Assembly: GCF_001029505.1 (NCBI RefSeq)
Contig: NZ_LEKH01000006.1
Span: forward strand, 124,001-188,000
From: Rubrobacter aplysinae
Lineage (GTDB): Bacteria > Actinomycetota > Rubrobacteria > Rubrobacterales > Rubrobacteraceae
Reading direction: 5' to 3'
Length of the DNA stretch: 64,000 bases
The position numbers were made by a program, and so were the translations under genes. Shown here in pieces: positions 1 to 64,000 of the stretch. Positions within the stretch are counted from its first letter, which is position 1, and each line of letters starts with the position of its first letter. The notes under the pieces were generated by a model that was given only the letters and a program-made list of their open reading frames with translations, was not told the DNA's origin and did not search any database.

Positions 1-95
1 CGCTCGCAGAACGTCTCGAAAACGGGTGGAGAAGGTCTTCAGGCTAACCTCGGAGCTACGCGAAATTGAGAGGTAGACTTCTCGTAAGAAATAAG

Positions 96-314
96 TTAAT
101 GACTCTCATCTTCAAGGAAAAACTTATCGAGCTTATCGGTGGTGGCAACTACGACACCAAATCCGAGTGCAAGTGCGGTACATAACCCGAGTAACCATAA
201 AAGCACCGTATCAATTACGTTTGGAAACTCTACAAACTTTGAAAGCAACCAAGGCCCGTTACCAAGAAGTAAAAGTGGCAAGATAACTCTAGTGAACGCA
301 CGTGTTGAAATCAT
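96..314 (-). CDS. small two-helix membrane protein, unknown function
   Basis: Unrecognised 72-residue protein. Two hydrophobic stretches (about residues 8-24 and 33-56) look like membrane helices, followed by a charged tail rich in K, D and E. The ATG start is well supported: AGGAG sits five bases upstream. The gene and its surroundings are clearly AT-richer than the rest of the window and codon choice differs from neighbours, so it may be acquired DNA. Nothing in the residues suggests a function. No operon partner is visible. Confidence 0.6.
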   Translation of the reverse strand: MISTRAFTRVILPLLLLGNGPWLLSKFVEFPNVIDTVLLWLLGLCTALALGFGVVVATTDKLDKFFLEDESH

Positions 315-344
315 CCGTTCTCCTGTACGAAATCCAGCTACTTA

Positions 345-373
345 ACCGTAGCACTAGAAGTTTTGGTAAGCAA
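345..373 (-). promoter_or_regulatory. candidate promoter of the small membrane protein
   Basis: On the minus strand TTGCTT (373-368) and TACGGT (350-345) are separated by 17 bases. Transcription would start about 24 bases before the ATG at 314, leaving room for its AGGAG site. The rest of 315-484 is AT-rich and I see no gene in it. Confidence 0.35.
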
Positions 374-484
374 TCTTCCCAGGAGAGAAGCCTTTGTATC
401 GAGCGAGGAGCCTGCTCATGAGAATTACTAGACTCCTACTCTTTCAAGAGATTGCGAACCTTGGCGGCTATTATATTTTAGGTT

Positions 485-1117
485 CTATCCACTTTCGGCG
501 AAAGCCAGCCGCAACCCGAGGCCGACAATCACCCCACCCGTAACGTATCCCAGAGCCTTCGCCGGTCCGGGTCTGCCTCTAAACCAGCCGCCCAGAGCTC
601 CGGAGAAAAGCGCGATCACCCCGGTAAACACCAGTGTGAGCAACGTAAAAGCCGCCCCGAGCGAGAGGAAGCCCAACGCCCCGCCGGAGCCCGCGAACTG
701 CGGCAGGAAAGCCAGAAAGAAAAGCGCGACCTTCGGGTTCAGCACGTTCGTGAGGAGGCCCTGCGCGAAGATGCTCCTGAGCCCCGCCGCCAGACGCCCG
801 CTCTCTGGTACGGAGAAACTCTCTCTATCAAAGAGCGTCTTTACACCAAGGTACACTAGATAAGCCGCCCCCGCATACTTTACGACCTGGAAAGCGGCGG
901 CGCTGCTCGCCAGTATCGCTGAGAGCCCGGCGGCGGCGAGCGTGGTGTGTACGAGCAGCCCGGCGCACACTCCCCACGAGGAGACGAGCGCCGCCCTCCG
1001 GCCCTGGGCCACACCGCGCGTCAGCACGTACAGGTTGTCCTGGCCCGGGGTCGCGATCAAGGCCAGCGACGCGCCCAGTAAAAACAGTAGACTCGAACCT
1101 TCCGGCAGCACACTCAA
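485..1117 (-). CDS. LysE/RhtB-family amino acid exporter
   Basis: Integral membrane protein of 210 residues, predicted to export amino acids or similar small metabolites. The family signature at the first helix is present: ATPGQDNLYVL followed by QGRRA and a small-residue helix. About six hydrophobic segments span the protein, the normal length and layout for LysE/RhtB. The TTG start is chosen because AAGGTGAG lies just upstream; a GTG two codons further is the alternative. It begins 12 bases after the glmS stop on the same strand, so it is probably co-transcribed with glmS. The substrate cannot be told from sequence. Confidence 0.88.
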   Translation of the reverse strand: MSVLPEGSSLLFLLGASLALIATPGQDNLYVLTRGVAQGRRAALVSSWGVCAGLLVHTTLAAAGLSAILASSAAAFQVVKYAGAAYLVYLGVKTLFDRESFSVPESGRLAAGLRSIFAQGLLTNVLNPKVALFFLAFLPQFAGSGGALGFLSLGAAFTLLTLVFTGVIALFSGALGGWFRGRPGPAKALGYVTGGVIVGLGLRLAFAESG

Positions 1118-1128
1118 ATTCTCACCTT

Positions 1129-3015
1129 CTACTCCACGGTTACGCTTTTCGCGAGGTTGCGGGGCTTGTCCACGTCCAGCCCGCGGAACTTCGCCACGTG
1201 GTAGGCGAGGAGCTGTAGCGGCACGCAGACCACTAGCGGGCTCAGCTCGGGGGTTTCGAGCGCCGAGGCAGGTAGCGGCAGGGTGGACTCCGCGACCCGC
1301 TCGGCTTCCGGGTCTCCCTCTGCGGCCACGGTTATGACGCGGGCGCCGCGGGCCATCGTCTCCTCGACATTGGAGAGCGTCTTCTCCCGGTACACGCCGT
1401 GGCCCAGGATGGCGACGACCGGGCAGTAGTCGTCCACGAGCGCTATCGGACCGTGCTTCATCTCGCCCGCCGGGTATCCCTCGGAGGGGAGGTAGGAGAT
1501 CTCCTTCAGCTTCAGCGCCCCCTCCAGCGCGATGGGAAACGAGACGCCGCGCCCGAGAAAGAGCGAGCATCGGGCCTCCTCGAAGATGCCGACGGCCCGC
1601 CGCATCCGGCTCACGCCGTCCTCGCCCTCTAGCAGGGCCAGCGCCTCCTCCACCCTGTCGGGCGAGCGGCGTAGCTCCTGTCCGAGCTCTCGGCGCCCGT
1701 CCTCGGGTAGAGTCCCCCGCGCCTCCGCGAGCCCGAGCGCGAGCAGGTACATGGCCGCGATCTGGGTGGTAAAAGCCTTCGTGGAGGCGACGGCTATCTC
1801 CGGGCCCGCGTGGGTGAGCAGAACTGCGTCGGCCTCGCGGGTAATTAGCGAGTCCCGGGTGTTGGTTAGGGCGAGCACCTTGCCGCCGAAGCCCCGGGCG
1901 GACTCGACCGCCGCCAGCGTGTCGGTGGTCTCGCCGCTCTGGGAGATGGCGACCACCAGCGTCCGCCCGTCGCCGATGGGGTCCGAGTAACGGTACTCGC
2001 TCGCGATCTCCACGTCCACCGGGATCCGGCACAGCCGCTCTATGACGGTCTTCCCGAGAAGCCCCGCATGATAGGCCGTGCCGCAGGCCGCGACCACGAC
2101 ACGGTCTATATCCGTAAGGTCGAGGTCTAGCTCGGAGAGGTCGAGGTTCCCTTCGGTGTCCAGACGGCCGGAGAGGGTTCGGGCCAGGGCGCCGGGCTGC
2201 TCGTGGATCTCCTTGTGCATGTAGTCCTCGTAGCCGCCGAGCTCCACGGCCTCCGGGCTCCAGTCAACCTCGAAGTAGTCGCGCTCGACGGGCCGGCCGT
2301 CCGGGGTCGTGATCCCGACCTTCGAGCCGGTGATGGTCGCGATCTCACCGTTCTCGACCACCAGAAAACGCCGGGTGCGACCGACGAGGGCCTGCACCGC
2401 GCTGGCCAGGAAGTTCTCTCCCTCTCCGAGCCCGACGATCAAAGGGCTCTGGTGCCGGGCGGCGACTATCGTATCCGGCTCGTCGGCGCTGACCGCGGCG
2501 ATTGCGAAAGATCCCGTAAGCCTGCCGAGTGTGGCGGCCACGGCCTCCCGCAGCCCCTCTCCGGCCTCCACCCGCTCCGAGAGCAGGTGGGCTATGACCT
2601 CGGTGTCGGTCTCCGAGACGAAGCCGTGACCCCTGCTTTCGAGCTCGCGCCGCAGCCCGGCGTGATTCTCGACGATACCGTTGTGCACCACGGCGACCCG
2701 TCCGGCCTCCGCCCGGGCGTTACCCGCGGCGCCGACGTGCGGGTGGGCGTTCGCCTCCGTAGGCCGCCCGTGTGTCGCCCAGCGGGTGTGGCCTATACCG
2801 CTCCGCACGCCGCCGAGAGATCCGTTCGTCTCGGCCAGCGCCTCGGTAAGATTCCTCAGGGGGCCCACACGCCGGACACGCCATATCTCGTCCGTGTCGG
2901 GTGCGGCGAGGGCGAGCCCCGCCGAGTCATAGCCCCGGTACTCCAGATGCCCGAGTCCCTCCATCAGGACCTCGACACACCCGTTTTCGCCCACGTAACC
3001 GACTATTCCGCACAT
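1129..3015 (-). CDS. glmS: glutamine--fructose-6-phosphate aminotransferase (isomerizing)
   Basis: Makes glucosamine-6-phosphate from fructose-6-phosphate and glutamine, the first step to UDP-GlcNAc for the cell wall. The protein has 628 residues. The N-terminal glutaminase begins MCGIVGYVG with the catalytic Cys2 and carries THGRPTEANAHPH. Two SIS sugar-isomerase domains follow, with ACGTAYHA and ISQSGETTDT in the first. The C-terminus ends KPRNLAKSVTVE, the conserved sugar-site tail. The ATG is fixed by the need for an exposed Cys2 and by GGAGAAGG upstream. A glmS ribozyme in the 5' leader (3150-3305) indicates feedback control by the product. The lysE-like gene follows at once. Confidence 0.97.
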   Translation of the reverse strand: MCGIVGYVGENGCVEVLMEGLGHLEYRGYDSAGLALAAPDTDEIWRVRRVGPLRNLTEALAETNGSLGGVRSGIGHTRWATHGRPTEANAHPHVGAAGNARAEAGRVAVVHNGIVENHAGLRRELESRGHGFVSETDTEVIAHLLSERVEAGEGLREAVAATLGRLTGSFAIAAVSADEPDTIVAARHQSPLIVGLGEGENFLASAVQALVGRTRRFLVVENGEIATITGSKVGITTPDGRPVERDYFEVDWSPEAVELGGYEDYMHKEIHEQPGALARTLSGRLDTEGNLDLSELDLDLTDIDRVVVAACGTAYHAGLLGKTVIERLCRIPVDVEIASEYRYSDPIGDGRTLVVAISQSGETTDTLAAVESARGFGGKVLALTNTRDSLITREADAVLLTHAGPEIAVASTKAFTTQIAAMYLLALGLAEARGTLPEDGRRELGQELRRSPDRVEEALALLEGEDGVSRMRRAVGIFEEARCSLFLGRGVSFPIALEGALKLKEISYLPSEGYPAGEMKHGPIALVDDYCPVVAILGHGVYREKTLSNVEETMARGARVITVAAEGDPEAERVAESTLPLPASALETPELSPLVVCVPLQLLAYHVAKFRGLDVDKPRNLAKSVTVE

Positions 3016-3149
3016 CCCAGCCTTCTCCTTCCGTAACTCCCTTAGCTTCCGTAGCTCCAACGTAATAGCGAGCAGGCACGGCCAGGTCCACAGATCCGTA
3101 GGTACGTAGATACATGTGGGATCACCTGGGGCCACAGGAACAGCCTGGA

Positions 3150-3305
3150 GTGCTCCGGGTCCGGGCGGGGCTTTGTTCCCGGCGTCACCGCCGGGGTTTT
3201 ACCACCGCCCTCTCGACCACCCGAAGGCCGAGACGCATCCGCCGAATAACTCGATAACGTCTACCTCGTCGACTCCCCGCCTCTCACGCCGGGAGCCCTG
3301 GCGCT
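3150..3305 (-). ncRNA. glmS ribozyme (GlcN6P-activated self-cleaving riboswitch)
   Basis: Read on the minus strand, the leader starts TATAGCGCCAGGG, the conserved cleavage-site block; the cut is expected between A3305 and G3304. It continues with a CTCCC/GGGAG stem (P1), GACGAGG, then a stem AGACG/CGTCT enclosing TTATCGAG and TTCGGCGGATG, which are the catalytic-core strings of the class. After P3 come a CCCGGCG-GTGA-CGCCGGG hairpin (P4 with its GTGA loop) and AACAAAG. All conserved segments appear in the right order directly upstream of glmS. The 3' boundary is approximate. Cleavage in response to glucosamine-6-phosphate would destabilise the mRNA (family knowledge). Confidence 0.95.
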
Positions 3306-3624
3306 ATATCTGCTCTTGCCGTTCTTGCAGCTCTCGCTGACCGTCCTCCGCTCCGACCCGAGCTGCGGTAAAACCGCGCTCCCGCCAGAGCCTCTCGCTA
3401 ACTTTTCTAACTCACGCGGCTTACCGGCTTGTATCCGGTGAGCCTCCGTACTCCTGTACTCTAGCTTACCTCCTCACTCTCGGCCTCTCCGGCACACGGG
3501 CAGCATACCCCGCCGCACGGAGCTTTAAAAGACCCCTGTTGCCTCTGAACGGCGCTGGAGACATGCCGCAGGCAGCGGGGAGGGCCGGAAGCATCCGCCC
3601 GGGGCATCCGCTAGGATTGTGGTT
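3306..3624. other. intergenic region upstream of the glmS ribozyme
   Basis: No gene seen. The glmS promoter must lie here on the minus strand, but I see no convincing -35/-10 pair. A perfect inverted repeat GCGGT-AAA-ACCGC lies at 3365-3377. TAGGAT at 3612-3617 sits seven bases before the ATG of the acetyltransferase at 3625 and is a possible -10 for a leaderless mRNA. Confidence 0.5.
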
Positions 3625-4116
3625 ATGTCTAACGCTGACGGAGACTATGCCGTACGCCCCGGACGCCGGGAAGACGCGCCGGAGGCGGCCCGGCTCTGGA
3701 TGCAGAGTGCGGAAGAGCACACGGAGTACGATGAGGTCTACCGGACCTCCCCGCAGGCCGAGAGGACCATGCGGCGCTTTCTCGCGGACCTGGCGAGCGG
3801 AGGTCACGCCTTCCTGCTCGTCGCGGTCGAGCCGGATGAGGGAGGCGTGATCGGCTTCCTCTCCGGGGAGCTCCGCGAGGGGTCACCGACTTTCTCCCCG
3901 AAGACCTGGGCCTCGGTAGACGACATCTACGTGGCACCCGAGCATCGCAGCCGGGGCGTGGGCCGGGAGCTCGTGCGCCGCTGCCGCGAGTGGGCCGCCG
4001 ACCGCGGCGCCGACGGCGTCTCCCTACAGGTCGCAGCCGGAAACGAGCGGGCCCGCAAGCTGTACCGGGAGCTCGGCTTCCGAGAGGTCTCGGTCTACGC
4101 CGTCTCAGAGTTGTAG
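3625..4116 (+). CDS. GNAT-family N-acetyltransferase
   Basis: Predicted acetyl-CoA-dependent N-acetyltransferase, 163 residues, substrate unknown. The acetyl-CoA loop is clear: VDDIYVAPEHRSRGVGRELV matches motif A with the R/Q-x-x-G-x-G/A pyrophosphate-binding turn. NERARKLYRELGF near the C-terminus is the usual motif B. Single-domain, normal length. ATG at 3625 is preferred; a GTG two codons upstream is possible. There is no Shine-Dalgarno site, but TAGGAT lies exactly seven bases upstream, so the mRNA may be leaderless. Monocistronic: the downstream gene faces it. Confidence 0.88.
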   Translation: MSNADGDYAVRPGRREDAPEAARLWMQSAEEHTEYDEVYRTSPQAERTMRRFLADLASGGHAFLLVAVEPDEGGVIGFLSGELREGSPTFSPKTWASVDDIYVAPEHRSRGVGRELVRRCREWAADRGADGVSLQVAAGNERARKLYRELGFREVSVYAVSEL

Positions 4117-4220
4117 AGGTCACTTTTGGCGATCAATTTTGGAGTCCAAAGAAACCTTTAGAGCAATTTTGAGAAGCGCCACAAGGCCGGGTGCGCAAAG
4201 TGAAGTTTTCTTATCCACGA

Positions 4221-5186
4221 TCAACCCTGAACATCCGCGGCATCAGATATAGCTTGATATATGTTGGGAGGATGCTCGGCCAGCCGGTGGCAGAGGTATA
4301 GGTACCATTCCTCACCGTAAGGCAGATAAACGCGGGCTCCGTATCCGAGATCGCGCATTCTAGCTAGACGTTCTAACTCTACTCCTTTTAGCATCTCGAA
4401 TTCTATGTTGTCGGTCGAGAGCTCGTTATCTCGGACGAACCTATCAGCATGCTCAAGCAACTGCTGGTCGTGGGTAGAGATCGAGCAAGGGTGGCCCTCG
4501 GACAGTACCCTTTCCACGCAAGAACGATAGGCTGCGTCGGTCTCTACCCCTTTCATTATCGTCGCCTCTTCGGGCTCTTCAAAGGCACCTTTGACCAAGC
4601 GTATACGTCCCGGATGCTTGAGTACCGCTTCCATATCCTCAGGGGTGCGACGTAGATACACTTGAAGAGTTACGCCTACGTTCTCGAAACGTTCGGCGAG
4701 CCGATGATATATGGACAACACTTGCTCTGTCCTCTCAGAGCCTTCCATACTGATCATCATCTCCAGACCAGCGCGTCTGGCTCTCTCCGCCAGCCGGTAG
4801 GCTTGGCTATAACAAAGTTCTTCATCCACGGCGAGACCTATATGAGATAGGTCCAGGGAGACAGAGGAATCCAGCCCCCAGCGCAAAATCGAGTCGATGA
4901 CGGTCTCAAACTCTTGCACGGCTTCCCTGGCTATCTGCTCGTCGCGGGTACTCTCACCCATGTAATCGATGGTTACGGCGAAGCCTTCACTGTTGAAAGA
5001 TTGCGCGCCGGTCAAACACTCTTCTAGCTGCTCACCACCGATAAAACGTCTGGCGGATCGTAACAGTACGGCGCGTAAGTTCGGCTCACTCAGTATGTAA
5101 GCCTTTATGCTCTCGTCACGAGCTATACCTTTTAGAGCTAACGCTGCCCGGTCAGCATCTTCAATCTCCGGTGTAGCGTCTTTCAT
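4221..5186 (-). CDS. proline dehydrogenase (monofunctional)
   Basis: FAD enzyme oxidising L-proline to pyrroline-5-carboxylate, 321 residues, TIM-barrel fold. Recognised by the order of barrel strands: SLDLSHIGL, TLQVYLRR, RIRLVKGAF, SISTHD, EFEMLKG, and the C-terminal ARVYLPYGEEWYLYLCHRLAE with the carboxylate-binding arginines. No aldehyde dehydrogenase half is present, so this is not PutA. The ATG overlaps the stop of the upstream acetyltransferase (ATGA), giving translational coupling in the acyP-rnhC-ltaE-GNAT operon. Unlike its neighbours the gene has roughly 50% GC and A/T-ending codons, suggesting transfer. The 104 bases downstream (4117-4220) are AT-rich with no gene. Confidence 0.88.
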   Translation of the reverse strand: MKDATPEIEDADRAALALKGIARDESIKAYILSEPNLRAVLLRSARRFIGGEQLEECLTGAQSFNSEGFAVTIDYMGESTRDEQIAREAVQEFETVIDSILRWGLDSSVSLDLSHIGLAVDEELCYSQAYRLAERARRAGLEMMISMEGSERTEQVLSIYHRLAERFENVGVTLQVYLRRTPEDMEAVLKHPGRIRLVKGAFEEPEEATIMKGVETDAAYRSCVERVLSEGHPCSISTHDQQLLEHADRFVRDNELSTDNIEFEMLKGVELERLARMRDLGYGARVYLPYGEEWYLYLCHRLAEHPPNIYQAISDAADVQG

Positions 5187-5674
5187 ATGTCCTCCTCAGC
5201 TTGATAACCGCCAAAAGCTATGGACCGGGAGAGCACTTTCAGATCTGGCTCGGACTCGTAGCCCATATAGAAGAAGAACTCTACAGACTCCGCTATGATC
5301 TGGGCCTCTATGTAGGAGATGCCTTTCTCGGAGCAACGCCGCTCTACCTCCGCCAGCAGCGCCCGGCCTACGCCCCGGCCCCGGCTGCCGGGGGCGACGT
5401 GCAGCTCCTCGAAGCTCGCGAAACGGCCGCCGGAGGAGAGGTTCAGCCGGTAGTAGAGTAGCGCCGTTCCGAGCACCGCGTCCGATCCGGTCTCGGACGT
5501 TTCTCTGGCCGCTCTGGCCGTGATCACATCCGCCTCCCCGGCGCGCACCGCGTCCGCGAGCGAGCGCACGATCTCCTCGGGGAGTGGCTCACCTTCCCTG
5601 AGCTCGGCCTCCAGCAGCCGTAGCGGGGGCCGGAGATCGTCCGCCGGGGCCGGTCCCACCTCCACGGGCTCCAC
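5183..5674 (-). CDS. GNAT-family N-acetyltransferase
   Basis: Predicted acetyltransferase of about 163 residues. The acetyl-CoA motif FEELHVAPGSRGRGVGRALLAEV is textbook, with EFFFYMGYESEPD as the following beta-hairpin region. The GTG start three bases after the ltaE stop is the best fit: GAGGT lies upstream, and an internal GTG is an alternative. The gene overlaps proline dehydrogenase by four bases. The last 150 bases drift to lower GC, as in the next gene. The substrate is unknown; operon position beside threonine aldolase and proline dehydrogenase hints at an amino-acid-related role (inference). Confidence 0.82.
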   Translation of the reverse strand: MEPVEVGPAPADDLRPPLRLLEAELREGEPLPEEIVRSLADAVRAGEADVITARAARETSETGSDAVLGTALLYYRLNLSSGGRFASFEELHVAPGSRGRGVGRALLAEVERRCSEKGISYIEAQIIAESVEFFFYMGYESEPDLKVLSRSIAFGGYQAEEDI

Positions 5675-5676
5675 GG

Positions 5677-6717
5677 TCAGGCGGACCTCGCCACGGCACG
5701 ACCGGCGGCCCGTATCGCGGCCTCGATATCTCCGTCGTCCACGTCGAGGTGGGTGCAGAGGCGGACGTAGCCGCTGCCGCCGGGGGTGACGAGCACTCCC
5801 TCTCGCTGGAGAGCCTGGGTCAGGTCCGCCGGGCGCTCGGCCCGCACGAGCACGATGTTGGTCTGTGGCGGCATCGCCTCGTACCCGGATTCGGCGAGAC
5901 CCTCCGCGAGACGGCGGGCGCGGGCGTGATCCTCCGCCAGCCGCCCGACGTGGTGCTCGAAGGCGTAGAGGGAGCCTGCGGCGATCATCCCAGCCTGGCG
6001 CATCCCGCCGCCGAGCGCCTTGCGGGCGCGCCGGGCCTCGCGGATAGTCTCCTCGCTCCCGGCGAGCAGCGACCCGACCGGAGCGCCGAGGCCCTTGGAA
6101 GAGCACACCGATACCGTATCCGCGTGCTCGGCCCATTCAGAGGCCGGGACGCCGGTCGCGACGGCCGCGTTGAAGAGCCTCGCGCTATCGAGGTGGACCC
6201 GCAGGCCGAGGCCGTGGGCCTCGGCGGCGACGGCGGCGAAATCTTGTAGCGGGAAGATCCGGCCTCCGGATACGTTGTGGGTGTTCTCCAGACACAGGAG
6301 GGCGGGCCGGGCGAAGTGGATGTTCTCGGGAGGGACGGCGGCGCGGAGGGTATCCGGGCTTATGATCCCGGCCTCACCGGATAGTTGCCGGGCCTGGACG
6401 CCGGATAGCAATGCCGGAGCGCCACCCTCGTAGTTGAATATGTGGGAGGTTTCGTGAAGAAGGATCTCGTCAGCGCGGGCGGTGTTCACCATCACCCCGA
6501 TCTGGTTAGTCATCGTGCCCGACGGGGCGTAGAGCGCGGCCTCCTTCCCCAGGACCCCGGCGACGTGCCGCTCCAGACGCTCCACGGTCGGGTCCTCCCC
6601 GAAAACGTCATCGCCGACGGGGGCCTCGGCCATCGCACTCCGCATGCCGGGCGTGGGCCGCGTCACCGTGTCGCTGCGCAGGTCTATCGTCTTCTCTCCT
6701 CCCGTAACCCCGGCCAT
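5677..6717 (-). CDS. ltaE: low-specificity L-threonine aldolase
   Basis: PLP enzyme splitting threonine or allo-threonine into glycine and acetaldehyde, 346 residues. It starts with [20 protein letters not shown], the family signature, and contains [19 protein letters not shown] and ENTHNVSGG. The PLP lysine lies in [15 protein letters not shown]. Length is typical. ATG at 6717 overlaps the rnhC stop (TGATG), so it is coupled to rnhC. Either glycine supply or threonine breakdown is possible from context. Confidence 0.94.
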
Positions 6718-7682
6718 CACACGGCCCCGATGCTGGTGGTTATGGAGAAGCTCACCTTCGCGGCCCGCTCCAGCCCCTCACGGCCCCGCGCGGCGTACAG
6801 CCGCCGGGCGGCGGCCTTTACGTGGGTGGAGCCGCGCGGCAGGGTAAACCCGGCCCACCGGGAGAGTTGGTCCATCTCTCGCAGGTAGCGGGCGCGGGCC
6901 AGGATAGAGGCCGCCGCGACCGCCATATCATCCTCGGCGCGCGGCCTCACCTCCAGCTCTACCCTGTCGGGGGTTCCGGGCTCTATGTAGGAGCGGGCCT
7001 TCTTCGCGAACTCGTCCACCACGAACCTCTCAACGCCGCCCAGCTCTGCGAGGATCTCGACGTTCAGTTCCCCGAGCAGCCGGTTTACGTTCTCGCCCGC
7101 CTTTGAGCGGCGGCGCTCAAACTCCATCGGCTCCAGGCACGACACACGCACGTTCTCCGGCCCGAGCACCTCCTCGATGCCCTCCGCCAGCTCCACGGCC
7201 TGGACGGTTGTGAGCAGCTTGGAGTCCCGCACCCCGAGCCCGCGCAGCGCCCGGTCCGTCTCCGCGTCCCGGACCCGCGCCCCGGCGACCACCAGCGGCC
7301 CGAAGTAGTCCCCTTTCCCGGCCTCGTCGGTGCCGGTCCGGCTGGGACTCTGGGCAGAGGCTTTCGCACCTCCGTTCGTAGTGCCGTCTTCTCCGGGCGC
7401 TCTGTTAGACGCCCTGTTAGATGCTTTGGACGCTCTGAATGCCGTGGACGCCGTGGCGGGCCGCCGCTCCTGTTTCCAGCCCTCCAGCAGACCCTTGAGG
7501 TCGGACTCCTTGCCCTGAACCAGCGCCTTGCCGCTATCATAGAGGTTGAGGGTCACCTTCTCCGGGCCCCGGAAGATGCGGTGCTGGACGCCGTGGTCTA
7601 TCTTGCGGCCCTCGGAGATTTCGGCCCCCGCCCCATCGAGCAGACGCCGCAGGTCCGCGGGGGCCTCGCCGGCTCTGCTCAC
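6717..7682 (-). CDS. rnhC: ribonuclease HIII
   Basis: Endonuclease that cuts the RNA strand of RNA-DNA hybrids. The protein has 321 residues: an N-terminal TBP-like substrate-binding domain (about 1-95), a low-complexity linker rich in A, S and R (about 96-135), then the type 2 RNase H domain. [18 protein letters not shown] carries the first acidic residues (DE-G-K-G), RDSKLL the next motif, and DEFAKKA and [16 protein letters not shown] further acidic sites. The GTG start overlaps the acyP stop (GTGA). Type HIII is common in Firmicutes and some thermophiles and less usual in Actinobacteria. Confidence 0.93.
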
Positions 7683-7996
7683 CGGATCTCGAAGTCTCCC
7701 GAGTTTTCCGAGCCGCCCTGGCTTTCTCCGGGCTCCTCGAACTCCGTCTCCACGCTCTCGACGGAGGCCTCGGGCGAGCCCTCTTCGCACCACCGGATCA
7801 TCTGCCGCACGCTACTGGACTCTCCCTCGAAGGCCGCCTCGACCCGGCCGTCCGGCAGGTTCGAGGCCCACCCGGAGAGCCCGAGCCGGTTCGCCTCCTG
7901 GCGGGCCGCATCCCGGAAAAACACGCCTTGCACGCGGCCCGAGACGTATACGTGAGCCCTCTCTCTATCCTCTGTTTCGCCCTGCAAGATCCTCAC
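7679..7996 (-). CDS. acyP: acylphosphatase
   Basis: Small enzyme hydrolysing acyl phosphates, about 105 residues. HVYVSGRVQGVFFRDAARQEA contains the phosphate loop and catalytic arginine; LSGWASNLPDGRVEAAFEG carries the catalytic asparagine. An acidic, serine-rich tail of about 20 residues is an extension beyond the usual 90. Start uncertain: GTG at 8002 overlaps a TATAGT hexamer (8006-8001) that looks like a -10 box, GTG at 7996 lies four bases after it, and TTG at 7987 follows GGTGAGG. First gene of the operon with rnhC, ltaE, GNAT and proline dehydrogenase. Confidence 0.88.
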   Translation of the reverse strand: MRILQGETEDRERAHVYVSGRVQGVFFRDAARQEANRLGLSGWASNLPDGRVEAAFEGESSSVRQMIRWCEEGSPEASVESVETEFEEPGESQGGSENSGDFEIR

Positions 7997-8183
7997 CCCC
8001 ACTATACCCGCCGGCGCTCCGGCGATAGCTTACGGTACGCGCTCCCCCGGGTCCGCCAGCGGGAGCATCCAGAGTCTAACGTCCAGGTCTCTGTGGTGAA
8101 AAGTCCGCCAGGAGCGGGGCGCAGGCGTGGGGCGCAGCGCGTAACTTGGGCCGGGGTCACGGGTATGCTAGCCTAGCACGGCT

Positions 8184-9815
8184 ATGGAATCGGGGAGTCA
8201 GGTGCTACCGGGAGGTTCGGAGCCGCCAGAGGCGGACGGAGCCGGGCGCTCCAGGCTCACCCTTGTCGTCCCGACCCGCAACGAGGCGGGCAACGTGCCC
8301 AGGCTGGTCTCCGAGGTCCGGCAAAGCCTGTCGGACATAGATTACCGGCTCGTGTTCGTGGACGACTCCACCGACGAGACCCCGGAGATAGTACGCTCCC
8401 TGGCAGAGGAAGACCCCCGGATAACCCTGATCCACCGCGAAGGCGAGGACCGGGAAGGCGGGCTCTCGACCGCCGTTACGACGGGTATAGACACGGTCTC
8501 GGAGGCCAGCGAGTACACCTGTGTCATGGACGCCGACCTCCAGCACCCGCCGCAGAAGGTGCGCGAGATGCTGGGGACCGCCGATAACGAGGGCTCGGAC
8601 GTGGTGGTCGCCAGCCGCTACGTCTCCGGGGGGAGCTACGAGGGGCTCTCCGGCCCCCTGAGGCGCGCAGTCTCGACCGGCAGCAAGTACCTGGCGCAGA
8701 TAGTGTTCCGGGAGGCCCGCAAGACCACCGACCCGATGACCGGCTTCTTCCTGGTACGCAACGAGGCGATCTCGGGGATCCAGCTAAGGCCGACGGGGTT
8801 CAAGATACTGGTCGAGATCCTGGTCTGCGCCCCGGACCTCAAGGTGGTAGAGGTCCCGTTCAACTTCCAGGCGCGAAACGCCGGGGTATCGAAGGCGAGC
8901 CTCGGGCAAGGCGCGGAGTACCTGTCTCACCTGGCGAGCCTGTTCTGGTACGTGCCATCGGCGGGGAGGTTCTGGAAGTTCGCGATGGTCGGGGCGTCGG
9001 GCGTGCTGGTGAACATGGCGGTCCTGATCCTGCTCGCCGAGTACGTAAACGCCCACAAGGTCATCGCCTGGATGTTCGCCGTCGGGCTCTCCACGCTCTC
9101 CAACTTTCTCCTGAACAGCGCGTTTACCTGGCGCGACATCCGGCACGCCAGCCGCATACACTTTCTGGCGCGCGGGGCGCTGGCGTATCCGGTGGCGATT
9201 ATCGGCATCGGGGCGAACTTCGCCGTGTACTACCCGCTTCTGAAGTACGTGACCGAGGCCTTCCCCTACTACGTCTTCTTCAACTTCCTGGGCATCCTGG
9301 CGGGCATGATGGTGAACTTCACGCTCAACTCCCGGGTGGTCTTCCGGCCCTCGAAGCCAGATTACCCCGACCCGGAGGAAGGCCCGGACGCGGTGGCCGA
9401 CAGGGTGCGCTCGGCGCTCGGGGCGGATCTGGTGGCGCTGGTGCGGGCCGGGGACACCGAGACCGTCGGCCTCTCCTCCGGCGGCAGGCTCACCGGGGCG
9501 GACCGGAGCATCGCGGAGCTCGCGCTGGGGAACGGACAGCCGATGCTGGTTGTGAACGGCCCGCGCCGGCTGCCGCAGGCGAGGACCAACGCGCGTTGGG
9601 ACAACTCGCTCGCGGTCCCGGTCTCGCTCGGCAACCAGGTGCGCGGCGTCTTCTACGTCACCCGGCGCGCCAGCGCCCGGTTCTCGGAGGATGACCTGCA
9701 CTGGCTGACCGCCTACGTGCAGGATGCGGGCGGCATCTTCGACCCCCCGCCGGAGCCGGGGCCTCAGGAAGCGCCCGCTAAAGTGTCAGGGCCCACGGTA
9801 CGAAAATCCGACTGA
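8184..9815 (+). CDS. polyprenyl-phosphate sugar transferase: GT2-GtrA-GAF-like fusion
   Basis: A 543-residue fusion. Residues about 24-235 are a GT-A domain of the dolichol-phosphate mannose synthase type: LVVPTRNEAGNVP, VFVDDSTD, and the metal-binding VMDADLQHPP. Residues about 262-385 form a GtrA/DPMS membrane domain with four helices starting FWKFAMVGASGVLVN. The rest, about 400-525, is soluble and resembles a GAF domain (NSLAVPVSLGNQVRGVFYVTRR, FSEDDLHWLTAYV). The first two parts would move a sugar from a nucleotide donor to polyprenyl phosphate at the membrane. The third part is not usual in this family and may sense a ligand (inference). pilT starts 62 bases downstream. Confidence 0.87.
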   Translation: MESGSQVLPGGSEPPEADGAGRSRLTLVVPTRNEAGNVPRLVSEVRQSLSDIDYRLVFVDDSTDETPEIVRSLAEEDPRITLIHREGEDREGGLSTAVTTGIDTVSEASEYTCVMDADLQHPPQKVREMLGTADNEGSDVVVASRYVSGGSYEGLSGPLRRAVSTGSKYLAQIVFREARKTTDPMTGFFLVRNEAISGIQLRPTGFKILVEILVCAPDLKVVEVPFNFQARNAGVSKASLGQGAEYLSHLASLFWYVPSAGRFWKFAMVGASGVLVNMAVLILLAEYVNAHKVIAWMFAVGLSTLSNFLLNSAFTWRDIRHASRIHFLARGALAYPVAIIGIGANFAVYYPLLKYVTEAFPYYVFFNFLGILAGMMVNFTLNSRVVFRPSKPDYPDPEEGPDAVADRVRSALGADLVALVRAGDTETVGLSSGGRLTGADRSIAELALGNGQPMLVVNGPRRLPQARTNARWDNSLAVPVSLGNQVRGVFYVTRRASARFSEDDLHWLTAYVQDAGGIFDPPPEPGPQEAPAKVSGPTVRKSD

Positions 9816-9877
9816 GCCCGGTCCAGTCAGGCTTGGGACTCTAGCACGAGGTATCCGACGAGGAAGGCGGTCTCAAG

Positions 9878-10960
9878 TTGGCCAGGGTAGACGAGTTGGT
9901 GCGCCTGCTGGTAGAGCGGGAGGGCAGCGACCTGCACCTGAAGGTGGGGTCGCCGCCCGCGATGCGGGTGAAGGGCAGCATGCAACGCTCCGAGCACGAG
10001 CCGCTCACCCCCCGGGACACGGAGGAGATACTGGGGGAGATCCTGCCGCAGAAGCTCTCCGAGGAGTTCGCCTCCCAGGGCGAGGCCGACTTCTCCTACG
10101 CGGTCGAAGGCGTGGGCCGTCTGCGGGTAAACGCCTTCCGCCAGCGGGGCTCGATCTCCATAGTCATGCGGCACATACCGTTCGGGGTGCCGAAGTTCGA
10201 GGACCTCGGGCTTCCGGAAGCAATCCGCAGGCTCGCCGCCCAGGAGCGCGGCATCGTGCTCGTGACCGGCACCACCGGCAGCGGCAAGTCCACGACGCTG
10301 GCGTCCATGATCGACCTCATAAACCGCTCCTCCAGCAAGCACATCGTGACCATAGAGGACCCGATAGAGTTCCTGCACCGGGACCGGGAGAGCCTCATAA
10401 ACCAGCGCGAGGTCGGGGCGGACACGGACTCCTTCGCCCGGGCCCTGCGGCGCGTGCTGCGCCAGGACCCGGACATAATCCTCATCGGCGAGATCCGGGA
10501 CGCGGAGAGCGCCCAGATCGCGCTCTCCGCCGCCGAGACGGGGCATCTCGTCCTCTCGACGCTGCACACGGTGGACGCCACCGAGACGGTAAACCGCATC
10601 ATAGACCTCTTCCCGCCGCACGAACGCGGTCAGGTGCGGACCATGCTCGCCGGGACGCTGAAGGGAATCGTCGGCCAGAGGCTGTTGCGTACCGCCGACG
10701 GCGCGGGTCGGGCCGCCGCCTGCGAGGTGCTCGTCGCCACGAACCGCATCCGGGACTTTATCCTGGATCCGGAGCAGACGGGCCAGATCCACGAGGCCAT
10801 CGCCGAGGGCGAGTACTACGGGATGCAGACCTACGACCAGGCGCTCCTGAAGCTCGTCGAGGAAGGGACCATAGACTACGCCGAGGCGCTGGGCGTCGCC
10901 AGCCAGCCCCAGAACTTCAAGCTCATGGCGCAGTCTCTCGGGGTCGGGGCACCGCGCTAG
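9878..10960 (+). CDS. pilT: PilT-type twitching motility ATPase
   Basis: Hexameric secretion ATPase that powers type IV pilus retraction, 360 residues, cytoplasmic. N-terminal PAS-like part with SDLHLKVGSPP, then Walker A GTTGSGKST, Asp box IVTIEDPIEFLH, Walker B ILIGEIRDAES and His box HLVLSTLHTVDA. The length is normal for PilT. TTG start: GAGGAAGGCGG lies seven bases upstream. No other pilus gene is in the window, so the pilin and assembly genes must be elsewhere. Closely follows the GT2-GtrA-GAF gene, with which it may be co-transcribed. Confidence 0.93.
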   Translation: MARVDELVRLLVEREGSDLHLKVGSPPAMRVKGSMQRSEHEPLTPRDTEEILGEILPQKLSEEFASQGEADFSYAVEGVGRLRVNAFRQRGSISIVMRHIPFGVPKFEDLGLPEAIRRLAAQERGIVLVTGTTGSGKSTTLASMIDLINRSSSKHIVTIEDPIEFLHRDRESLINQREVGADTDSFARALRRVLRQDPDIILIGEIRDAESAQIALSAAETGHLVLSTLHTVDATETVNRIIDLFPPHERGQVRTMLAGTLKGIVGQRLLRTADGAGRAAACEVLVATNRIRDFILDPEQTGQIHEAIAEGEYYGMQTYDQALLKLVEEGTIDYAEALGVASQPQNFKLMAQSLGVGAPR

Positions 10961-11001
10961 CATCGCTAAGTACCGCTAGCTAGCATCGCTAAGTACCGCT
11001 A
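10956..11001. repeat. perfect 23-bp tandem duplication
   Basis: Two identical adjacent copies of a 23-bp unit (10956-10978 and 10979-11001) starting GCTAGCATCGCTAAG. The first copy contains the pilT stop codon. It is probably a replication-slippage duplication; no stem with a T-run follows, so it is not an obvious terminator. Confidence 0.85.
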
Positions 11002-11095
11002 ATATCTCCCGAAGAGCTCCGGGCGTAGTGTGGCGGGAGCGGATGGGGCTCGAGGACCGGAGGCGCGGAGCCCCGCCAGATTCTATACTCCGGGC

Positions 11096-11944
11096 ATGGA
11101 CGAGACGCGGGGCACGCGGGTGATCTGCTTTCTGTCGGACTTCGGGCTCGGCGACGACTACGTCGGGGTGTGCAAGGGGGTGATCTCCTCGCTCCTGCCC
11201 TCCGCGAACGTCGTGGATCTGGCCCACGAGCTGCCGGGCTTCGGCCTGGAATACGGCTCCGAGGTCCTCGAACACGCGACCCGCTACATGCCCGCCGACG
11301 CCGTGTACCTCGCCGTCATAGACCCCGGCGTCGGCACCACGCGCCGGGCCCTGGCGCTCCGAACCTCCGGCGGAGCTAGCCTCGTCGGGCCGGACAACGG
11401 CCTACTAGTACCGGCGGCCGAGACCCTCGGCGGCGTCGAGGAGGCGGTCTCGCTGACCGACGACCGCTATCACGTGCATCCGGTTTCTAGCACCTTCCAC
11501 GGCAGGGACGTCTTCGCCCCCGTGGCCGCGAGGATCGCCTCCGGCGTGCCGGTGGCAGACCTCGGCGAGGGCGTGGACCCTGACACGCTGGTCCGGCTAG
11601 AGCTCCCCGAGGCAGGGACCATTGTCCCGGGCGGTGTCCAGACCAGGGTGCTCGCCGTGGACCGCTACGGTAACGTCAGGCTCTCCGCCTCCCAGGATAC
11701 GCCGGGCTTCGAGTTCGGCTGTCTGCTCAAGGTAGACACCCCGGAGGGCGCCCTGAAGTGCCGCTACGCTGAGACCTTCGGGGGCTCTGCGTTCGGGGAT
11801 CTGCTCGTCGTGCCCGACTCCCACCGGCGCCTGAGCATCTCCATAAACCAGGGGAACGCGGCCAAGGCCCTCGGCCTGAAGGTCGGACACCGGGTAAGGT
11901 TAACGCTGCTCGAAACCGGAGCCCCGGATGAGCCAGGAGAATAA
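11096..11944 (+). CDS. SAM hydrolase (SAM hydroxide adenosyltransferase, DUF62)
   Basis: Predicted to split S-adenosylmethionine with water into adenosine and methionine, 282 residues. Family signatures: FLSDFGLGDDYVG at the N-terminus, VIDPGVGTTRRAL (Asp and Arg of the DRH triad), GPDNGLL, STFHGRDVFAPVAA (His) and VDRYGNVRLS in the C-terminal barrel. The triad indicates water rather than halide as nucleophile (family knowledge). ATG at 11096 has no ribosome site, but TATACT at 11084-11089 is six bases upstream, suggesting a leaderless mRNA. It overlaps the next gene by 17 bases. Confidence 0.9.
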   Translation: MDETRGTRVICFLSDFGLGDDYVGVCKGVISSLLPSANVVDLAHELPGFGLEYGSEVLEHATRYMPADAVYLAVIDPGVGTTRRALALRTSGGASLVGPDNGLLVPAAETLGGVEEAVSLTDDRYHVHPVSSTFHGRDVFAPVAARIASGVPVADLGEGVDPDTLVRLELPEAGTIVPGGVQTRVLAVDRYGNVRLSASQDTPGFEFGCLLKVDTPEGALKCRYAETFGGSAFGDLLVVPDSHRRLSISINQGNAAKALGLKVGHRVRLTLLETGAPDEPGE

Positions 11945-12710
11945 CCAGCATACCCCCGGCTGGGCCGGGCTCTCCCGGGAAGAGCAGCGGCGGGTCGCCC
12001 TGGCCTCTGCCCGGCGGCCGATGCACCTGCTGATCCTGCTCGTAGGTCTCGTGATGTTCCTGACCACTCTGGCCTTCTGGGTACCGCCGCTGACCCTGGC
12101 CACGTACGGGGCCGCGGTCTTTTTCTCCGCCCGCGACCCTTTCTTCCAGAGGCGCATGCTTGAAGGCCGCCAGCGCCCGGGGCTCCCGGAAGCGGAGCAG
12201 GAAGCGAAGGAGCCCTCGCCCGACCGCCGCGCCCGCTGGCTCCCGCGCGGACAGACCCGGGAGAAGGTCGAGGCGGCGCTCGAGGTGCGCCGCAAGACGA
12301 TAGCCGCTATAGAGGAGTCCGACGAGGTAACGCGCGAGGTACTTTCCGGCGCCGTCCCCAAGCTCGGGGAGCTGGGTAACGGGCTGGTGGATCTGGCCCA
12401 CCGCCGCGAAAAAGCGGGATCGGAAGTCCTGGAGCTCCAGAAGCTCCGGGAGCCAGAATCGGGAAACCAGACCGGAGGCCGGGGCGTCCAGGAGGAGATA
12501 CAGAGACTCCAGCAGGAGGCCGAGCGCATGGACCGGGAGCTCTCGGACATGGTCGAGCGGCTACTCACCCTCCGCTCCCGGGTGGTCCGGGTATCCCTGG
12601 AGAGCGGCGAGCCCGCCCGGGAGGCCGCCGGGTCCCTGATCAGGAACCTGGACGACCTGAACCGCCGCGTCGAGGCTCTCGGCGAGACCACTGAACCGCC
12701 GTCCGGCTAA
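11928..12710 (+). CDS. membrane-anchored coiled-coil protein, unknown function
   Basis: Unrecognised 260-residue protein. Residues about 32-65 form a hydrophobic hairpin or two short helices (LLILLVGLVMFLTTLAFWVPP and a second stretch). From about 95 to the end it is charged and heptad-like with many E, R, L and Q residues, typical of a coiled coil. The start overlaps the SAM hydrolase gene by 17 bases, so translation is probably coupled. It ends a plus-strand run and faces the DivIVA-like gene. Confidence 0.72.
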   Translation: MSQENNQHTPGWAGLSREEQRRVALASARRPMHLLILLVGLVMFLTTLAFWVPPLTLATYGAAVFFSARDPFFQRRMLEGRQRPGLPEAEQEAKEPSPDRRARWLPRGQTREKVEAALEVRRKTIAAIEESDEVTREVLSGAVPKLGELGNGLVDLAHRREKAGSEVLELQKLREPESGNQTGGRGVQEEIQRLQQEAERMDRELSDMVERLLTLRSRVVRVSLESGEPAREAAGSLIRNLDDLNRRVEALGETTEPPSG

Positions 12711-12781
12711 TGCAAGGAGCATAGCGCAACGTAAGGCAGGATGAAGCAACGCGGTATAACCCGCCCGGAAGGGATACCGTA

Positions 12782-12811
12782 GGGGCTCGGATCTGCCCTG
12801 TTACGAGCCCC
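12782..12811. terminator. inverted repeat between convergent genes, possible terminator
   Basis: GGGGCTCG (12782-12789) pairs perfectly with CGAGCCCC (12804-12811) across a 14-base loop. It lies between two converging transcription units (ending 12710 and 12874). No T-run follows on either strand, so it would be a weak or Rho-assisted terminator. Confidence 0.4.
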
Positions 12812-12873
12812 GGGCACATAAGCTCACGAGCTGGCGTAGGACTGGCTACCCCGTGACAGACCTACCCGGAGGA

Positions 12874-13530
12874 TCAGGCCGAGCTGGCCCGCCATCCACC
12901 ACCGCCGTTTTCCCTATCCCCCGCAATTGGCTCCTGGCGCTCCTGGGGTCGGGTGTCGTCGAGAGGGTTCTGCTCCCCGGATGGAACCTCCCGGCTCTCG
13001 TGACTCTCGTGACTTTCTTGATCTTCCCGGCCCTCTTCGGCCCCTCGATCCTCACGGCTCTTATGAGAATCACGCACCTCGAACTCCTGGCGCGAATCGG
13101 CCACGGATTGCATGGACTCCCCGAACCAGCGTTCCACCTGCGCCATGACCTGCTCCCTGTAGGCTTCGGAGCCCCGGCAGACCTCCTCCGAGTATTTCTC
13201 CGCGCTATCCAGGTTCTCGTCCGCCCGGCGCTGTGCCCTACGGTACGTCTCCGAGTCGGCGACCATCTCCTGGGCGCGCTGGCGGGCGTTCTGCACTATC
13301 CTCTCGGCCTCTTCCCGGCCGGAGTCTACTATTGACTCGTGCTCCCGGTGGATGGCCTTGGCCTCTTCTAGCTCTCCCGGCAGGGAGTCCCGCAACTCCT
13401 TCACCAGCACGAGCACGTCCGAGCGGTCCACCATTGCCCGGGCCCGGTTCATGGGTACATTGGAAGCATCCTGGACCAGCGACTCGAGCTCATCCAGGAC
13501 GCCGGTTATGTATTCGAGATCCGCCCTCAT
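12874..13530 (-). CDS. DivIVA/ATP-synthase-b-like coiled-coil protein
   Basis: About 218 residues, cytoplasmic, no membrane segment. The first part (LEYITGVLDELESLV, then two helices) and the central heptad region (EEAERIVQNARQRAQEMV, AQRRADENLDSAEKYSEEV) resemble the DivIVA-like septum-site proteins of Actinobacteria. The last 60 residues are disordered, rich in S, H, E and D. ATG at 13530 fits the family N-terminus; ATG at 13557 is an alternative. It follows the B-box gene on the same strand after 114 bases, at the tail of the dnaK operon. A role in cell-envelope growth or division is inference from fold only. Confidence 0.68.
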   Translation of the reverse strand: MRADLEYITGVLDELESLVQDASNVPMNRARAMVDRSDVLVLVKELRDSLPGELEEAKAIHREHESIVDSGREEAERIVQNARQRAQEMVADSETYRRAQRRADENLDSAEKYSEEVCRGSEAYREQVMAQVERWFGESMQSVADSRQEFEVRDSHKSREDRGAEEGREDQESHESHESREVPSGEQNPLDDTRPQERQEPIAGDRENGGGGWRASSA

Positions 13531-13644
13531 GCCTTGGAACCCTAGCACGGCGACCATCGCCTCGCTAGCTCGAAAGGAGCATTTCAGCCGGCCGATTTCT
13601 AACCCTGAAGCTCAGGATCATGCGTCCCGGTGCTGGCGGCGGGC

Positions 13645-14130
13645 CTAGCCCCGGCTCGCGTACAGGGCGACGGCCACGGCTATCAGGGGGCCGAGGACCA
13701 CCCCGAGCCCGAACACCCCGGCGAGCAGCGCTGGCAGTACCCAGGGCGCGAAGGCTATCAGCACGGCGGCGGCCGAGATGGTCATTGCTATGGGCCCGCC
13801 GTTGTAGCCTCCGGCGCGGTAGATCACGGTCCCCGCCCCGTAGCCCGCGAGGCCGGAGAGTATGATGCTGCCGAAGCCTATCTGGAGAATGATGTACGCC
13901 ACCAGGGTACCCGCCAGCGCAACCCCGACCCCGGCGCCCACGGCCCGGAGTATCTGGCTCGACTTCATGACCCCGGCCCGGGCCCCGCGCGGCAGGCGGG
14001 CGTCGTCCGGGCACTTTATGCCCACGTCGGTCTGGCGCATGCACTCGGTGCAGATCGGACGCCCGCAGGTGGCGCAGGTGAGGCGGGTCTCGCGGTCCGG
14101 GTGGCGGTAGCAGTGCTTTGGCGCGGCCAC
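13645..14130 (-). CDS. B-box zinc-finger membrane protein
   Basis: 161 residues. The N-terminus is a B-box-type zinc site: C7-x2-H10, C19-x2-C22, C27-x2-C30 and C40, in KHCYRHPDRETRLTCATCGRP and following. After a linker come three or four hydrophobic, glycine-rich helices (about 60-157). Such B-box headers are often fused to rhomboid or other membrane domains in Actinobacteria; no rhomboid GxSx or catalytic His motif is seen here. The GTG start overlaps the hspR stop by one base (TAGTG), so it is translated with hspR. Function unknown. Confidence 0.78.
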   Translation of the reverse strand: MAAPKHCYRHPDRETRLTCATCGRPICTECMRQTDVGIKCPDDARLPRGARAGVMKSSQILRAVGAGVGVALAGTLVAYIILQIGFGSIILSGLAGYGAGTVIYRAGGYNGGPIAMTISAAAVLIAFAPWVLPALLAGVFGLGVVLGPLIAVAVALYASRG

Positions 14131-14555
14131 TACAGTCCCTTTCGCAGCCCGCGGCGGGGTGGTGCGAACTGCTCTACCTCTCCACGCGGTAGCACGACGA
14201 GCTCGCGTTTGTAGCTGCGGTGTACCTCGCTCAGACTGTGCTCGTGCTCGACGTGGGCGCGGTCCAGCTCGCGGTAGAGCTTCCGGTTCTCGTACTCGAG
14301 CTTCTCTATGCGGCGTTCCATGTCGAAGACCTTCTTCACCCCGGCGAGGTTCATCCCCGTCTCGCGGGTGAGCCTCTGTATGTACTGGCCGCGCTCCACG
14401 TCCTCCTCGGAGTAGAGGCGGGTGTTCTTTATGCTCTTACGCGGACAGAGTATGCCCTTCTGCTCGTACATCCGCAGTGTCTGCGGATGCACCCCGATCA
14501 ACTCCGCGGCCACGCCGATCATGTACACGGGCCGTCTGCGCACCTTCGCGCCCAC
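14130..14555 (-). CDS. hspR: HspR, MerR-family repressor of the dnaK operon
   Basis: 141 residues. The N-terminal MerR-type helix-turn-helix reads PVYMIGVAAELIGVHPQTLRMYEQKGIL, with the wing residues NTRLYSEEDVERGQYIQRL, as in HspR. A coiled-coil dimerisation helix follows (about 75-110). In Streptomyces and Mycobacterium HspR represses dnaK with DnaK as co-repressor, binding HAIR sites. Here it closes the same operon, 10 bases after dnaJ. AGGAGG stands six bases before the GTG start. Confidence 0.93.
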   Translation of the reverse strand: MGAKVRRRPVYMIGVAAELIGVHPQTLRMYEQKGILCPRKSIKNTRLYSEEDVERGQYIQRLTRETGMNLAGVKKVFDMERRIEKLEYENRKLYRELDRAHVEHEHSLSEVHRSYKRELVVLPRGEVEQFAPPRRGLRKGL

Positions 14556-14565
14556 TTCTAGCCTC

Positions 14566-15711
14566 CTAGGCCCCGGCCTCGCGAGCCTCGCGGAAGAGCC
14601 GCTCGCGCACGTCCTCGTCGCGCTCGTCCGCCAGGGCCTCCAGTATCTCCTTCTCCCGCTTGGTGAGCTTCTCCGGCACCACGAGCCGGATCTTCACCAT
14701 CAGGTCTCCGCGCTCGCCGCGAGCCTTGGCGCGCGGCGCGCCGGCCCCGCGCACCCTCATCTGCTTGCCGTCCTGGGTGCCGGCGGCCAGCCTGAGCTTC
14801 ACCGTGCCGCCCTCTGGACGGGGCACCGCTATCTCGGAGCCGAGCGCAGCCTCCACGAAGCTGACCGGCACCTCGGCCACGAAGTCGTCCCCCTGGCGCT
14901 TGAAGACGGGATGCTCCTCGACGCGGGTGACCACGTACAGGTCTCCCGCCGGTCCTCCTCTGGTCCCAGAGCCTCCGCGGCCCGGTACCCGGATCTTCAT
15001 CCCGTCCCTCGCCCCAGCCGGTATCTTTACCGTAACCTGCCGCACGCGCCTCACGCGGCCTCGGCCGCTACAGGCCGGACACGGCTTCTCGACCACCGTG
15101 CCCTTGCCGCCGCACCGCGAGCAGGTCCCGGAGAGCGCGAAAAAGCCCTGGTCCCGGTTCTTCATACCCGAGCCTCCGCAATCGGGACAGGTGCGCGGCG
15201 CGGTCCCCGGCGCGGCCCCGGTCCCCCGGCAGTCGCCGCAGGACTCTTCGGCCGGCGCGTTTACCCGGGTCGTGATCCCCTGAAAGGCATCTTTGAACCT
15301 CAGGTTCACCGTTACCGTTACGTCGTCACCCTTCGTGGAGGCGCTCCGGCGCTGTTGCTGGGTCCCACTGCGGCCGCCGAAGATGTCCCCGAAGCCGCCG
15401 AAGAGATCCGAGAGGTCCGAGAAGGAGGCTTCGCCGGCTCCACCAGCCCCGCCGCCGGGCTGTCTGCCACCCTGGCCGGCCCCGCCGCCGAAGTATTCGC
15501 GAGGGCCGCGGTCGTACTCGCGGCGTTTTTCGGGGTTGGAGAGTATCTCGTACGCCTGCTGGACCTCTTTGAAGCGGGTTTCGGCATCCGGGTCTTCCGG
15601 GTTCGCGTCCGGGTGATACTTGCGGGCGAGCTTGCGGTAGGCGCGCCGGATGTCGTCCTGGGAGGCGCTCTTCTCTACGCCGAGAACCTTGTAGAGGTCT
15701 TTGGTGTCCAC
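14566..15711 (-). CDS. dnaJ: chaperone protein DnaJ
   Basis: Hsp40 co-chaperone that stimulates DnaK ATPase and binds unfolded proteins, 381 residues. J domain at 1-70 with HPD at 33-35; Gly/Phe-rich linker about 75-115; zinc centre with four repeats CGDCRGTG, CPDCGGSG, CSRCGGKG and CPACSGRG; C-terminal substrate-binding barrels. All eight zinc cysteines are present. GTG start at 15711, 11 bases after the grpE stop. Third gene of dnaK-grpE-dnaJ-hspR. Confidence 0.97.
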   Translation of the reverse strand: MDTKDLYKVLGVEKSASQDDIRRAYRKLARKYHPDANPEDPDAETRFKEVQQAYEILSNPEKRREYDRGPREYFGGGAGQGGRQPGGGAGGAGEASFSDLSDLFGGFGDIFGGRSGTQQQRRSASTKGDDVTVTVNLRFKDAFQGITTRVNAPAEESCGDCRGTGAAPGTAPRTCPDCGGSGMKNRDQGFFALSGTCSRCGGKGTVVEKPCPACSGRGRVRRVRQVTVKIPAGARDGMKIRVPGRGGSGTRGGPAGDLYVVTRVEEHPVFKRQGDDFVAEVPVSFVEAALGSEIAVPRPEGGTVKLRLAAGTQDGKQMRVRGAGAPRAKARGERGDLMVKIRLVVPEKLTKREKEILEALADERDEDVRERLFREAREAGA

Positions 15712-15722
15712 TCTGAGCGGCC

Positions 15723-16367
15723 CTAGCCCTGCCTGGCGACCACGACCTTGGCGGGCCGTATGGACTTGCCGTTAAGCACATAGCCGCGCTCGAAGGTCTG
15801 GATCACGGTTCCATCCTCGTGCTCTTCGGAGGGCTGACCCATAACTGCCTCGTGCACGTTGGGATCGAAGTGTTCCCCGTCGCTGGAGACCGGAGACAGG
15901 CCCTCTTCTCCCAAGATGCTCACGAGCTGGTCCCGGGTGGAGCTCACGCCGCCCCGGATGTCGCCCTCGGCCTGTAGCGCCCGGTCCAGATTGTCCACCA
16001 CCGGCAGGAGCTCCTTTACGAGCTTCTCGGAGGCGGTTTCCAGTATCCGTTCCCGCTCGCGCTCCTGACGCTTGCGCGAGTTCTCGAACTCGGCCCTCAG
16101 ACGCTTCAGGCTGTCCAGGGTCTCGTCGCGCTCGGCGCGCAAGGCTTCGAGCTCCTCGGTAAGGGCCGCTACCTGCCCGGCTTCCGCCATCTCGGGCTCC
16201 TCGGGCTCTCCGGTATCGGCAGCCTCTTCGAAGACCACCTCGCCTTCTACCGCCTCTTCGGGATCGGGGCCGGAGCCGGGCGCGTCCTCGCCCTCTTGCA
16301 CGGACTCCTCCCGGGGCGTCTCCTCGGGATGCTCCTGATTGTCTCGGTTGTTTTCCTCGCTACTCAA
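15723..16367 (-). CDS. grpE: GrpE nucleotide exchange factor
   Basis: Releases ADP from DnaK. About 214 residues: a very acidic, disordered N-terminal 60 residues, a long helix ([21 protein letters not shown] and on), then the beta domain with DPNVHEAVM and [24 protein letters not shown], the family signature. TTG at 16367 is chosen as start because AGAGGAGG lies upstream; a GTG at 16445 would extend it by 26 residues of unlikely sequence. Confidence 0.94.
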
Positions 16368-16456
16368 ATTTCGTAAGCCTCCTCTCGGCCAGAATCGCCC
16401 ACCGGGACGCGGAGCGGGACCGGGCACGGAGTCCGGTCCCGCCACTCCGGCGTGCT

Positions 16457-18379
16457 CTACCGGCGATCCTCCTGACCGTCCTGCTGATCACCGCGCTGGT
16501 CGTCATCGTCGACGACCTCGGCGTCCTCCACGAAGTCCTCGTCGGACTCCCCGGCGTCGGAGGCCTGCTGCTCCTGCTGCGCGTTCTGGTAGAGGGCCTC
16601 GGAGAGCTTGTGGGAGGCCGTCTGCAGCGCCTCCTGCTTCTCCTTTATCTGCTCGATATCCTCGCCCTGGAGGGCCTCCTTGGCCTCCTTGAGGGCCTCG
16701 TCGATCTCGTTCTTGGTCGCGACGTCCACCTGGCCGTCGGCCTCGCTGCGTGAACGCTCCACGGAGTAGACGAGGTTGTCCGCGTTGTTCCGGACCTCGG
16801 CCTCCTCACGCTTGCGGCTGTCCTCCTCGGCGTGGGACTCGGCGTCCTTGACCATCTGCTCGATGTCGGAGTCGTTCAGGCCGCTGGAGGCCGTGATCGT
16901 GATCTTCTGCTCCTTGCCAGTGCCGAGGTCCTTGGCGCCTACGTTCACGATGCCGTTGGCGTCGATGTCGAAGGAGACCTCGATCTGGGGCACGCCGCGC
17001 TGTGCCGGCGGGATGCCCACGAGCTGGAAGTTGCCTATGAGCTTGTTGTACGCCGCCATCTCGCGCTCGCCCTGGTAGACCTTGATCTCGACCGAGGACT
17101 GGTTGTCGTCCGCGGTCGTAAAGGTCTCACTCTTACGTGTAGGTATAGTCGTGTTGCGCTCGATGAGCTTGGTCATCACGCCACCCTTGGTCTCGATGCC
17201 GAGGGAGAGCGGGGTAACGTCGAGGAGCAGCACGTCCTTGACGTCGCCAGAGAGCACACCAGCCTGGATCGCGGCGCCGATTGCGACTACCTCATCCGGG
17301 TTGATGCCCTTGTGCGGGTCCTTGCCCGTGATCTCCTTGACCTTCTCCTGAACCGCCGGTATCCGGGTCGAGCCGCCGACCAGTATCACCTGGTCAACCT
17401 GACCCTTGTCCAGACCGGCGTCCTTCATGGCCTGCCGCACCGGACCCGCCGTGCCCTCGACAAGGTCGGCCGTGAGGCGATTGAACTCGCTGCGGCTAAG
17501 CGTGAGGTCGAGGTGCTTGGGGCCGTTCTGGTCGGCGGTGATGAACGGCAGGTTGATGTTGGTCGAGGTGGTCGAGGAGAGCTCGCGCTTGGCCTTCTCG
17601 GCGGCCTCGACGAGGCGCTGGGTGGCCATCTTGTCCTGCGAGAGGTCTATGCCCTCGGCCTTCTTGAACTCGCTCGTGAGCCACTCGACGATCTTGTTGT
17701 CGAAGTCGTCGCCGCCGAGGTGGTTGTTGCCGCTGGTGGCCTTGACCTCGAACACGCCTTCGCCGAGCTCTAGCGCGGACACGTCGAACGTGCCGCCGCC
17801 GAGGTCGAAGACGAGTATGGTCTGGTCGTTCTCCTTGTCGAGCCCGTATGCCAGGGACGCGGCGGTCGGCTCGTTGATGATGCGCTTCACGTCCAGCCCG
17901 GCGATGCGGCCCGCATCCTTGGTGGCCTGGCGCTGGGCGTCCTCGAAGTACGCCGGAACGGTGATGACCGCCTCGGTCACCTCATCGCCCAGGTAATCCT
18001 CGGCGTCGCGCTTGATCTTCTGCAGGAGCATGGCCGAGATCTCCTGCGGCGAGTAGTCCTTGTCTTCTACGTCTACCTTGACCTCACCGTCAGAGCCCTT
18101 GCTGAGGTTGTAACCAACCTTCTTGGCGTCGTCCGAGACGCCGTTGTAGCTCATGCCCATGAAACGCTTGATGGAGTAGATCGTGCCTTCCGGGTTGGTC
18201 ACGGCCTGCCGCCGAGCCAGCTGTCCCACGAGCCGGTCTCCGCTTTTCTTGTCGAAAGCGATGACCGACGGCGTCGTGCGCTCGCCCTCGGAGTTGGATA
18301 TAACGGTCGGGTCTCCGCCCTCAAGAACCGCGACACAACTGTTGGTCGTGCCCAGGTCTATCCCAATGCTCTTGCCCAT
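16457..18379 (-). CDS. dnaK: chaperone protein DnaK (Hsp70)
   Basis: ATP-driven chaperone, 640 residues. [17 protein letters not shown] opens the ATPase domain; [37 protein letters not shown] and [13 protein letters not shown] follow. The peptide-binding domain starts near [17 protein letters not shown]. The C-terminal lid ends in an acidic, Q/D-rich tail instead of the EEVD of eukaryotes. ATG start with GGAGG nine bases upstream. First gene of the heat-shock operon; promoter and a HspR-like site lie at 18420-18449. Confidence 0.98.
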
Positions 18380-18419
18380 GCGCCTGCCTCCTTCGTTTTG
18401 AAATTTCTAACCTGAGAGC

Positions 18420-18448
18420 AGTATAAAATCTTAGTGTAGGTGCTTCAA
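18420..18448 (-). promoter_or_regulatory. dnaK operon promoter
   Basis: On the minus strand TTGAAG (18448-18443) and TATACT (18425-18420) are separated by exactly 17 bases, a good vegetative-sigma promoter. It lies 41 bases before the dnaK ATG. The HspR-like inverted repeat covers the -35 and spacer, a position suited to repression. Confidence 0.7.
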
Positions 18449-18449
18449 G
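18430..18449. promoter_or_regulatory. degenerate HAIR-like (HspR) operator
   Basis: CTTAGT-GTAGGTG-CTTCAAG resembles the HspR site CTTGAGT-N7-ACTCAAG: the left half lacks one G, and the right half keeps TCAAG. It overlaps the dnaK -35 box. hspR lies in the operon it would control. The match is imperfect, so this is a candidate only. Confidence 0.45.
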
Positions 18450-18573
18450 GTTTCTAAAGTCACGACACTAGTATAATGTTTGTAATGCCTGGTTAGGTTC
18501 AAGAAAGTTCGAGGGAGACGCGCCGGACCACGGGGCTTTTCGGAGTTTATCTAGTAGCGGGGGTGAGCGAGCG

Positions 18574-19287
18574 TTGGAAGAGACTATTCTGGTCGTGGAC
18601 GACGACGCGGCTCTTCTAGAGGTCATGTCGATCATGATGCTCTCCGAGGGGTACCGGGTGCTGACGGCGGAGAACGGGGCGGAGGCCCTGAAGATCAGCG
18701 AGCAGGAGAATTTGAACCTCGTCGTGCTCGACATCATGCTCCCGCAGATGAGCGGCTTCGACGTGCTTAAAAAGCTCCGGGAGCAGACGGACGTGCCGGT
18801 GGTGATGCTGACCGCCAAGAGCCAGTCGGTGGACAAGGTGGTCGGCCTGGAGCTAGGCGCGGACGACTACATAACCAAGCCCTTCGACACCAAGGAGCTC
18901 CTCGCCAGGATCAAGGCCATCCTGCGGCGCTTCGGGCGGCAGGACGGCGGCCCCGTCCACGGCGACAACGTCATGAGGCTCGGGCCGGTGGAGCTCGACC
19001 CCGAGGCCTACACCGTTACCAGGGACGGCGATCCTCTGGAGCTGACGCCGACGGAGTTCAAGATCCTGGCGATGCTCATGCGGCGTCCGGGGCAGGCGTT
19101 CTCGCGCAGCCAGATCTCCGAGGCCGTCTCGACCGGATCGCACTACCTCGCCAGCCGTTACATCGACGTGCACATCTCCCGGTTGCGGGGCAAAGTCGAG
19201 ACCGACCATCGCCACCCCCAGCTCATACAGACCGTCCCGAGCATCGGGTACCGGGCCTCCAAGAGCGCGGCGGAAGCCGTAGGCTAG
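18574..19287 (+). CDS. OmpR-family response regulator (MtrA/VicR-like)
   Basis: 237 residues. Receiver domain 1-118: acidic pocket VVDDDA, phospho-acceptor Asp in VVLDIMLPQMSG, TAK and ITKPFD lysine. Winged-helix DNA-binding domain about 135-230 with LTPTEFKILAMLM and IDVHISRLRGKVE, and GYRA at the end. TTG start, with GGGGGTGAG upstream. Divergent from dnaK; TATAAT at 18472-18477 is a likely -10, without a clear -35. It precedes its kinase by 24 bases. The arrangement with a propeller lipoprotein next suggests the MtrA branch (inference). Confidence 0.92.
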   Translation: MEETILVVDDDAALLEVMSIMMLSEGYRVLTAENGAEALKISEQENLNLVVLDIMLPQMSGFDVLKKLREQTDVPVVMLTAKSQSVDKVVGLELGADDYITKPFDTKELLARIKAILRRFGRQDGGPVHGDNVMRLGPVELDPEAYTVTRDGDPLELTPTEFKILAMLMRRPGQAFSRSQISEAVSTGSHYLASRYIDVHISRLRGKVETDHRHPQLIQTVPSIGYRASKSAAEAVG

Positions 19288-19311
19288 GCGGGTTAGGAGG
19301 CTGCGGCGGAG

Positions 19312-21423
19312 ATGAAGGAGAGGGGACTCCGGAGGCTACTGCCGCCGCTCTCGTTCAGGGCCCGCACCTTCGTGGCGCTCGTCGGGATATCCGCGTTCAC
19401 GAGTCTCGCTATCGGGCTGGTGCTCTTCTACTTCGCCGGTAACCAGCTCGCCACCGCCGAGGAGGGGCTCATGGAGCAGCGTTCCCGCACCGCTCACGAC
19501 GGGGCCGAGGACTTCCTCTCGGGGCTCAGAAACCCCGAGGACGATACCTTCCCGGCCCCGGAGGCCTACGCTGAGGAACTGGTGCGCTCCATAGACCGCA
19601 CCGGCCTGAGCGCGCTGTATCTGAGCCCCGAAGGAGAGCCCCTGGCCGCCCGTAACGGCGAGGAAAGCTCCCTGGAGCCCGAGACCGCCTACGACCGCCT
19701 CGGGCTCAACGAGAAGACGATACAGAACGCGGTCCAAAGAGGCGAGAGCGGCGAGACCGGCGGCCGGCTCATAGCCCGGGAGGACTGGCCCCGGTACATA
19801 GCGGTGTGGCCCCTGACGAGCTCAGACGGCTCCGTGCGCGGCGTGATGGTCTACGCCGACCCACAGGCAGGCTTCGACGAGGCGCTGACCTTCCTGCGGT
19901 ACGGGATACTCGGAGCTATAGGCGCGAGCGTGCTACTGGCCGGGCTCGCGAGCCTGGTGCTGGCGCGCCAGATCACGCGCCCGCTATCCGAGACACGGGA
20001 CGCGGTGATCCGGGTCGCGTCAGGGGACTACCGGGCGGTCCCGGTGGACAACCGCGACGAGCTCGGCGAGCTCGTCAGCGCCTTCAACTACATGGCCGCC
20101 GAGATAGAGCACTACATAAGCGAGATCCAGGAGCAGAAATCCCGTCTGGAGGCGGTGCTGGAAGCCTCTCCGGAGGCGGTCATCGCCGTGGACCCCGATG
20201 AGCGCATCACCATGTCGAACCCGGCGGCCGCCCGGATGCTCGGAGTGCGCATGTCCGACGTCGGCCGCCGCATCGAGGAGCTCGGCGTGCCGGAGGAGGT
20301 TCTCAAGTGCCTGCGCGAAGCCTCCTCCACCGGGGCGGCGGTCCGGGAGCTCGAGGCCGGCGAAAAGGTCTTCTGGGCCTACGCCGCCCAGATGAGCCCC
20401 GAGGCCGACGGCGTCGAGTTCCCTGGGCAGGACGGCCGCCGGGGAGATCAAGCATCCCCTCGTCCGGAGACGGACGGCCTCTCCCCCGCCTCCCGCGAGG
20501 CCAACGGTCACGGCTCCGAGCCGCCGGAGCACCCGGACGGCCAGGGCGGAGAACCGGACAGCCTGGAACCGGCGGAACCCGGGCGCGGCCGGGCCGGCAC
20601 GATCCTGGCGGTCCGGGACATCACCGAGCATCGCTCGCTCGAAAGGGCAAAAACCGCCTTCGTCTCGGACGTCTCGCACGAGCTGAGGACGCCGCTAACC
20701 ACGATCCAGAGCGCAGTAGACCTAATGGGCCGGGGGCGGGAGAAGCTGGACCCGATAGAGCACCGGGCCCTGGAGCTCGCGGAGGGAGAGCTCGGCAGGG
20801 TCCGGGGGATGGTCGAGGAGCTGTTGACGCTGGCGCAGATGGACTCCTGGCAGTACGCGCTGGAGATGAAGCCAAACGACATAGACGAGGTGGTGAAGAG
20901 CGCGGTAGACAGCGTAGAGTCCAAGGCGGGCAGGTTCGGCATAGAGCTCCACTTCAGCGGACACGGCGACGCCCCGGACGAGGCGGATGAGGCGGATGAG
21001 GCGGATGAGGTAAATGGCACAGGCTCCGCAGAGCCCGGAGAACACTACTGCGTCTGCGACGCGGGAAAGCTGTATCAGGTCTTCCTGAACCTGCTGGACA
21101 ACGCAATAAAGTACTCCGACCCCGGGGCCCAGGTCTATGTCTCTCTCGAAGAGGAGGGCTCGTCGGTGCTGGTGAGGATCCGGGACACCGGAGTCGGCAT
21201 CCCCGAGGAGGACCTGCCGCAGCTCTTCGAGAGGTTCTACCGGGTGGACAAGGCCCGCTCCCGCGCCACCGGCGGCAGCGGACTCGGCCTCTCCATCACC
21301 AGAGAGCTCGTGGAGCTCCACGGCGGCGAAGTCTCCGTGCACAGCGAGGTGGGCGTAGGCTCGACCTTTGAGGTCCGGCTGCCAAAGGCCCCCCTCTCGC
21401 GCTCTGCGAACTACGCGATCTAA
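19312..21423 (+). CDS. membrane sensor histidine kinase (MtrB/WalK-like)
   Basis: 703 residues. Helix 1 about 17-42, extracytoplasmic sensor about 43-195, helix 2 about 196-217, HAMP about 218-272, PAS about 280-450, then HisKA with the phospho-His in SDVSHELRTPLTT and HATPase with NLLDNAIKYSD, DTGVGIP and GGSGLGLSI. The PAS region holds a disordered insert of about 65 residues rich in G, P and E. The HATPase domain carries a low-complexity run DEADEADEADE coded by a 9-base tandem repeat. It phosphorylates the regulator encoded just upstream and probably senses envelope state. Confidence 0.92.
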   Translation: MKERGLRRLLPPLSFRARTFVALVGISAFTSLAIGLVLFYFAGNQLATAEEGLMEQRSRTAHDGAEDFLSGLRNPEDDTFPAPEAYAEELVRSIDRTGLSALYLSPEGEPLAARNGEESSLEPETAYDRLGLNEKTIQNAVQRGESGETGGRLIAREDWPRYIAVWPLTSSDGSVRGVMVYADPQAGFDEALTFLRYGILGAIGASVLLAGLASLVLARQITRPLSETRDAVIRVASGDYRAVPVDNRDELGELVSAFNYMAAEIEHYISEIQEQKSRLEAVLEASPEAVIAVDPDERITMSNPAAARMLGVRMSDVGRRIEELGVPEEVLKCLREASSTGAAVRELEAGEKVFWAYAAQMSPEADGVEFPGQDGRRGDQASPRPETDGLSPASREANGHGSEPPEHPDGQGGEPDSLEPAEPGRGRAGTILAVRDITEHRSLERAKTAFVSDVSHELRTPLTTIQSAVDLMGRGREKLDPIEHRALELAEGELGRVRGMVEELLTLAQMDSWQYALEMKPNDIDEVVKSAVDSVESKAGRFGIELHFSGHGDAPDEADEADEADEVNGTGSAEPGEHYCVCDAGKLYQVFLNLLDNAIKYSDPGAQVYVSLEEEGSSVLVRIRDTGVGIPEEDLPQLFERFYRVDKARSRATGGSGLGLSITRELVELHGGEVSVHSEVGVGSTFEVRLPKAPLSRSANYAI

Positions 21424-21425
21424 CC

Positions 21426-22712
21426 TTGCCCTCCTCCTCTCCCCCCTCCGTTCACGCCTGCCGGTCCAGATGCCAGACGCGGCGCGCACGCCGTGGGGCG
21501 GCTCTGCTCGGGCTACTGCTGGCTATGACACTCTTTGGGCTCTTCGGCCTTTCCGGATGCGGCCCGGAGCGCGAGGTCTCCCGCATAGAATCCTCTCCGG
21601 CGTCCCGGGAGGTGAACAACCCGGAGCTCGGCTCGCCGGCGGTGGACCCTCTGAGCTTCGGCCCCGGGGATAAGGACTCTCCGACCTGGAGCCCGTCCGG
21701 CGGGCGGGTTGCGTTCGTCGTGGACGGCTACGTCTCGGACAAGAGCCTGTCCGCGGAGGGCTCCACACGCCGCACGGTGCGGGGTCTCGGGGCTGAGCGT
21801 GTAACGTGGTCCGTATCCGGTGAGCGGTTGGTGATCCTCGGGGAGAGCAAGGACCCGGGCTCCGAGGGTGGAGCCCACCCCCACCCGCTCTACGTCACCC
21901 GGGGCGACGAAGGGCAGCTCAAGATCGAGAGCCTTACCGAAGACGCCCTGGCGATGAGCGCCCCCTCGGGCGATGGGCCGCTGGTGGCCGCCCTGGAGTC
22001 CGGCCCGGAGGAGAGCCGCATCTCGGCCGTGGATGTGGGCTCGGGAGAGATCGAAGCCTATCCGGGGAGCATAGAGGGCGGCGTGGCGGAGATATCCGTG
22101 GCGCCCGGTGGCGGTCGGGTGCTCGCGACGGTGATCTCCGCCGACGGCTCCGGCTCCCGGCGGTACGAGATCCACACCTTCGACCTGGAGACCGGCGACA
22201 GCCGGCGCGTGGCGCGGCTGCCCGAGGATCAGGAGATATTCGGGGCCCCCCAGCAGACCTCGGACGGCATCTATTACGTGGCGGGGGCGAGGAATACCGA
22301 GGACGGCGCTCAGGAGGACATACAGTACACCCTGTACCGTCTGCCCGAAGGCTCGAGCTCCCCGGAGCCGGCCTCCGGCGTCGGCCAGGACTTTATCGCC
22401 TCCAGCATCAAGGTATCTCCAGACGGCGGCCGGCTGGCACTACTGGGCCGCCGGGAGTCGGGCTCGGCGACGAACCTCTACGTTCTCGACCTCTCGGACG
22501 GGAACCTGTACTCGGCCACTAGCAATGAGGACATGGAGATCAAGACCGGCACGGACAGCCTCGACTGGCACCCCGACGGCGGGAGCGTCGCAGTAGTCGC
22601 CCGGAGCGACGTCTCCGAGCCGGAGGTCTACAGTGGCTCGGCGGCCGCCCTGCTGGCCCCCTTCTACAACGTATACGAGGTACCGGTGGACGACCTCCGG
22701 GAGCCGGAATGA
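21426..22712 (+). CDS. beta-propeller lipoprotein, LpqB-like position
   Basis: 428 residues. A basic N-terminus and helix lead to LFGLSGC, a lipobox whose Cys (about residue 45) would be lipidated. The rest is a six- or seven-bladed propeller of WD40/PD40 type: repeated SPTWSPSGGRVAFV, VTWSVSGERLVIL, ISVAPGGGRVLATV, IKVSPDGGRLALLG and LDWHPDGGSVAVVA. The TTG start lies two bases after the kinase stop. In Actinobacteria lpqB follows mtrAB and tunes MtrB. This protein lacks the GerMN domain of true LpqB, so it is an analogue rather than a clear orthologue. Confidence 0.78.
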   Translation: MPSSSPPSVHACRSRCQTRRARRGAALLGLLLAMTLFGLFGLSGCGPEREVSRIESSPASREVNNPELGSPAVDPLSFGPGDKDSPTWSPSGGRVAFVVDGYVSDKSLSAEGSTRRTVRGLGAERVTWSVSGERLVILGESKDPGSEGGAHPHPLYVTRGDEGQLKIESLTEDALAMSAPSGDGPLVAALESGPEESRISAVDVGSGEIEAYPGSIEGGVAEISVAPGGGRVLATVISADGSGSRRYEIHTFDLETGDSRRVARLPEDQEIFGAPQQTSDGIYYVAGARNTEDGAQEDIQYTLYRLPEGSSSPEPASGVGQDFIASSIKVSPDGGRLALLGRRESGSATNLYVLDLSDGNLYSATSNEDMEIKTGTDSLDWHPDGGSVAVVARSDVSEPEVYSGSAAALLAPFYNVYEVPVDDLREPE

Positions 22713-23221
22713 GGGGCACGCTTTTCTGGATAACGAGCACCGTGCTCGCCTTCGCCGTTACGGCCGCCGTGTTCCTCATGTTGGCGGAGGTTGGCACGTC
22801 CCCGCCGGAACGCAGCCTCAGCGCCGACGCCGGACGAGAAGGCGGCGACCGGCAGTCGCTCGGCCTGGATCTCCGTCAAGAGACGCTACAGGGCCTCGAA
22901 GAGGCGGAGGATCAGGAGCTTGGCATGAGCCTCTCGAACGGCAGCGACCGCCCCCTGACGAACATAAACGTGTACCTGATCCTCTCTTCCGAGGACACCG
23001 CCGAGCAGAACGCCCGCTACTACGAGGCCTCGATATCCGAGCTCGCGGCCAACGAATCCAAGCGGGTCACGTTCGATTTGGACCTCTCCTCACCCGACGC
23101 TTCTGAATCCGGCGGCGGGGAGAGCGGCTCACGGGAGCAGGACTCCTTCACCATCCTGGAAGCGCGGGCCGCCTCTTCCCAGGGGGCCTCGACGGTCAAG
23201 ACCGCCGTGCTCTCCTTCTGA
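22709..23221 (+). CDS. membrane-anchored exported protein, unknown function
   Basis: 170 residues, unrecognised. One N-terminal helix (FWITSTVLAFAVTAAVFLMLA) looks like an uncleaved anchor. The outside part has a compact beta-rich stretch (GMSLSNGSDRPLTNINVYLILSS, FDLDL) similar in style to small immunoglobulin-like folds, interrupted by a G/S/E-rich linker. Overlaps the lipoprotein stop by four bases (ATGA), so it belongs to the two-component operon and ends it. Confidence 0.7.
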   Translation: MRGTLFWITSTVLAFAVTAAVFLMLAEVGTSPPERSLSADAGREGGDRQSLGLDLRQETLQGLEEAEDQELGMSLSNGSDRPLTNINVYLILSSEDTAEQNARYYEASISELAANESKRVTFDLDLSSPDASESGGGESGSREQDSFTILEARAASSQGASTVKTAVLSF

Positions 23222-23257
23222 TCCGGCCTGCCCCGGAACGGCACACTGGCAGCAGAG

Positions 23258-24001
23258 CTATACCGGGGTCGGGGTCCGTTCTGACGGATGCTTCGGGTAC
23301 CTATTGCGCGGTGTCCGGGGTGCCGTACTGGAGCGGCTGAAGCCGTCCCCGTAGCCTCTGTACATACCGGGCGCGGGGGCGCGGCCGAAGGAGGGTATCC
23401 TGACACGCCCGATCAAACCCCGCGCAAGCTCAGCCACCTCGACGGTGTTGGCGAGCTCTACCCGGGTCAGGGTGTAGCGCAGGCCCCACCGCCGCCCGCT
23501 CTCGACTGGCTCCCAGCCGCTCTCCATCAGGTGCCGCGTCGCCAGGTGATACGGCGCCAGCCCGGCGTCGCTGCCTATGGCCTCCACGACCCCGACTCCC
23601 CGGAGCCGCATCTCCCGCAGGACGCGCACGAGCAGATGCCTCCGGGTGCGGGGGCCGCCGCCGGCATAGGCCAGGAGCACGGACTCCCGGCTCGCGGGCG
23701 AGACGGGGAGGCTCAACGACCGGGGCAGGTGCTCGACCGGGGCGAAAAGGGCGTATCCCAGAACCTCCGGCCCCCGCCGCATCACGAGCCCCGGCGGGCC
23801 CCAGTGCCTCTCCACCTCCCGGAACCACTCCTCGGCCCGGAGCTCCTCTCCCGCCCAGTAGGCGACCGCGCCGGAGAGGCCGGGGATCTCACCCGCCTCC
23901 GGGGCCGGGATCTCCGTCACCTCCGGCACGAGACTCCGCAGCCTTACGCGCAGGCCCTCTGGCAGCCGTTCCTGGAGTCGTTCCTGGAGCCGCTCATCCA
24001 T
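23258..24001 (-). CDS. GNAT-like acetyltransferase-fold protein
   Basis: 247 residues. The middle resembles a degenerate GNAT core: VLGYALFAP (beta 4), SVLLAYAGGGPRTRRHLLVRVLREMRLRGV in the position of the acetyl-CoA loop, and ATRHLMESGWEPVE after it. No standard Q/R-x-x-G-x-G/A loop is seen, so catalytic activity is uncertain. The N-terminus has an imperfect repeat of LQERL, the C-terminus about 40 disordered basic residues. It starts inside the 3' end of the YtxH gene (eight-base overlap). Confidence 0.6.
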   Translation of the reverse strand: MDERLQERLQERLPEGLRVRLRSLVPEVTEIPAPEAGEIPGLSGAVAYWAGEELRAEEWFREVERHWGPPGLVMRRGPEVLGYALFAPVEHLPRSLSLPVSPASRESVLLAYAGGGPRTRRHLLVRVLREMRLRGVGVVEAIGSDAGLAPYHLATRHLMESGWEPVESGRRWGLRYTLTRVELANTVEVAELARGLIGRVRIPSFGRAPAPGMYRGYGDGFSRSSTAPRTPRNRYPKHPSERTPTPV

Positions 24002-24467
24002 CCCCGCTCCCCGGCCCCCGCCGGCGCAGCCTCTCGCGGGTCTGTCGTATCCTGAACTTCAAGTCCTCGGAATCTTCGCCGGAAGTCTCCGGCTCCTCGT
24101 CCGGCGGTACGGCCCTGAGATGAGCCGCAGGCTCGTCGGGGGCTCTTCCGGGAGCCTGTTCGGGGGCTACCCCGTCCGCCTCTGGCTGCTCGGGCTCTCC
24201 GAGATCCCCGAGATCCCCAAGGGAGACCTCGGCTTCGTCGTGAGGGCCGGACTCGCGCAGACCGGAGAGCCGCTCCCGGGCGCGCTCACGAGCCTCGAAG
24301 TAACCTTCCCGGCCCCGCTCCCGGGCCTCTCCGGCGCGGGAAGACATCGCGCCCCGCAGCTCGCGTCCGCTGCGGGGTGAGATCATTATCCCGGCGACGG
24401 TCCCCGCTATGCCGCCCAGGACGAAGGTCCCGAGCTTCTCTAACTTCTCGATCTTCTGCCTGTCCAT
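23994..24467 (-). CDS. YtxH-domain protein
   Basis: 157 residues. The N-terminal glycine-rich helix LGTFVLGGIAGTVAGIMISPRSGRELR is the YtxH (DUF948/gas-vesicle-associated) signature, followed by a charged amphipathic helix (REGYFEARERARERL) and a long acidic, P/E-rich tail. ATG at 24467 is fixed by AGGAGG seven bases upstream. YtxH proteins are small stress-associated membrane proteins of unclear activity. Overlaps the downstream GNAT-like gene. Confidence 0.78.
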   Translation of the reverse strand: MDRQKIEKLEKLGTFVLGGIAGTVAGIMISPRSGRELRGAMSSRAGEARERGREGYFEARERARERLSGLRESGPHDEAEVSLGDLGDLGEPEQPEADGVAPEQAPGRAPDEPAAHLRAVPPDEEPETSGEDSEDLKFRIRQTRERLRRRGPGSGDG

Positions 24468-24558
24468 TGCTGTACCTCCTGGCACTCGGAAGCTATTCTA
24501 CCCCCTGCCGTGCCGCCGCGCGGCTCCGTGTAGCTCTGTGCAACTCCGTGCAGAGCCT

Positions 24559-25530
24559 CTACAGCGGACCCCGGGAGCCGGTCTCCCCCGGCCCGGTGTC
24601 CAGCAGCATCGAGGCGCCGTGGCCGTCGGCCCCGGCGGCGATCTTCGAGACGCGCTCGGTGACTATCTCGACCGCCGCGTCCGAAGCCGCCTCTATGGAG
24701 ACGTTCTCCACCGCCCGCACCCCGCGCCCCCGGGCGGTCTCCAGTATGTAGTCGTGGATCTGGCGTATCTCCCGGAAGTGGCTTATGTACTCCTCGGCGG
24801 GGCGGCGCATGGAGGTCCCGAGAGCCCGGATGTGGAAACGGTCGCGGTGGACACCGCAGTCCGAGAGGTACACGATCAGAGGGCACACGTTCGGGTGATC
24901 CTTGTAACGTTCCATCAGGAGCTCGGGCGCGAGATGCACCCCCTCGACGACGAGGTTGGTCCCCTCCTCGAGCCCCCGGTCCACGATGGCCTCCACCCCG
25001 ACCGACACCTGGCTCGCCTGGGCCCGGAAGCCGTAGAGCACCCTCTCGGACTCCTCTATCGGCACCCGGATGTCCTCTCTCTTGACGCCGTAGGAGCTCT
25101 TGTGGAGTATCGGCAGCAGCGCCGGGCTCACCGCACGCCGCAGCACCTCCCGGATGGCGTCGGTGCCGATCACGCTCTGGATGTTCAGGCGGCGGGCCAC
25201 GTCGGCGGCGAGCGTGCTCGTACCCACCCCGGTCGCCCCGCCTATCAGCACGATCACCGGCTCCGTGGACTCCCTGAGTAGCCGCCAGCGGTCGAGGCGG
25301 GAGAGGATGAAGGCGTCCATGGTCTGGAGCTTGGCGCGCACCCGGGCGAGCACCTCTTCCTCGACGACCGTGTAGCGTTCCTCTGCGACGAGCTCGGCCC
25401 GCACCTCGCTCGCTATCCTGTGAGCAAGCTCCATCCTGGCCCCGGCCTGGGCCAGCGTCTGGGCCAGGATTCCCCGGGAAAACGGGGTCTCCCTGCCGCC
25501 CTTGACTACGGTGATCTCTCGCTCCTCCAC
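24559..25530 (-). CDS. 2-phosphoglycerate kinase-type protein with ATP-cone
   Basis: 323 residues. An ATP-cone regulatory domain (about 5-85: VVKGGRETPFSRGILAQTLAQ and on) precedes a P-loop kinase with VLIGGATGVGTSTLAADVARRL as Walker A, IGTDAIREVLRR, and VVEGVHLAPELL. This is the layout of archaeal 2-phosphoglycerate kinases, which make 2,3-diphosphoglycerate en route to the cyclic thermoprotectant. In this bacterium the product could also feed a compatible-solute route (inference). GTG at 25530 is preferred, with GGAGG five bases upstream; TTG at 25542 is an alternative. Confidence 0.78.
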   Translation of the reverse strand: MEEREITVVKGGRETPFSRGILAQTLAQAGARMELAHRIASEVRAELVAEERYTVVEEEVLARVRAKLQTMDAFILSRLDRWRLLRESTEPVIVLIGGATGVGTSTLAADVARRLNIQSVIGTDAIREVLRRAVSPALLPILHKSSYGVKREDIRVPIEESERVLYGFRAQASQVSVGVEAIVDRGLEEGTNLVVEGVHLAPELLMERYKDHPNVCPLIVYLSDCGVHRDRFHIRALGTSMRRPAEEYISHFREIRQIHDYILETARGRGVRAVENVSIEAASDAAVEIVTERVSKIAAGADGHGASMLLDTGPGETGSRGPL

Positions 25531-25595
25531 AGCACCCTCCAAGACTCCCGGAAGCTCCGGGAACGCCGGCCGGGTCTTTAACGGGCCCGGCTCGG

Positions 25596-26183
25596 CTAGT
25601 CACCGAGTATTCGCAGGCCTCCATACTTCTTGGCCCGCCTGCGCCGGACCCGGTACAAGAAGAACAGGAAAAAGGCTACGAAGGCCAGCGGTACCAGCGG
25701 CACGAGTATCGCAACCACGCCCCCCACCAGGGCGACGGCGTCCTCCATAATGCTGATAAACCCGTCCGACACCCCGACGTTCCCCGACCCGACCGGGGGC
25801 CTGAGCACGGCTTTCAGCACGGACACCGCGGCGGCTATGACCCCGCCGGCCACGAGCTCCGGGATGGCCCCGGCCCACAGCGTGCTCTGCAGCGCCACGG
25901 CGAAGAGCAGCGCGCCGGACGCCAGCCTCACTGGCGTCATCACTCCGTCGAGCACCCGGTCGAGGGCGCCGAACTTGTCCAGCACGGCCTCGGCGACGGC
26001 CAGCCCGACGAGCACGCCGACAAAAGCCCACTCGGAGAGGAAACTTAGCGCATCCGGCAGCTCCAGCAGCCCGAGGCGCGCGGCGAGGGCCGCGAGCAGG
26101 AGCGGCACGAAGGCCCGTATCCCGGCGACCGAGGCCAGCCCTATACCCGTGCCAGCGGCGAGCACTATCTCCAGCGTATTCAT
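25596..26183 (-). CDS. DUF4126 membrane protein
   Basis: 195 residues, four or five membrane helices with conserved small residues (GLASVAGIRAFVPLLL, LVGLAVAEAVLDKFGALDRVLD, and a C-terminal helix followed by RVRRRRAKK). It matches the DUF4126 family, whose function is unknown. The start at 26183 is chosen because TATAAT (26196-26191) lies exactly seven bases upstream and there is no ribosome site, suggesting a leaderless mRNA; an ATG three codons earlier would overlap that box. Confidence 0.8.
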   Translation of the reverse strand: MNTLEIVLAAGTGIGLASVAGIRAFVPLLLAALAARLGLLELPDALSFLSEWAFVGVLVGLAVAEAVLDKFGALDRVLDGVMTPVRLASGALLFAVALQSTLWAGAIPELVAGGVIAAAVSVLKAVLRPPVGSGNVGVSDGFISIMEDAVALVGGVVAILVPLVPLAFVAFFLFFLYRVRRRRAKKYGGLRILGD

Positions 26184-26244
26184 GTCCGGCATTATACCCG
26201 CCAGCCGTAATCCCGGACACCCGGACCGGACGGTTCGGACCCCG

Positions 26245-26274
26245 TTTTCAACGACCGTTGCAAGCGGCTATACT
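26245..26274 (+). promoter_or_regulatory. candidate glyS promoter
   Basis: TTTTCA (26245-26250) and TATACT (26269-26274) are 18 bases apart on the plus strand, 58 bases before the glyS start. The leader is too short for a T-box riboswitch. Confidence 0.5.
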
Positions 26275-26332
26275 TGCCCCACTCAACTAGTTCGACTAGC
26301 AGGCCCATTACGCAAACCCTGGAGGAGCCCGA

Positions 26333-27745
26333 GTGACACAGCCCGTAGACATGGACAAGATCGTCTCGTTTTGCAAGCGCCGCGGGTTCGTGTATCAGTC
26401 GTCAGAGATCTACGGCGGCATCCGCTCCTCCTACGACTACGGGCCCCTCGGCGTCGAGCTGAAGAAGAACATCAAGGACGAGTGGTGGAGACGGCTCGTG
26501 CACATGCGCGACGACGTGGTCGGCGTGGACTCCGCCATCATCCAGCACCCCAGGGTGTGGGAGGCCTCGGGGCACACCGCCACGTTCAACGACATGCTCG
26601 TCGAAAGCCGCACCTCGGGACGGCGCTACCGCGCCGACCACCTCATAGAAGAGGCCACCGAGATAGACGCCGAGGGCCTCTCCGCCGAGGAGATGACGAA
26701 GGTGATCCGGGAAGACGAGCGGATAAAGGACCCGGTGGACGGCGGCCGGGACTTTACCGAGGCACGCCCGTTCAACCTGATGTTCGAGACGTATACCGGT
26801 CCCGTAAAAGGCCCGGAGAACCTGGCCTTCCTGCGGCCGGAGACGGCGCAGGGGATATTCACCAACTTCAAGAACGTGCTGGACACGAGCCGCGTAAAGG
26901 TGCCGTTCGGGATAGCGCAGCAGGGCAAGTCTTTCCGGAACGAGATCACCCCCGGAAACTTCATCTTCCGCACCCGGGAGTTCGAGCAGATGGAGATGGA
27001 GTTCTTCGTCGAGCCCGGCACCGACGAGGAGTGGCACGAGACCTGGATACAGGAACGCTGGGACTGGTACACGGGCCTCGGCATGGACCCGGAGAATCTG
27101 CGCGTGTACGAGCACCCGCCCGAGAAGCTCTCCCACTACTCCAAGCGCACCGTGGACATCGAGTACGACTTCCCGTTCGCGGGCTGGTCCGAGCTCGAAG
27201 GCGTCGCAAACCGTACCGACTACGACCTCTCACGCCACGCGGAGTTCTCCGGCCAGAAGCTGGAGTACATAGATCAGGGCACCGGAAACCGCTTCGTGCC
27301 CTACGTCATCGAGCCCGCAGCCGGGGCCGACCGGGTCGCGCTCGCCTTTATCGTGGACGCCTACCGCGAGGAGGAGCTAGAGGGCGAGTCCGACGATAGC
27401 CGGGTTGTGCTGAAGCTGCACCCGCGCATTGCGCCGGTAAAGGCGGCGGTCTTCCCGCTCACCAAGAAGGAGCCCGTCTCCACGAAAGCCCGGGAGCTAT
27501 ACAACGACCTGCGCGGCGACTACAGCATCTTCTACGACGAGACCGGGGCGATAGGGCGGCGTTACCGGCGCCAGGACGAGATCGGCACCCCGTTCTGCGT
27601 CACAGTGGACTTCGACACCCTGGAGGACGATCAGGTCACCATCCGCGACAGAGACACCATGCAGCAGGAGCGGGTGCCGATAAGCGAGGTGCGCGAGCGC
27701 CTTCAACGCCTGATCTCGACCGGCTCGGCCGCGGCGGAGAGGTAA
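26333..27745 (+). CDS. glyS: glycine--tRNA ligase (single-chain, dimeric type)
   Basis: Charges tRNA-Gly, 470 residues, class II synthetase. Starts with [28 protein letters not shown], as in the eukaryote/archaeal-like alpha2 enzyme. Motif 2 is around [28 protein letters not shown] and motif 3 at [14 protein letters not shown]-terminal anticodon-binding domain begins near [12 protein letters not shown]. The GTG start is preceded by GGAGGAG. Monocistronic, with a hairpin terminator at 27771-27799. Confidence 0.97.
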
Positions 27746-27770
27746 CTCAGGATAATTTAGTACTGCGGAG

Positions 27771-27799
27771 CCCGGCGCGCTCGTTCGTGCGCCGGGTTT
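27771..27799 (+). terminator. terminator hairpin after glyS
   Basis: CCCGGCGC (27771-27778) pairs with GCGCCGGG (27789-27796) around a ten-base loop, followed by TTT. It separates glyS from the convergent betA and could serve both strands. Confidence 0.7.
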
Positions 27800-27810
27800 G
27801 CTGAGCTCCG

Positions 27811-29340
27811 CTACACCTTTACACTCTTCAACAGATCGGCGGCCTTCTCTCCGACCATCATGCAGGTGATGCAGGGGTTTACGCTTATCATGGCCGGGAA
27901 CACCGAAGCATCCGCCACGCGTAGCCCCTCTACGCCCCGCACCCGGAGCTCGGGGTCCACGACGGCGTCCGGGTCGTCGGGCGCTCCCATCTTTGCCGTC
28001 CCGGCCGGATGGTACACGGTGTTGGCCGTGGTGCGGACGTACTCCGAGATCTCCTCGAAGCTCTGGGCCGAAGGCCCCGGAGCCAGCTCGCGCTCCATCC
28101 ACTCCGAGATCGAGGAGCTCGCGGCGATCTCGCGGGCGAGGCGGACTCCCTCGACCATGATCCGCTCGTCGTAGCCTTCCGGGTCGGTGAAGTAGCGGAA
28201 GTCTATCGCCGGTGGCGTGTCGGGGTCGGCGGAGCGCAGGCGCACCGTCCCCCGGCTCCTAGCGCGGGTGACGTTCGGGGTAATGGAGAACGCGTTCTCC
28301 GCCGTCGGGTAACCTTTTGGCAGCGTGTGCATGTCGAACGCCTGTAAGCCAAAGTGGAACATAAGATCCGGGTCTCCGGCGTCGGGGTCCACGTTCGCGA
28401 AGAGCCCGGCCTCGTAGTAGTTGGCCGTCTCGTCGGGTACCGGACGGGACGCCTCCCACATGATGACGCCCTCCGGGTGATCCAGGAGGTTCTCCCCAAC
28501 CCCGACCAGATCCGAGACCACGGGCACGCCTAGCATCCCGAGCGGCTCCGCCGCGCCCACGCCGGAGAGCATCAGGAGCTTCGGAGTGTCGAAGGCCCCG
28601 GCCGAGAGCACGATCTCCTCATTCGCCCGCAGCTCGCCCCTCTCGGTCTCCACACCCACGGCCCGGTTCTCGTCGAACAGGACGCGGTACGTGCGCGTGC
28701 CGGTCAAGACGGTGAGGTTATCCGGTAGCTCCTGCATCGGATGAAGATACGCAGCCGAGCTCGACTGCCGGTGCTCGCCTTTCTTGTTGAGCTGGAAGAG
28801 CCCGACGCCCTCTTTCACGCCCTTGCCGAAGTTCAGGCGCGGGAAGCCGAGCTCCTCGCCGCCGGCGAGGAACGCCTCGACCAGCGGGTTGCCCGCGTCC
28901 GAAGGCTCCATGTTCACCGTGCGGGAGACGCGGGAGAAGTACTTCGCCACGCCGTCCGGTCCCCAGCCCGTTGCTCCGGCACCCTCCCAGCGGCGCATGT
29001 CGCCCTCGGTCGGCTTGAAGGCGATGGCCGAGTTGTGGGAGCTCGAGCCACCGAGCATTATGCCGCGGCTGTGCAGGATATTGGAGTTGCCGCGCGGCTG
29101 ATCCTCTATCTCGAACTCCTGGCCGTAGCTCTCGTGGCCGAGCAGGTTCTGCCAGCGTTTGAGCTCCAGGATCTCGCGCACGCCCTCGTCCGAGGGCCCG
29201 GCCTCGACGAGGCACACGCTCGTCTCGGGGTCTTCCGAAAGCCGGGCCGCGGCGACCGCGCCGGCCGTCCCGCCGCCGACCACCACGTAATCAAAGGTCG
29301 TAGTATCCAGCTCAGTATCCAACTCGTTCCTTTCCGTCAC
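27811..29340 (-). CDS. betA: choline dehydrogenase (GMC oxidoreductase)
   Basis: FAD enzyme, 509 residues, oxidising choline to betaine aldehyde. FDYVVVGGGTAGAVAAARLSE is the FAD-binding motif; RGIMLGGSSSHNSAIAFKPT and SAGAFDTPKLLMLSG are the two GMC signatures. The catalytic His lies in VYHPAGTAKMG and a second conserved position in SVNPCITCMMVGEKAADL, where BetA proteins normally have an N-x-N motif. GTG start, 17 bases after the betB stop. Last gene of betT-betB-betA. Because GMC enzymes vary in alcohol specificity, the assignment rests largely on betB and betT next to it. Confidence 0.87.
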   Translation of the reverse strand: MTERNELDTELDTTTFDYVVVGGGTAGAVAAARLSEDPETSVCLVEAGPSDEGVREILELKRWQNLLGHESYGQEFEIEDQPRGNSNILHSRGIMLGGSSSHNSAIAFKPTEGDMRRWEGAGATGWGPDGVAKYFSRVSRTVNMEPSDAGNPLVEAFLAGGEELGFPRLNFGKGVKEGVGLFQLNKKGEHRQSSSAAYLHPMQELPDNLTVLTGTRTYRVLFDENRAVGVETERGELRANEEIVLSAGAFDTPKLLMLSGVGAAEPLGMLGVPVVSDLVGVGENLLDHPEGVIMWEASRPVPDETANYYEAGLFANVDPDAGDPDLMFHFGLQAFDMHTLPKGYPTAENAFSITPNVTRARSRGTVRLRSADPDTPPAIDFRYFTDPEGYDERIMVEGVRLAREIAASSSISEWMERELAPGPSAQSFEEISEYVRTTANTVYHPAGTAKMGAPDDPDAVVDPELRVRGVEGLRVADASVFPAMISVNPCITCMMVGEKAADLLKSVKV

Positions 29341-29357
29341 AGAAGATCAAGCGGCGG

Positions 29358-30851
29358 CTAGACGTTGCCGAACCAGCCGGAGGACTCGGGGGCGAGATTC
29401 ACGCTTATGTGCTTGGTCTCCTGGTACTCGTGAAGACCCGCCTCGCCGAGCTCGCGTCCCGAGCCGCTCTTTTTGTAGCCGCCCCACGGGGCCTGCGGAT
29501 AGTACGGGTGGAAGTCGTTGACCCACACGGTGCCGAGCTTGAGGCCGCGGGCGACCCGGTTGGCGCGGAGCATGTCCGTGGTCCACACCGCCCCGGCCAG
29601 GCCGTAGTCGGTGGCGTTGGCGTTGCGGACGGCCTCTTCCTCGCTCGTGAAACGCTCGATGGTGAGTACGGGACCGAAGATCTCCTCCTTCGCTATCCGC
29701 ATCTCGGGCTCCACACCGGTGAACACCGTCGGCTCGACGAAGAAGCCGTTCTCGAACTTCTCGCCTTCCGGGCGGCCGCCGCCGAGGCGGAGCTCCGCGC
29801 CTTCCTCCTTGGCGAGCTCGATGTAGCCCTCGATCTTCTCCCGGTGCTCGGCGGAGATCACGGGCCCCATCTCGGTCTCGTCCTCTGCGCCGAAGCCGAG
29901 CTTTATCCGGTCGGCACGCTCCAGGATGGCGTCAACGAACCGGTCGTGGATGGAGTCCTCTACCAGCAGCCGGGACCCGGCGGAGCAGACCTGACCGGCA
30001 TGGAAGAACGCGGCCTGCAGCGCGTAGTCCACGGCGACGTCGAAGTCGGCGTCGGCGAATACGAGGTTCGGGTTCTTGCCGCCGAGCTCCAGCGCGACGC
30101 GCTTTATGGACTCGGAGGCGGACTCGGCGACCTTGCGGCCGCTGACGACCCCGCCGGTAAACGAGACGAAGTCGACGTCCGGGTTTTCGGATAGCTCCGC
30201 ACCGGTCTCCGCACCCGCGCCGAGCACGACGTTTGCGACGCCGTCGGGCAGTCCGGCCTCCTGCAACAGCTCACAGACCTTTATGGTCGTGAGCGGGGTT
30301 AGCTCGCTCGGCTTTGCGACGAAGGTGCATCCGGCTGCTATCGCGGGGGCAATCTTCCAGGAGATCTGGAGCAGCGGGTAGTTCCAGGGTGAGATCATGC
30401 CGACCACACCGATGGGCTCGTACACGGTCATACTGAGCGAGCTGTCCGGTACCGGGTTGATGTCCCCGCCGTGGGTCGCGATGAGCGCGCCATAGTACCG
30501 GAAAGTACCCGCGATGTCCTGCATGTCGGCGTGGCTCTCCACGAGCGTCTTGCCGGTGTCCAGCGTCTCCAGCCTCGCAAGCTCGGCCTCGTCGCGCTCC
30601 AGCAGGTCGGCGACGCGGTTCAGCAGGCGCGAACGCTCCTGGGGGAGCGTGTGGGGCCACGGGCCCTCGTCGAAGGCGCGGCGGGCGGCGGCTATCGCCC
30701 GGCGGGTGTCGGCGCGGGTCGCCTCGGGGACGGCGGCCACCGCCTCGGATGTGGCGGGGTTCAGGATCTCGCGCTCCCCGCCCTCCTCGGCGGCGACCCA
30801 CTCCCCGCCTATCAACATGCCTCTTCTCGTCTGCACGTCCGTCATGGTCAA
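29358..30851 (-). CDS. betB: betaine aldehyde dehydrogenase
   Basis: NAD(P)-dependent aldehyde dehydrogenase, 497 residues, betaine aldehyde to glycine betaine. Catalytic Asn in SPWNYPLLQ, Glu in VALELGGKNPN and Cys in GQVCSAGSRLLVED are all present, with FGPVLTIERF and PWGGYKKSGSGRELGEAGL near the end. TTG start at 30851: GAGAGG lies six bases upstream; an in-frame ATG two codons further is possible. Between betT and this gene (30852-30986) an imperfect hairpin can form. Confidence 0.92.
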   Translation of the reverse strand: MTMTDVQTRRGMLIGGEWVAAEEGGEREILNPATSEAVAAVPEATRADTRRAIAAARRAFDEGPWPHTLPQERSRLLNRVADLLERDEAELARLETLDTGKTLVESHADMQDIAGTFRYYGALIATHGGDINPVPDSSLSMTVYEPIGVVGMISPWNYPLLQISWKIAPAIAAGCTFVAKPSELTPLTTIKVCELLQEAGLPDGVANVVLGAGAETGAELSENPDVDFVSFTGGVVSGRKVAESASESIKRVALELGGKNPNLVFADADFDVAVDYALQAAFFHAGQVCSAGSRLLVEDSIHDRFVDAILERADRIKLGFGAEDETEMGPVISAEHREKIEGYIELAKEEGAELRLGGGRPEGEKFENGFFVEPTVFTGVEPEMRIAKEEIFGPVLTIERFTSEEEAVRNANATDYGLAGAVWTTDMLRANRVARGLKLGTVWVNDFHPYYPQAPWGGYKKSGSGRELGEAGLHEYQETKHISVNLAPESSGWFGNV

Positions 30852-30906
30852 CTTTTGCCTCTCTTCCGCGGGTTTCTGAGTGTTTCTAATCTTCCATAAT
30901 CTTTCC

Positions 30907-30942
30907 CGGCGTGGTTACCCGCCACGATGCGCAGCCACGCCG
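30907..30942. repeat. inverted repeat between betT and betB
   Basis: CGGCGTGG (30907-30914) is complementary to CCACGCCG (30935-30942), loop 20 bases. No T-run follows on the minus strand, so it may modulate read-through or mRNA stability rather than terminate. No gene is seen in 30852-30986. Confidence 0.4.
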
Positions 30943-30986
30943 CCGGGACGACGCGGCTGTCTCCGGGACTCTAATACCGGGTCCGG

Positions 30987-33065
30987 CTATCGGGTGGCCT
31001 GGGCGTTGAGCCGCATAAACTCGACGTGCTGCTCGTACTGGTCGAGGACGTCGTCTATTAGCTGGCTGTGGGTGTAGCCCATCACGTCGTAGCCCTGGCC
31101 GCCCTCGCGCAGGTGGACGTCGAGGCGATAGTAGACGTCGCTCTCGCGCAGGGAGCGGTCGCCGTACACGGGCATCGGGGCCTCTTGCGGGGCGAGCCGG
31201 TACTGGAAGGGCTCCTCCTCGCCGAGGTCCGCCGTCAGCTCGACGTAGCCGAAGCCGGACTCGTCCGTGCCGCCGCCGACCCGAGCCTCGATGCCCTGCT
31301 CACCGAGCTCCTCGCCGACCTCGATCAGGGCCGGGCGCGCCGTCTCGGCGAGGAACTCCGATACGGCGTCGTGATCCGGGAAGCTCATGCTGCGCTTGAG
31401 GCGCTGCCGCCAGCCCCGCTCCCTCGCCCGCTCCTCCTCGGGGGTGGAGCTGCGGCCGGAGAGCCGGGCGGGCAGGCTCTGGCGCTGGCTGTCGGCCCGG
31501 AATCCCTCCACACGCAGGGCCCTGTACAGCCCGACCATCACTAGGATAATCACGAAGGCGAACGGCAGCCCCATGACGACGGTGGCATTCTGTAGCGCCG
31601 GCACGCCGCCGACCACGAGCATGGCCAGGGTGAGCAAGCCGATGGCCAGCGCCCAGAAGATCCGCACGCTGGAGGCGGCGTCCTCACGCACCGAGCGCAG
31701 GTACGAGGAGAGGTTCGCCATCACCAGAGCGCCGGAGTCGGCGGAGGTGATGTAGAACAACAGACCCGCGATGGTAGCGAGGGTGCCGATGATAGTGAAG
31801 GCCGGGAACTGCTGTAGCAGAGTGTAGAAGCCCTGCTCGGGGTTGTTCATCGCCGTCTGGCCGAACTGCCCGTTGCCGCTCCTGACCTCTCTGAGGGCGG
31901 TGTTGCCGAAAATCGCGACCCACATGACGATGTACATGAACGGGATGGTGAGGGTACCGGCGACGAACTGCCGGATCGTGCGCCCGCGCGAGATCCTGGC
32001 CAGGAACAGCCCGACGAAAGAAGCCCAGGCTATCCACCACGCCCAGAAGAACAGCGTCCAGCCCGTCATCCAGGAGTCGATCTCGCCGCCGGAGAAGGCG
32101 AACGTCTGCAGGGTGAGGCTGGGGAAGTTGCTCACGTAGTCGCCGATGTTCAGGACCACGGCATTCAGGAGGAACACGGTGGGACCGGCGATCAGGATAA
32201 ACGCCGCAAGCCCGATGGTCAGCCACACGTTGAGCTCCGACAGCCGCCGGATGCCCCGGGCGATGCCGCTTACCGCAGAGATAATAGCCACGATCACGGC
32301 GAGCACTATCAGCCCGACCTGAGCCGATAGCCCCTCGGGGATACCGTACAGGATGTTAAGCCCGAAGTTGAGCTGCACCACCCCGATGCCGAGCGTGGTC
32401 GCGATGCCGAAGATGGTGCCGAGTATCGCGGCCAGGTCTACCGCGTGACCCAGTGGCCCGTAGATGCGCTTGCCGAAGATCGGGTACAGCGCCGACCGGA
32501 TGTTTAGCGGCAGGTTCAGCCGGTAGGCGGAGTACGCCAGCGCGATACCCATCAGCGCGTACATTCCCCAGCCGGTGAGGCCGTAGTGGAAGATGGTCCA
32601 CACGGTGGCCTCACGGGCGGCGGCCTGGGTCTCACCGCCGCCCGTCGGCGGGGCGAGGTACTGGGTAACGGGCTCGGCGACGGCGAAGAACATCAGGTCC
32701 GTGCCGATACCGGCGGCGAAGAGCATCGCGGCCCAGGAGAACAGGCTGAACTCGGGTTTGGAGTGCTCCGGGCCAAGCTTCACGCTGCCGTACCGGGAGA
32801 GCGCGAGGAAGATCACGAACGCCAGTATCACCGTCGCTATCAGGATGTAGAACCACCCGAAGCCGGTCGAGATCCAACCAACCAGCACCCCAATGGCCCC
32901 GCTGGCGTTCTCCTGGAAGATCATCGCCCACAGCGCGAACACGACGATGGCTATGGCCGAGCCGAAGAACACCACCGGATTGATCCGGTTCCTGGGCTCC
33001 GAGCCCTCCGGCACGCCGTCCGAGCCCTCCGGCTCCGGCTGCCTCGTATCGTTCACATCACTCAT
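30987..33065 (-). CDS. betT: BCCT-family choline/betaine transporter
   Basis: Secondary transporter of 692 residues with about twelve helices (about 35-525). The substrate-binding signature GWTLFFWAWWIAWASFVGLFLARISRGRT is intact. A hydrophilic C-terminal domain of about 130 residues (from FPDHDAVSEFLAETARPAL) matches the long osmosensing tail of BetT-type choline carriers. ATG at 33065 with GGAGAGG upstream. First gene of betT-betB-betA. Imports choline for conversion to glycine betaine, an osmoprotectant. Controlled by the promoter-operator at 33286-33315, leaving a leader of about 210 bases. Confidence 0.92.
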   Translation of the reverse strand: MSDVNDTRQPEPEGSDGVPEGSEPRNRINPVVFFGSAIAIVVFALWAMIFQENASGAIGVLVGWISTGFGWFYILIATVILAFVIFLALSRYGSVKLGPEHSKPEFSLFSWAAMLFAAGIGTDLMFFAVAEPVTQYLAPPTGGGETQAAAREATVWTIFHYGLTGWGMYALMGIALAYSAYRLNLPLNIRSALYPIFGKRIYGPLGHAVDLAAILGTIFGIATTLGIGVVQLNFGLNILYGIPEGLSAQVGLIVLAVIVAIISAVSGIARGIRRLSELNVWLTIGLAAFILIAGPTVFLLNAVVLNIGDYVSNFPSLTLQTFAFSGGEIDSWMTGWTLFFWAWWIAWASFVGLFLARISRGRTIRQFVAGTLTIPFMYIVMWVAIFGNTALREVRSGNGQFGQTAMNNPEQGFYTLLQQFPAFTIIGTLATIAGLLFYITSADSGALVMANLSSYLRSVREDAASSVRIFWALAIGLLTLAMLVVGGVPALQNATVVMGLPFAFVIILVMVGLYRALRVEGFRADSQRQSLPARLSGRSSTPEEERARERGWRQRLKRSMSFPDHDAVSEFLAETARPALIEVGEELGEQGIEARVGGGTDESGFGYVELTADLGEEEPFQYRLAPQEAPMPVYGDRSLRESDVYYRLDVHLREGGQGYDVMGYTHSQLIDDVLDQYEQHVEFMRLNAQATR

Positions 33066-33285
33066 AAACCCTCTCCTTCCTGTCTTCCCATCGCGGCCCG
33101 GTGGCCCGATATACGTGGCCGTACATAGCCGGCGCACGTCATGACCGGCAGTAAAGCACCTTCCCGTAACCTACGTCACAATTCCACCACTTTGATCCTC
33201 CGACCCAGATGTGGTTGCGCTCGTTACGGCCCGCCCCCGAGACTCCTTCGACGCCTGCAAACCTTTATTTGCATGTCGGCTCGGC

Positions 33286-33315
33286 AGTGTACCGTCTGGA
33301 CGGTTTAGTAGTCAA
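33286..33315 (-). promoter_or_regulatory. bet operon promoter with embedded TetR operator
   Basis: Minus strand TTGACT (33315-33310), 18-base spacer, TACACT (33291-33286). The palindrome ACCGTC-TG-GACGGT at 33291-33304 fills the spacer and touches the -10 box. A near-identical operator sits at the same place in the tetR promoter. Repressor binding there would block RNA polymerase. Confidence 0.75.
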
Positions 33316-33321
33316 TAGCAA

Positions 33322-33340
33322 AATGGCATGTTTTGCCATT
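33322..33340. repeat. perfect 7-bp inverted repeat downstream of tetR
   Basis: AATGGCA and TGCCATT flank five bases. On the minus strand it lies 75 bases after the tetR stop and is followed by TTTTGC, so it may be a weak tetR terminator; it also lies just upstream of the betT -35. The rest of 33341-33415 holds nothing recognisable. Confidence 0.5.
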
Positions 33341-33415
33341 ATTCACCGTTACAGGGGCGGTGAGGCGCCCGGGGTGCGCGTCCGGGGCCGGCTCGGACGG
33401 ATCTTACGGTGGCTC

Positions 33416-34039
33416 TTATGCCTGGTTGTTTGGAGAGTCGGGCGGGGCCGGGTTGGGGTCTTCGTCCGTGATCGTGCGCAGGCGCGTGAGCACCTCCTCG
33501 CGCAGCTCACCTTCGACACCGGGGATGTCGAATAGCTCCAGGAACCACAGCCCGTCCGAGGCGAGCCGGACTATGGTGGCGAGCGCCGGGTCCACCCCGT
33601 CGTTCTCGGCCCGTTCCTGGAGCGCGCCGTAACGCTCGCGCAGCGGTTCGAGCAGGGCGGGGTCGTTGGCGACGGCGGCGAAGAGCCCGGACTGTACGGC
33701 CAGGTTGCGCTCCTCGTCTTCGGGCTCGAAGGTTGCCTCCACGTAGGCCCTGACCCAGCTGCCGTCGCCGCCGTCATCCTTCTCCTGGCCCTCGGACCTC
33801 TGGACCCTGCGATCCAGCTCCCGCTCGAAACGCTCTACCGCGAGGTGCTCGACCATCTCCGCGACGAGCCTCTCCTTGCTCGGGAAGTGGTACAGGAGAC
33901 CGCCCTTGCTGACCCCGGCCTCCCGAGCCACCGCGTCCAGCGTCAGCCTGCCCGCACCCTCGCCGAGCACGATCCTCTCCGCCGCGTCGAGCAGCTTCTG
34001 GTGCGTGTCCGCCGAGCCTCGCTTCGCATCCACAGGCAT
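33416..34039 (-). CDS. TetR-family repressor, probable BetI-like regulator
   Basis: 207 residues. N-terminal helix-turn-helix: KLLDAAERIVLGEGAGRLTLDAVAREAGVSKGGLLYHFPSKERLVAEMVEHL, typical of TetR. The C-terminal ligand domain includes LASDGLWFLELFD and a proline-rich end. It lies directly upstream of betT on the same strand with its own promoter. Identical operators in both promoters imply autoregulation and control of betT-betB-betA. Start uncertain: ATG at 34039 is one base from the -10 box, whereas GTG at 34033 is seven bases from it and would give a leaderless mRNA. Confidence 0.88.
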   Translation of the reverse strand: MPVDAKRGSADTHQKLLDAAERIVLGEGAGRLTLDAVAREAGVSKGGLLYHFPSKERLVAEMVEHLAVERFERELDRRVQRSEGQEKDDGGDGSWVRAYVEATFEPEDEERNLAVQSGLFAAVANDPALLEPLRERYGALQERAENDGVDPALATIVRLASDGLWFLELFDIPGVEGELREEVLTRLRTITDEDPNPAPPDSPNNQA

Positions 34040-34040
34040 G

Positions 34041-34070
34041 ACTATACCGGCTGGACGGTTTTGGGGTCAA
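34041..34070 (-). promoter_or_regulatory. tetR promoter with embedded operator
   Basis: Minus strand TTGACC (34070-34065), 18-base spacer, TATAGT (34046-34041). ACCGGC-TG-GACGGT at 34046-34059 differs by one base from the bet operator and occupies the same position in the spacer. Confidence 0.75.
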
Positions 34071-34391
34071 CGCCTGACGGCCCGTGCCAGCGGCCCCGGA
34101 TGAGCCTAGGCTAGCCGGCTTCCTCTGGTGCGGCTCGGAGACTCCTCCAGGGTAGCGCGAGTAAAACGTATAAAAGCTATCCTGTACCGGGAGGGCCACG
34201 ACACGGATCCCGGAAGTGGCTAAAGCTGCTAAACAAGGATGCGGCCAGGGCGGAGCGGAGACGAAGGTAGGGGTGAGTGAATAAAAGCCGGCCCGGCCGG
34301 ACCTGTTTTGTGTTGCTTGTGCTGCAAATGTGTTGCGGGAGTCCCCGGTTAAGGAGCGGCTTCATAACGCGTGATATAAAAGTCGTGCCGG
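34071..34391. other. intergenic region before the EAL gene
   Basis: No convincing gene. CCGGCC-C-GGCCGG at 34288-34300 is a perfect palindrome followed by a T-rich stretch and may terminate something upstream. TG-A-TATAAA at 34372-34380 looks like an extended -10 promoter for the downstream genes. Confidence 0.4.
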
Positions 34392-34520
34392 ATGAACCTG
34401 GCGGAGCGCCCTCTGGAGAGGCGGGAGCTCATGCGCGACGGCGAGACGGCGTTCCGCCGGAGCCTCGGGCCCCGGGGACCGGGAAGAGCGGAGTCAAGAG
34501 GATGGTGCCGGCTTGAGTGA
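34392..34520 (+). CDS. possible 42-residue upstream ORF
   Basis: ATG at 34392 opens a 42-codon frame of basic, arginine-rich sequence (MNLAERPLERRELMRDGE...) with the G/C-ending codons typical here. It begins 11 bases after an extended -10 box and its stop overlaps the EAL start by eight bases, so it could couple translation of the EAL protein. No homology is recognised; it may be chance. Confidence 0.3.
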   Translation: MNLAERPLERRELMRDGETAFRRSLGPRGPGRAESRGWCRLE

Positions 34521-35619
34521 GAGAGAGACTTGCGCCAACAACGACGTCCGGGAAGGCGGAGGCGGGTGTCCGAACTGCGGGTCGTTGCCCGAGAGGCCCG
34601 GGGGCTCCGGCACGCTGTATCTCTGGCCCCCGCTCGGCCATACCCTGGGCAAGGTCCGGAGTCACCTGAGACGCAGCGGGCTCAGGCCCGAAAGCGCGGC
34701 CGGCGGCGGGCTCATGGTCTCCATCGGGGAGGGGGCGCGGGATCTCCTCTCCGCGCTCTCCGAGGACACGCTGACCGGCGCGGAGCTCGGGGAGACGCGG
34801 GCGCTGTTCAAGTCCGGTGGCGGAGAACTAGAGGTCGCGGACATAGCCCGGACGGAGTCGCTCGGACGCCTGGCTGGCCTGGGACGCTCGGAGTGGCTCT
34901 TGGACGTGCTCGCCGAGGAGCGGCTTACCGTCCACTTCCAGCCCATCGTCCCCGCCGACTCTCCGGAGGAGGTCTACGCCCAGGAGTGCCTGCTGCGCGG
35001 GATAGACGAGGACGGCTCCACGATCCCGCCCGGCAGGATATTCGCCGCCGCCGGGAGGTGCGGCGTGCTCTTCCAGACCGATCTCGCCGCCCGGCGCGCG
35101 GCGATCCGGGAGGCCTCGGCCAACGGGGTCGAGTCCAACCTGTTCGTGAATTTCACCCCCACCTCCATCTACGATCCCGTGTTCTGCCTGAGTCAGACGG
35201 TGGAGACCGTGGACGAGGTGGGGATACCCCATGAGAGCATTACGTTCGAGATCACCGAGAGCGAGGACGTCGGTGACGCCACTCACCTGGAGAACATCGT
35301 CCGCTACTACCGGGAGCAGGGCTTCCGGGTGGCCCTGGACGACCTGGGCTCGGGATACTCCTCGCTGAACCTGATCCACCGCCTCCGACCCGACTTCGTG
35401 AAGCTGGATCTGGGGCTCATCCGGGACGTGGACACGGACCCCTACAAGGCGGTAATAGCCCGCAAGCTGTTGGAGCTAACCCGCGGTCTCGGCATCCAGA
35501 CCATAGCAGAGGGCGTCGAGACCCCCGGCGAGCTTTCCTGGGTGCAACAGGAGGGCGCGGACTACGTGCAGGGCTTTCTCATCTCCAGACCCACCTCGCC
35601 ACCGGTCGTCAGCCTCTAG
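34513..35619 (+). CDS. EAL-domain cyclic-di-GMP phosphodiesterase
   Basis: 368 residues, cytoplasmic. The N-terminus has CPNCG (Cys 19 and 22) and an earlier Cys 7, perhaps a partial zinc site. The EAL domain is about 130-365: QECLLR replaces EALLR, then FVNFTP, FEITESE, LDDLGSGYSS, FVKLDLGLI, IAEGVET and YVQGF. Glu, Asn, the Asp pair, Lys and Gln needed for metal binding and catalysis are kept, so hydrolysis of c-di-GMP is likely despite the Ala-to-Cys change in EAL. TTG start without a good ribosome site; coupling to a short upstream frame is possible. Faces the FIST gene. Confidence 0.86.
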   Translation: MSERETCANNDVREGGGGCPNCGSLPERPGGSGTLYLWPPLGHTLGKVRSHLRRSGLRPESAAGGGLMVSIGEGARDLLSALSEDTLTGAELGETRALFKSGGGELEVADIARTESLGRLAGLGRSEWLLDVLAEERLTVHFQPIVPADSPEEVYAQECLLRGIDEDGSTIPPGRIFAAAGRCGVLFQTDLAARRAAIREASANGVESNLFVNFTPTSIYDPVFCLSQTVETVDEVGIPHESITFEITESEDVGDATHLENIVRYYREQGFRVALDDLGSGYSSLNLIHRLRPDFVKLDLGLIRDVDTDPYKAVIARKLLELTRGLGIQTIAEGVETPGELSWVQQEGADYVQGFLISRPTSPPVVSL

Positions 35620-35686
35620 TAAGCGCCCGGCACCTCCGGCGGACGCGCCGCCGACAAGTTTCCAGACTCTTCAGGCTGTTCGGAGG

Positions 35687-36922
35687 CTACTGCCGACCCT
35701 CTCTGGGGCCTCTGGGCCGGAACAAGCCGAACGACGAGGTGTAGCCGTGCAGAAAGCTCGTGCCGCCCACGGGTCCGAACTCGCCGTTGCAGAAGAACCC
35801 TCCGACCGGCACCGGGCCGAGACGCTCGTGCAAGACTCCCGTGTCGAAGCCCGGCTCGCCGTACAGGCCCTCGCCGCGCCCGAGACAGGAGAACAAGAGC
35901 GCGCCCGAAACCTCGCCTGAGGCGCGGGCCGGGCCCATCGCGCGCTCGTAGCCGGTGAGGACGGCGCGGAGGTCCTCGGCGGAGGCTTCGGCGTCGCGCA
36001 GGTGGAACTGGACGCGCATCCCCTCCTGCAGCCGCTCCCCGACGCCGAGCGAGCCGTTCTGGGGGTCCACACCGATGAGGTTCCGGATCAGGAAATCCCC
36101 CGGACCCGGCTCCTCCTCGAACTCGTCCATGAGCATCCCGACGAACAGGGCGCTGCCGGCGAGCTTGCGGTCGCGCTCGTCCAGGGCGGCGTAGACCTCC
36201 TCCAGCGCCTTGAACGCCGGGCGGCCGTCGAGCTCTTGCAGCACGTTGTCCTGGCAGGAGGTGATCTGCATTACCCCACCGACGGGCTTGCAGCCCTGGG
36301 CGACCACGGTGTCCACGGCGACGTCGCCGGTCAGGGCGAGGCCGGCGGTCCCGGAGGCGTAGTAGTCCTCGCCGACGAACAGCGCCCCCTCCCCGGCCGA
36401 GGTCGCGCCGCTCGCGAGCCCCCCGACCTTGGCCGCCCCCGGAAAGGCGTAGTCGAGCCCGGAGAGGAGCGTCACCGGGTCCGAGGAGAACGGGTCGGCA
36501 AGCAGGACGAACTGGGGCTCCTCGGCGGCGCGGGCCCCGACGAGCTCCTCCCAGGCGTCGGGCGGTCCGTCCAGGTCCGGCAGGGCACCCGGCCCCCCGA
36601 TACGGAAACCGCGCACCTCCACGTTCCGCATGCGGGCCGCCGTGAGCGTAACCGCCGGCGCGCCCTCGACTTCCTCGCCGCCGCCTATGACGCCGCCCCC
36701 CGAGCATCCGAGGAGCGCGTCGGCCCCGAGGTGTGAGAGCACCAGCGAGGGCACCTCCCGGTAACGCTCCCTGTGGTGCGGGGTGACGAAGATCAGGGCA
36801 AGCGAGACCGGACCCTCGCCGAGCTCTCGCCGCAGTTCCGCCGCGCACCCGGCGACGGCCTCGTCGAGGTCCGTGTCGCGGGAGATCGCCGTCGCCCACC
36901 TCATAGAACCCACAGAGTCCAA
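35687..36922 (-). CDS. FIST N- and C-domain sensor protein
   Basis: 411 residues, no membrane segment. FIST-N is about 15-210 (LIFVTPHHRE, LLGCSGGGVIGGG, KVGGLASGATSAGEGALF), FIST-C about 225-395 (LIGVDPQNGSLGVGERLQEGMRVQFHLRD, GALLFSCLGRGEGLYG, GGFFCNGEFGPVGGTSFLHGYTSSFGLF). FIST is a ligand-sensing module found near chemotaxis, c-di-GMP and two-component genes, probably binding small molecules such as amino acids (family inference). TTG start at 36922 with AGGAGG six bases upstream. Converges on the EAL gene, a likely functional partner. Confidence 0.9.
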   Translation of the reverse strand: MDSVGSMRWATAISRDTDLDEAVAGCAAELRRELGEGPVSLALIFVTPHHRERYREVPSLVLSHLGADALLGCSGGGVIGGGEEVEGAPAVTLTAARMRNVEVRGFRIGGPGALPDLDGPPDAWEELVGARAAEEPQFVLLADPFSSDPVTLLSGLDYAFPGAAKVGGLASGATSAGEGALFVGEDYYASGTAGLALTGDVAVDTVVAQGCKPVGGVMQITSCQDNVLQELDGRPAFKALEEVYAALDERDRKLAGSALFVGMLMDEFEEEPGPGDFLIRNLIGVDPQNGSLGVGERLQEGMRVQFHLRDAEASAEDLRAVLTGYERAMGPARASGEVSGALLFSCLGRGEGLYGEPGFDTGVLHERLGPVPVGGFFCNGEFGPVGGTSFLHGYTSSFGLFRPRGPREGRQ

Positions 36923-36984
36923 AAACAGCCTCCTCTCGCTACCTTACGGAGTTTATACCGCCTGCCGGATTCCTCGGCCCCTCG

Positions 36985-37788
36985 TCAGCCCTTCGTCAGC
37001 CCGCGCCGCCGGACGAACAGCGCGGCGTACAGCCCGGCCCCGAGTAGCGCGGGCAGCCACAGGCCCTCGAACACGGCCACCCCGCACCAGAACGCCAGCG
37101 CGAGCAGGACGCTGTCCAGCAGGCCACCCGGCGGCGGCTCCCGCCACCTCCCGGCGAGGACGAGCAGAGCGCACGCCAGTAGCCCCGAGAGGACCCAGCC
37201 CGCGTAGTTTGTTAGCGGGACGCCGTAGTAAGCTCCTCCCTCCGGCCACACCCAGAAGCCGAGCGCCGCCGCGCCGGGGTCGAGCACGCCGTCCACGAGG
37301 GTCAGGAGGAGCGCGGAGACCACGACCCAGGCCAACCCGCGAGCCGGCCCCGCCGGGGAGGTAAGAGACCGCGCCGGGACGCAGGCCGCGACCGCCCCTA
37401 TGACCAGCGGCACGTAGGAGACGGGGAGTATGTAGGGGACGTGACCGGCGATCTTGGGCCCCAGGGAGTCACCGTAGAAGAAAGCACCGTATGGAAAGCC
37501 GGTGACGGTGCCGGTCGACTCTATGGCAAAGCCGAAAACGGCCAGGACGCCAAGCGAGAGTGAAGCCCGGCCGGCCCCCATATAGCGCCACAGCGCGACG
37601 GCTGAAGGGAGCGCGATCAGGGCCGTGGAGATATAGGAGCCGGCCCACGCGCCCGGAAAGTCCGTAAAGCGGGCGGCGAAGTACGACACCACAAAGAGCG
37701 CGACGCTGCCCGCGAGCAGGTAACGGGGCACCGCGAACCGGCCCGGTTTTTCGGGTCCCCTATTTTCACCACCACGGTTCACGGGCAT
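36985..37788 (-). CDS. cruF: bacterioruberin-type carotenoid hydratase (CruF family)
   Basis: 267 residues, seven or eight membrane helices. It belongs to the DUF422/CruF carotenoid hydratases: GFAIESTGTVTGFPYGAFFYGDSLGPKIAGHVPYILPVSY is the diagnostic stretch, with LVDGVLDPGAAALGFWVW later. In haloarchaea CruF adds water to bisanhydrobacterioruberin. It is divergent from the elongase gene only about 45 bases away, so the two promoters lie back to back. Confidence 0.88.
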   Translation of the reverse strand: MPVNRGGENRGPEKPGRFAVPRYLLAGSVALFVVSYFAARFTDFPGAWAGSYISTALIALPSAVALWRYMGAGRASLSLGVLAVFGFAIESTGTVTGFPYGAFFYGDSLGPKIAGHVPYILPVSYVPLVIGAVAACVPARSLTSPAGPARGLAWVVVSALLLTLVDGVLDPGAAALGFWVWPEGGAYYGVPLTNYAGWVLSGLLACALLVLAGRWREPPPGGLLDSVLLALAFWCGVAVFEGLWLPALLGAGLYAALFVRRRGLTKG

Positions 37789-37834
37789 ATGCTACATCCC
37801 CGAGCCGCTGTAAGAGGAGCCGGACGGCCGGTGC

Positions 37835-38710
37835 ATGGCTGGTATATTCTTTTCTGTGCTCCTCCAGCTATTCGTACGGCTCTTTCACATCTCGCGCCCG
37901 GTGTTGTGGGTCAACACCGTCGGGACCGCCGTGGTCGGGATGTGGCTCGCCGGTAGCCTGTGGTCCTGGCAGGCCCTGCCGATACTCCTGTGGCTCACGC
38001 TGCCGTTCAACCTTCTGATCTACGGCGTCAACGACGTGTTCGACCGCGACACCGATGCGGACAACCCGCGCAAGGGCTCGCTGGAGGGGGCGCGGATCTC
38101 GGGCGGCGAGGTGAGGCACATCCGGCTCGGAGTGCTGGCGACCAACCTGCCGTTTCTCCTGTACTTCTTCTTCGGCGTGGGGGCCTCGGCCTTTGCGTGG
38201 ATGACCCTGTACGCGGCGGTCTTCGTCGGCTATTCGGCCCCACCGGCGCGCTTCAAGGCCCGGCCCTTTCTGGACTCGCTCTCGAACGCGGCCTACGCTT
38301 TCCCGCTGGTCTTCGTCCCGCTCGCCCTCGGGGCTGATGTCGTGTGGCCCGCCGCCCTCGGGCTGATGGCGTGGAGCGCGGCCAAGCACACCTTCGACGC
38401 CGTGCAGGACATACACGAGGACCGGCGCTCGGGCATCCGCACCACCGCCGTCCGGCTCGGGGCCCGGGGTGTCGCCTACTGGAGCGGGGGGCTGTGGCTC
38501 GTCTCGGTCGTGTGCTTCGCCCTGGTAAACGTGCCCGTGGCGCTGATAGTCGCCGTTATCTCCGGTGGTTTGATTTCCGCTCTCTACCGGCGTCCAGAGC
38601 CTCGAACCGGACGCAGACTGTACCGGATCTCCATCCTCTACCCCTACGTCGCCGGTACCGTCGCCGGCATCCAGCTCGTCGGCGCGCTCTCCATCGGGGC
38701 GTACCCGTGA
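37835..38710 (+). CDS. lyeJ: lycopene elongase/hydratase-type prenyltransferase (UbiA family)
   Basis: 291 residues, about nine helices. UbiA-type Asp-rich motifs NDVFDRDTDADNPRKG and DAVQDIHEDRRSGIRT bind prenyl diphosphate and Mg. This version adds dimethylallyl units to lycopene ends to make C50 carotenoids. It is assigned to that branch because crtD overlaps it and cruF is divergent. ATG start at 37835; a later in-frame ATG is possible. The stop overlaps the crtD start (GTGA). Confidence 0.85.
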   Translation: MAGIFFSVLLQLFVRLFHISRPVLWVNTVGTAVVGMWLAGSLWSWQALPILLWLTLPFNLLIYGVNDVFDRDTDADNPRKGSLEGARISGGEVRHIRLGVLATNLPFLLYFFFGVGASAFAWMTLYAAVFVGYSAPPARFKARPFLDSLSNAAYAFPLVFVPLALGADVVWPAALGLMAWSAAKHTFDAVQDIHEDRRSGIRTTAVRLGARGVAYWSGGLWLVSVVCFALVNVPVALIVAVISGGLISALYRRPEPRTGRRLYRISILYPYVAGTVAGIQLVGALSIGAYP

Positions 38711-40179
38711 GCGCGCCGGATACCGGAAAGCGTGTCGTCGTGGTCGGCGGCGGGCTCGGCGGTCTCGCGGCTGCGGCGCTGCTCGGGCGGGCCGGGCACC
38801 GGGTGACGCTGCTGGAGGCGGCGGATTATCTCGGAGGCAAGAGCCGCCGCATCACCGTGGATGGCCAGCGGGTGGACACCGGGCCGTCTCTGGTGACGTT
38901 CCCGGGCGTGTGGGACGAGCTCCTGCTGCGGTGGGACGCACTCGGCGGCTCCCCCAAACCCGGAGAGGCGGCGGAGATATCCGGCCTGCGGCTCCTGCGG
39001 CTCCCCGAGGTCGGCCGCTATCACTACGGCGGCGAGGCGGTGTCGCTCCCGGTCCCGCCCGGCCACGAGTGGTATCCGGCCTGGGAGCGGTTCGTCGCCG
39101 GGCACGGCGGTCTCGGCCCGGAGGTGACGCGCCTGTTGACCACCTCACCCACCGACCGCCGGGCGCTGCCCGCGCTCAGGAAGCTGCTGAAGGCCTACGG
39201 CCGGCACCCCACGACCCGCGGCTATCTGGACTCCCTGGAGTGGATGCCGGAGGGGCTGCGCGAGATCATAGCCATCCACACCCTGAACGCCGGCGTCAGC
39301 CCGCACCGCACCGCCGCGCTATACGCGAGCATGCCCGCGATCATGGCCACCGACGGCGTCTACGTGCCCGAAGGCGGCGTGTACGAGCTGGTCCTCGCCC
39401 TGGAGCGTCTGGCCCGCCACTCGGGGGTCGAGATCCGAACCGGCGAGCCGGTCGGCGGCGTCAGCCCGGGCCGCGTCGAGACCGGGGGCGGCGTCTACGA
39501 GGCCGATCTCGTCGTGAGCGGTCTGGACGCCGGGCTTCTGGAGCGCCTGATCGGCCACCCGGACCCCGACCCCGAGAGCCTCTCGTGCTCGGGGGTTGCC
39601 ATCTACGGAGCCCTGCGCGAGGACGCCACGCTGCCCCGGGGGACACCCGCCCACGGCGTGGTCCTCCCGTCCTCCCCAAAGAGCCTGTACGGGAGCCTGG
39701 AGCGCGGCGAGGAGCCGGAGGAGACGATGGCTTTCGTCAACCGCTTCCGGCCCGGCGAGGTCTACCCCAACGACCGCACCACGCTCGCGGTGCTCCTGAC
39801 CGCCCCGGCGAACGGCGCAGAGTACGGCGTGGACGACCCGTTCGTGGCGCGGGAGCTGGGCCGTATCTCGGAGGTGATGGGCCTGGATCTCCCCCTGACC
39901 GAGTACCTCGGGCAGAGCACGGTGCTCCATCCCGAATACTTCGCCGGGCGCGGGGCCACGGGCGGTGCGCTGTACGGCGCCGCGAGGCCGTTCTGGCGTA
40001 GTGGGCCCCTGCACCGGCCCCGCTACGCGCTAAAGGAGAAGCCGTGGCGGGTGGGAAAAACGCCGTGGCTATACCGGGTGGGGAGCTCGGTTCATCCGGG
40101 CGGCGGCATCCCGGCGGTGCTCGGCGGGGCCATGATCTCGACCGACCGGATGTTGGATTCCCTGGGCGGCAGGCGCTAG
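38707..40179 (+). CDS. crtD: carotenoid 3,4-desaturase (CrtD/CrtI family)
   Basis: 490 residues. VVVVGGGLGGLAAAALLGRAGHRVTLLEA is the FAD motif; DYLGGKSRRITVDGQRVDTGPSLVTFPGVWDEL is characteristic of the phytoene-desaturase family, and SSVHPGGGIPAVLGGAM the C-terminal signature. CrtD-type members desaturate C-3,4 of the hydrated ends. Translationally coupled to the elongase. With cruF and lyeJ this is the complete tailoring set that turns lycopene into bacterioruberin in haloarchaea; lycopene genes are not in the window. Confidence 0.87.
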   Translation: MSAPDTGKRVVVVGGGLGGLAAAALLGRAGHRVTLLEAADYLGGKSRRITVDGQRVDTGPSLVTFPGVWDELLLRWDALGGSPKPGEAAEISGLRLLRLPEVGRYHYGGEAVSLPVPPGHEWYPAWERFVAGHGGLGPEVTRLLTTSPTDRRALPALRKLLKAYGRHPTTRGYLDSLEWMPEGLREIIAIHTLNAGVSPHRTAALYASMPAIMATDGVYVPEGGVYELVLALERLARHSGVEIRTGEPVGGVSPGRVETGGGVYEADLVVSGLDAGLLERLIGHPDPDPESLSCSGVAIYGALREDATLPRGTPAHGVVLPSSPKSLYGSLERGEEPEETMAFVNRFRPGEVYPNDRTTLAVLLTAPANGAEYGVDDPFVARELGRISEVMGLDLPLTEYLGQSTVLHPEYFAGRGATGGALYGAARPFWRSGPLHRPRYALKEKPWRVGKTPWLYRVGSSVHPGGGIPAVLGGAMISTDRMLDSLGGRR

Positions 40180-40237
40180 CCACCGGCGAGCCCGGAGAAG
40201 CTCCTATCAGGCTCTCCCTATCCCACCCCGCACCTCT

Positions 40238-41728
40238 CTAAAGCTCGATCACCTCCGATACGCCGAGCGTGCGGCCCGCGTCGTCCAGGGCGCGGGCGGC
40301 GACGTAAGGCTCCTCGGTCTGCACGCCGATGGTGGTCTCGAAGCCCTCGCGGAGGGCGGTCGCGGCCGGCCTCAGCCGGTCCCGTTCGGGACCCGCCAGG
40401 GCCTCCCAGACCGCGACCTCCGTGGCGCCGTTCCAGCTGGCGTACAGCGTTACCCCGCCGCCGGAGCGGCGCTCGGCTGCGACCGCAGGCTCTTCTTCCG
40501 GGTATCCTTTCCACTTCATCCGGTACGAGCGGTACGAGGTGTACTCGATGGGGAGCCGCGCGTCGAACAGAAGCTCGCCGTCGCGGCTGAACTCCGAGAA
40601 AAACGGCTCCGCACCCCAGCCCACGAACACGTTGTCGTTTGGCAGCGTCTGCATGCTGCCCAGGTATCCGGCCAGGAGCCGCTTGTTTGGGTGGACGTAC
40701 TCCCGCTTCATGGTTGCGGACATGGCATCCATATCCAGCTCGACCACGATGGCCCGGGACCGCTCGCGGACCGGCGGGTGGGAGCCGTTGTCGAAGATGG
40801 TTATGGTGCCGTCCGGCTGGCGGCGGGCGTCGTGCTGGAAGGCGACGCCGGTGCCCGGTCCCATCTCGAAGTCGCTCTGACGCCCCCCGAGACGCCAGAT
40901 GACCTCTCCGGTGTCGCGGTCTATCTTGTACACGGCCCAGGTGTTGCGGGCGGATACGAGAAGGTGGCCGTCGTGATCCACGTCTATGGAGTTGATGTGG
41001 AAGTAGTCGAAGTCCTCGTCCGGGTTCCCCGAATGTCCGATGTACGCCTCGTCTACTCCGACGTGATCCAGGCTGCGCCACTCGAACAGGAGCTCGCCGG
41101 TCTCGATGTCGAGCTCCTGTATGACCCCGTCGAGGATCGCGGCGTCGTCCGGCCCGCCGAACGGGGTGAGGTCCCGGCGCACGCGGCTGTAGATCGTGAC
41201 CAGCGCGGTGTCGTCGGGGCTGATGATGAACTCATGCAAGTCGCCGCTCAGTCCGTTTGCGGCCTCCAGCCGGGCTATCTCGCTGTAGGAGTCGTCGAGC
41301 ACCACGTACTCGCCGAGGCCGCGGATGCTGCTGACCCTGCCCTCCCACCAGGTAAGCACGGGCTCTCCCCGGTAGCTCTGCGCGCGGAAGTCTCTCACCT
41401 GCTTCTCCCGGGAGTAGTCGAACCACACGGTCTGTCCCTGATCATCCAGGATCATGGGCCCGTACTGTCCCGGTCCCTTTGCCGGGCTGATAAATATGTA
41501 CCCCGGGGCGGTGCCGCTGGCCGACTTCCGCACCTGTATCGCGGGCGGGAGCAGATCCGGGCGGGAGAGGAAGGTCCGCACGTAAGACCCGGACGGGGTG
41601 ACGCCGGGTAGGCTCGCCTTCCGGGTGCGCTTGCTGGACCCGCAGCCCGCTGCACCCAGCATAGCGGTCCCCGCGGCGCCGACGCCCAGGGTCCGCAAGA
41701 ATCTCTGCCGGGTTAGCTCAACGCCCAA
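40238..41728 (-). CDS. arylsulfotransferase-like lipoprotein
   Basis: 496 residues. The N-terminus (RQRFLRTLGVGAAGTAMLGAAGC) is a lipoprotein signal; RQR is not a true twin-arginine pair. The rest is a six-bladed propeller typical of the ASST family: YIFISPAKGPGQYGPMILDD, WFDYS, DLHEFIISPDDTALVTIY, HINSIDVDHDGHLLVSARNTWAVYKID, WRLGG and FQHDARRQPDGTITIFDNG with conserved His residues. Family members transfer sulfate between phenols, but many are of unknown activity. TTG start with GGAGG upstream. Monocistronic. Confidence 0.8.
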   Translation of the reverse strand: MGVELTRQRFLRTLGVGAAGTAMLGAAGCGSSKRTRKASLPGVTPSGSYVRTFLSRPDLLPPAIQVRKSASGTAPGYIFISPAKGPGQYGPMILDDQGQTVWFDYSREKQVRDFRAQSYRGEPVLTWWEGRVSSIRGLGEYVVLDDSYSEIARLEAANGLSGDLHEFIISPDDTALVTIYSRVRRDLTPFGGPDDAAILDGVIQELDIETGELLFEWRSLDHVGVDEAYIGHSGNPDEDFDYFHINSIDVDHDGHLLVSARNTWAVYKIDRDTGEVIWRLGGRQSDFEMGPGTGVAFQHDARRQPDGTITIFDNGSHPPVRERSRAIVVELDMDAMSATMKREYVHPNKRLLAGYLGSMQTLPNDNVFVGWGAEPFFSEFSRDGELLFDARLPIEYTSYRSYRMKWKGYPEEEPAVAAERRSGGGVTLYASWNGATEVAVWEALAGPERDRLRPAATALREGFETTIGVQTEEPYVAARALDDAGRTLGVSEVIEL

Positions 41729-41845
41729 GTCGTACCCCCTCCAAGCTCATCTCTACCCTGCTGGCCGCGGCTTCAAGCCTGTCCGGCGTGTCCGGCTCGT
41801 CCGGCTGCCGGGACGACCGTGGTGCCTACCGGAGCCCACCGGGCC

Positions 41846-41858
41846 TGAGCAATGCTCA
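41846..41858. promoter_or_regulatory. 13-bp palindrome upstream of the arylsulfotransferase-like gene
   Basis: TGAGCA-A-TGCTCA, perfect. It lies in the 212-base gap before the lipoprotein gene (41729-41940) and may be a repressor site. No promoter is clear and no gene is seen in the gap. Confidence 0.35.
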
Positions 41859-41940
41859 ATGATAACCCTGGATCACACCGGAATCTCATACCACGGCTGC
41901 CGGGGCTGCCACAGTGTTTTCAGACCGTCTCCAGTCCTTT

Positions 41941-42597
41941 TCACCCTGGGCGCGGATCGTCCCGGAGTATCGCGTAGTGGTGCAGGTCCCGGAAGCCTCC
42001 CCCGATAAGGTGGCTCGACCGGGAGGTCCCCTCGTGGGCCATGCCGGCCTTCTCCAGGACCCGGGCCGAGGCGGCGTTACCGTCCAGGCAGCGGGCCTCC
42101 AGCCGGTTGAGTCCCACCCGGTCGAAGCCGAACCCCACGACGGCGGCGACGGCCTCGGTCATCAGGCCCCGGCCCCAGTGCTCGCGGGAGAGCACGTACC
42201 CGATCTCGGCCCGCGAGTGCTCCGGCTGCCAGCCCTGGATGCCGCACGTCCCGATAAACTCCCCGGTCTCACATTCCTCCAGGCCCCAGCCCGCCGGGTC
42301 GCCTCTGGAGTAACGTTCCCGCACGAAGCGGAGGAAGTTCTCCGAGTCCCGGAGGCTCTCGTGGGGCTCCCAGAGCATGTGGCGGGCCACCTCCGGGTCG
42401 GAGGCGTAGGCGTGCATGGCCCCGGCGTCACCGAGCCGCATGCGGCGCAGCGTCAGACGCCGGGTCTCCAGAGTCGGCAGCTCCCGGAAGATGCGCCGGC
42501 CCCGGGCCTCCAGGCTCTCCTCCAACCGGCTCCCACCCTGATTCTGGCTCCGCCGTTCTCTGGCTTCTCTACTTTCTCTGGCTTCTCTACGGGCCAT
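41941..42597 (-). CDS. RimJ/RimL-type GNAT acetyltransferase
   Basis: 218 residues, of which the first 35 are a basic, disordered lead and the rest a ribosomal-protein-serine acetyltransferase-type domain: LETRRLTLRRMRLGDAGAM, IGTCGIQGWQPEHSRAEIGYVLSREHWGRGLMTEAVAAV (acetyl-CoA loop) and LNRLEARCLDGNAASARVLEKAGM. The actual start may be further inside. Its start overlaps the end of the duplicated-domain gene by 11 bases. Substrate unknown. Confidence 0.85.
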   Translation of the reverse strand: MARREARESREARERRSQNQGGSRLEESLEARGRRIFRELPTLETRRLTLRRMRLGDAGAMHAYASDPEVARHMLWEPHESLRDSENFLRFVRERYSRGDPAGWGLEECETGEFIGTCGIQGWQPEHSRAEIGYVLSREHWGRGLMTEAVAAVVGFGFDRVGLNRLEARCLDGNAASARVLEKAGMAHEGTSRSSHLIGGGFRDLHHYAILRDDPRPG

Positions 42598-43282
42598 ATG
42601 GGTACCGGATCAGCTCCTCGACGGGGAGCGCGTCCGTCTCTCCGGCCTCCGGGTCCACGACGACGTAACGGGCCCCGGCCTTCTGGGCGACGAGGGCGTG
42701 GCGGCGCAGGCCGTCGGCGTCTTCTATGGTCCCCAGAGACCCCGGCAGCCCGAGGTGCCCCGCCCTCCGGCGGAAATCCCCGGCAAGCTCCGGGGAGGTA
42801 AACAGGGCCGCCACGAGAAGCCCCTCCTCCCCGGCCTCCTCGTCCGCGACCGAGATCAGGGGCGACTCCCCGGCCTCATCGGAGATCAGGTACAGCGGGA
42901 AGCTCAGGCTCGCCGTCCCCGGGGCCCCAGGCCCGGGCACCGGGGCGAGCCGGGCCGCGAGGTCCTCGGCGTGGAAGAGGCCGGTGCCCCTTTCGCTCAC
43001 CACGAGCACGTATCCGGCCCCCGGCAGCGGGTACCCTCCCCCCGCCGGAGCCTCCTCCGGCGAGAGGCCGGCGAGCGCGGAGAAGCCCAGCCCTCCGGCC
43101 TCTTCGGAGAACTCGCGGGCGAGGTCCGGTGAGGCGAAGATCACCCCGACGAGCCCCTCCTCTCCGGCTTCTCCACCTATCTCCGCGTGCTCCAGAACGG
43201 GTGCGCCGGAGCCGTCCACGAGCCGGTACAGCGGCGGCCCGGGCACTTCCTCTAACGGTAACTCCCTGTCCGGAGTGGTCAA
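42587..43282 (-). CDS. internally duplicated SseB-like protein, unknown function
   Basis: 231 residues made of two similar units (about 15-110 and 125-228). Each contains a beta-alpha pattern: PLYRLVDGSGAPVL and FPLYLISDEAGESPL, then EEGLVGVIFASPDLAREF and EEGLLVAALFTSPELAGDF, then AGYVLVVSE and ARYVVVDPE. The arrangement recalls SseB-like enhancers, but I do not recognise the family with certainty. Acidic, no membrane segment. Translationally coupled to the RimJ-like gene. Confidence 0.65.
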   Translation of the reverse strand: MTTPDRELPLEEVPGPPLYRLVDGSGAPVLEHAEIGGEAGEEGLVGVIFASPDLAREFSEEAGGLGFSALAGLSPEEAPAGGGYPLPGAGYVLVVSERGTGLFHAEDLAARLAPVPGPGAPGTASLSFPLYLISDEAGESPLISVADEEAGEEGLLVAALFTSPELAGDFRRRAGHLGLPGSLGTIEDADGLRRHALVAQKAGARYVVVDPEAGETDALPVEELIRYPYGP

Positions 43283-43326
43283 CGCGGCCTCCTGAATATA
43301 TCTACCGGTCGCATAAGTCGCATATT

Positions 43327-44499
43327 CTAGCGGCCCCGGTAGCCGAGCATCTCTCGTAGCTGGCGCTCCTTCAACCTCCGTGGCGCGGCGCGGAACACGC
43401 GGTCACGGAGACCCGTGAGCGTAGGGCTCTCAAGCTGGCCGGCGACGCCCGCGTAACGGGATAAGAGCACGAGGGCGGCGGCCGGCGCGGCCCTGCGACG
43501 CTCGTACAGCCTGAGCCCGGCCTCGGGGGTCCCAGGGCGCGAGAGCGCGCCGCCGAGAGCCGCCGCGTCCACGAGAGCCTGTCCCGCGCCCTGGCCCAGG
43601 TTCGGGGTCATGGGATGGGCGGCGTCGCCGAGCAGGGTGACGGGGCCCGAGCCCCAGCGTAGCGTCGGGTCGCGGTCGTAGATGTCGTCGCGCCGGATCT
43701 CCTCTTCCGGGGTGGCTCGTACCAGCGCCTGTACGGGCTCGTGCCAGCCGCGCAGTAGCCCCAGCACCCGCGCCCGGCTCTCTCCGGGCACATCACGCGC
43801 CCCCTCCGGCGCGTTCTGGGTGGCAAACCAGTACACCCGCCCGCCGCCGATGTACACGCAGCCGAACCTCACGCCCCGCCCCCAGGTCTCCAGCCCCACA
43901 CCCCGGGGCACGAGCCCTCCGGCCCGGCGCGCCACGCCCCGCCAGGCGGTGTAGCCGGCGTAGCGCGGAGGGTTTTCAAAGCGCGCTTCGCGAGGCCGCC
44001 CACGCACGGCCCGCACGGTGGAGTGGAGCCCGTCCGCCCCGATCAGGACGCGCCCGCGCTCCTCGCCGCCGCCTTCCAGCACCGCCGCCACGCCGCCCTC
44101 CGTCCGGCGCAGCCCGGCCACCCGGCGCACGGTGCGCACGACGTCCCCGCCCGCCGCCGAGACGAGCGCCGAAACCAGCTCGGGCCGGCTCACGGCCATG
44201 CTATCCGCTCCCAGGCGCTCGCTGCCCGCCGGCAGCCGGAGGTCGGCCAGGGTCTCTCCGCGAGGGTCGCGGAGCAGCCCGGCGGTCGTCGGCACCCCGA
44301 GCCCGGAAGCGGTCTCGTGCAGCCCGAGGGAGTGGAGCGCGGCCACGGCGTTAGCGCCGAGCAGGAGCCCGGCCCCGGCCTCCCGCGTCGTTGCCGCGCG
44401 TTCCAGTACTAGGGGCTCGAACCCCGCGTTACGCAGGGCAACCGCCGCCGCGAGCCCCCCGATACCGGCTCCGGCCACCAGCGCTCTCTCGCAATTCAT
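43327..44499 (-). CDS. FAD-dependent aromatic monooxygenase
   Basis: 390 residues. ALVAGAGIGGLAAAVALRNAGFEPLVLER binds ADP of FAD, RVLIGADGLHSTVR is the DG motif, and VTLLGDAAHPMTPNLGQGAGQALVDAAAL the GD motif that binds FAD ribityl. This triad marks class A flavin hydroxylases such as salicylate or 6-hydroxynicotinate hydroxylases and zeaxanthin epoxidase. Substrate not evident; both carotenoid and aromatic pathways are near. Arginine- and alanine-rich codon use fits the genome. Confidence 0.86.
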   Translation of the reverse strand: MNCERALVAGAGIGGLAAAVALRNAGFEPLVLERAATTREAGAGLLLGANAVAALHSLGLHETASGLGVPTTAGLLRDPRGETLADLRLPAGSERLGADSMAVSRPELVSALVSAAGGDVVRTVRRVAGLRRTEGGVAAVLEGGGEERGRVLIGADGLHSTVRAVRGRPREARFENPPRYAGYTAWRGVARRAGGLVPRGVGLETWGRGVRFGCVYIGGGRVYWFATQNAPEGARDVPGESRARVLGLLRGWHEPVQALVRATPEEEIRRDDIYDRDPTLRWGSGPVTLLGDAAHPMTPNLGQGAGQALVDAAALGGALSRPGTPEAGLRLYERRRAAPAAALVLLSRYAGVAGQLESPTLTGLRDRVFRAAPRRLKERQLREMLGYRGR

Positions 44500-44592
44500 A
44501 GGCGCTTCATGGATGCTTCACATGTCTCGTGGGTTGCGCTGATAAGAGCCCGACGGGGCTGGCAAGAGCGAGCAAGAGGGCCTCGGTAGGGG

Positions 44593-44976
44593 CTAGATCA
44601 GGGACTTCGAGCGCACGACCTCTTTGGCGAGCGAGACGAGGTCATCGGGCTCGAAGGGCTTGCGGAGCACCTTCACAGAGCGGTGGGTGCGGCTCGCGAG
44701 CGTCTTGGCCGCCGGGTCCTTCTTGCCGGCGGTGAGGATCACGGGCACCCTGGAGGTTTTCGGCATCGCCTTGAGGCAGTGGCAGGTCTCGACGCCGCCC
44801 ATCTGGGGCATCGCCACGTCCAGGACTATGAGGTCCACCTTGCGGGTGAGGCTCTCCTCTATGGTGCTCTGGCAGTCTCCGGCCATTATGACCTTGAAGC
44901 CGGCGGTCTCCAGCGCCTGGGCCGAGCTTACTACCGAGGGGTCGCTATCCGCGAGGATTATGGTTCCGCGTTCCAC
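44593..44976 (-). CDS. single-domain response regulator (receiver)
   Basis: 127 residues, one REC domain: acidic pair in ILADSDP, phospho-acceptor Asp in LIVLDVAMPQMGG, ILTAGKKD and LRKPFEPDDL. No output domain, so it may act by protein contact or phosphate relay. No Shine-Dalgarno site precedes the GTG; TACAAT lies seven bases upstream, as in other proposed leaderless genes here. No kinase neighbours it. Confidence 0.86.
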   Translation of the reverse strand: MERGTIILADSDPSVVSSAQALETAGFKVIMAGDCQSTIEESLTRKVDLIVLDVAMPQMGGVETCHCLKAMPKTSRVPVILTAGKKDPAAKTLASRTHRSVKVLRKPFEPDDLVSLAKEVVRSKSLI

Positions 44977-44983
44977 GGCGGAG

Positions 44984-45011
44984 ATTGTACACCCGCGCGG
45001 GCTGGTGGCAA
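44984..45011 (-). promoter_or_regulatory. receiver-gene promoter
   Basis: Minus strand TTGCCA (45011-45006), 16-base spacer, TACAAT (44989-44984), then seven bases to the GTG start. Consistent with a leaderless transcript. Confidence 0.6.
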
Positions 45012-45136
45012 GGAAGTCTGAGACCATGCCGGACTCCGGCTCCACGCGCGCGGGCATGCGTTAGAATTTCCCCGTACAGCCCCGTACACGACGAGCCCCG
45101 GCTCAGAGAGCAAGGGGCGTCTCCGAGAGACGAGAG

Positions 45137-46369
45137 GTGATCGTGCAGGATCAGAAGTACTACCGCAAAGGCTTCAAGATGCGCGGCGAGATCCAGCACC
45201 TGCTGGACCGGGACTACCAGTCCGCCATAGTGGATAGCATCCGCTCCTCGGGCAACATCCTCGAAGCCGGAGACCTCACGATAACCCTGGCCGGGGAGTT
45301 CGGCTTCTGTTACGGCGTGGACCGCGCGGTCGACTACGCCTTCCAGGCCCGCGAGAAGTTCCCCGACAAGCGCATCTTTATCACGGGGGACATGATCCAC
45401 AATGCCTCCATGAACGACCGCCTCGTGGAGCTCGGCATCGAGTTCCTCTCCGAGGGCTTCGAGGGCCGCCCGGACGAGAAGTTCGACGAGATCGGGCCCG
45501 AGGACGTTGTCCTGCTGCCCGCCTTCGGCGCGCCCGTGGAGTGGGTAAACGCCCTGCGCGAGCGCGGCTGCATTATCGTGGACACCACCTGCGGCTCGGT
45601 ACTGTCCGTGTGGAAGCGCGTCACCCGCTACGCCCAGAAGGGCTTTACGAGCGTTATTCACGGCAAGTACTATCACGAGGAGACCAAGGCGACCGCCTCC
45701 CAGACCGAGAAAGAAGGCGGCAACGGCAAATACCTCATCGTGCGCAACCTCGAAGAGACGGCCCACGTCACCGACTTCATCCGGGGCGAACTGGACGCCG
45801 AGACTCTAAAGGAGCGTCTCGGACACGGCATGAGCCCCGGCTTCGAGCCGGAGACGGACCTGGTGAGCGTCGGGGTGGCGAACCAGACCACGATGCTCAT
45901 GACGGAGACGCTCGCGGTGGGCAAGGAGATCCAGAAGGCCATGCTCGACCGCTACGGCGAGGAGAACATCGCCGAGCACTTCGAGCTCTTCGACACCATC
46001 TGCTCGGCGACCCAGGACCGCCAGGACGCCCTGATGCAGCTACTGGATCAGCCGCTGGACGTAATGGTCGTGATCGGGGGCTACAACTCCTCGAACACGA
46101 ACAACCTCGCCATAATCGCGGAGGAGAAGGTGCCGCGGGCCTTCCACATCCCGGACGGCTCGTGCATAGAGGGCGACTCCATCCGCCACAAGCCCGCCGG
46201 AACGCCGCTGGACCCCGCACAGGAGATAGTAGAAGAGGGCTGGCTGCCGGACGGACCGGTGCGTATCGGCCTCACAGCCGGGGCCTCGACCCCGAACTCC
46301 CAGATCGGCCGCGCTGTGGAGCGCATTCTGGAGGCCCGCAACGTCTCCGCCGAGGAGGCGCTGGCCTGA
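45137..46369 (+). CDS. ispH: 4-hydroxy-3-methylbut-2-enyl diphosphate reductase, plant/cyanobacterial type
   Basis: Final enzyme of the MEP isoprenoid pathway, a 4Fe-4S protein of 410 residues. KYYRKGF at the N-terminus and the long length match the plant/cyanobacterial branch instead of the usual 310-residue bacterial form. Cluster cysteines are in GEFGFCYGVDRAV, DTTCGSV and DTICSATQDRQ; ligand residues HGKYYHEE and TNNLAII are also present. It supplies isoprenyl units, including those needed for the C50 carotenoids. GTG start at 45137 or 45143. Confidence 0.95.
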   Translation: MIVQDQKYYRKGFKMRGEIQHLLDRDYQSAIVDSIRSSGNILEAGDLTITLAGEFGFCYGVDRAVDYAFQAREKFPDKRIFITGDMIHNASMNDRLVELGIEFLSEGFEGRPDEKFDEIGPEDVVLLPAFGAPVEWVNALRERGCIIVDTTCGSVLSVWKRVTRYAQKGFTSVIHGKYYHEETKATASQTEKEGGNGKYLIVRNLEETAHVTDFIRGELDAETLKERLGHGMSPGFEPETDLVSVGVANQTTMLMTETLAVGKEIQKAMLDRYGEENIAEHFELFDTICSATQDRQDALMQLLDQPLDVMVVIGGYNSSNTNNLAIIAEEKVPRAFHIPDGSCIEGDSIRHKPAGTPLDPAQEIVEEGWLPDGPVRIGLTAGASTPNSQIGRAVERILEARNVSAEEALA

Positions 46370-46385
46370 ACAAGCCTGAACGGTC

Positions 46386-47018
46386 GTGATCCACTCCCCA
46401 AAGCCTCTGCCAGGTTTTCCACTCGTTATCGCCGGGGAGATTACGCAGGGCTTCCTCGACATTGGGATAGAAGACTTCCGCTTAGCAGCCGGATACGTGT
46501 ATCGCTTACCCTACGGCAGAAACGTGGATCGGGCAGACTACTCACTGGTCCTCCGCGAAGATCGCGGCACCTGTAGCACCAAGCATGCTCTGTTGACGCG
46601 CCTGGCCGAAGAACAGAACCGTAACGATGTGCTACTCACCTTGGGTATCTACGAGATGGACGCTGATAACACACCAGGGGTCGGTCCCGTGCTAGACAGA
46701 TACGGCTTATCCAAAATTCCAGAGGCACACTGCTATCTAAAGCATAACGGCGTGAGGGTGGACCTCACCCATGACGGAGGTTCGGCAGCAAAGCCTATAA
46801 ACCATTTCCTCTATGAAGAGACAATATCTCCAGCAGGAATCGGAAGCTACAAAACCACCCTACATGAACGATTTCTGGGAGGGTGGTCCGGGCTCCCAGC
46901 TTCCTGCGGGCTCGACTGGCGCGAGCTTCTGTCTATCCGCGAGGAGTGCATCGCGGCGCTCTCCGGTGGAGCCGTCAGCGGCCGCTACTGCGGAGCACGC
47001 CGCTGGCTATGTCCGTAA
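46386..47018 (+). CDS. conserved protein with transglutaminase-like Cys motif, function unknown
   Basis: 210 residues, soluble. DRGTCSTKHALLTRLAEEQ holds a Cys-x-x-x-His pair in the style of transglutaminase-like folds, with HNGVRVDLTHDG as a possible later His/Asp, and the conserved-looking end IREECIAALS. Whether it is an enzyme is unclear. Base composition to about 46880 is clearly lower in GC than the flanks, suggesting acquisition. GTG start, 17 bases after ispH. The last 44 bases overlap the convergent small gene. Confidence 0.6.
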   Translation: MIHSPKPLPGFPLVIAGEITQGFLDIGIEDFRLAAGYVYRLPYGRNVDRADYSLVLREDRGTCSTKHALLTRLAEEQNRNDVLLTLGIYEMDADNTPGVGPVLDRYGLSKIPEAHCYLKHNGVRVDLTHDGGSAAKPINHFLYEETISPAGIGSYKTTLHERFLGGWSGLPASCGLDWRELLSIREECIAALSGGAVSGRYCGARRWLCP

Positions 47019-47187
47019 ACTCCTTTGCCTCGTCGGCGCTCAACATCTCCGTGGTACCGTCCTCGAAGGAGATCTGCACCTCGTCCCCGCCCGCTCCGGC
47101 GGATCTATCGAGATAGGCCTTCACGGCGTACGCGGTACCGACGGCCGCTCCTAGCAGGGCCGCTCCCTTAAGTAGTTTACGCATCAT
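46975..47187 (-). CDS. small membrane-anchored protein, unknown function
   Basis: 70 residues: one N-terminal helix (RKLLKGAALLGAAVGTAYAVKAYL) followed by an acidic domain (EVQISFEDGTTEMLSADEAKEFTDIASGVL). The start overlaps the end of the Roadblock gene by 11 bases, so it forms a two-gene unit with it. No known family recognised. Confidence 0.65.
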   Translation of the reverse strand: MMRKLLKGAALLGAAVGTAYAVKAYLDRSAGAGGDEVQISFEDGTTEMLSADEAKEFTDIASGVLRSSGR

Positions 47188-47608
47188 CGCCCCCACTCGT
47201 CCCGGATAGCACCCGCTCTGCCTCCGGGCGGGCGTTACGCATGTCATAGAGCACGAGCCCGACCCGGGCCTCCGGCCCCGTGGTGGCGGCAAGCGTAGAT
47301 CCATCAGAGAGACGGGTAAGCAGTACGTAACCCTCCTCCGCGCGTACCCTGACCTGTGAGTATGCCTCGTGTCCGCGCTCCCGGGCCCGGCGGGTTGATG
47401 CGCTAGAGAGGGCCGAGATCATGGCTCCGGCCCGCTCTCCACCGCCCTCCACCGTGGAGGCGAGAATACCTCCCTCACCCGAGACCACGTACCCCGCCTC
47501 GACCTCTCCCGAAAGCGAACGCAGATCCTCTAGGACACGCCCGAGCCCGGACCCGCCGCCCTCGCCGCTCTCGCTGCCCTGCGTGGCGGCGTCGCCATCT
47601 TCTGTCAT
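47177..47608 (-). CDS. Roadblock/LC7-domain protein
   Basis: 143 residues. After a disordered G/S/E-rich lead of about 25, a Roadblock/LC7 fold follows: VLEDLRSLSGEVEAGYVVSGEGGILAST, then a helix and EEGYVLLTRLSDGSTLAATTGPEARVGLVLYDM. Roadblock proteins often partner a small GTPase, for example MglA in polarity systems, but no GTPase gene is in this window. ATG at 47608 is fixed by AAGGAG four bases upstream; TATAAT lies at 47656-47651. Confidence 0.8.
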   Translation of the reverse strand: MTEDGDAATQGSESGEGGGSGLGRVLEDLRSLSGEVEAGYVVSGEGGILASTVEGGGERAGAMISALSSASTRRARERGHEAYSQVRVRAEEGYVLLTRLSDGSTLAATTGPEARVGLVLYDMRNARPEAERVLSGTSGGDDA

Positions 47609-47650
47609 GCCGCTCCTTCTCCATCCGCGAAGCCGGTCTACAGGAGAAAG

Positions 47651-47656
47651 ATTATA
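47651..47656 (-). promoter_or_regulatory. -10 box of the Roadblock gene
   Basis: A perfect TATAAT on the minus strand, about 43 bases before the ATG, leaving room for its ribosome site. The -35 is not clear. Confidence 0.45.
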
Positions 47657-47708
47657 TCCGAACGTCCTCTCACGCACCCGCCGCCATTCTGGATCGCCAT
47701 ATAGTCTG

Positions 47709-47831
47709 CTATGATCTCTGCAACCTGCGCAGGACCAAGAAGAACGTCAGAGCCGCCGGTACTGACAGGTAAGCTATACGGATTGCCCACACCTCTCTGC
47801 GACTGAGGCCTTTATCGTCTCCATCGCCCAC
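47709..47831 (-). CDS. 40-residue single-helix membrane protein, unknown function
   Basis: GTG frame of 40 codons: a charged N-terminus (DGDDKGLSRREVW), one hydrophobic helix (IAYLSVPAALTFFLVL) and RRLQRS at the end, the design of a small N-in or N-out anchor peptide. GAGAGGAG stands six bases before the GTG, which supports real translation. It lies 100 bases upstream of the Roadblock gene on the same strand. Confidence 0.5.
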   Translation of the reverse strand: MGDGDDKGLSRREVWAIRIAYLSVPAALTFFLVLRRLQRS

Positions 47832-48052
47832 CACGAACTCCTCTCTAAAAGATTCTGAGTATTCTGCCCCGCCACGCTCCTCGCGGAGAGGTCAGCCAGA
47901 ATCTACCAGATCCCGTCAACCAAGCACCGTGCGGTGGGAGCGGATTTACTGTATTCGTCTTACTCCCGTTCTATGCTCCACGAGTACGAAGCGCGAGCCG
48001 TACCACCACACGCGAGGATACGCGGAAGACGTTCGAATCGGGAGGAAAGAAA

Positions 48053-48489
48053 GTGCAAAACTGGCAGACCGAGGATCTCAAATCGTCCGGGCTCGAGACG
48101 GGGCTGGCTGCCCCGTTGCTGGAGAGTCTGATGCTGAACGCCTTCGACTCCATCACGCTCACCTCCGCCCGGCCGGACACGCCCTCGGGAGACTGGCCGA
48201 TAACCTACGTCAACCCGGCCTTCGAGCTGATGACCGGCTACGGCAGGGAAGAGGCGATAGGCAACACGCCGAAGATGCTCCAGGGTCCAAAGACCGACCC
48301 GGAAGTGATAGACGTCTGGTGCGCGACATGTCCGAGGGGCGGATCTTCGAAGGCGAGACGATCAACTACCGCAAGGATGGCTCTGAGTTCGTCATAGACT
48401 GGCGCGTCATACCGGTAACCGACGACCGGGGAGATGTCCTCCAGTATCTCGCCATACAGCGCGACATCAGCGCCAACCGCAACGGATAA
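48053..48489 (+). pseudogene. PAS-domain protein interrupted by a frameshift
   Basis: GTG at 48053 with GGGAGG seven bases upstream starts a PAS protein (NAFDSITLTSARPD, PITYVNPAFELMTGYGREEAIG, NTPKMLQGPKTDPEVID). After about 48313 the frame runs into nonsense, while the rest of the PAS fold continues one frame over (RLVRDMSEGRIFEGETINYRKDG, DWRVIPVTDDRGDVLQYLAIQRDIS) to 48489. One missing base near 48313 explains it. It resembles short LOV-type proteins, but the flavin-binding Cys is absent (NTPKMLQ instead of NCRFLQ). Sequencing error or recent inactivation cannot be told apart. Confidence 0.7.
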
Positions 48490-48560
48490 TCCCCGTGACA
48501 CCTGCGATGAGGCCGCGGGCGTCACGGGTACATGCGTCCGCCAATGCCGGTGCCAGAGCC

Positions 48561-48589
48561 TTAACAATCACCGGGAAGAATGCTATATT
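48561..48589 (+). promoter_or_regulatory. tRNA-Val promoter
   Basis: TTAACA (48561-48566), 17-base spacer, TATATT (48584-48589), 12 bases before the tRNA 5' end. A strong vegetative-type promoter. Confidence 0.75.
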
Positions 48590-48601
48590 CTCTCTGTCTA
48601 A

Positions 48602-48673
48602 GGGCGATTAGCTCAGCGGGAGAGCGCTGCCTTCACACGGCAGAGGTCGCTGGTTCGAAACCAGCATCGCCCA
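48602..48673 (+). tRNA. tRNA-Val (anticodon CAC)
   Basis: Acceptor GGGCGAT pairs with ATCGCCC, discriminator A. D arm GCTCAGCGGGAGAGC, anticodon stem CTGCC/GGCAG around TTCACAC (anticodon CAC, decoding GUG), and T arm CTGGTTCGAAACCAG. The 3' CCA is not encoded. Confidence 0.97.
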
Positions 48674-48689
48674 CAGTACCGAGCCTTCT

Positions 48690-49541
48690 TTACTCCAGTC
48701 TGTACACACCCCGGGCGTTCCTGTGCAGGATCATCTCCACGGTCTCTCCGTCTAGGCCCAGGTTCCGGATGGCTTCGGCGTTCTGACGGAGGCCCGGAAC
48801 GCCGGGCCAGTCGGTGCCGAAGATCATCTTGCGGGCGAGCCTTTCGAAGTTGTGGTTGACGTAGTATTCGGGGAGCTTCTTCGGCGGCAGGCCGGAGACC
48901 TCGATCCAGACATCCTCGCGCATGGAGGCCATGAAGGCCGCGGCGTCGTACCACCAGCCACGCCCGCCGTGGGCGAGCACCACCTTGAGCCCGGGGAAGT
49001 CGCGGACCACGTCTTCCATGAGCTCCGGGTTCGCGTAGCGGTTCGTGGAGCCGGGGAAGGTGCTGGTGCCGCAGTGGAACACCACCGGTAGACCACGATC
49101 GCGGCAGATCCCGTACGCCGGGTAGAGCCGGCGGTCGTTCGGGGTGAAACCGCCATGCACGGGGTGGAGCTTGAGGCCTACGGCGCCGAGATCCGCCTGA
49201 CGCTCCAGCTCGTCGGATACCGGATGGTGGTAGTGCGGGTTGAGGTTCGCCAGCATCCGGAAACGCTCCGGGTTGTAACGCACGATGGGCAGGAGATCCT
49301 CTATCGGCTGGATGCCGGTGGCGAGCGGGCTATACTCGCAGAGCAGTATGGCAAGGTCCACGCCCTCGCCCTGCATGTAGCGGTCGAGGCGCTCGGGCAC
49401 TATCGTGCCCTCGTCGTCGTAGAGCTCGTCGAGGGGCACGTTCTTGCCGAAGCGTGCGGCCCACTCGGTCCAGGACTCCTTGAGCGTCGGGCGGCGCGCC
49501 GCGTGGACGTGGGCGTCTATTAGCGGAGTCTCTCCCAGCAC
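48690..49541 (-). CDS. amidohydrolase-2 family metal hydrolase or decarboxylase
   Basis: 283 residues, TIM barrel. Metal ligands: DAHVH, KLHPVHG, HCGTS, VLAHGGRG and FGTDWPG. The amidohydrolase-2 family includes ACMSD-type decarboxylases acting on aromatic or muconate acids. Its place behind a CoA ligase and opposite an extradiol dioxygenase fits a role in aromatic breakdown (inference). GTG start at 49541. Last gene of the unit 51731-48690. Confidence 0.82.
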   Translation of the reverse strand: MLGETPLIDAHVHAARRPTLKESWTEWAARFGKNVPLDELYDDEGTIVPERLDRYMQGEGVDLAILLCEYSPLATGIQPIEDLLPIVRYNPERFRMLANLNPHYHHPVSDELERQADLGAVGLKLHPVHGGFTPNDRRLYPAYGICRDRGLPVVFHCGTSTFPGSTNRYANPELMEDVVRDFPGLKVVLAHGGRGWWYDAAAFMASMREDVWIEVSGLPPKKLPEYYVNHNFERLARKMIFGTDWPGVPGLRQNAEAIRNLGLDGETVEMILHRNARGVYRLE

Positions 49542-49581
49542 CTAGGTTACTCCCGCGACGAAGTGTATAGGACTGAGCAAG

Positions 49582-50100
49582 CTAGCCCGAGCCGTTCATG
49601 TACTTGAGCCTGAGCGCCTGGTACTCGCGGGCGGCCATCTCGACCCACTCGGCCGAGCTGCCCCCGAGCTCTTTCTTGACCTTTGCCGGCGCTCCGGCGG
49701 CTAGGACACCGCTCGGGATCTCGGCGTCTTCTACCACCACGCTGCCGGCCGCGAGCATCGCCCCGTCTCCGACGCCGGCTCGGTTGAGGACTATGGAGCC
49801 CATGCCGATAAGCGCGGAGTCTCCGACGGTACAGCCTTCGAGCATGGAGAGGTGGCCGACGGTGACGTTGGATCCTACCGTCGTGGGCAGTCCCTCGTTG
49901 GTGTGGATCACGGAGTTGTCCTGGACGCTGGTGCCGGACCCGATCACGATCCGGTTGAAGTCCCCGCGGAGCACCGCCCCGAACCATACGCTCGCCCCCG
50001 CCTCGACCACCACGTCTCCGATGAGCGTGGCGGTCGGGGCTATGTAGGCATCGGCGGCGACGCTGGGCTCCTTGCCCTCGAAAGATAGTATGTTCGCCAA
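49582..50100 (-). CDS. gamma-carbonic anhydrase-family hexapeptide protein
   Basis: 172 residues, left-handed beta helix of hexapeptide repeats (TLIGDVVVEAGASVWFGAVLRGD, NSVIHTNEG, VGSNVTVGHLSMLEGC, ALIGMGSIVLNRAGVG). Three His for the interfacial metal are visible in IHTNEG, VGHLS and nearby, although the middle site reads GHLS where many members have GHxxxxH. May be a carbonic anhydrase or an acyltransferase-like protein (PaaY type, seen beside aromatic CoA pathways). TTG start with GGGAGG upstream. Confidence 0.85.
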   Translation of the reverse strand: MANILSFEGKEPSVAADAYIAPTATLIGDVVVEAGASVWFGAVLRGDFNRIVIGSGTSVQDNSVIHTNEGLPTTVGSNVTVGHLSMLEGCTVGDSALIGMGSIVLNRAGVGDGAMLAAGSVVVEDAEIPSGVLAAGAPAKVKKELGGSSAEWVEMAAREYQALRLKYMNGSG

Positions 50101-50150
50101 ACCCGTCTTCCTCCCCTAGATGGACCTTCGGTGGACCGTCGTTTTCACCC

Positions 50151-51731
50151 TTATACTAGCTCGTCCTCCTGGCGAGGGAACTCGAGGTCATCCGGGCTCT
50201 GCCGGAGCTTGAACCGCTGTATCTTCCCGGTGACGGTCTTCGGTAGATCTTCGGCAAACTCTACGACGTGCGGATACTGGTAGCGTTTTAGCCGTTCCTT
50301 GCACCAGTCCTGGAGCTCGCCGATCAGCCCCTCCGAGGCCTCGTGGTCCTCGCGCAGTATCACGGAGGCCTTCACCCGGGTCAGCTCGTCTACCGTGACG
50401 CCGACCGCCGCGGCCTCGATCACGGCCGGATGCTCGCCGAGCACGTTCTCTATCTCCACCGGCGAGACCCAGAGGCCGCTGACCTTGATCATGTCGTCCG
50501 AGCGCCCCTCGTACCAGTAGAAGCCGTCCTCATCCACGTGATACCAGTCTCCGGCAAACAGCCAGTCGCCCTGCATGGTAGCCTTGGTCTTCTCGTGGTT
50601 CCGCCAGTAGAAGGCTGCCGCGGAGTCGCCCTTTACAGCGAGATACCCCGCGTGTCCGCGCCCTAGCGAATGCCCCTCCTCGTCTATTATCCGGGCCTCG
50701 TAGCCGGGCACGGGCTTGCCGCTGGAGCCCGGCTTGAGCTCCTCCTCGGTATTCGAGACGAAGATGTGGAGCATCTCCGTGGAGCCGATACCATCCAGGA
50801 TCACGGAGCCGAAGGTATCCCTCCACCTGTGCCAGATGCTCGCCGGCAGGGCCTCCGCAGCCGAGGCGCAGAGCCTTATCGAGGAGAGATCGTACTCCTC
50901 CGCCCCGGGATGGTTGAGCATCGCGTTGTAAAGCGTCGGTACGCTGAAAAACAGCGTCGGCCTGTTCGCCTGCGCCGTCTCCAGTATGGCCTCCGGGGTC
51001 GGCTTCCCCGGATACAGCACCGTCGAGGCCCCGGCCCAGTAGGGGAACGAGATCCCGTTCCCGAGCCCGTAGGCGTGAAATAGCTTCGAGGCCGAGAACA
51101 CGTGATCTTCTTCAGAGATCCTCAGCACGTTACGGGCGTATGTATCGCAGGTATAGTCTATGTCGTGCTGCAGGTGTACGGCGGCCTTCGGTTTGCCCGT
51201 GCTACCGGAGCTATACAGCCAGAACGCCGGGTCGTCCCTGTGGGTATCCGCCGGGCTCAACTCCGCATCCCCGGCCTCTATGAGATCCGCCAGTCTCAAG
51301 CATCCCCCGGCGTCACCATCGGCAAGTATCAGGGTAGGGCTCGCGTCCAGATCCCGCAGACCTTCGGAGACCTTCTCGTGATGCTGGGAGTCCAGGACCA
51401 CCACCTCGGCCCGGCTGTTCTCGACGAAGAACCGGTAGTCCTCGGCCCCGAGCAGGGTGTTCGTGGGTATTGGCACGGCCCCGATACGTATCGCGGCGAA
51501 GAAGGTCACCGGGAAGGCCGGGGTGTCGTTCAGGACCATGAGCACCCGATCCTCCTGCCTTACCCCGAGGTCGAGCAGCGAGTTACCGAGGCGATTGATC
51601 CGCTCCGCAAGCTCCCCGTAGGTCACCTCTTCGCCCTCGCAGTAGATCGCAACCTTCCCGGCGCGTCCGGCCTCCAGGTTAGCGTCTACGATTCGGCTGG
51701 CGTTGTATAGCTCGGGTAATACGGTACTCAA
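50151..51731 (-). CDS. benzoate-CoA ligase-family acyl-CoA synthetase
   Basis: 526 residues. ATP-binding FWLYSSGSTGKPKAAVHLQHD; DGIGSTEMLHIFVSN, typical of the benzoate-CoA ligase branch; YWYEGRSDDMIKVSGLWVSP; and the catalytic Lys in PKTVTGKIQRFKL. Activates an aromatic acid to its CoA thioester; the precise substrate is not evident. TTG at 51731 with AGGAGG upstream gives the normal family length. First gene of a leftward unit with the gamma-CA and amidohydrolase genes. Confidence 0.88.
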   Translation of the reverse strand: MSTVLPELYNASRIVDANLEAGRAGKVAIYCEGEEVTYGELAERINRLGNSLLDLGVRQEDRVLMVLNDTPAFPVTFFAAIRIGAVPIPTNTLLGAEDYRFFVENSRAEVVVLDSQHHEKVSEGLRDLDASPTLILADGDAGGCLRLADLIEAGDAELSPADTHRDDPAFWLYSSGSTGKPKAAVHLQHDIDYTCDTYARNVLRISEEDHVFSASKLFHAYGLGNGISFPYWAGASTVLYPGKPTPEAILETAQANRPTLFFSVPTLYNAMLNHPGAEEYDLSSIRLCASAAEALPASIWHRWRDTFGSVILDGIGSTEMLHIFVSNTEEELKPGSSGKPVPGYEARIIDEEGHSLGRGHAGYLAVKGDSAAAFYWRNHEKTKATMQGDWLFAGDWYHVDEDGFYWYEGRSDDMIKVSGLWVSPVEIENVLGEHPAVIEAAAVGVTVDELTRVKASVILREDHEASEGLIGELQDWCKERLKRYQYPHVVEFAEDLPKTVTGKIQRFKLRQSPDDLEFPRQEDELV

Positions 51732-51834
51732 AACGACCAATCCTCCTAACACTCGCGCCCTGGCTGGACTACCTCGAATCCCTATCCGCCCGGGCTTCCC
51801 CGCCGCCCCTGTTTTATGCTCTCCATGCATAGCC

Positions 51835-51852
51835 AACGTATCCAACGTATCG
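51835..51852. repeat. tandem AACGTATC motif, possible operator
   Basis: AACGTATC occurs twice, ten bases apart (51835-51842 and 51845-51852), one helical turn. A third copy at 51915-51922 is part of the palindrome AACG-TATC-CGTT (51915-51926). The motifs stand in the leader and control region of the divergent ligase and dioxygenase genes. Confidence 0.5.
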
Positions 51853-51864
51853 GCTACGAAATCG

Positions 51865-51893
51865 ATGCTACTTTCAGGCCGGATACCGGTCAA
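51865..51893 (-). promoter_or_regulatory. candidate CoA-ligase promoter
   Basis: Minus strand TTGACC (51893-51888), 17-base spacer, TAGCAT (51870-51865). Its transcript would carry the tandem AACGTATC pair in a leader of about 125 bases. Confidence 0.5.
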
Positions 51894-51914
51894 CGCTCAC
51901 ATTCGCTCATGGCG

Positions 51915-51953
51915 AACGTATCCGTTGAGGCGTTATCTCCCGGGTTCTATTAT
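51915..51953 (+). promoter_or_regulatory. dioxygenase operon promoter with overlapping palindrome
   Basis: TTGAGG (51925-51930), 17-base spacer, TATTAT (51948-51953), about 68 bases before the ATG. The palindrome AACG-TATC-CGTT (51915-51926) overlaps the -35 box, a position compatible with either activation or repression. Confidence 0.55.
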
Positions 51954-52021
51954 CCTTTTTACGCCGGGCCTTCGAGGGGTCCGGTCTCGACACTTCTTGG
52001 GAACGGGAGGTAGGAACCGTT

Positions 52022-53014
52022 ATGGCGGTAGCACATCTAGGACACGCGGAGATCCGGGTAACCGACCTGGAGGCGGCGCGGTATTTCTACACGGAGATCG
52101 TGGGCCTCTACGCGACCGAGGAGGACGACGAGCACGTCTACCTCAGAGCCTGGCAGGATTGGGACCATCACACCCTGACCCTGACCAAGGCCGCCGAGCC
52201 CGGCCTGGATCACGTCGGATGGCGGGTCGAGAGGCCCGAGGACATGTCCGCATACGAGAAGCGCCTCTCCGAGCTAGGCGTCGATTATCACTGGCTCGAA
52301 GGCGGCCGCGAGCCGGGCCAGGGCGACGGCCTGCGCTTCTACACACCGTCCGGCATGCCTTTCGAGCTGTACTGGGAGGTCGAGCAGTTCGTCCCCGGCC
52401 ACGACGGGCAGGCCTCCAGGCTCCCGAGCCACCCGCAACGCTACGGGACCCGGGGCATAGCGCCCCGCCGCTTCGACCACATGAACTTCCTGCAGAACTC
52501 GCCCGCCGAGGATCAGAGATGGCTCGCCGACGAGCTCGGCATCCACCACCGCTACTACGTCGAGAACTCCGAGGGCGAGCGGCTCGGCTCCTGGATGAGC
52601 CGGACGAACATCGCCCACGAAATCGCATTGATGCGAAACAAAGCGCAAAACGGCACCAGGCTGCACCACACGGCCTACTTCCTCGACTCGCCGGATCAGT
52701 TGATCCGGGCGGCGACCATCCTGGCGGACAACGACGTAAAGATCGAGTGGGGGCCGGGCCAGCACGGCACGAGCGGGGCCATATTCCTGTACTGTTTCGA
52801 CCCGGCCGGTAACCGGCTGGAGATCTGGACCGGCGGGATGCTGATCTTCGCCCCGGACTGGGAGCCGATACGCTGGGACTCCTCGGTCGGCTCTCTGGGC
52901 CTGGAGCTCTGGGGCTCCGACGTGCCCGAGAGCTACTTCACCTACGGCACCGAGTGCCGGTTCACCGAAATCAGAAACGCCCCGAGTACCCAGAACGCCT
53001 CCGCCACGCGGTAG
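52022..53014 (+). CDS. extradiol (catechol 2,3-) dioxygenase, two-domain VOC type
   Basis: 330 residues. Two vicinal-oxygen-chelate domains; the C-terminal one binds Fe(II) through H153 (FDHMNFL), a His at 215-216 (LHHTAYFL) and E267 (NRLEIWTGG). The second-sphere H199 (NIAHEIALM) is also kept. Type I extradiol enzymes open catechols next to the hydroxyls. Strong ribosome site GGGAGGTAGG. First gene of the rightward unit with the aldolase-like gene and the alcohol dehydrogenase. Confidence 0.92.
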   Translation: MAVAHLGHAEIRVTDLEAARYFYTEIVGLYATEEDDEHVYLRAWQDWDHHTLTLTKAAEPGLDHVGWRVERPEDMSAYEKRLSELGVDYHWLEGGREPGQGDGLRFYTPSGMPFELYWEVEQFVPGHDGQASRLPSHPQRYGTRGIAPRRFDHMNFLQNSPAEDQRWLADELGIHHRYYVENSEGERLGSWMSRTNIAHEIALMRNKAQNGTRLHHTAYFLDSPDQLIRAATILADNDVKIEWGPGQHGTSGAIFLYCFDPAGNRLEIWTGGMLIFAPDWEPIRWDSSVGSLGLELWGSDVPESYFTYGTECRFTEIRNAPSTQNASATR

Positions 53015-53021
53015 GCCGGGG

Positions 53022-53657
53022 ATGAGACAAGAGGTTATTGCGGCGGCCCGCGCCCTCTCCCGTGTCGGGCTCGTAACCGCTTTCGGGCACGCCTCTTACC
53101 GGGAGGGAGATAGTTTCTACATCACGCCGCCGAAGCCGCTCGGCGCCCTGGAAGACGACGATCCTCTCTCAGAGGTATCCCTAGTAGGAAACGAGTTGCC
53201 CGCCGGGGTGCCGGGCGAGGCCTGGGTTCACTGGGCGATCTACAACCGCCGCCCCGACGCCGGGGGGATCTGCCGGGCCCAGCCCCCGGTCGCGACGGCC
53301 CTGGCCTCCGCCAGCGTCCCGATACTCCCCCTGCACGGCCAGGGAGCCTTTCTGGGCCGGGAGGTCCCGGTCTTCGACGAGGCCCGGCTGGTGAGGGAGC
53401 ACGCCACGGGAGAGGCTCTGGCCGAGTGCCTGGGCGAAGCCGGAGGGCTCGTGATGCGCGGTAACGGGGCGGTTGCGGTGGGCGCGAGCGTCGGGCTCGC
53501 GGCGGCCAGGATGAGGGTGCTCGAAGCCTCCGCTGAGATGAACCAGCGGGCCGCCTCGGCGGGTATACCGCGCCCGATAAGCGAGGAAGAGTTCGTCTAT
53601 TGGGACTCCGTATCGGAAGAGATACTGGGTAGGATCTGGGCCCACCTGAGGGGATAA
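53022..53657 (+). CDS. class II aldolase/adducin-family protein with altered metal site
   Basis: 211 residues, FucA-like fold: TAFGHASYREGDSFYITPP, AWVHWAIYNRRPDAGGICRAQPPVATALA and GLVMRGNGAVAVGAS. The usual Zn ligands H-x-H and the later His are replaced by C-R-A-Q and R-G-N-G, so classic aldol chemistry is doubtful. Homologs beside ring-cleavage dioxygenases may act on the muconic semialdehyde (inference). Only seven bases after the dioxygenase gene. Confidence 0.8.
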   Translation: MRQEVIAAARALSRVGLVTAFGHASYREGDSFYITPPKPLGALEDDDPLSEVSLVGNELPAGVPGEAWVHWAIYNRRPDAGGICRAQPPVATALASASVPILPLHGQGAFLGREVPVFDEARLVREHATGEALAECLGEAGGLVMRGNGAVAVGASVGLAAARMRVLEASAEMNQRAASAGIPRPISEEEFVYWDSVSEEILGRIWAHLRG

Positions 53658-53733
53658 GGAGGTTTGAAGGAGGTTTGCGGCGGACCCGGAGCACGGTCAG
53701 TATGAGACAAAAGGGCACGGGAAAGGGGATCGT

Positions 53734-54834
53734 ATGAGGATCAAGGCCATGGTCACAGAGGAGAAGGAGCAGCCTTTCGTCTCCCGGGAGCTTGAGCTAG
53801 AGGAGCCGCGGGCGGATGAGGTACTGGTGCGGGTCGTGGCGACCGGGGTGTGCCACACCGACCTCATAGTCCGGGACCAGTGGTACCCGGTGCCGCTGCC
53901 GGCGGTGCTCGGCCACGAGGGCGCTGGAGTGGTCGAACGCGTCGGGGATAACGTAACGCGCGTCGCGCCCGGCGACAACGTGGTGCTCACCTTCAACTCC
54001 TGCGGCCTCTGCGCCAACTGCGCCAGCGGTAATCCGGCGTTCTGCGCCGAGTTCTTCGGGCGCAACTTCGGCGCCTCACGGCCCGACGGCTCGGTCGGGC
54101 TGCAAGACGAGGGGCGGGAGGTGCACAGCCACTTCTTCGGGCAGTCCTCGTTCGGGACCTACGCGCTGGCCGCCGAGCGGAGCGTGGTGAAGGTCGGAGA
54201 CGACGCGCCGCTGGAGCAGCTCGGCCCACTGGGCTGCGGAGTACAGACCGGGGCCGGCGGGGTCTTGAACGCGCTGAGGCCGGAGGCCGGGAGCAGCATC
54301 GCCGTCTTCGGCGCCGGGGCGGTCGGGATGAGCGCGATCATGGCCTCAGTGGTGGCGGGCTGCACCACGATCGTCGGGGTGGATATAAAGCCGGGCCGTC
54401 TGGAGCTGGCCCGCGAGCTCGGCGCGACCCACACCATAGACGCCTCCGGGACCGACCCGGTCGAGGAGATCCGGCGCATCACGGGCGGTGGAGTAGACTA
54501 TGCTCTAGAGACCTCTGCGGCGCCGAGCGTCTTCCGGCAGGCGGTGGACGCCTTGGGCCCTCTCGGGGAGTGCGGGCTTATCGGGGCCGCACCGCTCGGC
54601 ACCGAGGCCAGCTTCGACATGAACGACATCCTCATACCGGGGAAGAAGATCCGGGGCATCGTCGAGGGCAACAGCGTGCCCTCCTTGTTCATACCGAGGC
54701 TAATAGAGCTAAACACACAGGGCAGGTTCCCGTTCGAGCGTCTTATCAGGTTCTACGACCTGGACGAGATCAACCGCGCCTGCGAGGACGCGGAGAAAGG
54801 CGATACCCTCAAGCCGGTGCTCCGCACGGGCTGA
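53734..54834 (+). CDS. zinc-dependent aryl/benzyl alcohol dehydrogenase
   Basis: 366 residues, medium-chain dehydrogenase. Catalytic Zn ligands in [18 protein letters not shown] and [13 protein letters not shown]; structural Zn Cys in [18 protein letters not shown]-binding [20 protein letters not shown] with the VDIKPGRLE acidic end. The pattern is that of XylB-type benzyl alcohol dehydrogenases, oxidising aromatic alcohols to aldehydes. ATG at 53734. Last gene of the dioxygenase unit. Confidence 0.9.
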
Positions 54835-54850
54835 CGATTCGGTGAGGCTC

Positions 54851-56065
54851 TCAGTCGCCCGTATCCAGCATCCACACGAGTACCATGCCGACTACTATGG
54901 CCCAGAAAGCGGAGTCGATGCCCAGGAGGCTCGCGTCCGAGGCCGCGACCAGCAGCGAGATCCCGGCGGCTAGAGAGTGTCGGCTCTCTCCTACGGAGAG
55001 CCGGAGCGATTGCAGGATCACCGGGAGCAACGCGAGACCGGCGACACCAGCGACCAGGGCCGGGGGCATGACCTGTATCAGGGACGCCGCCGTGGCGCCC
55101 AGCAGCCCGAACAGCACGAAGCCCAGGCCCTGCACCACGGTCGCCACGTAACGGTTCTCGGGCTCTCTGTGAGACTCCGGCCCCGCGCAGACCGCCGTCA
55201 TCGGCGCGGCGATGTTCAGTCCGTTGCCGACCAGCGGGGCGGTCAGTATGGAGCCGATGCCGCTGAAGATGGTTATGGCGTTCACGGGCGGCTCGTAACC
55301 GTTGGCCCTCAAGATGCCCACCCCCGGAGCATTCTGGGTCGCGATGGCGAGCAGGGTAAGTGGTATGGCTATGGAGAAGAGCGCGGACAGGTCGAAGGCA
55401 GGGGCCACCAGGACCGGCTGCGTCAGAGAGAGCTGGACCTCGCCGCTGCCGAACTGTCCGCCGAGGCCGGCGACAGCGAGACCGGCCGCCAGAGCCGGGA
55501 CCGCCGGGGGTATACCGCCGACGAAACGCGTGCCGAGCAGGTACGCCACGACCATCGAGCCAACGAGCAGCGGTGCGGAAGGCAGAGAGGCGAAGACCTG
55601 GATGCCGAAGTCGATCAGGATGCCGGCGAGCGCCCCCATCACCACCTCGTTCGGCACCCGGGCCATTATCATCCCGAAGAGCCCGGAGAAGCCGATCACG
55701 GCGACGAGCACCCCGGAGATGAGGAACGCCCCCACCGCCTCGGAGACACCGTAGCCGGAGAGCGTCGTTACGAGCAAGGCGCTGCCGGCGATGGGATACG
55801 CGCCACAGACCGGCTCCCGGTACAAGAACGCGAGCAACAGGCTCAGTATCCCGCCCCCGACGAAGATGGCGAAGAACCAGGAGTCTATGACGGCCTCCGG
55901 GTACCCGGCGTTCGAGCCCGCCTGGTACACCAGCAGGGCCGGGCCCGTGATCCCGAGCAGCGTGGCGACGGAGCCGGCGCCCAGCGTCGAGGCGTTCATG
56001 TGACGCGCGGAGTCCCGCAGATTGCGGCGGGCGGCCCGGGGCGGCTCGGGGCTTTTTAGCCACAC
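54851..56065 (-). CDS. benzoate/H+ symporter (BenE family)
   Basis: 404 residues with about twelve helices. It matches BenE: GITGPALLVYQAGSNAGYPEAVIDSWFFAIFVGGGI, REPVCGAYPIAGSALLVTTL, IATQNAPGVGILRANGYEPPVNAI, LTAPLVGNGLNIAAPMTAVCAGPESH. GTG at 56065 is chosen since it follows the livF stop by 31 bases; an ATG at 55999 is possible. Probably imports benzoate or a related acid and is co-transcribed with the ABC importer upstream. Confidence 0.88.
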   Translation of the reverse strand: MWLKSPEPPRAARRNLRDSARHMNASTLGAGSVATLLGITGPALLVYQAGSNAGYPEAVIDSWFFAIFVGGGILSLLLAFLYREPVCGAYPIAGSALLVTTLSGYGVSEAVGAFLISGVLVAVIGFSGLFGMIMARVPNEVVMGALAGILIDFGIQVFASLPSAPLLVGSMVVAYLLGTRFVGGIPPAVPALAAGLAVAGLGGQFGSGEVQLSLTQPVLVAPAFDLSALFSIAIPLTLLAIATQNAPGVGILRANGYEPPVNAITIFSGIGSILTAPLVGNGLNIAAPMTAVCAGPESHREPENRYVATVVQGLGFVLFGLLGATAASLIQVMPPALVAGVAGLALLPVILQSLRLSVGESRHSLAAGISLLVAASDASLLGIDSAFWAIVVGMVLVWMLDTGD

Positions 56066-56096
56066 CGGGCGGCCGCCTCGGGCACGGAGATCTCCA

Positions 56097-56792
56097 CTAC
56101 ACGCCCAGGAGTTGCTGTTGCATCTCCTTGTCCTCCGCGAGCTCTGCCGCACTCGACTCGTGCACCACCCGGCCCTTGTTCATGACGTAGATGCGGTCCG
56201 CCACGGAGAGCGCGAGCTGGAGGTTCTGCTCGACGAGCAGGATAGACAGAGAACGGCTCTTGAGGCTCTTGAGGATCTCGCCCACGTGGCTGACCATCAT
56301 CGGAGACAGCCCGTCGGAGGGCTCGTCCAGGAGCAGAAGGTCGGGCGAGCCGCGCAGCGCCCGGGCGATGGCCAGCATCTGCTGCTCGCCGCCGCTGAGC
56401 TGGTCGCCGCTGTGCCGGTCGCGCTCCCGGAGACGGGGGAAGAGCTCGTATACCTCCTCCAGGCTCCAGCCCTCCGCCTCGCTCCGGCGCGGCGGCAGGA
56501 CGAGCTGCTCCCGGACGCTGAGGTTCGGGAAGATCCCCCGGCCCTGCGGCACCAGCCCGAGCCCCCGGCGGGCTCGTTTGTGGGAAGCTTCGGCCTCTAT
56601 GGCCTCTCCCTTGAAGCTGATCGAGCCCCCGCTGGAACGCAGCAGGCCCATGACGGCGCGGATAGTGGTCGTCTTTCCCACCCCGTTCCGTCCGAGGAGG
56701 GCTACGACCTCGCCGCCCTCCACGCCGAGCGAGGCACCCTGCAGCACGTAGCTGCTCCCGTAGTAGGCGTGCACGTCCCGCAGCTCAAGCAT
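56097..56792 (-). CDS. livF: branched-chain/aromatic ABC importer ATPase (LivF type)
   Basis: 231 residues. Walker A LLGRNGVGKTTT, signature LSGGEQQMLAIARAL, Walker B LLLLDEPSDGLSP, H-loop replaced by Gln as usual in LivF (LLVEQNLQLAL). Starts eight bases inside livG. Energises the HAAT-family transporter encoded at 56097-60687. Confidence 0.92.
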   Translation of the reverse strand: MLELRDVHAYYGSSYVLQGASLGVEGGEVVALLGRNGVGKTTTIRAVMGLLRSSGGSISFKGEAIEAEASHKRARRGLGLVPQGRGIFPNLSVREQLVLPPRRSEAEGWSLEEVYELFPRLRERDRHSGDQLSGGEQQMLAIARALRGSPDLLLLDEPSDGLSPMMVSHVGEILKSLKSRSLSILLVEQNLQLALSVADRIYVMNKGRVVHESSAAELAEDKEMQQQLLGV

Positions 56793-57543
56793 CAGGCGTC
56801 TCCTCCGGGGCTCCGAGGTAGGCGGCCAGCACCTCTGGCCTCTGGCGCACCTCCTCTGGGGTGCCGTCGGCTATGACCTCGCCGAAGTTCAGAACCACGA
56901 TGCGGCCGGCGAGCGCGGCTACCACGTCCATGTCGTGCTCGACCAGGACGAGCGCGATCTCCTGCGGCAGACCCCCGAGCATCTCGACCATCTCCCCGGT
57001 CTCCGCCGAGGACATGCCGGCCGCCGGCTCGTCGAGCAGGAGGACCTCCGGGTCGGTCGCGAGAGCCATGCCGAGCTCCAGCTGGCGCTGCTCGCCGTAG
57101 GAGAGCTCGTCGGCGACCACCCCGGCTCGCTCGTCGAGGCCGACACGCTCTAGCACCTCCTCGGTCTCCTCCCTGAGCCGCCGGTACCTCTCCACGGACC
57201 GCAGCATCCTCAGCCCGCCGCCGACCTTGCGCTGGACGGAGAGCCGCACGTTCTCGTACACCGTGCTCTCCGCGAAGAGCGAGTTTCTCTGGAAGGTGCG
57301 TCCGAGGCCGGCCGCCGCCACCTTCTCGGGGCTCCAGCGAGTGATGTCGCGGTCGCCGAGCTTTATGGTGCCCGAGTCCGGGGTGAGCTCGCCGCTGATC
57401 AGGTTGAACAGCGTGGTCTTGCCGGCGCCGTTCGGACCGATTATCGCCACGCGCTCCCCGGCGCCGACCGAGAAGCCGACCTCGTTCGTGGCCGCCAGCG
57501 CGCCGAAGCTCTTGCAGACCCCGGCTAGCTCTAACAGGCTCAT
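56785..57543 (-). CDS. livG: branched-chain/aromatic ABC importer ATPase (LivG type)
   Basis: 252 residues. Walker A IIGPNGAGKTTLF, LSYGEQRQLELGMAL signature, LLLDEPAAGMSSAE Walker B and LVEHDMDVV H-loop. The ATG overlaps the livM stop (ATGA). Confidence 0.92.
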   Translation of the reverse strand: MSLLELAGVCKSFGALAATNEVGFSVGAGERVAIIGPNGAGKTTLFNLISGELTPDSGTIKLGDRDITRWSPEKVAAAGLGRTFQRNSLFAESTVYENVRLSVQRKVGGGLRMLRSVERYRRLREETEEVLERVGLDERAGVVADELSYGEQRQLELGMALATDPEVLLLDEPAAGMSSAETGEMVEMLGGLPQEIALVLVEHDMDVVAALAGRIVVLNFGEVIADGTPEEVRQRPEVLAAYLGAPEETPDA

Positions 57544-58520
57544 CCTCGGACCTTACGCCACAGGTCCTCGGCGAGCCCGACGATACCGCGCCGGGCGAAG
57601 AACACGAAGAGGATAAAGACCACGCCGGTGATCATGGTCGAGCGCTCCGTGTACGAGCCGAGACCGCTGTCCAGCATCCACACGAGGGCGGCCCCGAGCA
57701 TCGGTCCTATCAGGGTTCCCGCGCCGCCGACTATCACCATTATCAGGGCCTCCGCAGATAGCGGCCAGTTTAGGTCGGTCGGGGCGACCAGGCCGTTGAA
57801 GTGCGCCCACAGCGCCCCGGCCCCTCCGGCCACGGTTCCGGCGATGACGAAGGCTATTAGCTTGTAGATTCTCGGGTCGTATCCGATGGCGCGCACCCGG
57901 CGCTCGTTGGAGCCGATCCCGACGAGCACCCGACCGAAGGGTGACCGGGTCAGCGCCCTAAGCAGCAGGTAGGTACCGGCCGCAAAGAGCAGTATCAGGT
58001 AGTACAGGGCGGTGCCGTCGAAGCTGATCACGCCAAAGAGCTCCGGGTAGGGTATGCCGACGAGCCCGTTCGTGCCACCCGTGAGCGACACCCACTGCTG
58101 CGCCACGACGTAGACGAGCTGCGCCAGGGCCAGCGTGATCATCAGGAAGTACACCCCGGTATTCCTCAGCGACAGCGCCCCGATAACCAGCGCGAGCAGC
58201 GCGGAGAACGCGAGCGCCGCGCCCAGCGTCAGCAGTATGTTCGCCTCCACGCGTACCGCCACGATACCGGCGGCGTACGCCCCGCCGCCGAAGAACGCCG
58301 CGTGCCCCAGGGAGATCAGCTTCGGGAAACCCATCAAAAGCCCCAGGCTCATGGCGAACACCGCGAGTATCAGTATCTCGGAGGCGACGCTTACCAGATA
58401 GGAGGACCCGGACAGGGGTAGCGCCGCCAGCGCCAGAAGACCGGCGAGGGCCGCGGCGGGGGCGTAGTAGGAGGAGATGGAGCGCAGGCCCCGGGTCGGG
58501 GATTTCGTCTCGACGGCCAT
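57540..58520 (-). CDS. livM: branched-chain/aromatic ABC importer permease (LivM type)
   Basis: 326 residues, about nine helices. Family core AISLGLLMGFPKLISLGHAAFFGGGAYAA is present as MSLGLLMGFPKLISLGHAAF, and the EAA-like loop at RVRAIGYDPRIYKLIAFVIAG. ATG start one base after the livH stop. Confidence 0.9.
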   Translation of the reverse strand: MAVETKSPTRGLRSISSYYAPAAALAGLLALAALPLSGSSYLVSVASEILILAVFAMSLGLLMGFPKLISLGHAAFFGGGAYAAGIVAVRVEANILLTLGAALAFSALLALVIGALSLRNTGVYFLMITLALAQLVYVVAQQWVSLTGGTNGLVGIPYPELFGVISFDGTALYYLILLFAAGTYLLLRALTRSPFGRVLVGIGSNERRVRAIGYDPRIYKLIAFVIAGTVAGGAGALWAHFNGLVAPTDLNWPLSAEALIMVIVGGAGTLIGPMLGAALVWMLDSGLGSYTERSTMITGVVFILFVFFARRGIVGLAEDLWRKVRG

Positions 58521-58521
58521 C

Positions 58522-59394
58522 TCAGGCGTACTTTCTCTGGAACAGGCCGGAGGGCCTCACGAGCAGCACCGCGGCCATTATCACGTACACGATCACGGCG
58601 GCGACACTCGGGAAGTACGCCTGCCCGAGCGTCTGGGTGAGGCCGATGATCACGCTTATGAAGAAGACCCCGGTCAGGCTGCCGAGACCGCCGATCACCA
58701 CGATTATCAGCGCGAGTATCAGGACGGTGAAGTCCAGGCCCGGGTAGACCCCGAGTATCGGCGCCCCGACGAACCCGGCAAAGGCCGCGAGCCCCACGCC
58801 CGCCACGAAAACACCGGCGAACACGGCGGTTATGTTGAACCCTATGGCGGAGACCATCTCGCGGTCGGAGACCCCGGCCCGGATGATGGACCCGAGCCGC
58901 GTCCTTTCGAGCACGTACCACAGGGCGAAGGCAAGCAGCAGCCCGACGAAGATCACGAACAGCCGGTAACCCGGCACGGAGACGCCAAAGGCCTCGACCG
59001 AGCCCGTAACGAGAGCCGGGGAGTCCAGGGAGCGTATCCTGGTGCCCCAGATCCACTCCACGGCATCGTCTATCACGAGCGCCAGGCCGAAGGTCAGGAG
59101 AATCTGGTCCAGATGGCCCCTGGAGTATAGGGGCCTTAGAAGTGCCCGCTCGACGACGAGCCCGAGCAGGACGACCGCGGCCACGGCGAGAGGCAGGGCC
59201 ACCCAGAAGCTGCCGGTGAGCGCGAGGGCGCTTATACCCACGAATCCCCCAAGCATGAAGAACGAGCCGTGCGACAGGTTGATCACGTCCATCATGCCGA
59301 AGATCAACGACAGCCCTGCGGCGAGCAGGAACAAGAGCAGCCCGTACGCGAGCCCGTTTATCACGTGGCTTATGAGCGCGTCCGCGGCGGGCAT
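58522..59394 (-). CDS. livH: branched-chain/aromatic ABC importer permease (LivH type)
   Basis: 290 residues, about eight helices. INGLAYGLLLFLLAAGLSLIFGMMDVINLSHGSFFMLGG is the LivH signature; AFAGFVGAPILGVYPGLDFTVLI follows. Starts 51 bases after the livK stop. Confidence 0.92.
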   Translation of the reverse strand: MPAADALISHVINGLAYGLLLFLLAAGLSLIFGMMDVINLSHGSFFMLGGFVGISALALTGSFWVALPLAVAAVVLLGLVVERALLRPLYSRGHLDQILLTFGLALVIDDAVEWIWGTRIRSLDSPALVTGSVEAFGVSVPGYRLFVIFVGLLLAFALWYVLERTRLGSIIRAGVSDREMVSAIGFNITAVFAGVFVAGVGLAAFAGFVGAPILGVYPGLDFTVLILALIIVVIGGLGSLTGVFFISVIIGLTQTLGQAYFPSVAAVIVYVIMAAVLLVRPSGLFQRKYA

Positions 59395-59445
59395 GCCTAG
59401 CTCCGCAAACCGCTGCTCGGGGAGCTTGGCTTCCTCCCGGTGGGG

Positions 59446-60687
59446 CTACTCACCAGGGTCCTCGACTTCCTCTATGGTATCCACCACCACGTTCTGTACG
59501 GAACCGTCGTCCTGGGCCCGGGCCTCCCGGATGTAGATGTTCTGGATCGGGTTGTGGTTGGCGTCGAGCGTCATCGGGCCGCGGGGGCTCTCGAAGTCCA
59601 CGTTCTCCATGGCCTCGATCAGGGCATCCGTGTCTTCCGTATCTCCTTCCGTGGCCTTGACCGCCTCGCCCATGAGCCAGGCCGCGTCCCAGCCCTGTAC
59701 GGCGTACACGCCGGGCTCGTGATCGAAGCTACTCTGGAAGCTCTCCTTGAACTCCTGGTTCTCTGGGGTGTCGAGGTCCGGCGCGTAGAAGAGGGCCGTC
59801 TGGGCGCCTTCGGCGGCCTCGCCCTGGGCCTCCAGGGTGTCGGTGCCGACCAGGTTACCGGTCCCGTAAAGATCGGTGGTCTCGTGCAGGCCGAACTCGT
59901 CGAACTGCTGGACGAAACTCACGGCGTCGCTCCCGGCGTAGAAGCTCCAGGAGGCCTGCGCCTCGGACTGCTCGATGTTCGTCAGGTACGAGCTGTAGTC
60001 GTTGGTGCCCAGCGGCGGGTATGCCTCATCCACGACCTCGCCACCGGCCTCTGTGAACCCGGCCTTGAAGTCCCCGGCCATCTCGGTACCGGCGGCGTAG
60101 TCCGCGGCGGACACGAAGATCTCCTCTACACCCTGGTCTACCAGGTACTGTCCCATCGGATGCGTCACCTGCCAGCTGTTCCCGGAGGTGCGGAACACGT
60201 AGTCCGAGCCCTGGCGCGTGGCGTCGTTGCCCAGGGCGTTCGAGATCACGAACGGCACCTGCTCCCTCTCGGCCAGGTCTATGACGCCGTAGGCGACCGA
60301 AGTGCTCACGGCCCCGGTCAGGAAGTCCACGTCCTCGCGCTCCAGCAGCGTGCGGGCGGCCTGGACCCCCGCCTGGGGATCGGCCTCTGTGTCCTCCTGG
60401 ATGATCTCCACCGGGCGGCCCGCGATCTCTCCGCCCTGCTCGTCCAGGTATAGCTCCATAGAGTTCGTAATATCCTCGCCGAGCTGGGCGTAGACGCCGG
60501 AGTAAGGCAGGATCACGCCTATCTTGAGGGGCTCCCCACTCCCTCCGCTCTCTCCGCTCTCACTCCCGCCTGAGCCCCCGCCGCAACCGGCGGCGATGAG
60601 CCCGAGGCTCGCAGTCATCAGTAACGCCAGGACCGGCTTCCTCGCGGAACGGGCCGAGGCACCGGACACCGAATCTCTATTCCTCAA
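59446..60687 (-). CDS. livK: ABC importer substrate-binding lipoprotein (LivK/aromatic type)
   Basis: 413 residues. Lipobox GLIAAGC (Cys about residue 35), then a G/S/E-rich linker and a periplasmic-binding fold: KIGVILPYSGVYAQLGEDI, VDFLTGAVSTSVAYGVIDLAE, VVVDTIEEVEDPGE at the end. Members bind branched-chain amino acids, urea or benzoate-like acids; BenE and catabolic genes nearby favour an aromatic acid (inference). TTG start with AAGGAG six bases upstream. Confidence 0.9.
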   Translation of the reverse strand: MRNRDSVSGASARSARKPVLALLMTASLGLIAAGCGGGSGGSESGESGGSGEPLKIGVILPYSGVYAQLGEDITNSMELYLDEQGGEIAGRPVEIIQEDTEADPQAGVQAARTLLEREDVDFLTGAVSTSVAYGVIDLAEREQVPFVISNALGNDATRQGSDYVFRTSGNSWQVTHPMGQYLVDQGVEEIFVSAADYAAGTEMAGDFKAGFTEAGGEVVDEAYPPLGTNDYSSYLTNIEQSEAQASWSFYAGSDAVSFVQQFDEFGLHETTDLYGTGNLVGTDTLEAQGEAAEGAQTALFYAPDLDTPENQEFKESFQSSFDHEPGVYAVQGWDAAWLMGEAVKATEGDTEDTDALIEAMENVDFESPRGPMTLDANHNPIQNIYIREARAQDDGSVQNVVVDTIEEVEDPGE

Positions 60688-60758
60688 GATATTCTCCTTA
60701 ACCCCTCTAGGCAGCTCCGTAGAATGCCGTAGAACTTACCTAATCACCTTTCGTCTCA

Positions 60759-60787
60759 ACGGTAGCGACTTCTCAAAGAGGGTTCAA
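60759..60787 (-). promoter_or_regulatory. candidate promoter of the importer operon
   Basis: Minus strand TTGAAC (60787-60782), 17-base spacer, TACCGT (60764-60759), about 70 bases before the livK start. Moderate match only. Confidence 0.35.
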
Positions 60788-60820
60788 TTGCGACGAGTCT
60801 CACAGTTCGTCATAGACGTT

Positions 60821-60867
60821 CAGGGCGCCCTGTGAAGCGAATGATGCTCGATACAAATGGTCATTCG
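60821..60867. repeat. two inverted repeats upstream of the importer operon
   Basis: CAGGGCGCCCTG (60821-60832) is a perfect 12-bp palindrome. CGAATGA (60838-60844) pairs with TCATTCG (60861-60867) across 16 bases. They lie between the stop of the deaminase-like gene and the livK promoter and could be a regulator site, a terminator or both. The remaining part of 60688-60908 holds no gene. Confidence 0.45.
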
Positions 60868-60908
60868 GCGCTTCCGCTAGGGGCCGGCCGCCGGTGGTCC
60901 GCCGTGCC

Positions 60909-62675
60909 CTAATGCTCCATGGCCTCTGTGCCGGAGAGCAGCTTGCCGCCCGCCACGTCGAGCACTCCGGAGCTGGTGAGCCTCGGGCCAGGCAGGAAGT
61001 CCGCCGTCAGGAAGAGTAGCGAGTACAGTGGGTCCTCGAACGGGAAGCCCGCGTCTCGCAGGCAGGACTTTAACCCCCTTGCGAAGCGCACGGCCTCCGG
61101 GAAGCCACCGGCGGACATTATCCCGGCCAACGGCAGGGCCGCCTCCCAGGACACCACGCCCGAATCGGCGACGGCTACCCCGCCACCCATCTCGCACACA
61201 CGGCGGGCCGCGAGGGCCATGGCCTCCGGCTCCCGGCCGAGGACGAGCAGGTCTCCGCTGGAGGTCGCGGTGGTCGCGAGGCCGGTGAGCCCCGGCGCAA
61301 ATCCGCTAACCAGGGCGTGTACGACCCGGGTGCCGTGACGGTCCACGTGCGCGGCGTGGAGATGGCCTTCGGGGAGGGCCTCGGAGGCGTTCGGCGGCGC
61401 TCCGGCGCGGGTGATCACGTCGGAGACGAACTCGATCACTGGCGTCTCCGGGGACCTATGGGCCTTGTACAGGGCGGGGGCGGAGATCCAATCTCCTCCG
61501 GAGAACTCCACCCCTCGACCGAGAGCATCCTGGTCGAGTACCGGCGGGGCGCCGGTAAGCTCGCCGTCTCGGGCTCTTATCACGCCGCCGGAGATCACAC
61601 GAGAGGGCCTGAAGGAGTCGAGGTCGTCGAGCAGCAGCATGTCCGCCAGACGCCCCGGCGCCACCCCTCCGAGGTGGTCGTCCAGCTTGAGGTAGGTGGC
61701 GGCGTTTATCGTCGCCATCTGTATGGCCTTTACGGGCGGAACGCCGGCTTCGACGAGCAGCCTCAGGAGACCGTCCACGTAGCCGCGCTCGGCTACCGCG
61801 TCCGGCGAAGGGCCGTCGGTGGTTAGCAATACCCGCCGGGTGTCGGCCTCTTTCTCTGTCAGCAGCCGCAGAAGCTCCGGCAGGTCCGGCCTTACGGAGC
61901 TGTGCCGCAGCGGGGTCCACAAGCCGAGCCTCAGCCGCTCCAGGGCCTCTTCGGCGGTGGTCGCCTCGTGGCAGGATCTCAGGCCGGAGGCCGCGAGTGC
62001 GGTGAGCCGCGGACCGCGGGCCCCGGTGGTGTGACCGTCGACGACCGCGCCGCGCGACTCGGCCTCCGCGATCGCCGCGCCGTAGGCGCCCCCGGACTCC
62101 TCCGAGAGGAACCGCACCCAGGCCGGGGCCTCGCCGACCCCGACGGCGAGTGGATGATCCAGAACCCGCCCGAGCCGCTCTCGCCCGAAACGCTCGCCGT
62201 TCTCTGCGAGCGGCGAGGCGGGCTCGGGCCGAGCGTACCAGAGAAAGCGCACCGGGAGCTGGGAGCAGGCGTCCATTACGGCACGGCTCGTCCCCGCGCC
62301 GCCAACGAGCGAGAATACAAGGTCGTCGCTAACTATCGTGGTGGTGCCGCCCGGTAGGACGGCCTCGGCCAGGCTGGCCGGGTTGTATCCGAGGTACGCG
62401 TGGGAGTGCGGCTCGATCAAACCCGGACAGACGTAGCCGCCTCCGGCCTCGATCATCTCGGTCTCCGACCCCACGCAACGTTCCTCGGGGCCCACGTAGG
62501 CTATACGCCCGCCCCGGACGGCGACGTTAGCCTCCACGAGCTCCCCGGAGTACACGTTGACCACCGTGCCGCCCCGCAGGAAGAGATCCGCCTCCTCCTC
62601 ACCGAGGGCCACCCGCCGGAGCGTCAGTCGTTCGTCCTCGGATAGGGCGTAGGGCCGGGGCACCCCCTGACTCAC
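60909..62675 (-). CDS. adenine deaminase family protein (YerA-type)
   Basis: 588 residues, amidohydrolase fold. N-terminal composite domain (DLFLRGGTVVNVYSGELVEANVAVRGGRIAYVG), then CPGLIEPHSHAYLGYNPASLAEAVLPGGTTTIVSDD, which matches the YerA/Ade pattern with its H-x-H, then VVDGHTTG and LTTDGPSPDAV metal-site segments and a C-terminal Ade domain (ATTATSSGDLLVLGREPEAMALAARRV). True Ade turns adenine to hypoxanthine; YerA-like members have uncertain substrates. The start overlaps the end of the dihydrodiol dehydrogenase gene by four bases. Confidence 0.82.
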   Translation of the reverse strand: MSQGVPRPYALSEDERLTLRRVALGEEEADLFLRGGTVVNVYSGELVEANVAVRGGRIAYVGPEERCVGSETEMIEAGGGYVCPGLIEPHSHAYLGYNPASLAEAVLPGGTTTIVSDDLVFSLVGGAGTSRAVMDACSQLPVRFLWYARPEPASPLAENGERFGRERLGRVLDHPLAVGVGEAPAWVRFLSEESGGAYGAAIAEAESRGAVVDGHTTGARGPRLTALAASGLRSCHEATTAEEALERLRLGLWTPLRHSSVRPDLPELLRLLTEKEADTRRVLLTTDGPSPDAVAERGYVDGLLRLLVEAGVPPVKAIQMATINAATYLKLDDHLGGVAPGRLADMLLLDDLDSFRPSRVISGGVIRARDGELTGAPPVLDQDALGRGVEFSGGDWISAPALYKAHRSPETPVIEFVSDVITRAGAPPNASEALPEGHLHAAHVDRHGTRVVHALVSGFAPGLTGLATTATSSGDLLVLGREPEAMALAARRVCEMGGGVAVADSGVVSWEAALPLAGIMSAGGFPEAVRFARGLKSCLRDAGFPFEDPLYSLLFLTADFLPGPRLTSSGVLDVAGGKLLSGTEAMEH

Positions 62676-63481
62676 ACCATGCCGCCGGGCTTGGAGAAGC
62701 CTCGCACCCCCAGCCCGCCGTCGGAGTTGATGATCACACCCGTCACCCCACCGGCCAGCGTGGGGTCGGCGAGATACAGATAGGCCCCGACGTGGTCCTC
62801 TGGTGTGAACTCGTGCTGGAGGGGGTTTATGGACTTGATCCCTTCCTGCATCTTCTCGGAGCCGAGCATCGGCTCCTGTTCCAGGCTCGAAAGCCCGGCG
62901 ATCCCGGTGGCCGTGCCGCCGGGCGCGACGCCGTTCACCCGCACCTTCGGGGCGAGCTCGTAGGCCATCTGCGTCAGGAGACCCCGCACGGCGAACTTCG
63001 AGGCCATGTATAGTGGCCCTCCGCCATCGGAGTAGAAGGCCGAGTTCGAAAGCGTATACACGATTGACCCCTCGCTCTCCACGAGGGCATCGAGGCAGAC
63101 CTTCGTGGCGACCACGTAGCTCTCCACGTTGGTGGAGAAAATCTCCTCAAACGCCGCGTGAAGCCTCTCCTTCGGCAACCGACGCATCTTCACCAGGTTG
63201 TCCCACAGACCAACGCAGCACACCAGCGTGTCCAGCCGCCCGAACTCCTCCAGAGCCTGCGAGAGGGCCTGCTCGTTGTCCTCCAGGCTCGTCGCGTCTC
63301 CGCGCACCGCCCGTACCGAATCCCCGAGGCCATCGAGTCCGCCGACCTTCTCCTCGGACCTCTCCAGTACACAGACCCTCATCCCCAAGCCGACGAAGGC
63401 CTCGACCACGGCCCGGCCTATGCCGGAGCCGCCGCCGGTTACGAGCGCGACCTTTCCCTCAAGCCCCTCTGAACTATTCAA
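62672..63481 (-). CDS. cis-dihydrodiol dehydrogenase, BphB/HcaB-type SDR
   Basis: 269 residues. NAD-binding VALVTGGGSGIGRAVVEAFVGLGMRVCVLERS; DTLVCCVGLWDNLVKMRRLPKERLHAAFEEIFSTNVESY; catalytic Ser, Tyr and Lys in YTLSNSAFYSDGGGPLYMASKFAV; and NGVAPGGTATGIAGLSSL. The pattern follows biphenyl/phenylpropionate cis-dihydrodiol dehydrogenases, which rearomatise ring-dioxygenase products to catechols. No ring-hydroxylating dioxygenase is in the window; it may lie to the right. Overlaps the deaminase-like gene by four bases. Confidence 0.9.
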   Translation of the reverse strand: MNSSEGLEGKVALVTGGGSGIGRAVVEAFVGLGMRVCVLERSEEKVGGLDGLGDSVRAVRGDATSLEDNEQALSQALEEFGRLDTLVCCVGLWDNLVKMRRLPKERLHAAFEEIFSTNVESYVVATKVCLDALVESEGSIVYTLSNSAFYSDGGGPLYMASKFAVRGLLTQMAYELAPKVRVNGVAPGGTATGIAGLSSLEQEPMLGSEKMQEGIKSINPLQHEFTPEDHVGAYLYLADPTLAGGVTGVIINSDGGLGVRGFSKPGGMV

Positions 63482-63512
63482 TCCAGAACATCCTCCACGT
63501 CAATCTATCGTC

Positions 63513-63962
63513 TTAGTGCGCGGCCCCGGCGGGGCCGTAGGGCTCCTCCAGGGCCTCCGAGAGCTTCTCGGGGCTCTGCCACGAGAGAGTCTCCAGCAGG
63601 GGCGCGGCCAGGTATACTTGGTAGCCGAGCTTTGGGGAGTGGATCTCCAGCCTTCCGTCCTCGCTCTCCCCCACGACCCTGACCAGCACGACCGCGAACT
63701 CGTTGCTGAACTCCGTATAAGGCTCGTCCCCCGAGGGCTCCACCTCACGCTGACCGTCGGCCCGCTCGTGCGGAGAGTCAAGCCCGCTGGCTAGCCCCTC
63801 CGGGCTTTGCCACGAGAGGCTCTCCAGCAGCAGGGCGTCCAGTAAGACCCGGGTGCCCGCACCAGGGGAGTAGACCTCCAACCGGGCGCCGTTCCCGGTG
63901 CGTACCCGGCGCACCAGGGCGTTCGCCGAGTCGTTCGAGACCTCGGTGTACTCTTCTTGCAT
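63513..63962 (-). CDS. two-repeat protein of an aromatic-operon context, unknown function
   Basis: 149 residues made of two copies of a domain of about 60 residues (about 3-62 and 78-140). Each runs E-x-YTE-x-SN, a V/L-rich strand, LE(V/I)-x-SP, a strand, LLE-x-LSWQSPE and a short helix. The SWQSPE string occurs in both. I do not recognise the family. ATG at 63962 with GGGAGGG upstream. Lies 31 bases before the dihydrodiol dehydrogenase start, probably in one operon. Confidence 0.65.
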   Translation of the reverse strand: MQEEYTEVSNDSANALVRRVRTGNGARLEVYSPGAGTRVLLDALLLESLSWQSPEGLASGLDSPHERADGQREVEPSGDEPYTEFSNEFAVVLVRVVGESEDGRLEIHSPKLGYQVYLAAPLLETLSWQSPEKLSEALEEPYGPAGAAH

Positions 63963-64000
63963 CTTCCCTCCCGTAGAGTGTTCCAGCACAGGCTCAGAGA

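What the first reader, a model, noticed from the sequence alone, without database searches (positions are those of the whole stretch)
3150..3305. glmS ribozyme in an actinobacterial genome
All conserved blocks (cleavage-site AGCGCC, P1, P2.1 with TTATCGAG and TTCGGCGGATG, P4 GTGA hairpin, AACAAAG) are present in order upstream of glmS. The class is best known from Firmicutes; its presence in a Rubrobacter-like actinobacterium suggests transfer or deep inheritance, and it brings product feedback to the adjacent LysE-type exporter too.
Basis: partly seen in the sequence, partly recalled or inferred. Interest (0 to 1): 0.75.

Follow-up and report, generated by a model that had tools for sequence, protein, structure and literature searches.

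The report
glmS ribozyme in an actinobacterium
The gene for an essential cell-wall sugar enzyme carries, in its messenger RNA leader, a textbook self-cutting RNA switch (the glmS ribozyme) best known from Firmicutes; here it is shared by the whole bacterial family and by several other lineages of the phylum, so it is a genuine but ordinary member of a known class.

Summary
Rfam RF00234 (glmS ribozyme) matches window 3316-3153, minus strand, full length, 100.5 bits (gathering score 37), E 2.5e-22, the only hit in the genome. All catalytic and tertiary determinants checked are present, including the general-base G, both core pseudoknots, the P3/P3.1 pseudoknot, the IL4 purine stack and a GNRA loop. 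P1, P2, P3.1, P4 and P4.1 covary in 36 relatives. Cleavage is predicted at A3305|G3304, upstream of a single-copy glmS. The genome has RNase J and no detectable RNase E/G, so the Bacillus subtilis mechanism (self-cleavage, 5'-OH RNA, RNase J decay) fits.

It is no local oddity: 37 of 39 same-family genomes carry it (the other two, about 82% complete, show no glmS either), as do nine other families of the phylum. GlmS of this family groups with actinobacterial GlmS, arguing against transfer of the gene from Firmicutes; leader-only transfer versus deep inheritance stays open. The LysE-type exporter is probably co-transcribed (11-nt gap) but adjoins glmS in only 5 of 30 informative family loci. 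Verdict: new member of a known kind, modest interest. Side finding: one family has the ribozyme, with two extra core hairpins, ahead of glnA-glmS.

The parts
3153..3316 (-). glmS ribozyme (RF00234), whole model match
   Evidence: cmscan 100.5 bits, E 2.5e-22, model positions 1-167; family model R1 154.8 bits (R1 was built with this sequence)
3304..3305 (-). Predicted self-cleavage site, between A-1 (3305) and G1 (3304)
   Evidence: Model alignment; A-1, G1 and the bulged A6 (3299) invariant in 36 family sequences. Cleavage itself not tested
3240..3303 (-). Pseudoknot P2.2: 3303-3300 (CGCC) with 3243-3240 (GGCG)
   Evidence: Four standard pairs, invariant in 36 sequences, so no covariation information
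3271..3297 (-). P1: 3297-3291 with 3277-3271
   Evidence: 99.2% of cells paired, two pairs with changes on both sides
3252..3268 (-). Pseudoknot P2.1: 3268-3266 (CGA) with 3254-3252 (UCG); general-base G at 3264 (equivalent to Bsu G42 / Tte G40 as in PMC11602151)
   Evidence: Invariant in 36 sequences; helix definitions from PMC7125110 and PMC11602151
3231..3262 (-). P2: 3262-3258 with 3235-3231; active-site G at 3239 (Bsu G67 equivalent)
   Evidence: 100% of cells paired, two pairs with changes on both sides
3214..3230 (-). P3: 3230-3226 with 3218-3214
   Evidence: 97.2% of cells paired
3156..3223 (-). P3.1 pseudoknot: 3223-3219 (CGGGU) with 3160-3156 (ACCCG)
   Evidence: All five pairs standard in the window; four of five pairs show changes on both sides in the family, though only 80.1% of cells pair
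3163..3210 (-). P4: 3210-3205 with 3168-3163; IL4 purine stack AAA 3199-3197 and AAA 3174-3172
   Evidence: 92.1% of cells paired, three pairs with changes on both sides; IL4 adenines near invariant
3178..3195 (-). P4.1 hairpin with GNRA loop GUGA (3188-3185)
   Evidence: 98.4% of cells paired, three pairs with changes on both sides
3016..3152 (-). 137-nt spacer between ribozyme and glmS start, with a GGAGAAGG ribosome-binding-like stretch before the ATG
   Evidence: Direct reading; glmS start 49-233 nt after the ribozyme in the other glmS-proximal loci
1129..3015 (-). glmS, glutamine--fructose-6-phosphate transaminase, 628 aa, single copy
   Evidence: TIGR01135 745.9 bits, SIS and GATase domains, one match in own genome
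485..1117 (-). LysE-type translocator, 210 aa, 11 nt after glmS stop; probable second cistron
   Evidence: PF01810 109.2 bits; gap and direct adjacency in 5 of 30 informative family loci

Best explanation
A functional glmS ribozyme in the leader of the glmS mRNA. When glucosamine-6-phosphate (GlcN6P), the product of GlmS, accumulates, it binds the preformed core and acts as cofactor for cleavage between A3305 and G3304. The downstream mRNA is left with a 5'-OH and is degraded, probably by RNase J, lowering GlmS. In this genome the same mRNA probably continues into the LysE-type gene. The element was already present in the common ancestor of this bacterial family. Shown here: sequence, structure, covariation, context and the presence of RNase J. 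Inferred from the known family: GlcN6P dependence, cleavage, decay and co-transcription.
For: RF00234 hit 100.5 bits, E 2.5e-22, only one in the genome. Every catalytic or tertiary determinant checked is present. In 36 family sequences 95.9% of cells form standard pairs, against 35-51% when partners are slid; 14 pairs have changes on both sides, against 6.6 in shuffles and 3-6 when slid. The glmS gene follows in all 71 non-f24 loci, the window included. RNase J found at 607.8 bits, RNase E/G not found. RNase J1-dependent decay after glmS self-cleavage in B. subtilis is described in PMC3997798. Carrier in 37 of 39 family genomes; the two without it also give no glmS match.
Against: No cleavage, ligand or transcript data. 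No sigma-70-like promoter was found upstream, though that scan does not cover other promoter types. The single-strand fold of the core is only weakly better than shuffles (z -1.3), as expected for a GC-rich, pseudoknotted RNA.
Confidence: 0.95

Rival explanations
1. A degenerate or ligand-altered relative: the fold is kept but the RNA responds weakly, or to another amino-sugar phosphate.
For: Ligand specificity cannot be read from sequence with certainty, and rare variants of the class exist (from memory).
Against: All active-site positions checked are the common ones and invariant across 36 family members; glmS is the downstream gene.
Confidence: 0.04
2. On its origin: the ribozyme leader, without the glmS gene, was transferred into the ancestor of this family from Firmicutes or another carrier and replaced the native leader.
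For: Carriers are scattered on the GlmS tree: about 10 changes of state over all carriers. The best-known Actinomycetes lineages lack it.
Against: All family members with glmS carry it; in a weakly supported ribozyme tree the family falls nearer other actinobacterial ribozymes than most Bacillota ones; leader-only replacement needs recombination in a short stretch.
Confidence: 0.4
3. On its origin: the element came in together with a Firmicutes glmS gene.
For: Happens plausibly elsewhere in the phylum: GlmS of families f28 and f30 groups with Bacillota, support 98-99.
Against: GlmS of the window's family lies within the actinobacterial GlmS clade, support 98 in two trees. The alternative is disfavoured but not formally rejected (AU p 0.075).
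Confidence: 0.08

Closest known systems
glmS ribozyme / GlcN6P riboswitch (Rfam RF00234), Bacillus subtilis and Thermoanaerobacter tengcongensis type
   Same: Full-length model match, same active-site residues, double pseudoknot core, P3/P3.1 pseudoknot, IL4 purine stack, GNRA L4, position upstream of glmS
   Different: GC-rich sequence, variable P1, one inserted A before the IL4 AAA run, actinobacterial host, and a LysE-type gene behind glmS
glmS ribozymes of other Actinomycetota lineages
   Same: Same Rfam family, glmS immediately downstream in all but f24
   Different: About 51-60% mean identity to this family's ribozymes over aligned columns (f24 not in that alignment); f24 has two extra core hairpins and glnA between ribozyme and glmS

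Membership tests
glmS ribozyme (RF00234) | Covariance-model score above the gathering threshold over the full model | tested here: met
   100.5 bits against 37, positions 1-167
glmS ribozyme (RF00234) | Cleavage-site strand A-1 G1 CGCC and general-base G in GACGAGG | tested here: met
   A3305, G3304, 3303-3300, G3264; invariant in 36 sequences
glmS ribozyme (RF00234) | Double-pseudoknot core (P2, P2.1, P2.2) with covarying helices | tested here: met
   All pairs standard; P2 covaries, P2.1 and P2.2 invariant so uninformative
glmS ribozyme (RF00234) | Peripheral domain: P3/P3.1 pseudoknot, P4 with IL4 purine stack, GNRA loop | tested here: met
   P3.1 five pairs with covariation in the family; AAA/AAA; GUGA
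glmS ribozyme (RF00234) | Located in the 5' leader of glmS | tested here: met
   glmS start 137 nt downstream, same strand, TIGR01135 745.9 bits
glmS ribozyme (RF00234) | GlcN6P-dependent self-cleavage | not testable with these tools
   Needs in vitro transcription and cleavage
glmS ribozyme (RF00234) | Decay of the cleaved mRNA by RNase J (as in B. subtilis) | tested here: inconclusive
   RNase J gene present, RNase E/G not found; decay itself not measured

The most novel reading that the evidence does not exclude
The glmS ribozyme was already the regulator of glmS in the ancestor of Actinomycetota (perhaps shared with Bacillota) and was lost repeatedly, for example in the Actinomycetes and Thermoleophilia sampled here, so that it is an ancient control rather than a Firmicutes invention that spread.
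Probability: 0.4. Interest if true: 0.5.

Novelty: new member of a known kind. Interest (0 to 1): 0.3.

Why it matters
It shows that GlcN6P-sensing ribozyme control of cell-wall precursor synthesis is a standard feature of one whole actinobacterial family and of several other lineages of the phylum, not a Firmicutes peculiarity. That gives a set of GC-rich, divergent ribozymes for structure-function work and a way to test whether this RNA switch is ancient. The locus itself is ordinary.

Tried and rejected
Chance match: rejected (E 2.5e-22, one hit per genome, strong covariation). Contamination by a Firmicutes contig: rejected, since the same arrangement recurs in 37 of 39 family genomes and GlmS is actinobacterial-type. 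LysE co-regulation as a conserved feature: rejected, since many family loci have instead a convergent gene resembling a diacylglycerol-kinase-type lipid kinase (named by eye from its sequence) next to glmS. Sampling other phyla for the ribozyme by locus id failed, because only G handles are accepted as a centre. Coordinate slips were corrected. The papers that survey the class (McCown et al. 2011 and 2012) are not held, so whether Rubrobacter was already listed there could not be checked; papers naming both glmS ribozyme and Rubrobacter: none held.

Full report
Observation. The Rfam scan of the whole window gives two matches above threshold, one of them RF00234 (glmS ribozyme) at 3316-3153 on the minus strand, full length, 100.5 bits, E 2.5e-22. 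It is the only copy in the 3.19-Mb genome.

Anatomy. Using helix definitions from published structure-function papers (PMC7125110, PMC11602151), I mapped P1, P2, P2.1, P2.2, P3, P3.1, P4 and P4.1 onto the window and onto 36 family sequences. The window has every catalytic position checked: A-1, G1, the bulged A6, the P2.1 and P2.2 strands, the general-base G at 3264, the active-site G at 3239, the IL4 adenines and a GUGA tetraloop. Covariation: 95.9% of cells are standard pairs, 14 pairs change on both sides, and no shuffle of 500 reaches any of the five measures; sliding the partners drops pairing to 35-51%. The structure was drawn on the window sequence, which by itself favours it over slid versions on cells paired, but not on the counts of two-sided changes to this extent. 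The L3-to-3'-tail pseudoknot P3.1 is complete in the window and covaries in the family (80.1% of cells paired), which supports an intact peripheral domain.

Context. glmS follows 137 nt downstream (start 3015, 628 aa, TIGR01135 745.9 bits). A GNAT acetyltransferase is divergent upstream (3619-4116, +). A LysE-type gene (485-1117) follows glmS with an 11-nt gap. Of 30 family loci whose glmS is complete on the contig, LysE is the direct same-strand neighbour in 5 (window, G354, G394, G280, G379; gaps -5 to 204 nt), lies 655-949 nt away in 3 more, and is not found in the rest. Several of those 30 have short downstream flanks, down to 559 nt in the window's only held congener, where no LysE is seen. 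Many of the others have a convergent gene resembling a lipid kinase next to glmS. So the exporter may be under the same control here, but this is a lineage-specific arrangement with no conservation to argue for a physiological link.

Mechanism. In B. subtilis, GlcN6P-induced cleavage leaves a 5'-OH end that RNase J1 can attack (PMC3997798). The window genome has an RNase J (607.8 bits, cutoff 400) and no detectable RNase E/G, so the same route is available. Cleavage, ligand and decay are inferred.

Distribution. In a sample of 396 genomes of the phylum, 75 carry RF00234: 37 of 39 same-family genomes, plus nine other families. The two family genomes without it are 82-83% complete and also lack a glmS match. 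Among 80 named GlmS loci from all bacteria, the family model finds strong matches in 14: 13 Bacillota and one Atribacterota; no named Actinomycetota (Actinomycetes and Solirubrobacterales) gave one (the weak hits at 14-19 bits, three of them in Actinomycetota loci, were not examined further and are treated as chance). Forty ribozyme-less loci of the phylum gave no hidden copy.

Origin. In two GlmS trees the window's family falls inside the actinobacterial GlmS clade (support 98), not with Bacillota. Holding it with Bacillota costs 24 log-likelihood units, AU p 0.075, so this is disfavoured, not excluded. Families f28 and f30, by contrast, have GlmS grouping with Bacillota (98-99), which looks like a glmS gene transfer. 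Carrier state needs at least about 10 changes on the wider tree; the count cannot separate gains from losses. A short-sequence ribozyme tree is too weak to decide. Deep inheritance with many losses and leader-only transfer both remain possible.

Comparison with what is known. By every testable criterion this is a glmS ribozyme of the common architecture. What is different is only sequence composition, host and the second cistron. From memory, not checked here, the 2011 survey of the class already reported a distribution beyond Firmicutes, and the Rfam model would annotate this locus automatically. I therefore score it as a new member of a known kind, with low to moderate interest.

Side finding. 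In all four held genomes of one small-genome order (f24) the ribozyme has two extra hairpins in the core between the P2 5' strand and the P2.1 3' strand (two members folded: z -4.3 and -3.4). In the three whose contigs reach far enough it lies between a glmM-like gene (named by eye) and glnA (TIGR00653, tested in two), followed by glmS. If active, GlcN6P would there control the glutamine synthetase that makes GlmS's co-substrate. This may be more interesting than the window's own copy.

Noticed in passing
L104:2630-6200, L099:2537-6111, L105:2574-6343, L100:2653-2890: glmS ribozyme with two extra core hairpins placed between a glmM-like gene and glnA, then glmS (family f24, all four held genomes of its order carry the ribozyme; operon seen in the three with enough contig). 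Would put glutamine synthetase under GlcN6P control.
   Followed up: partly
L079, L080, L081, L088, L095 (families f30, f28): Ribozyme-bearing glmS whose GlmS protein groups with Bacillota (support 98-99) in genomes assigned to the window's phylum: candidate transfer of glmS with its ribozyme.
   Followed up: partly
window 485-1117 (-): LysE-type translocator 11 nt after glmS; direct neighbour of glmS in only 5 of 30 informative family loci, scattered over several genera.
   Followed up: yes
window 3016-3152 (-): Ribozyme-to-glmS spacer of 137 nt, longer than in most family members (typically 60-100 nt), with a short imperfect direct repeat GGAG(C/T)TACGGAAG before the start codon.
   Followed up: no
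L190 and L201 (genome G003): A genome of the phylum (family f4) with two glmS-type genes and no ribozyme found in either locus.
   Followed up: no
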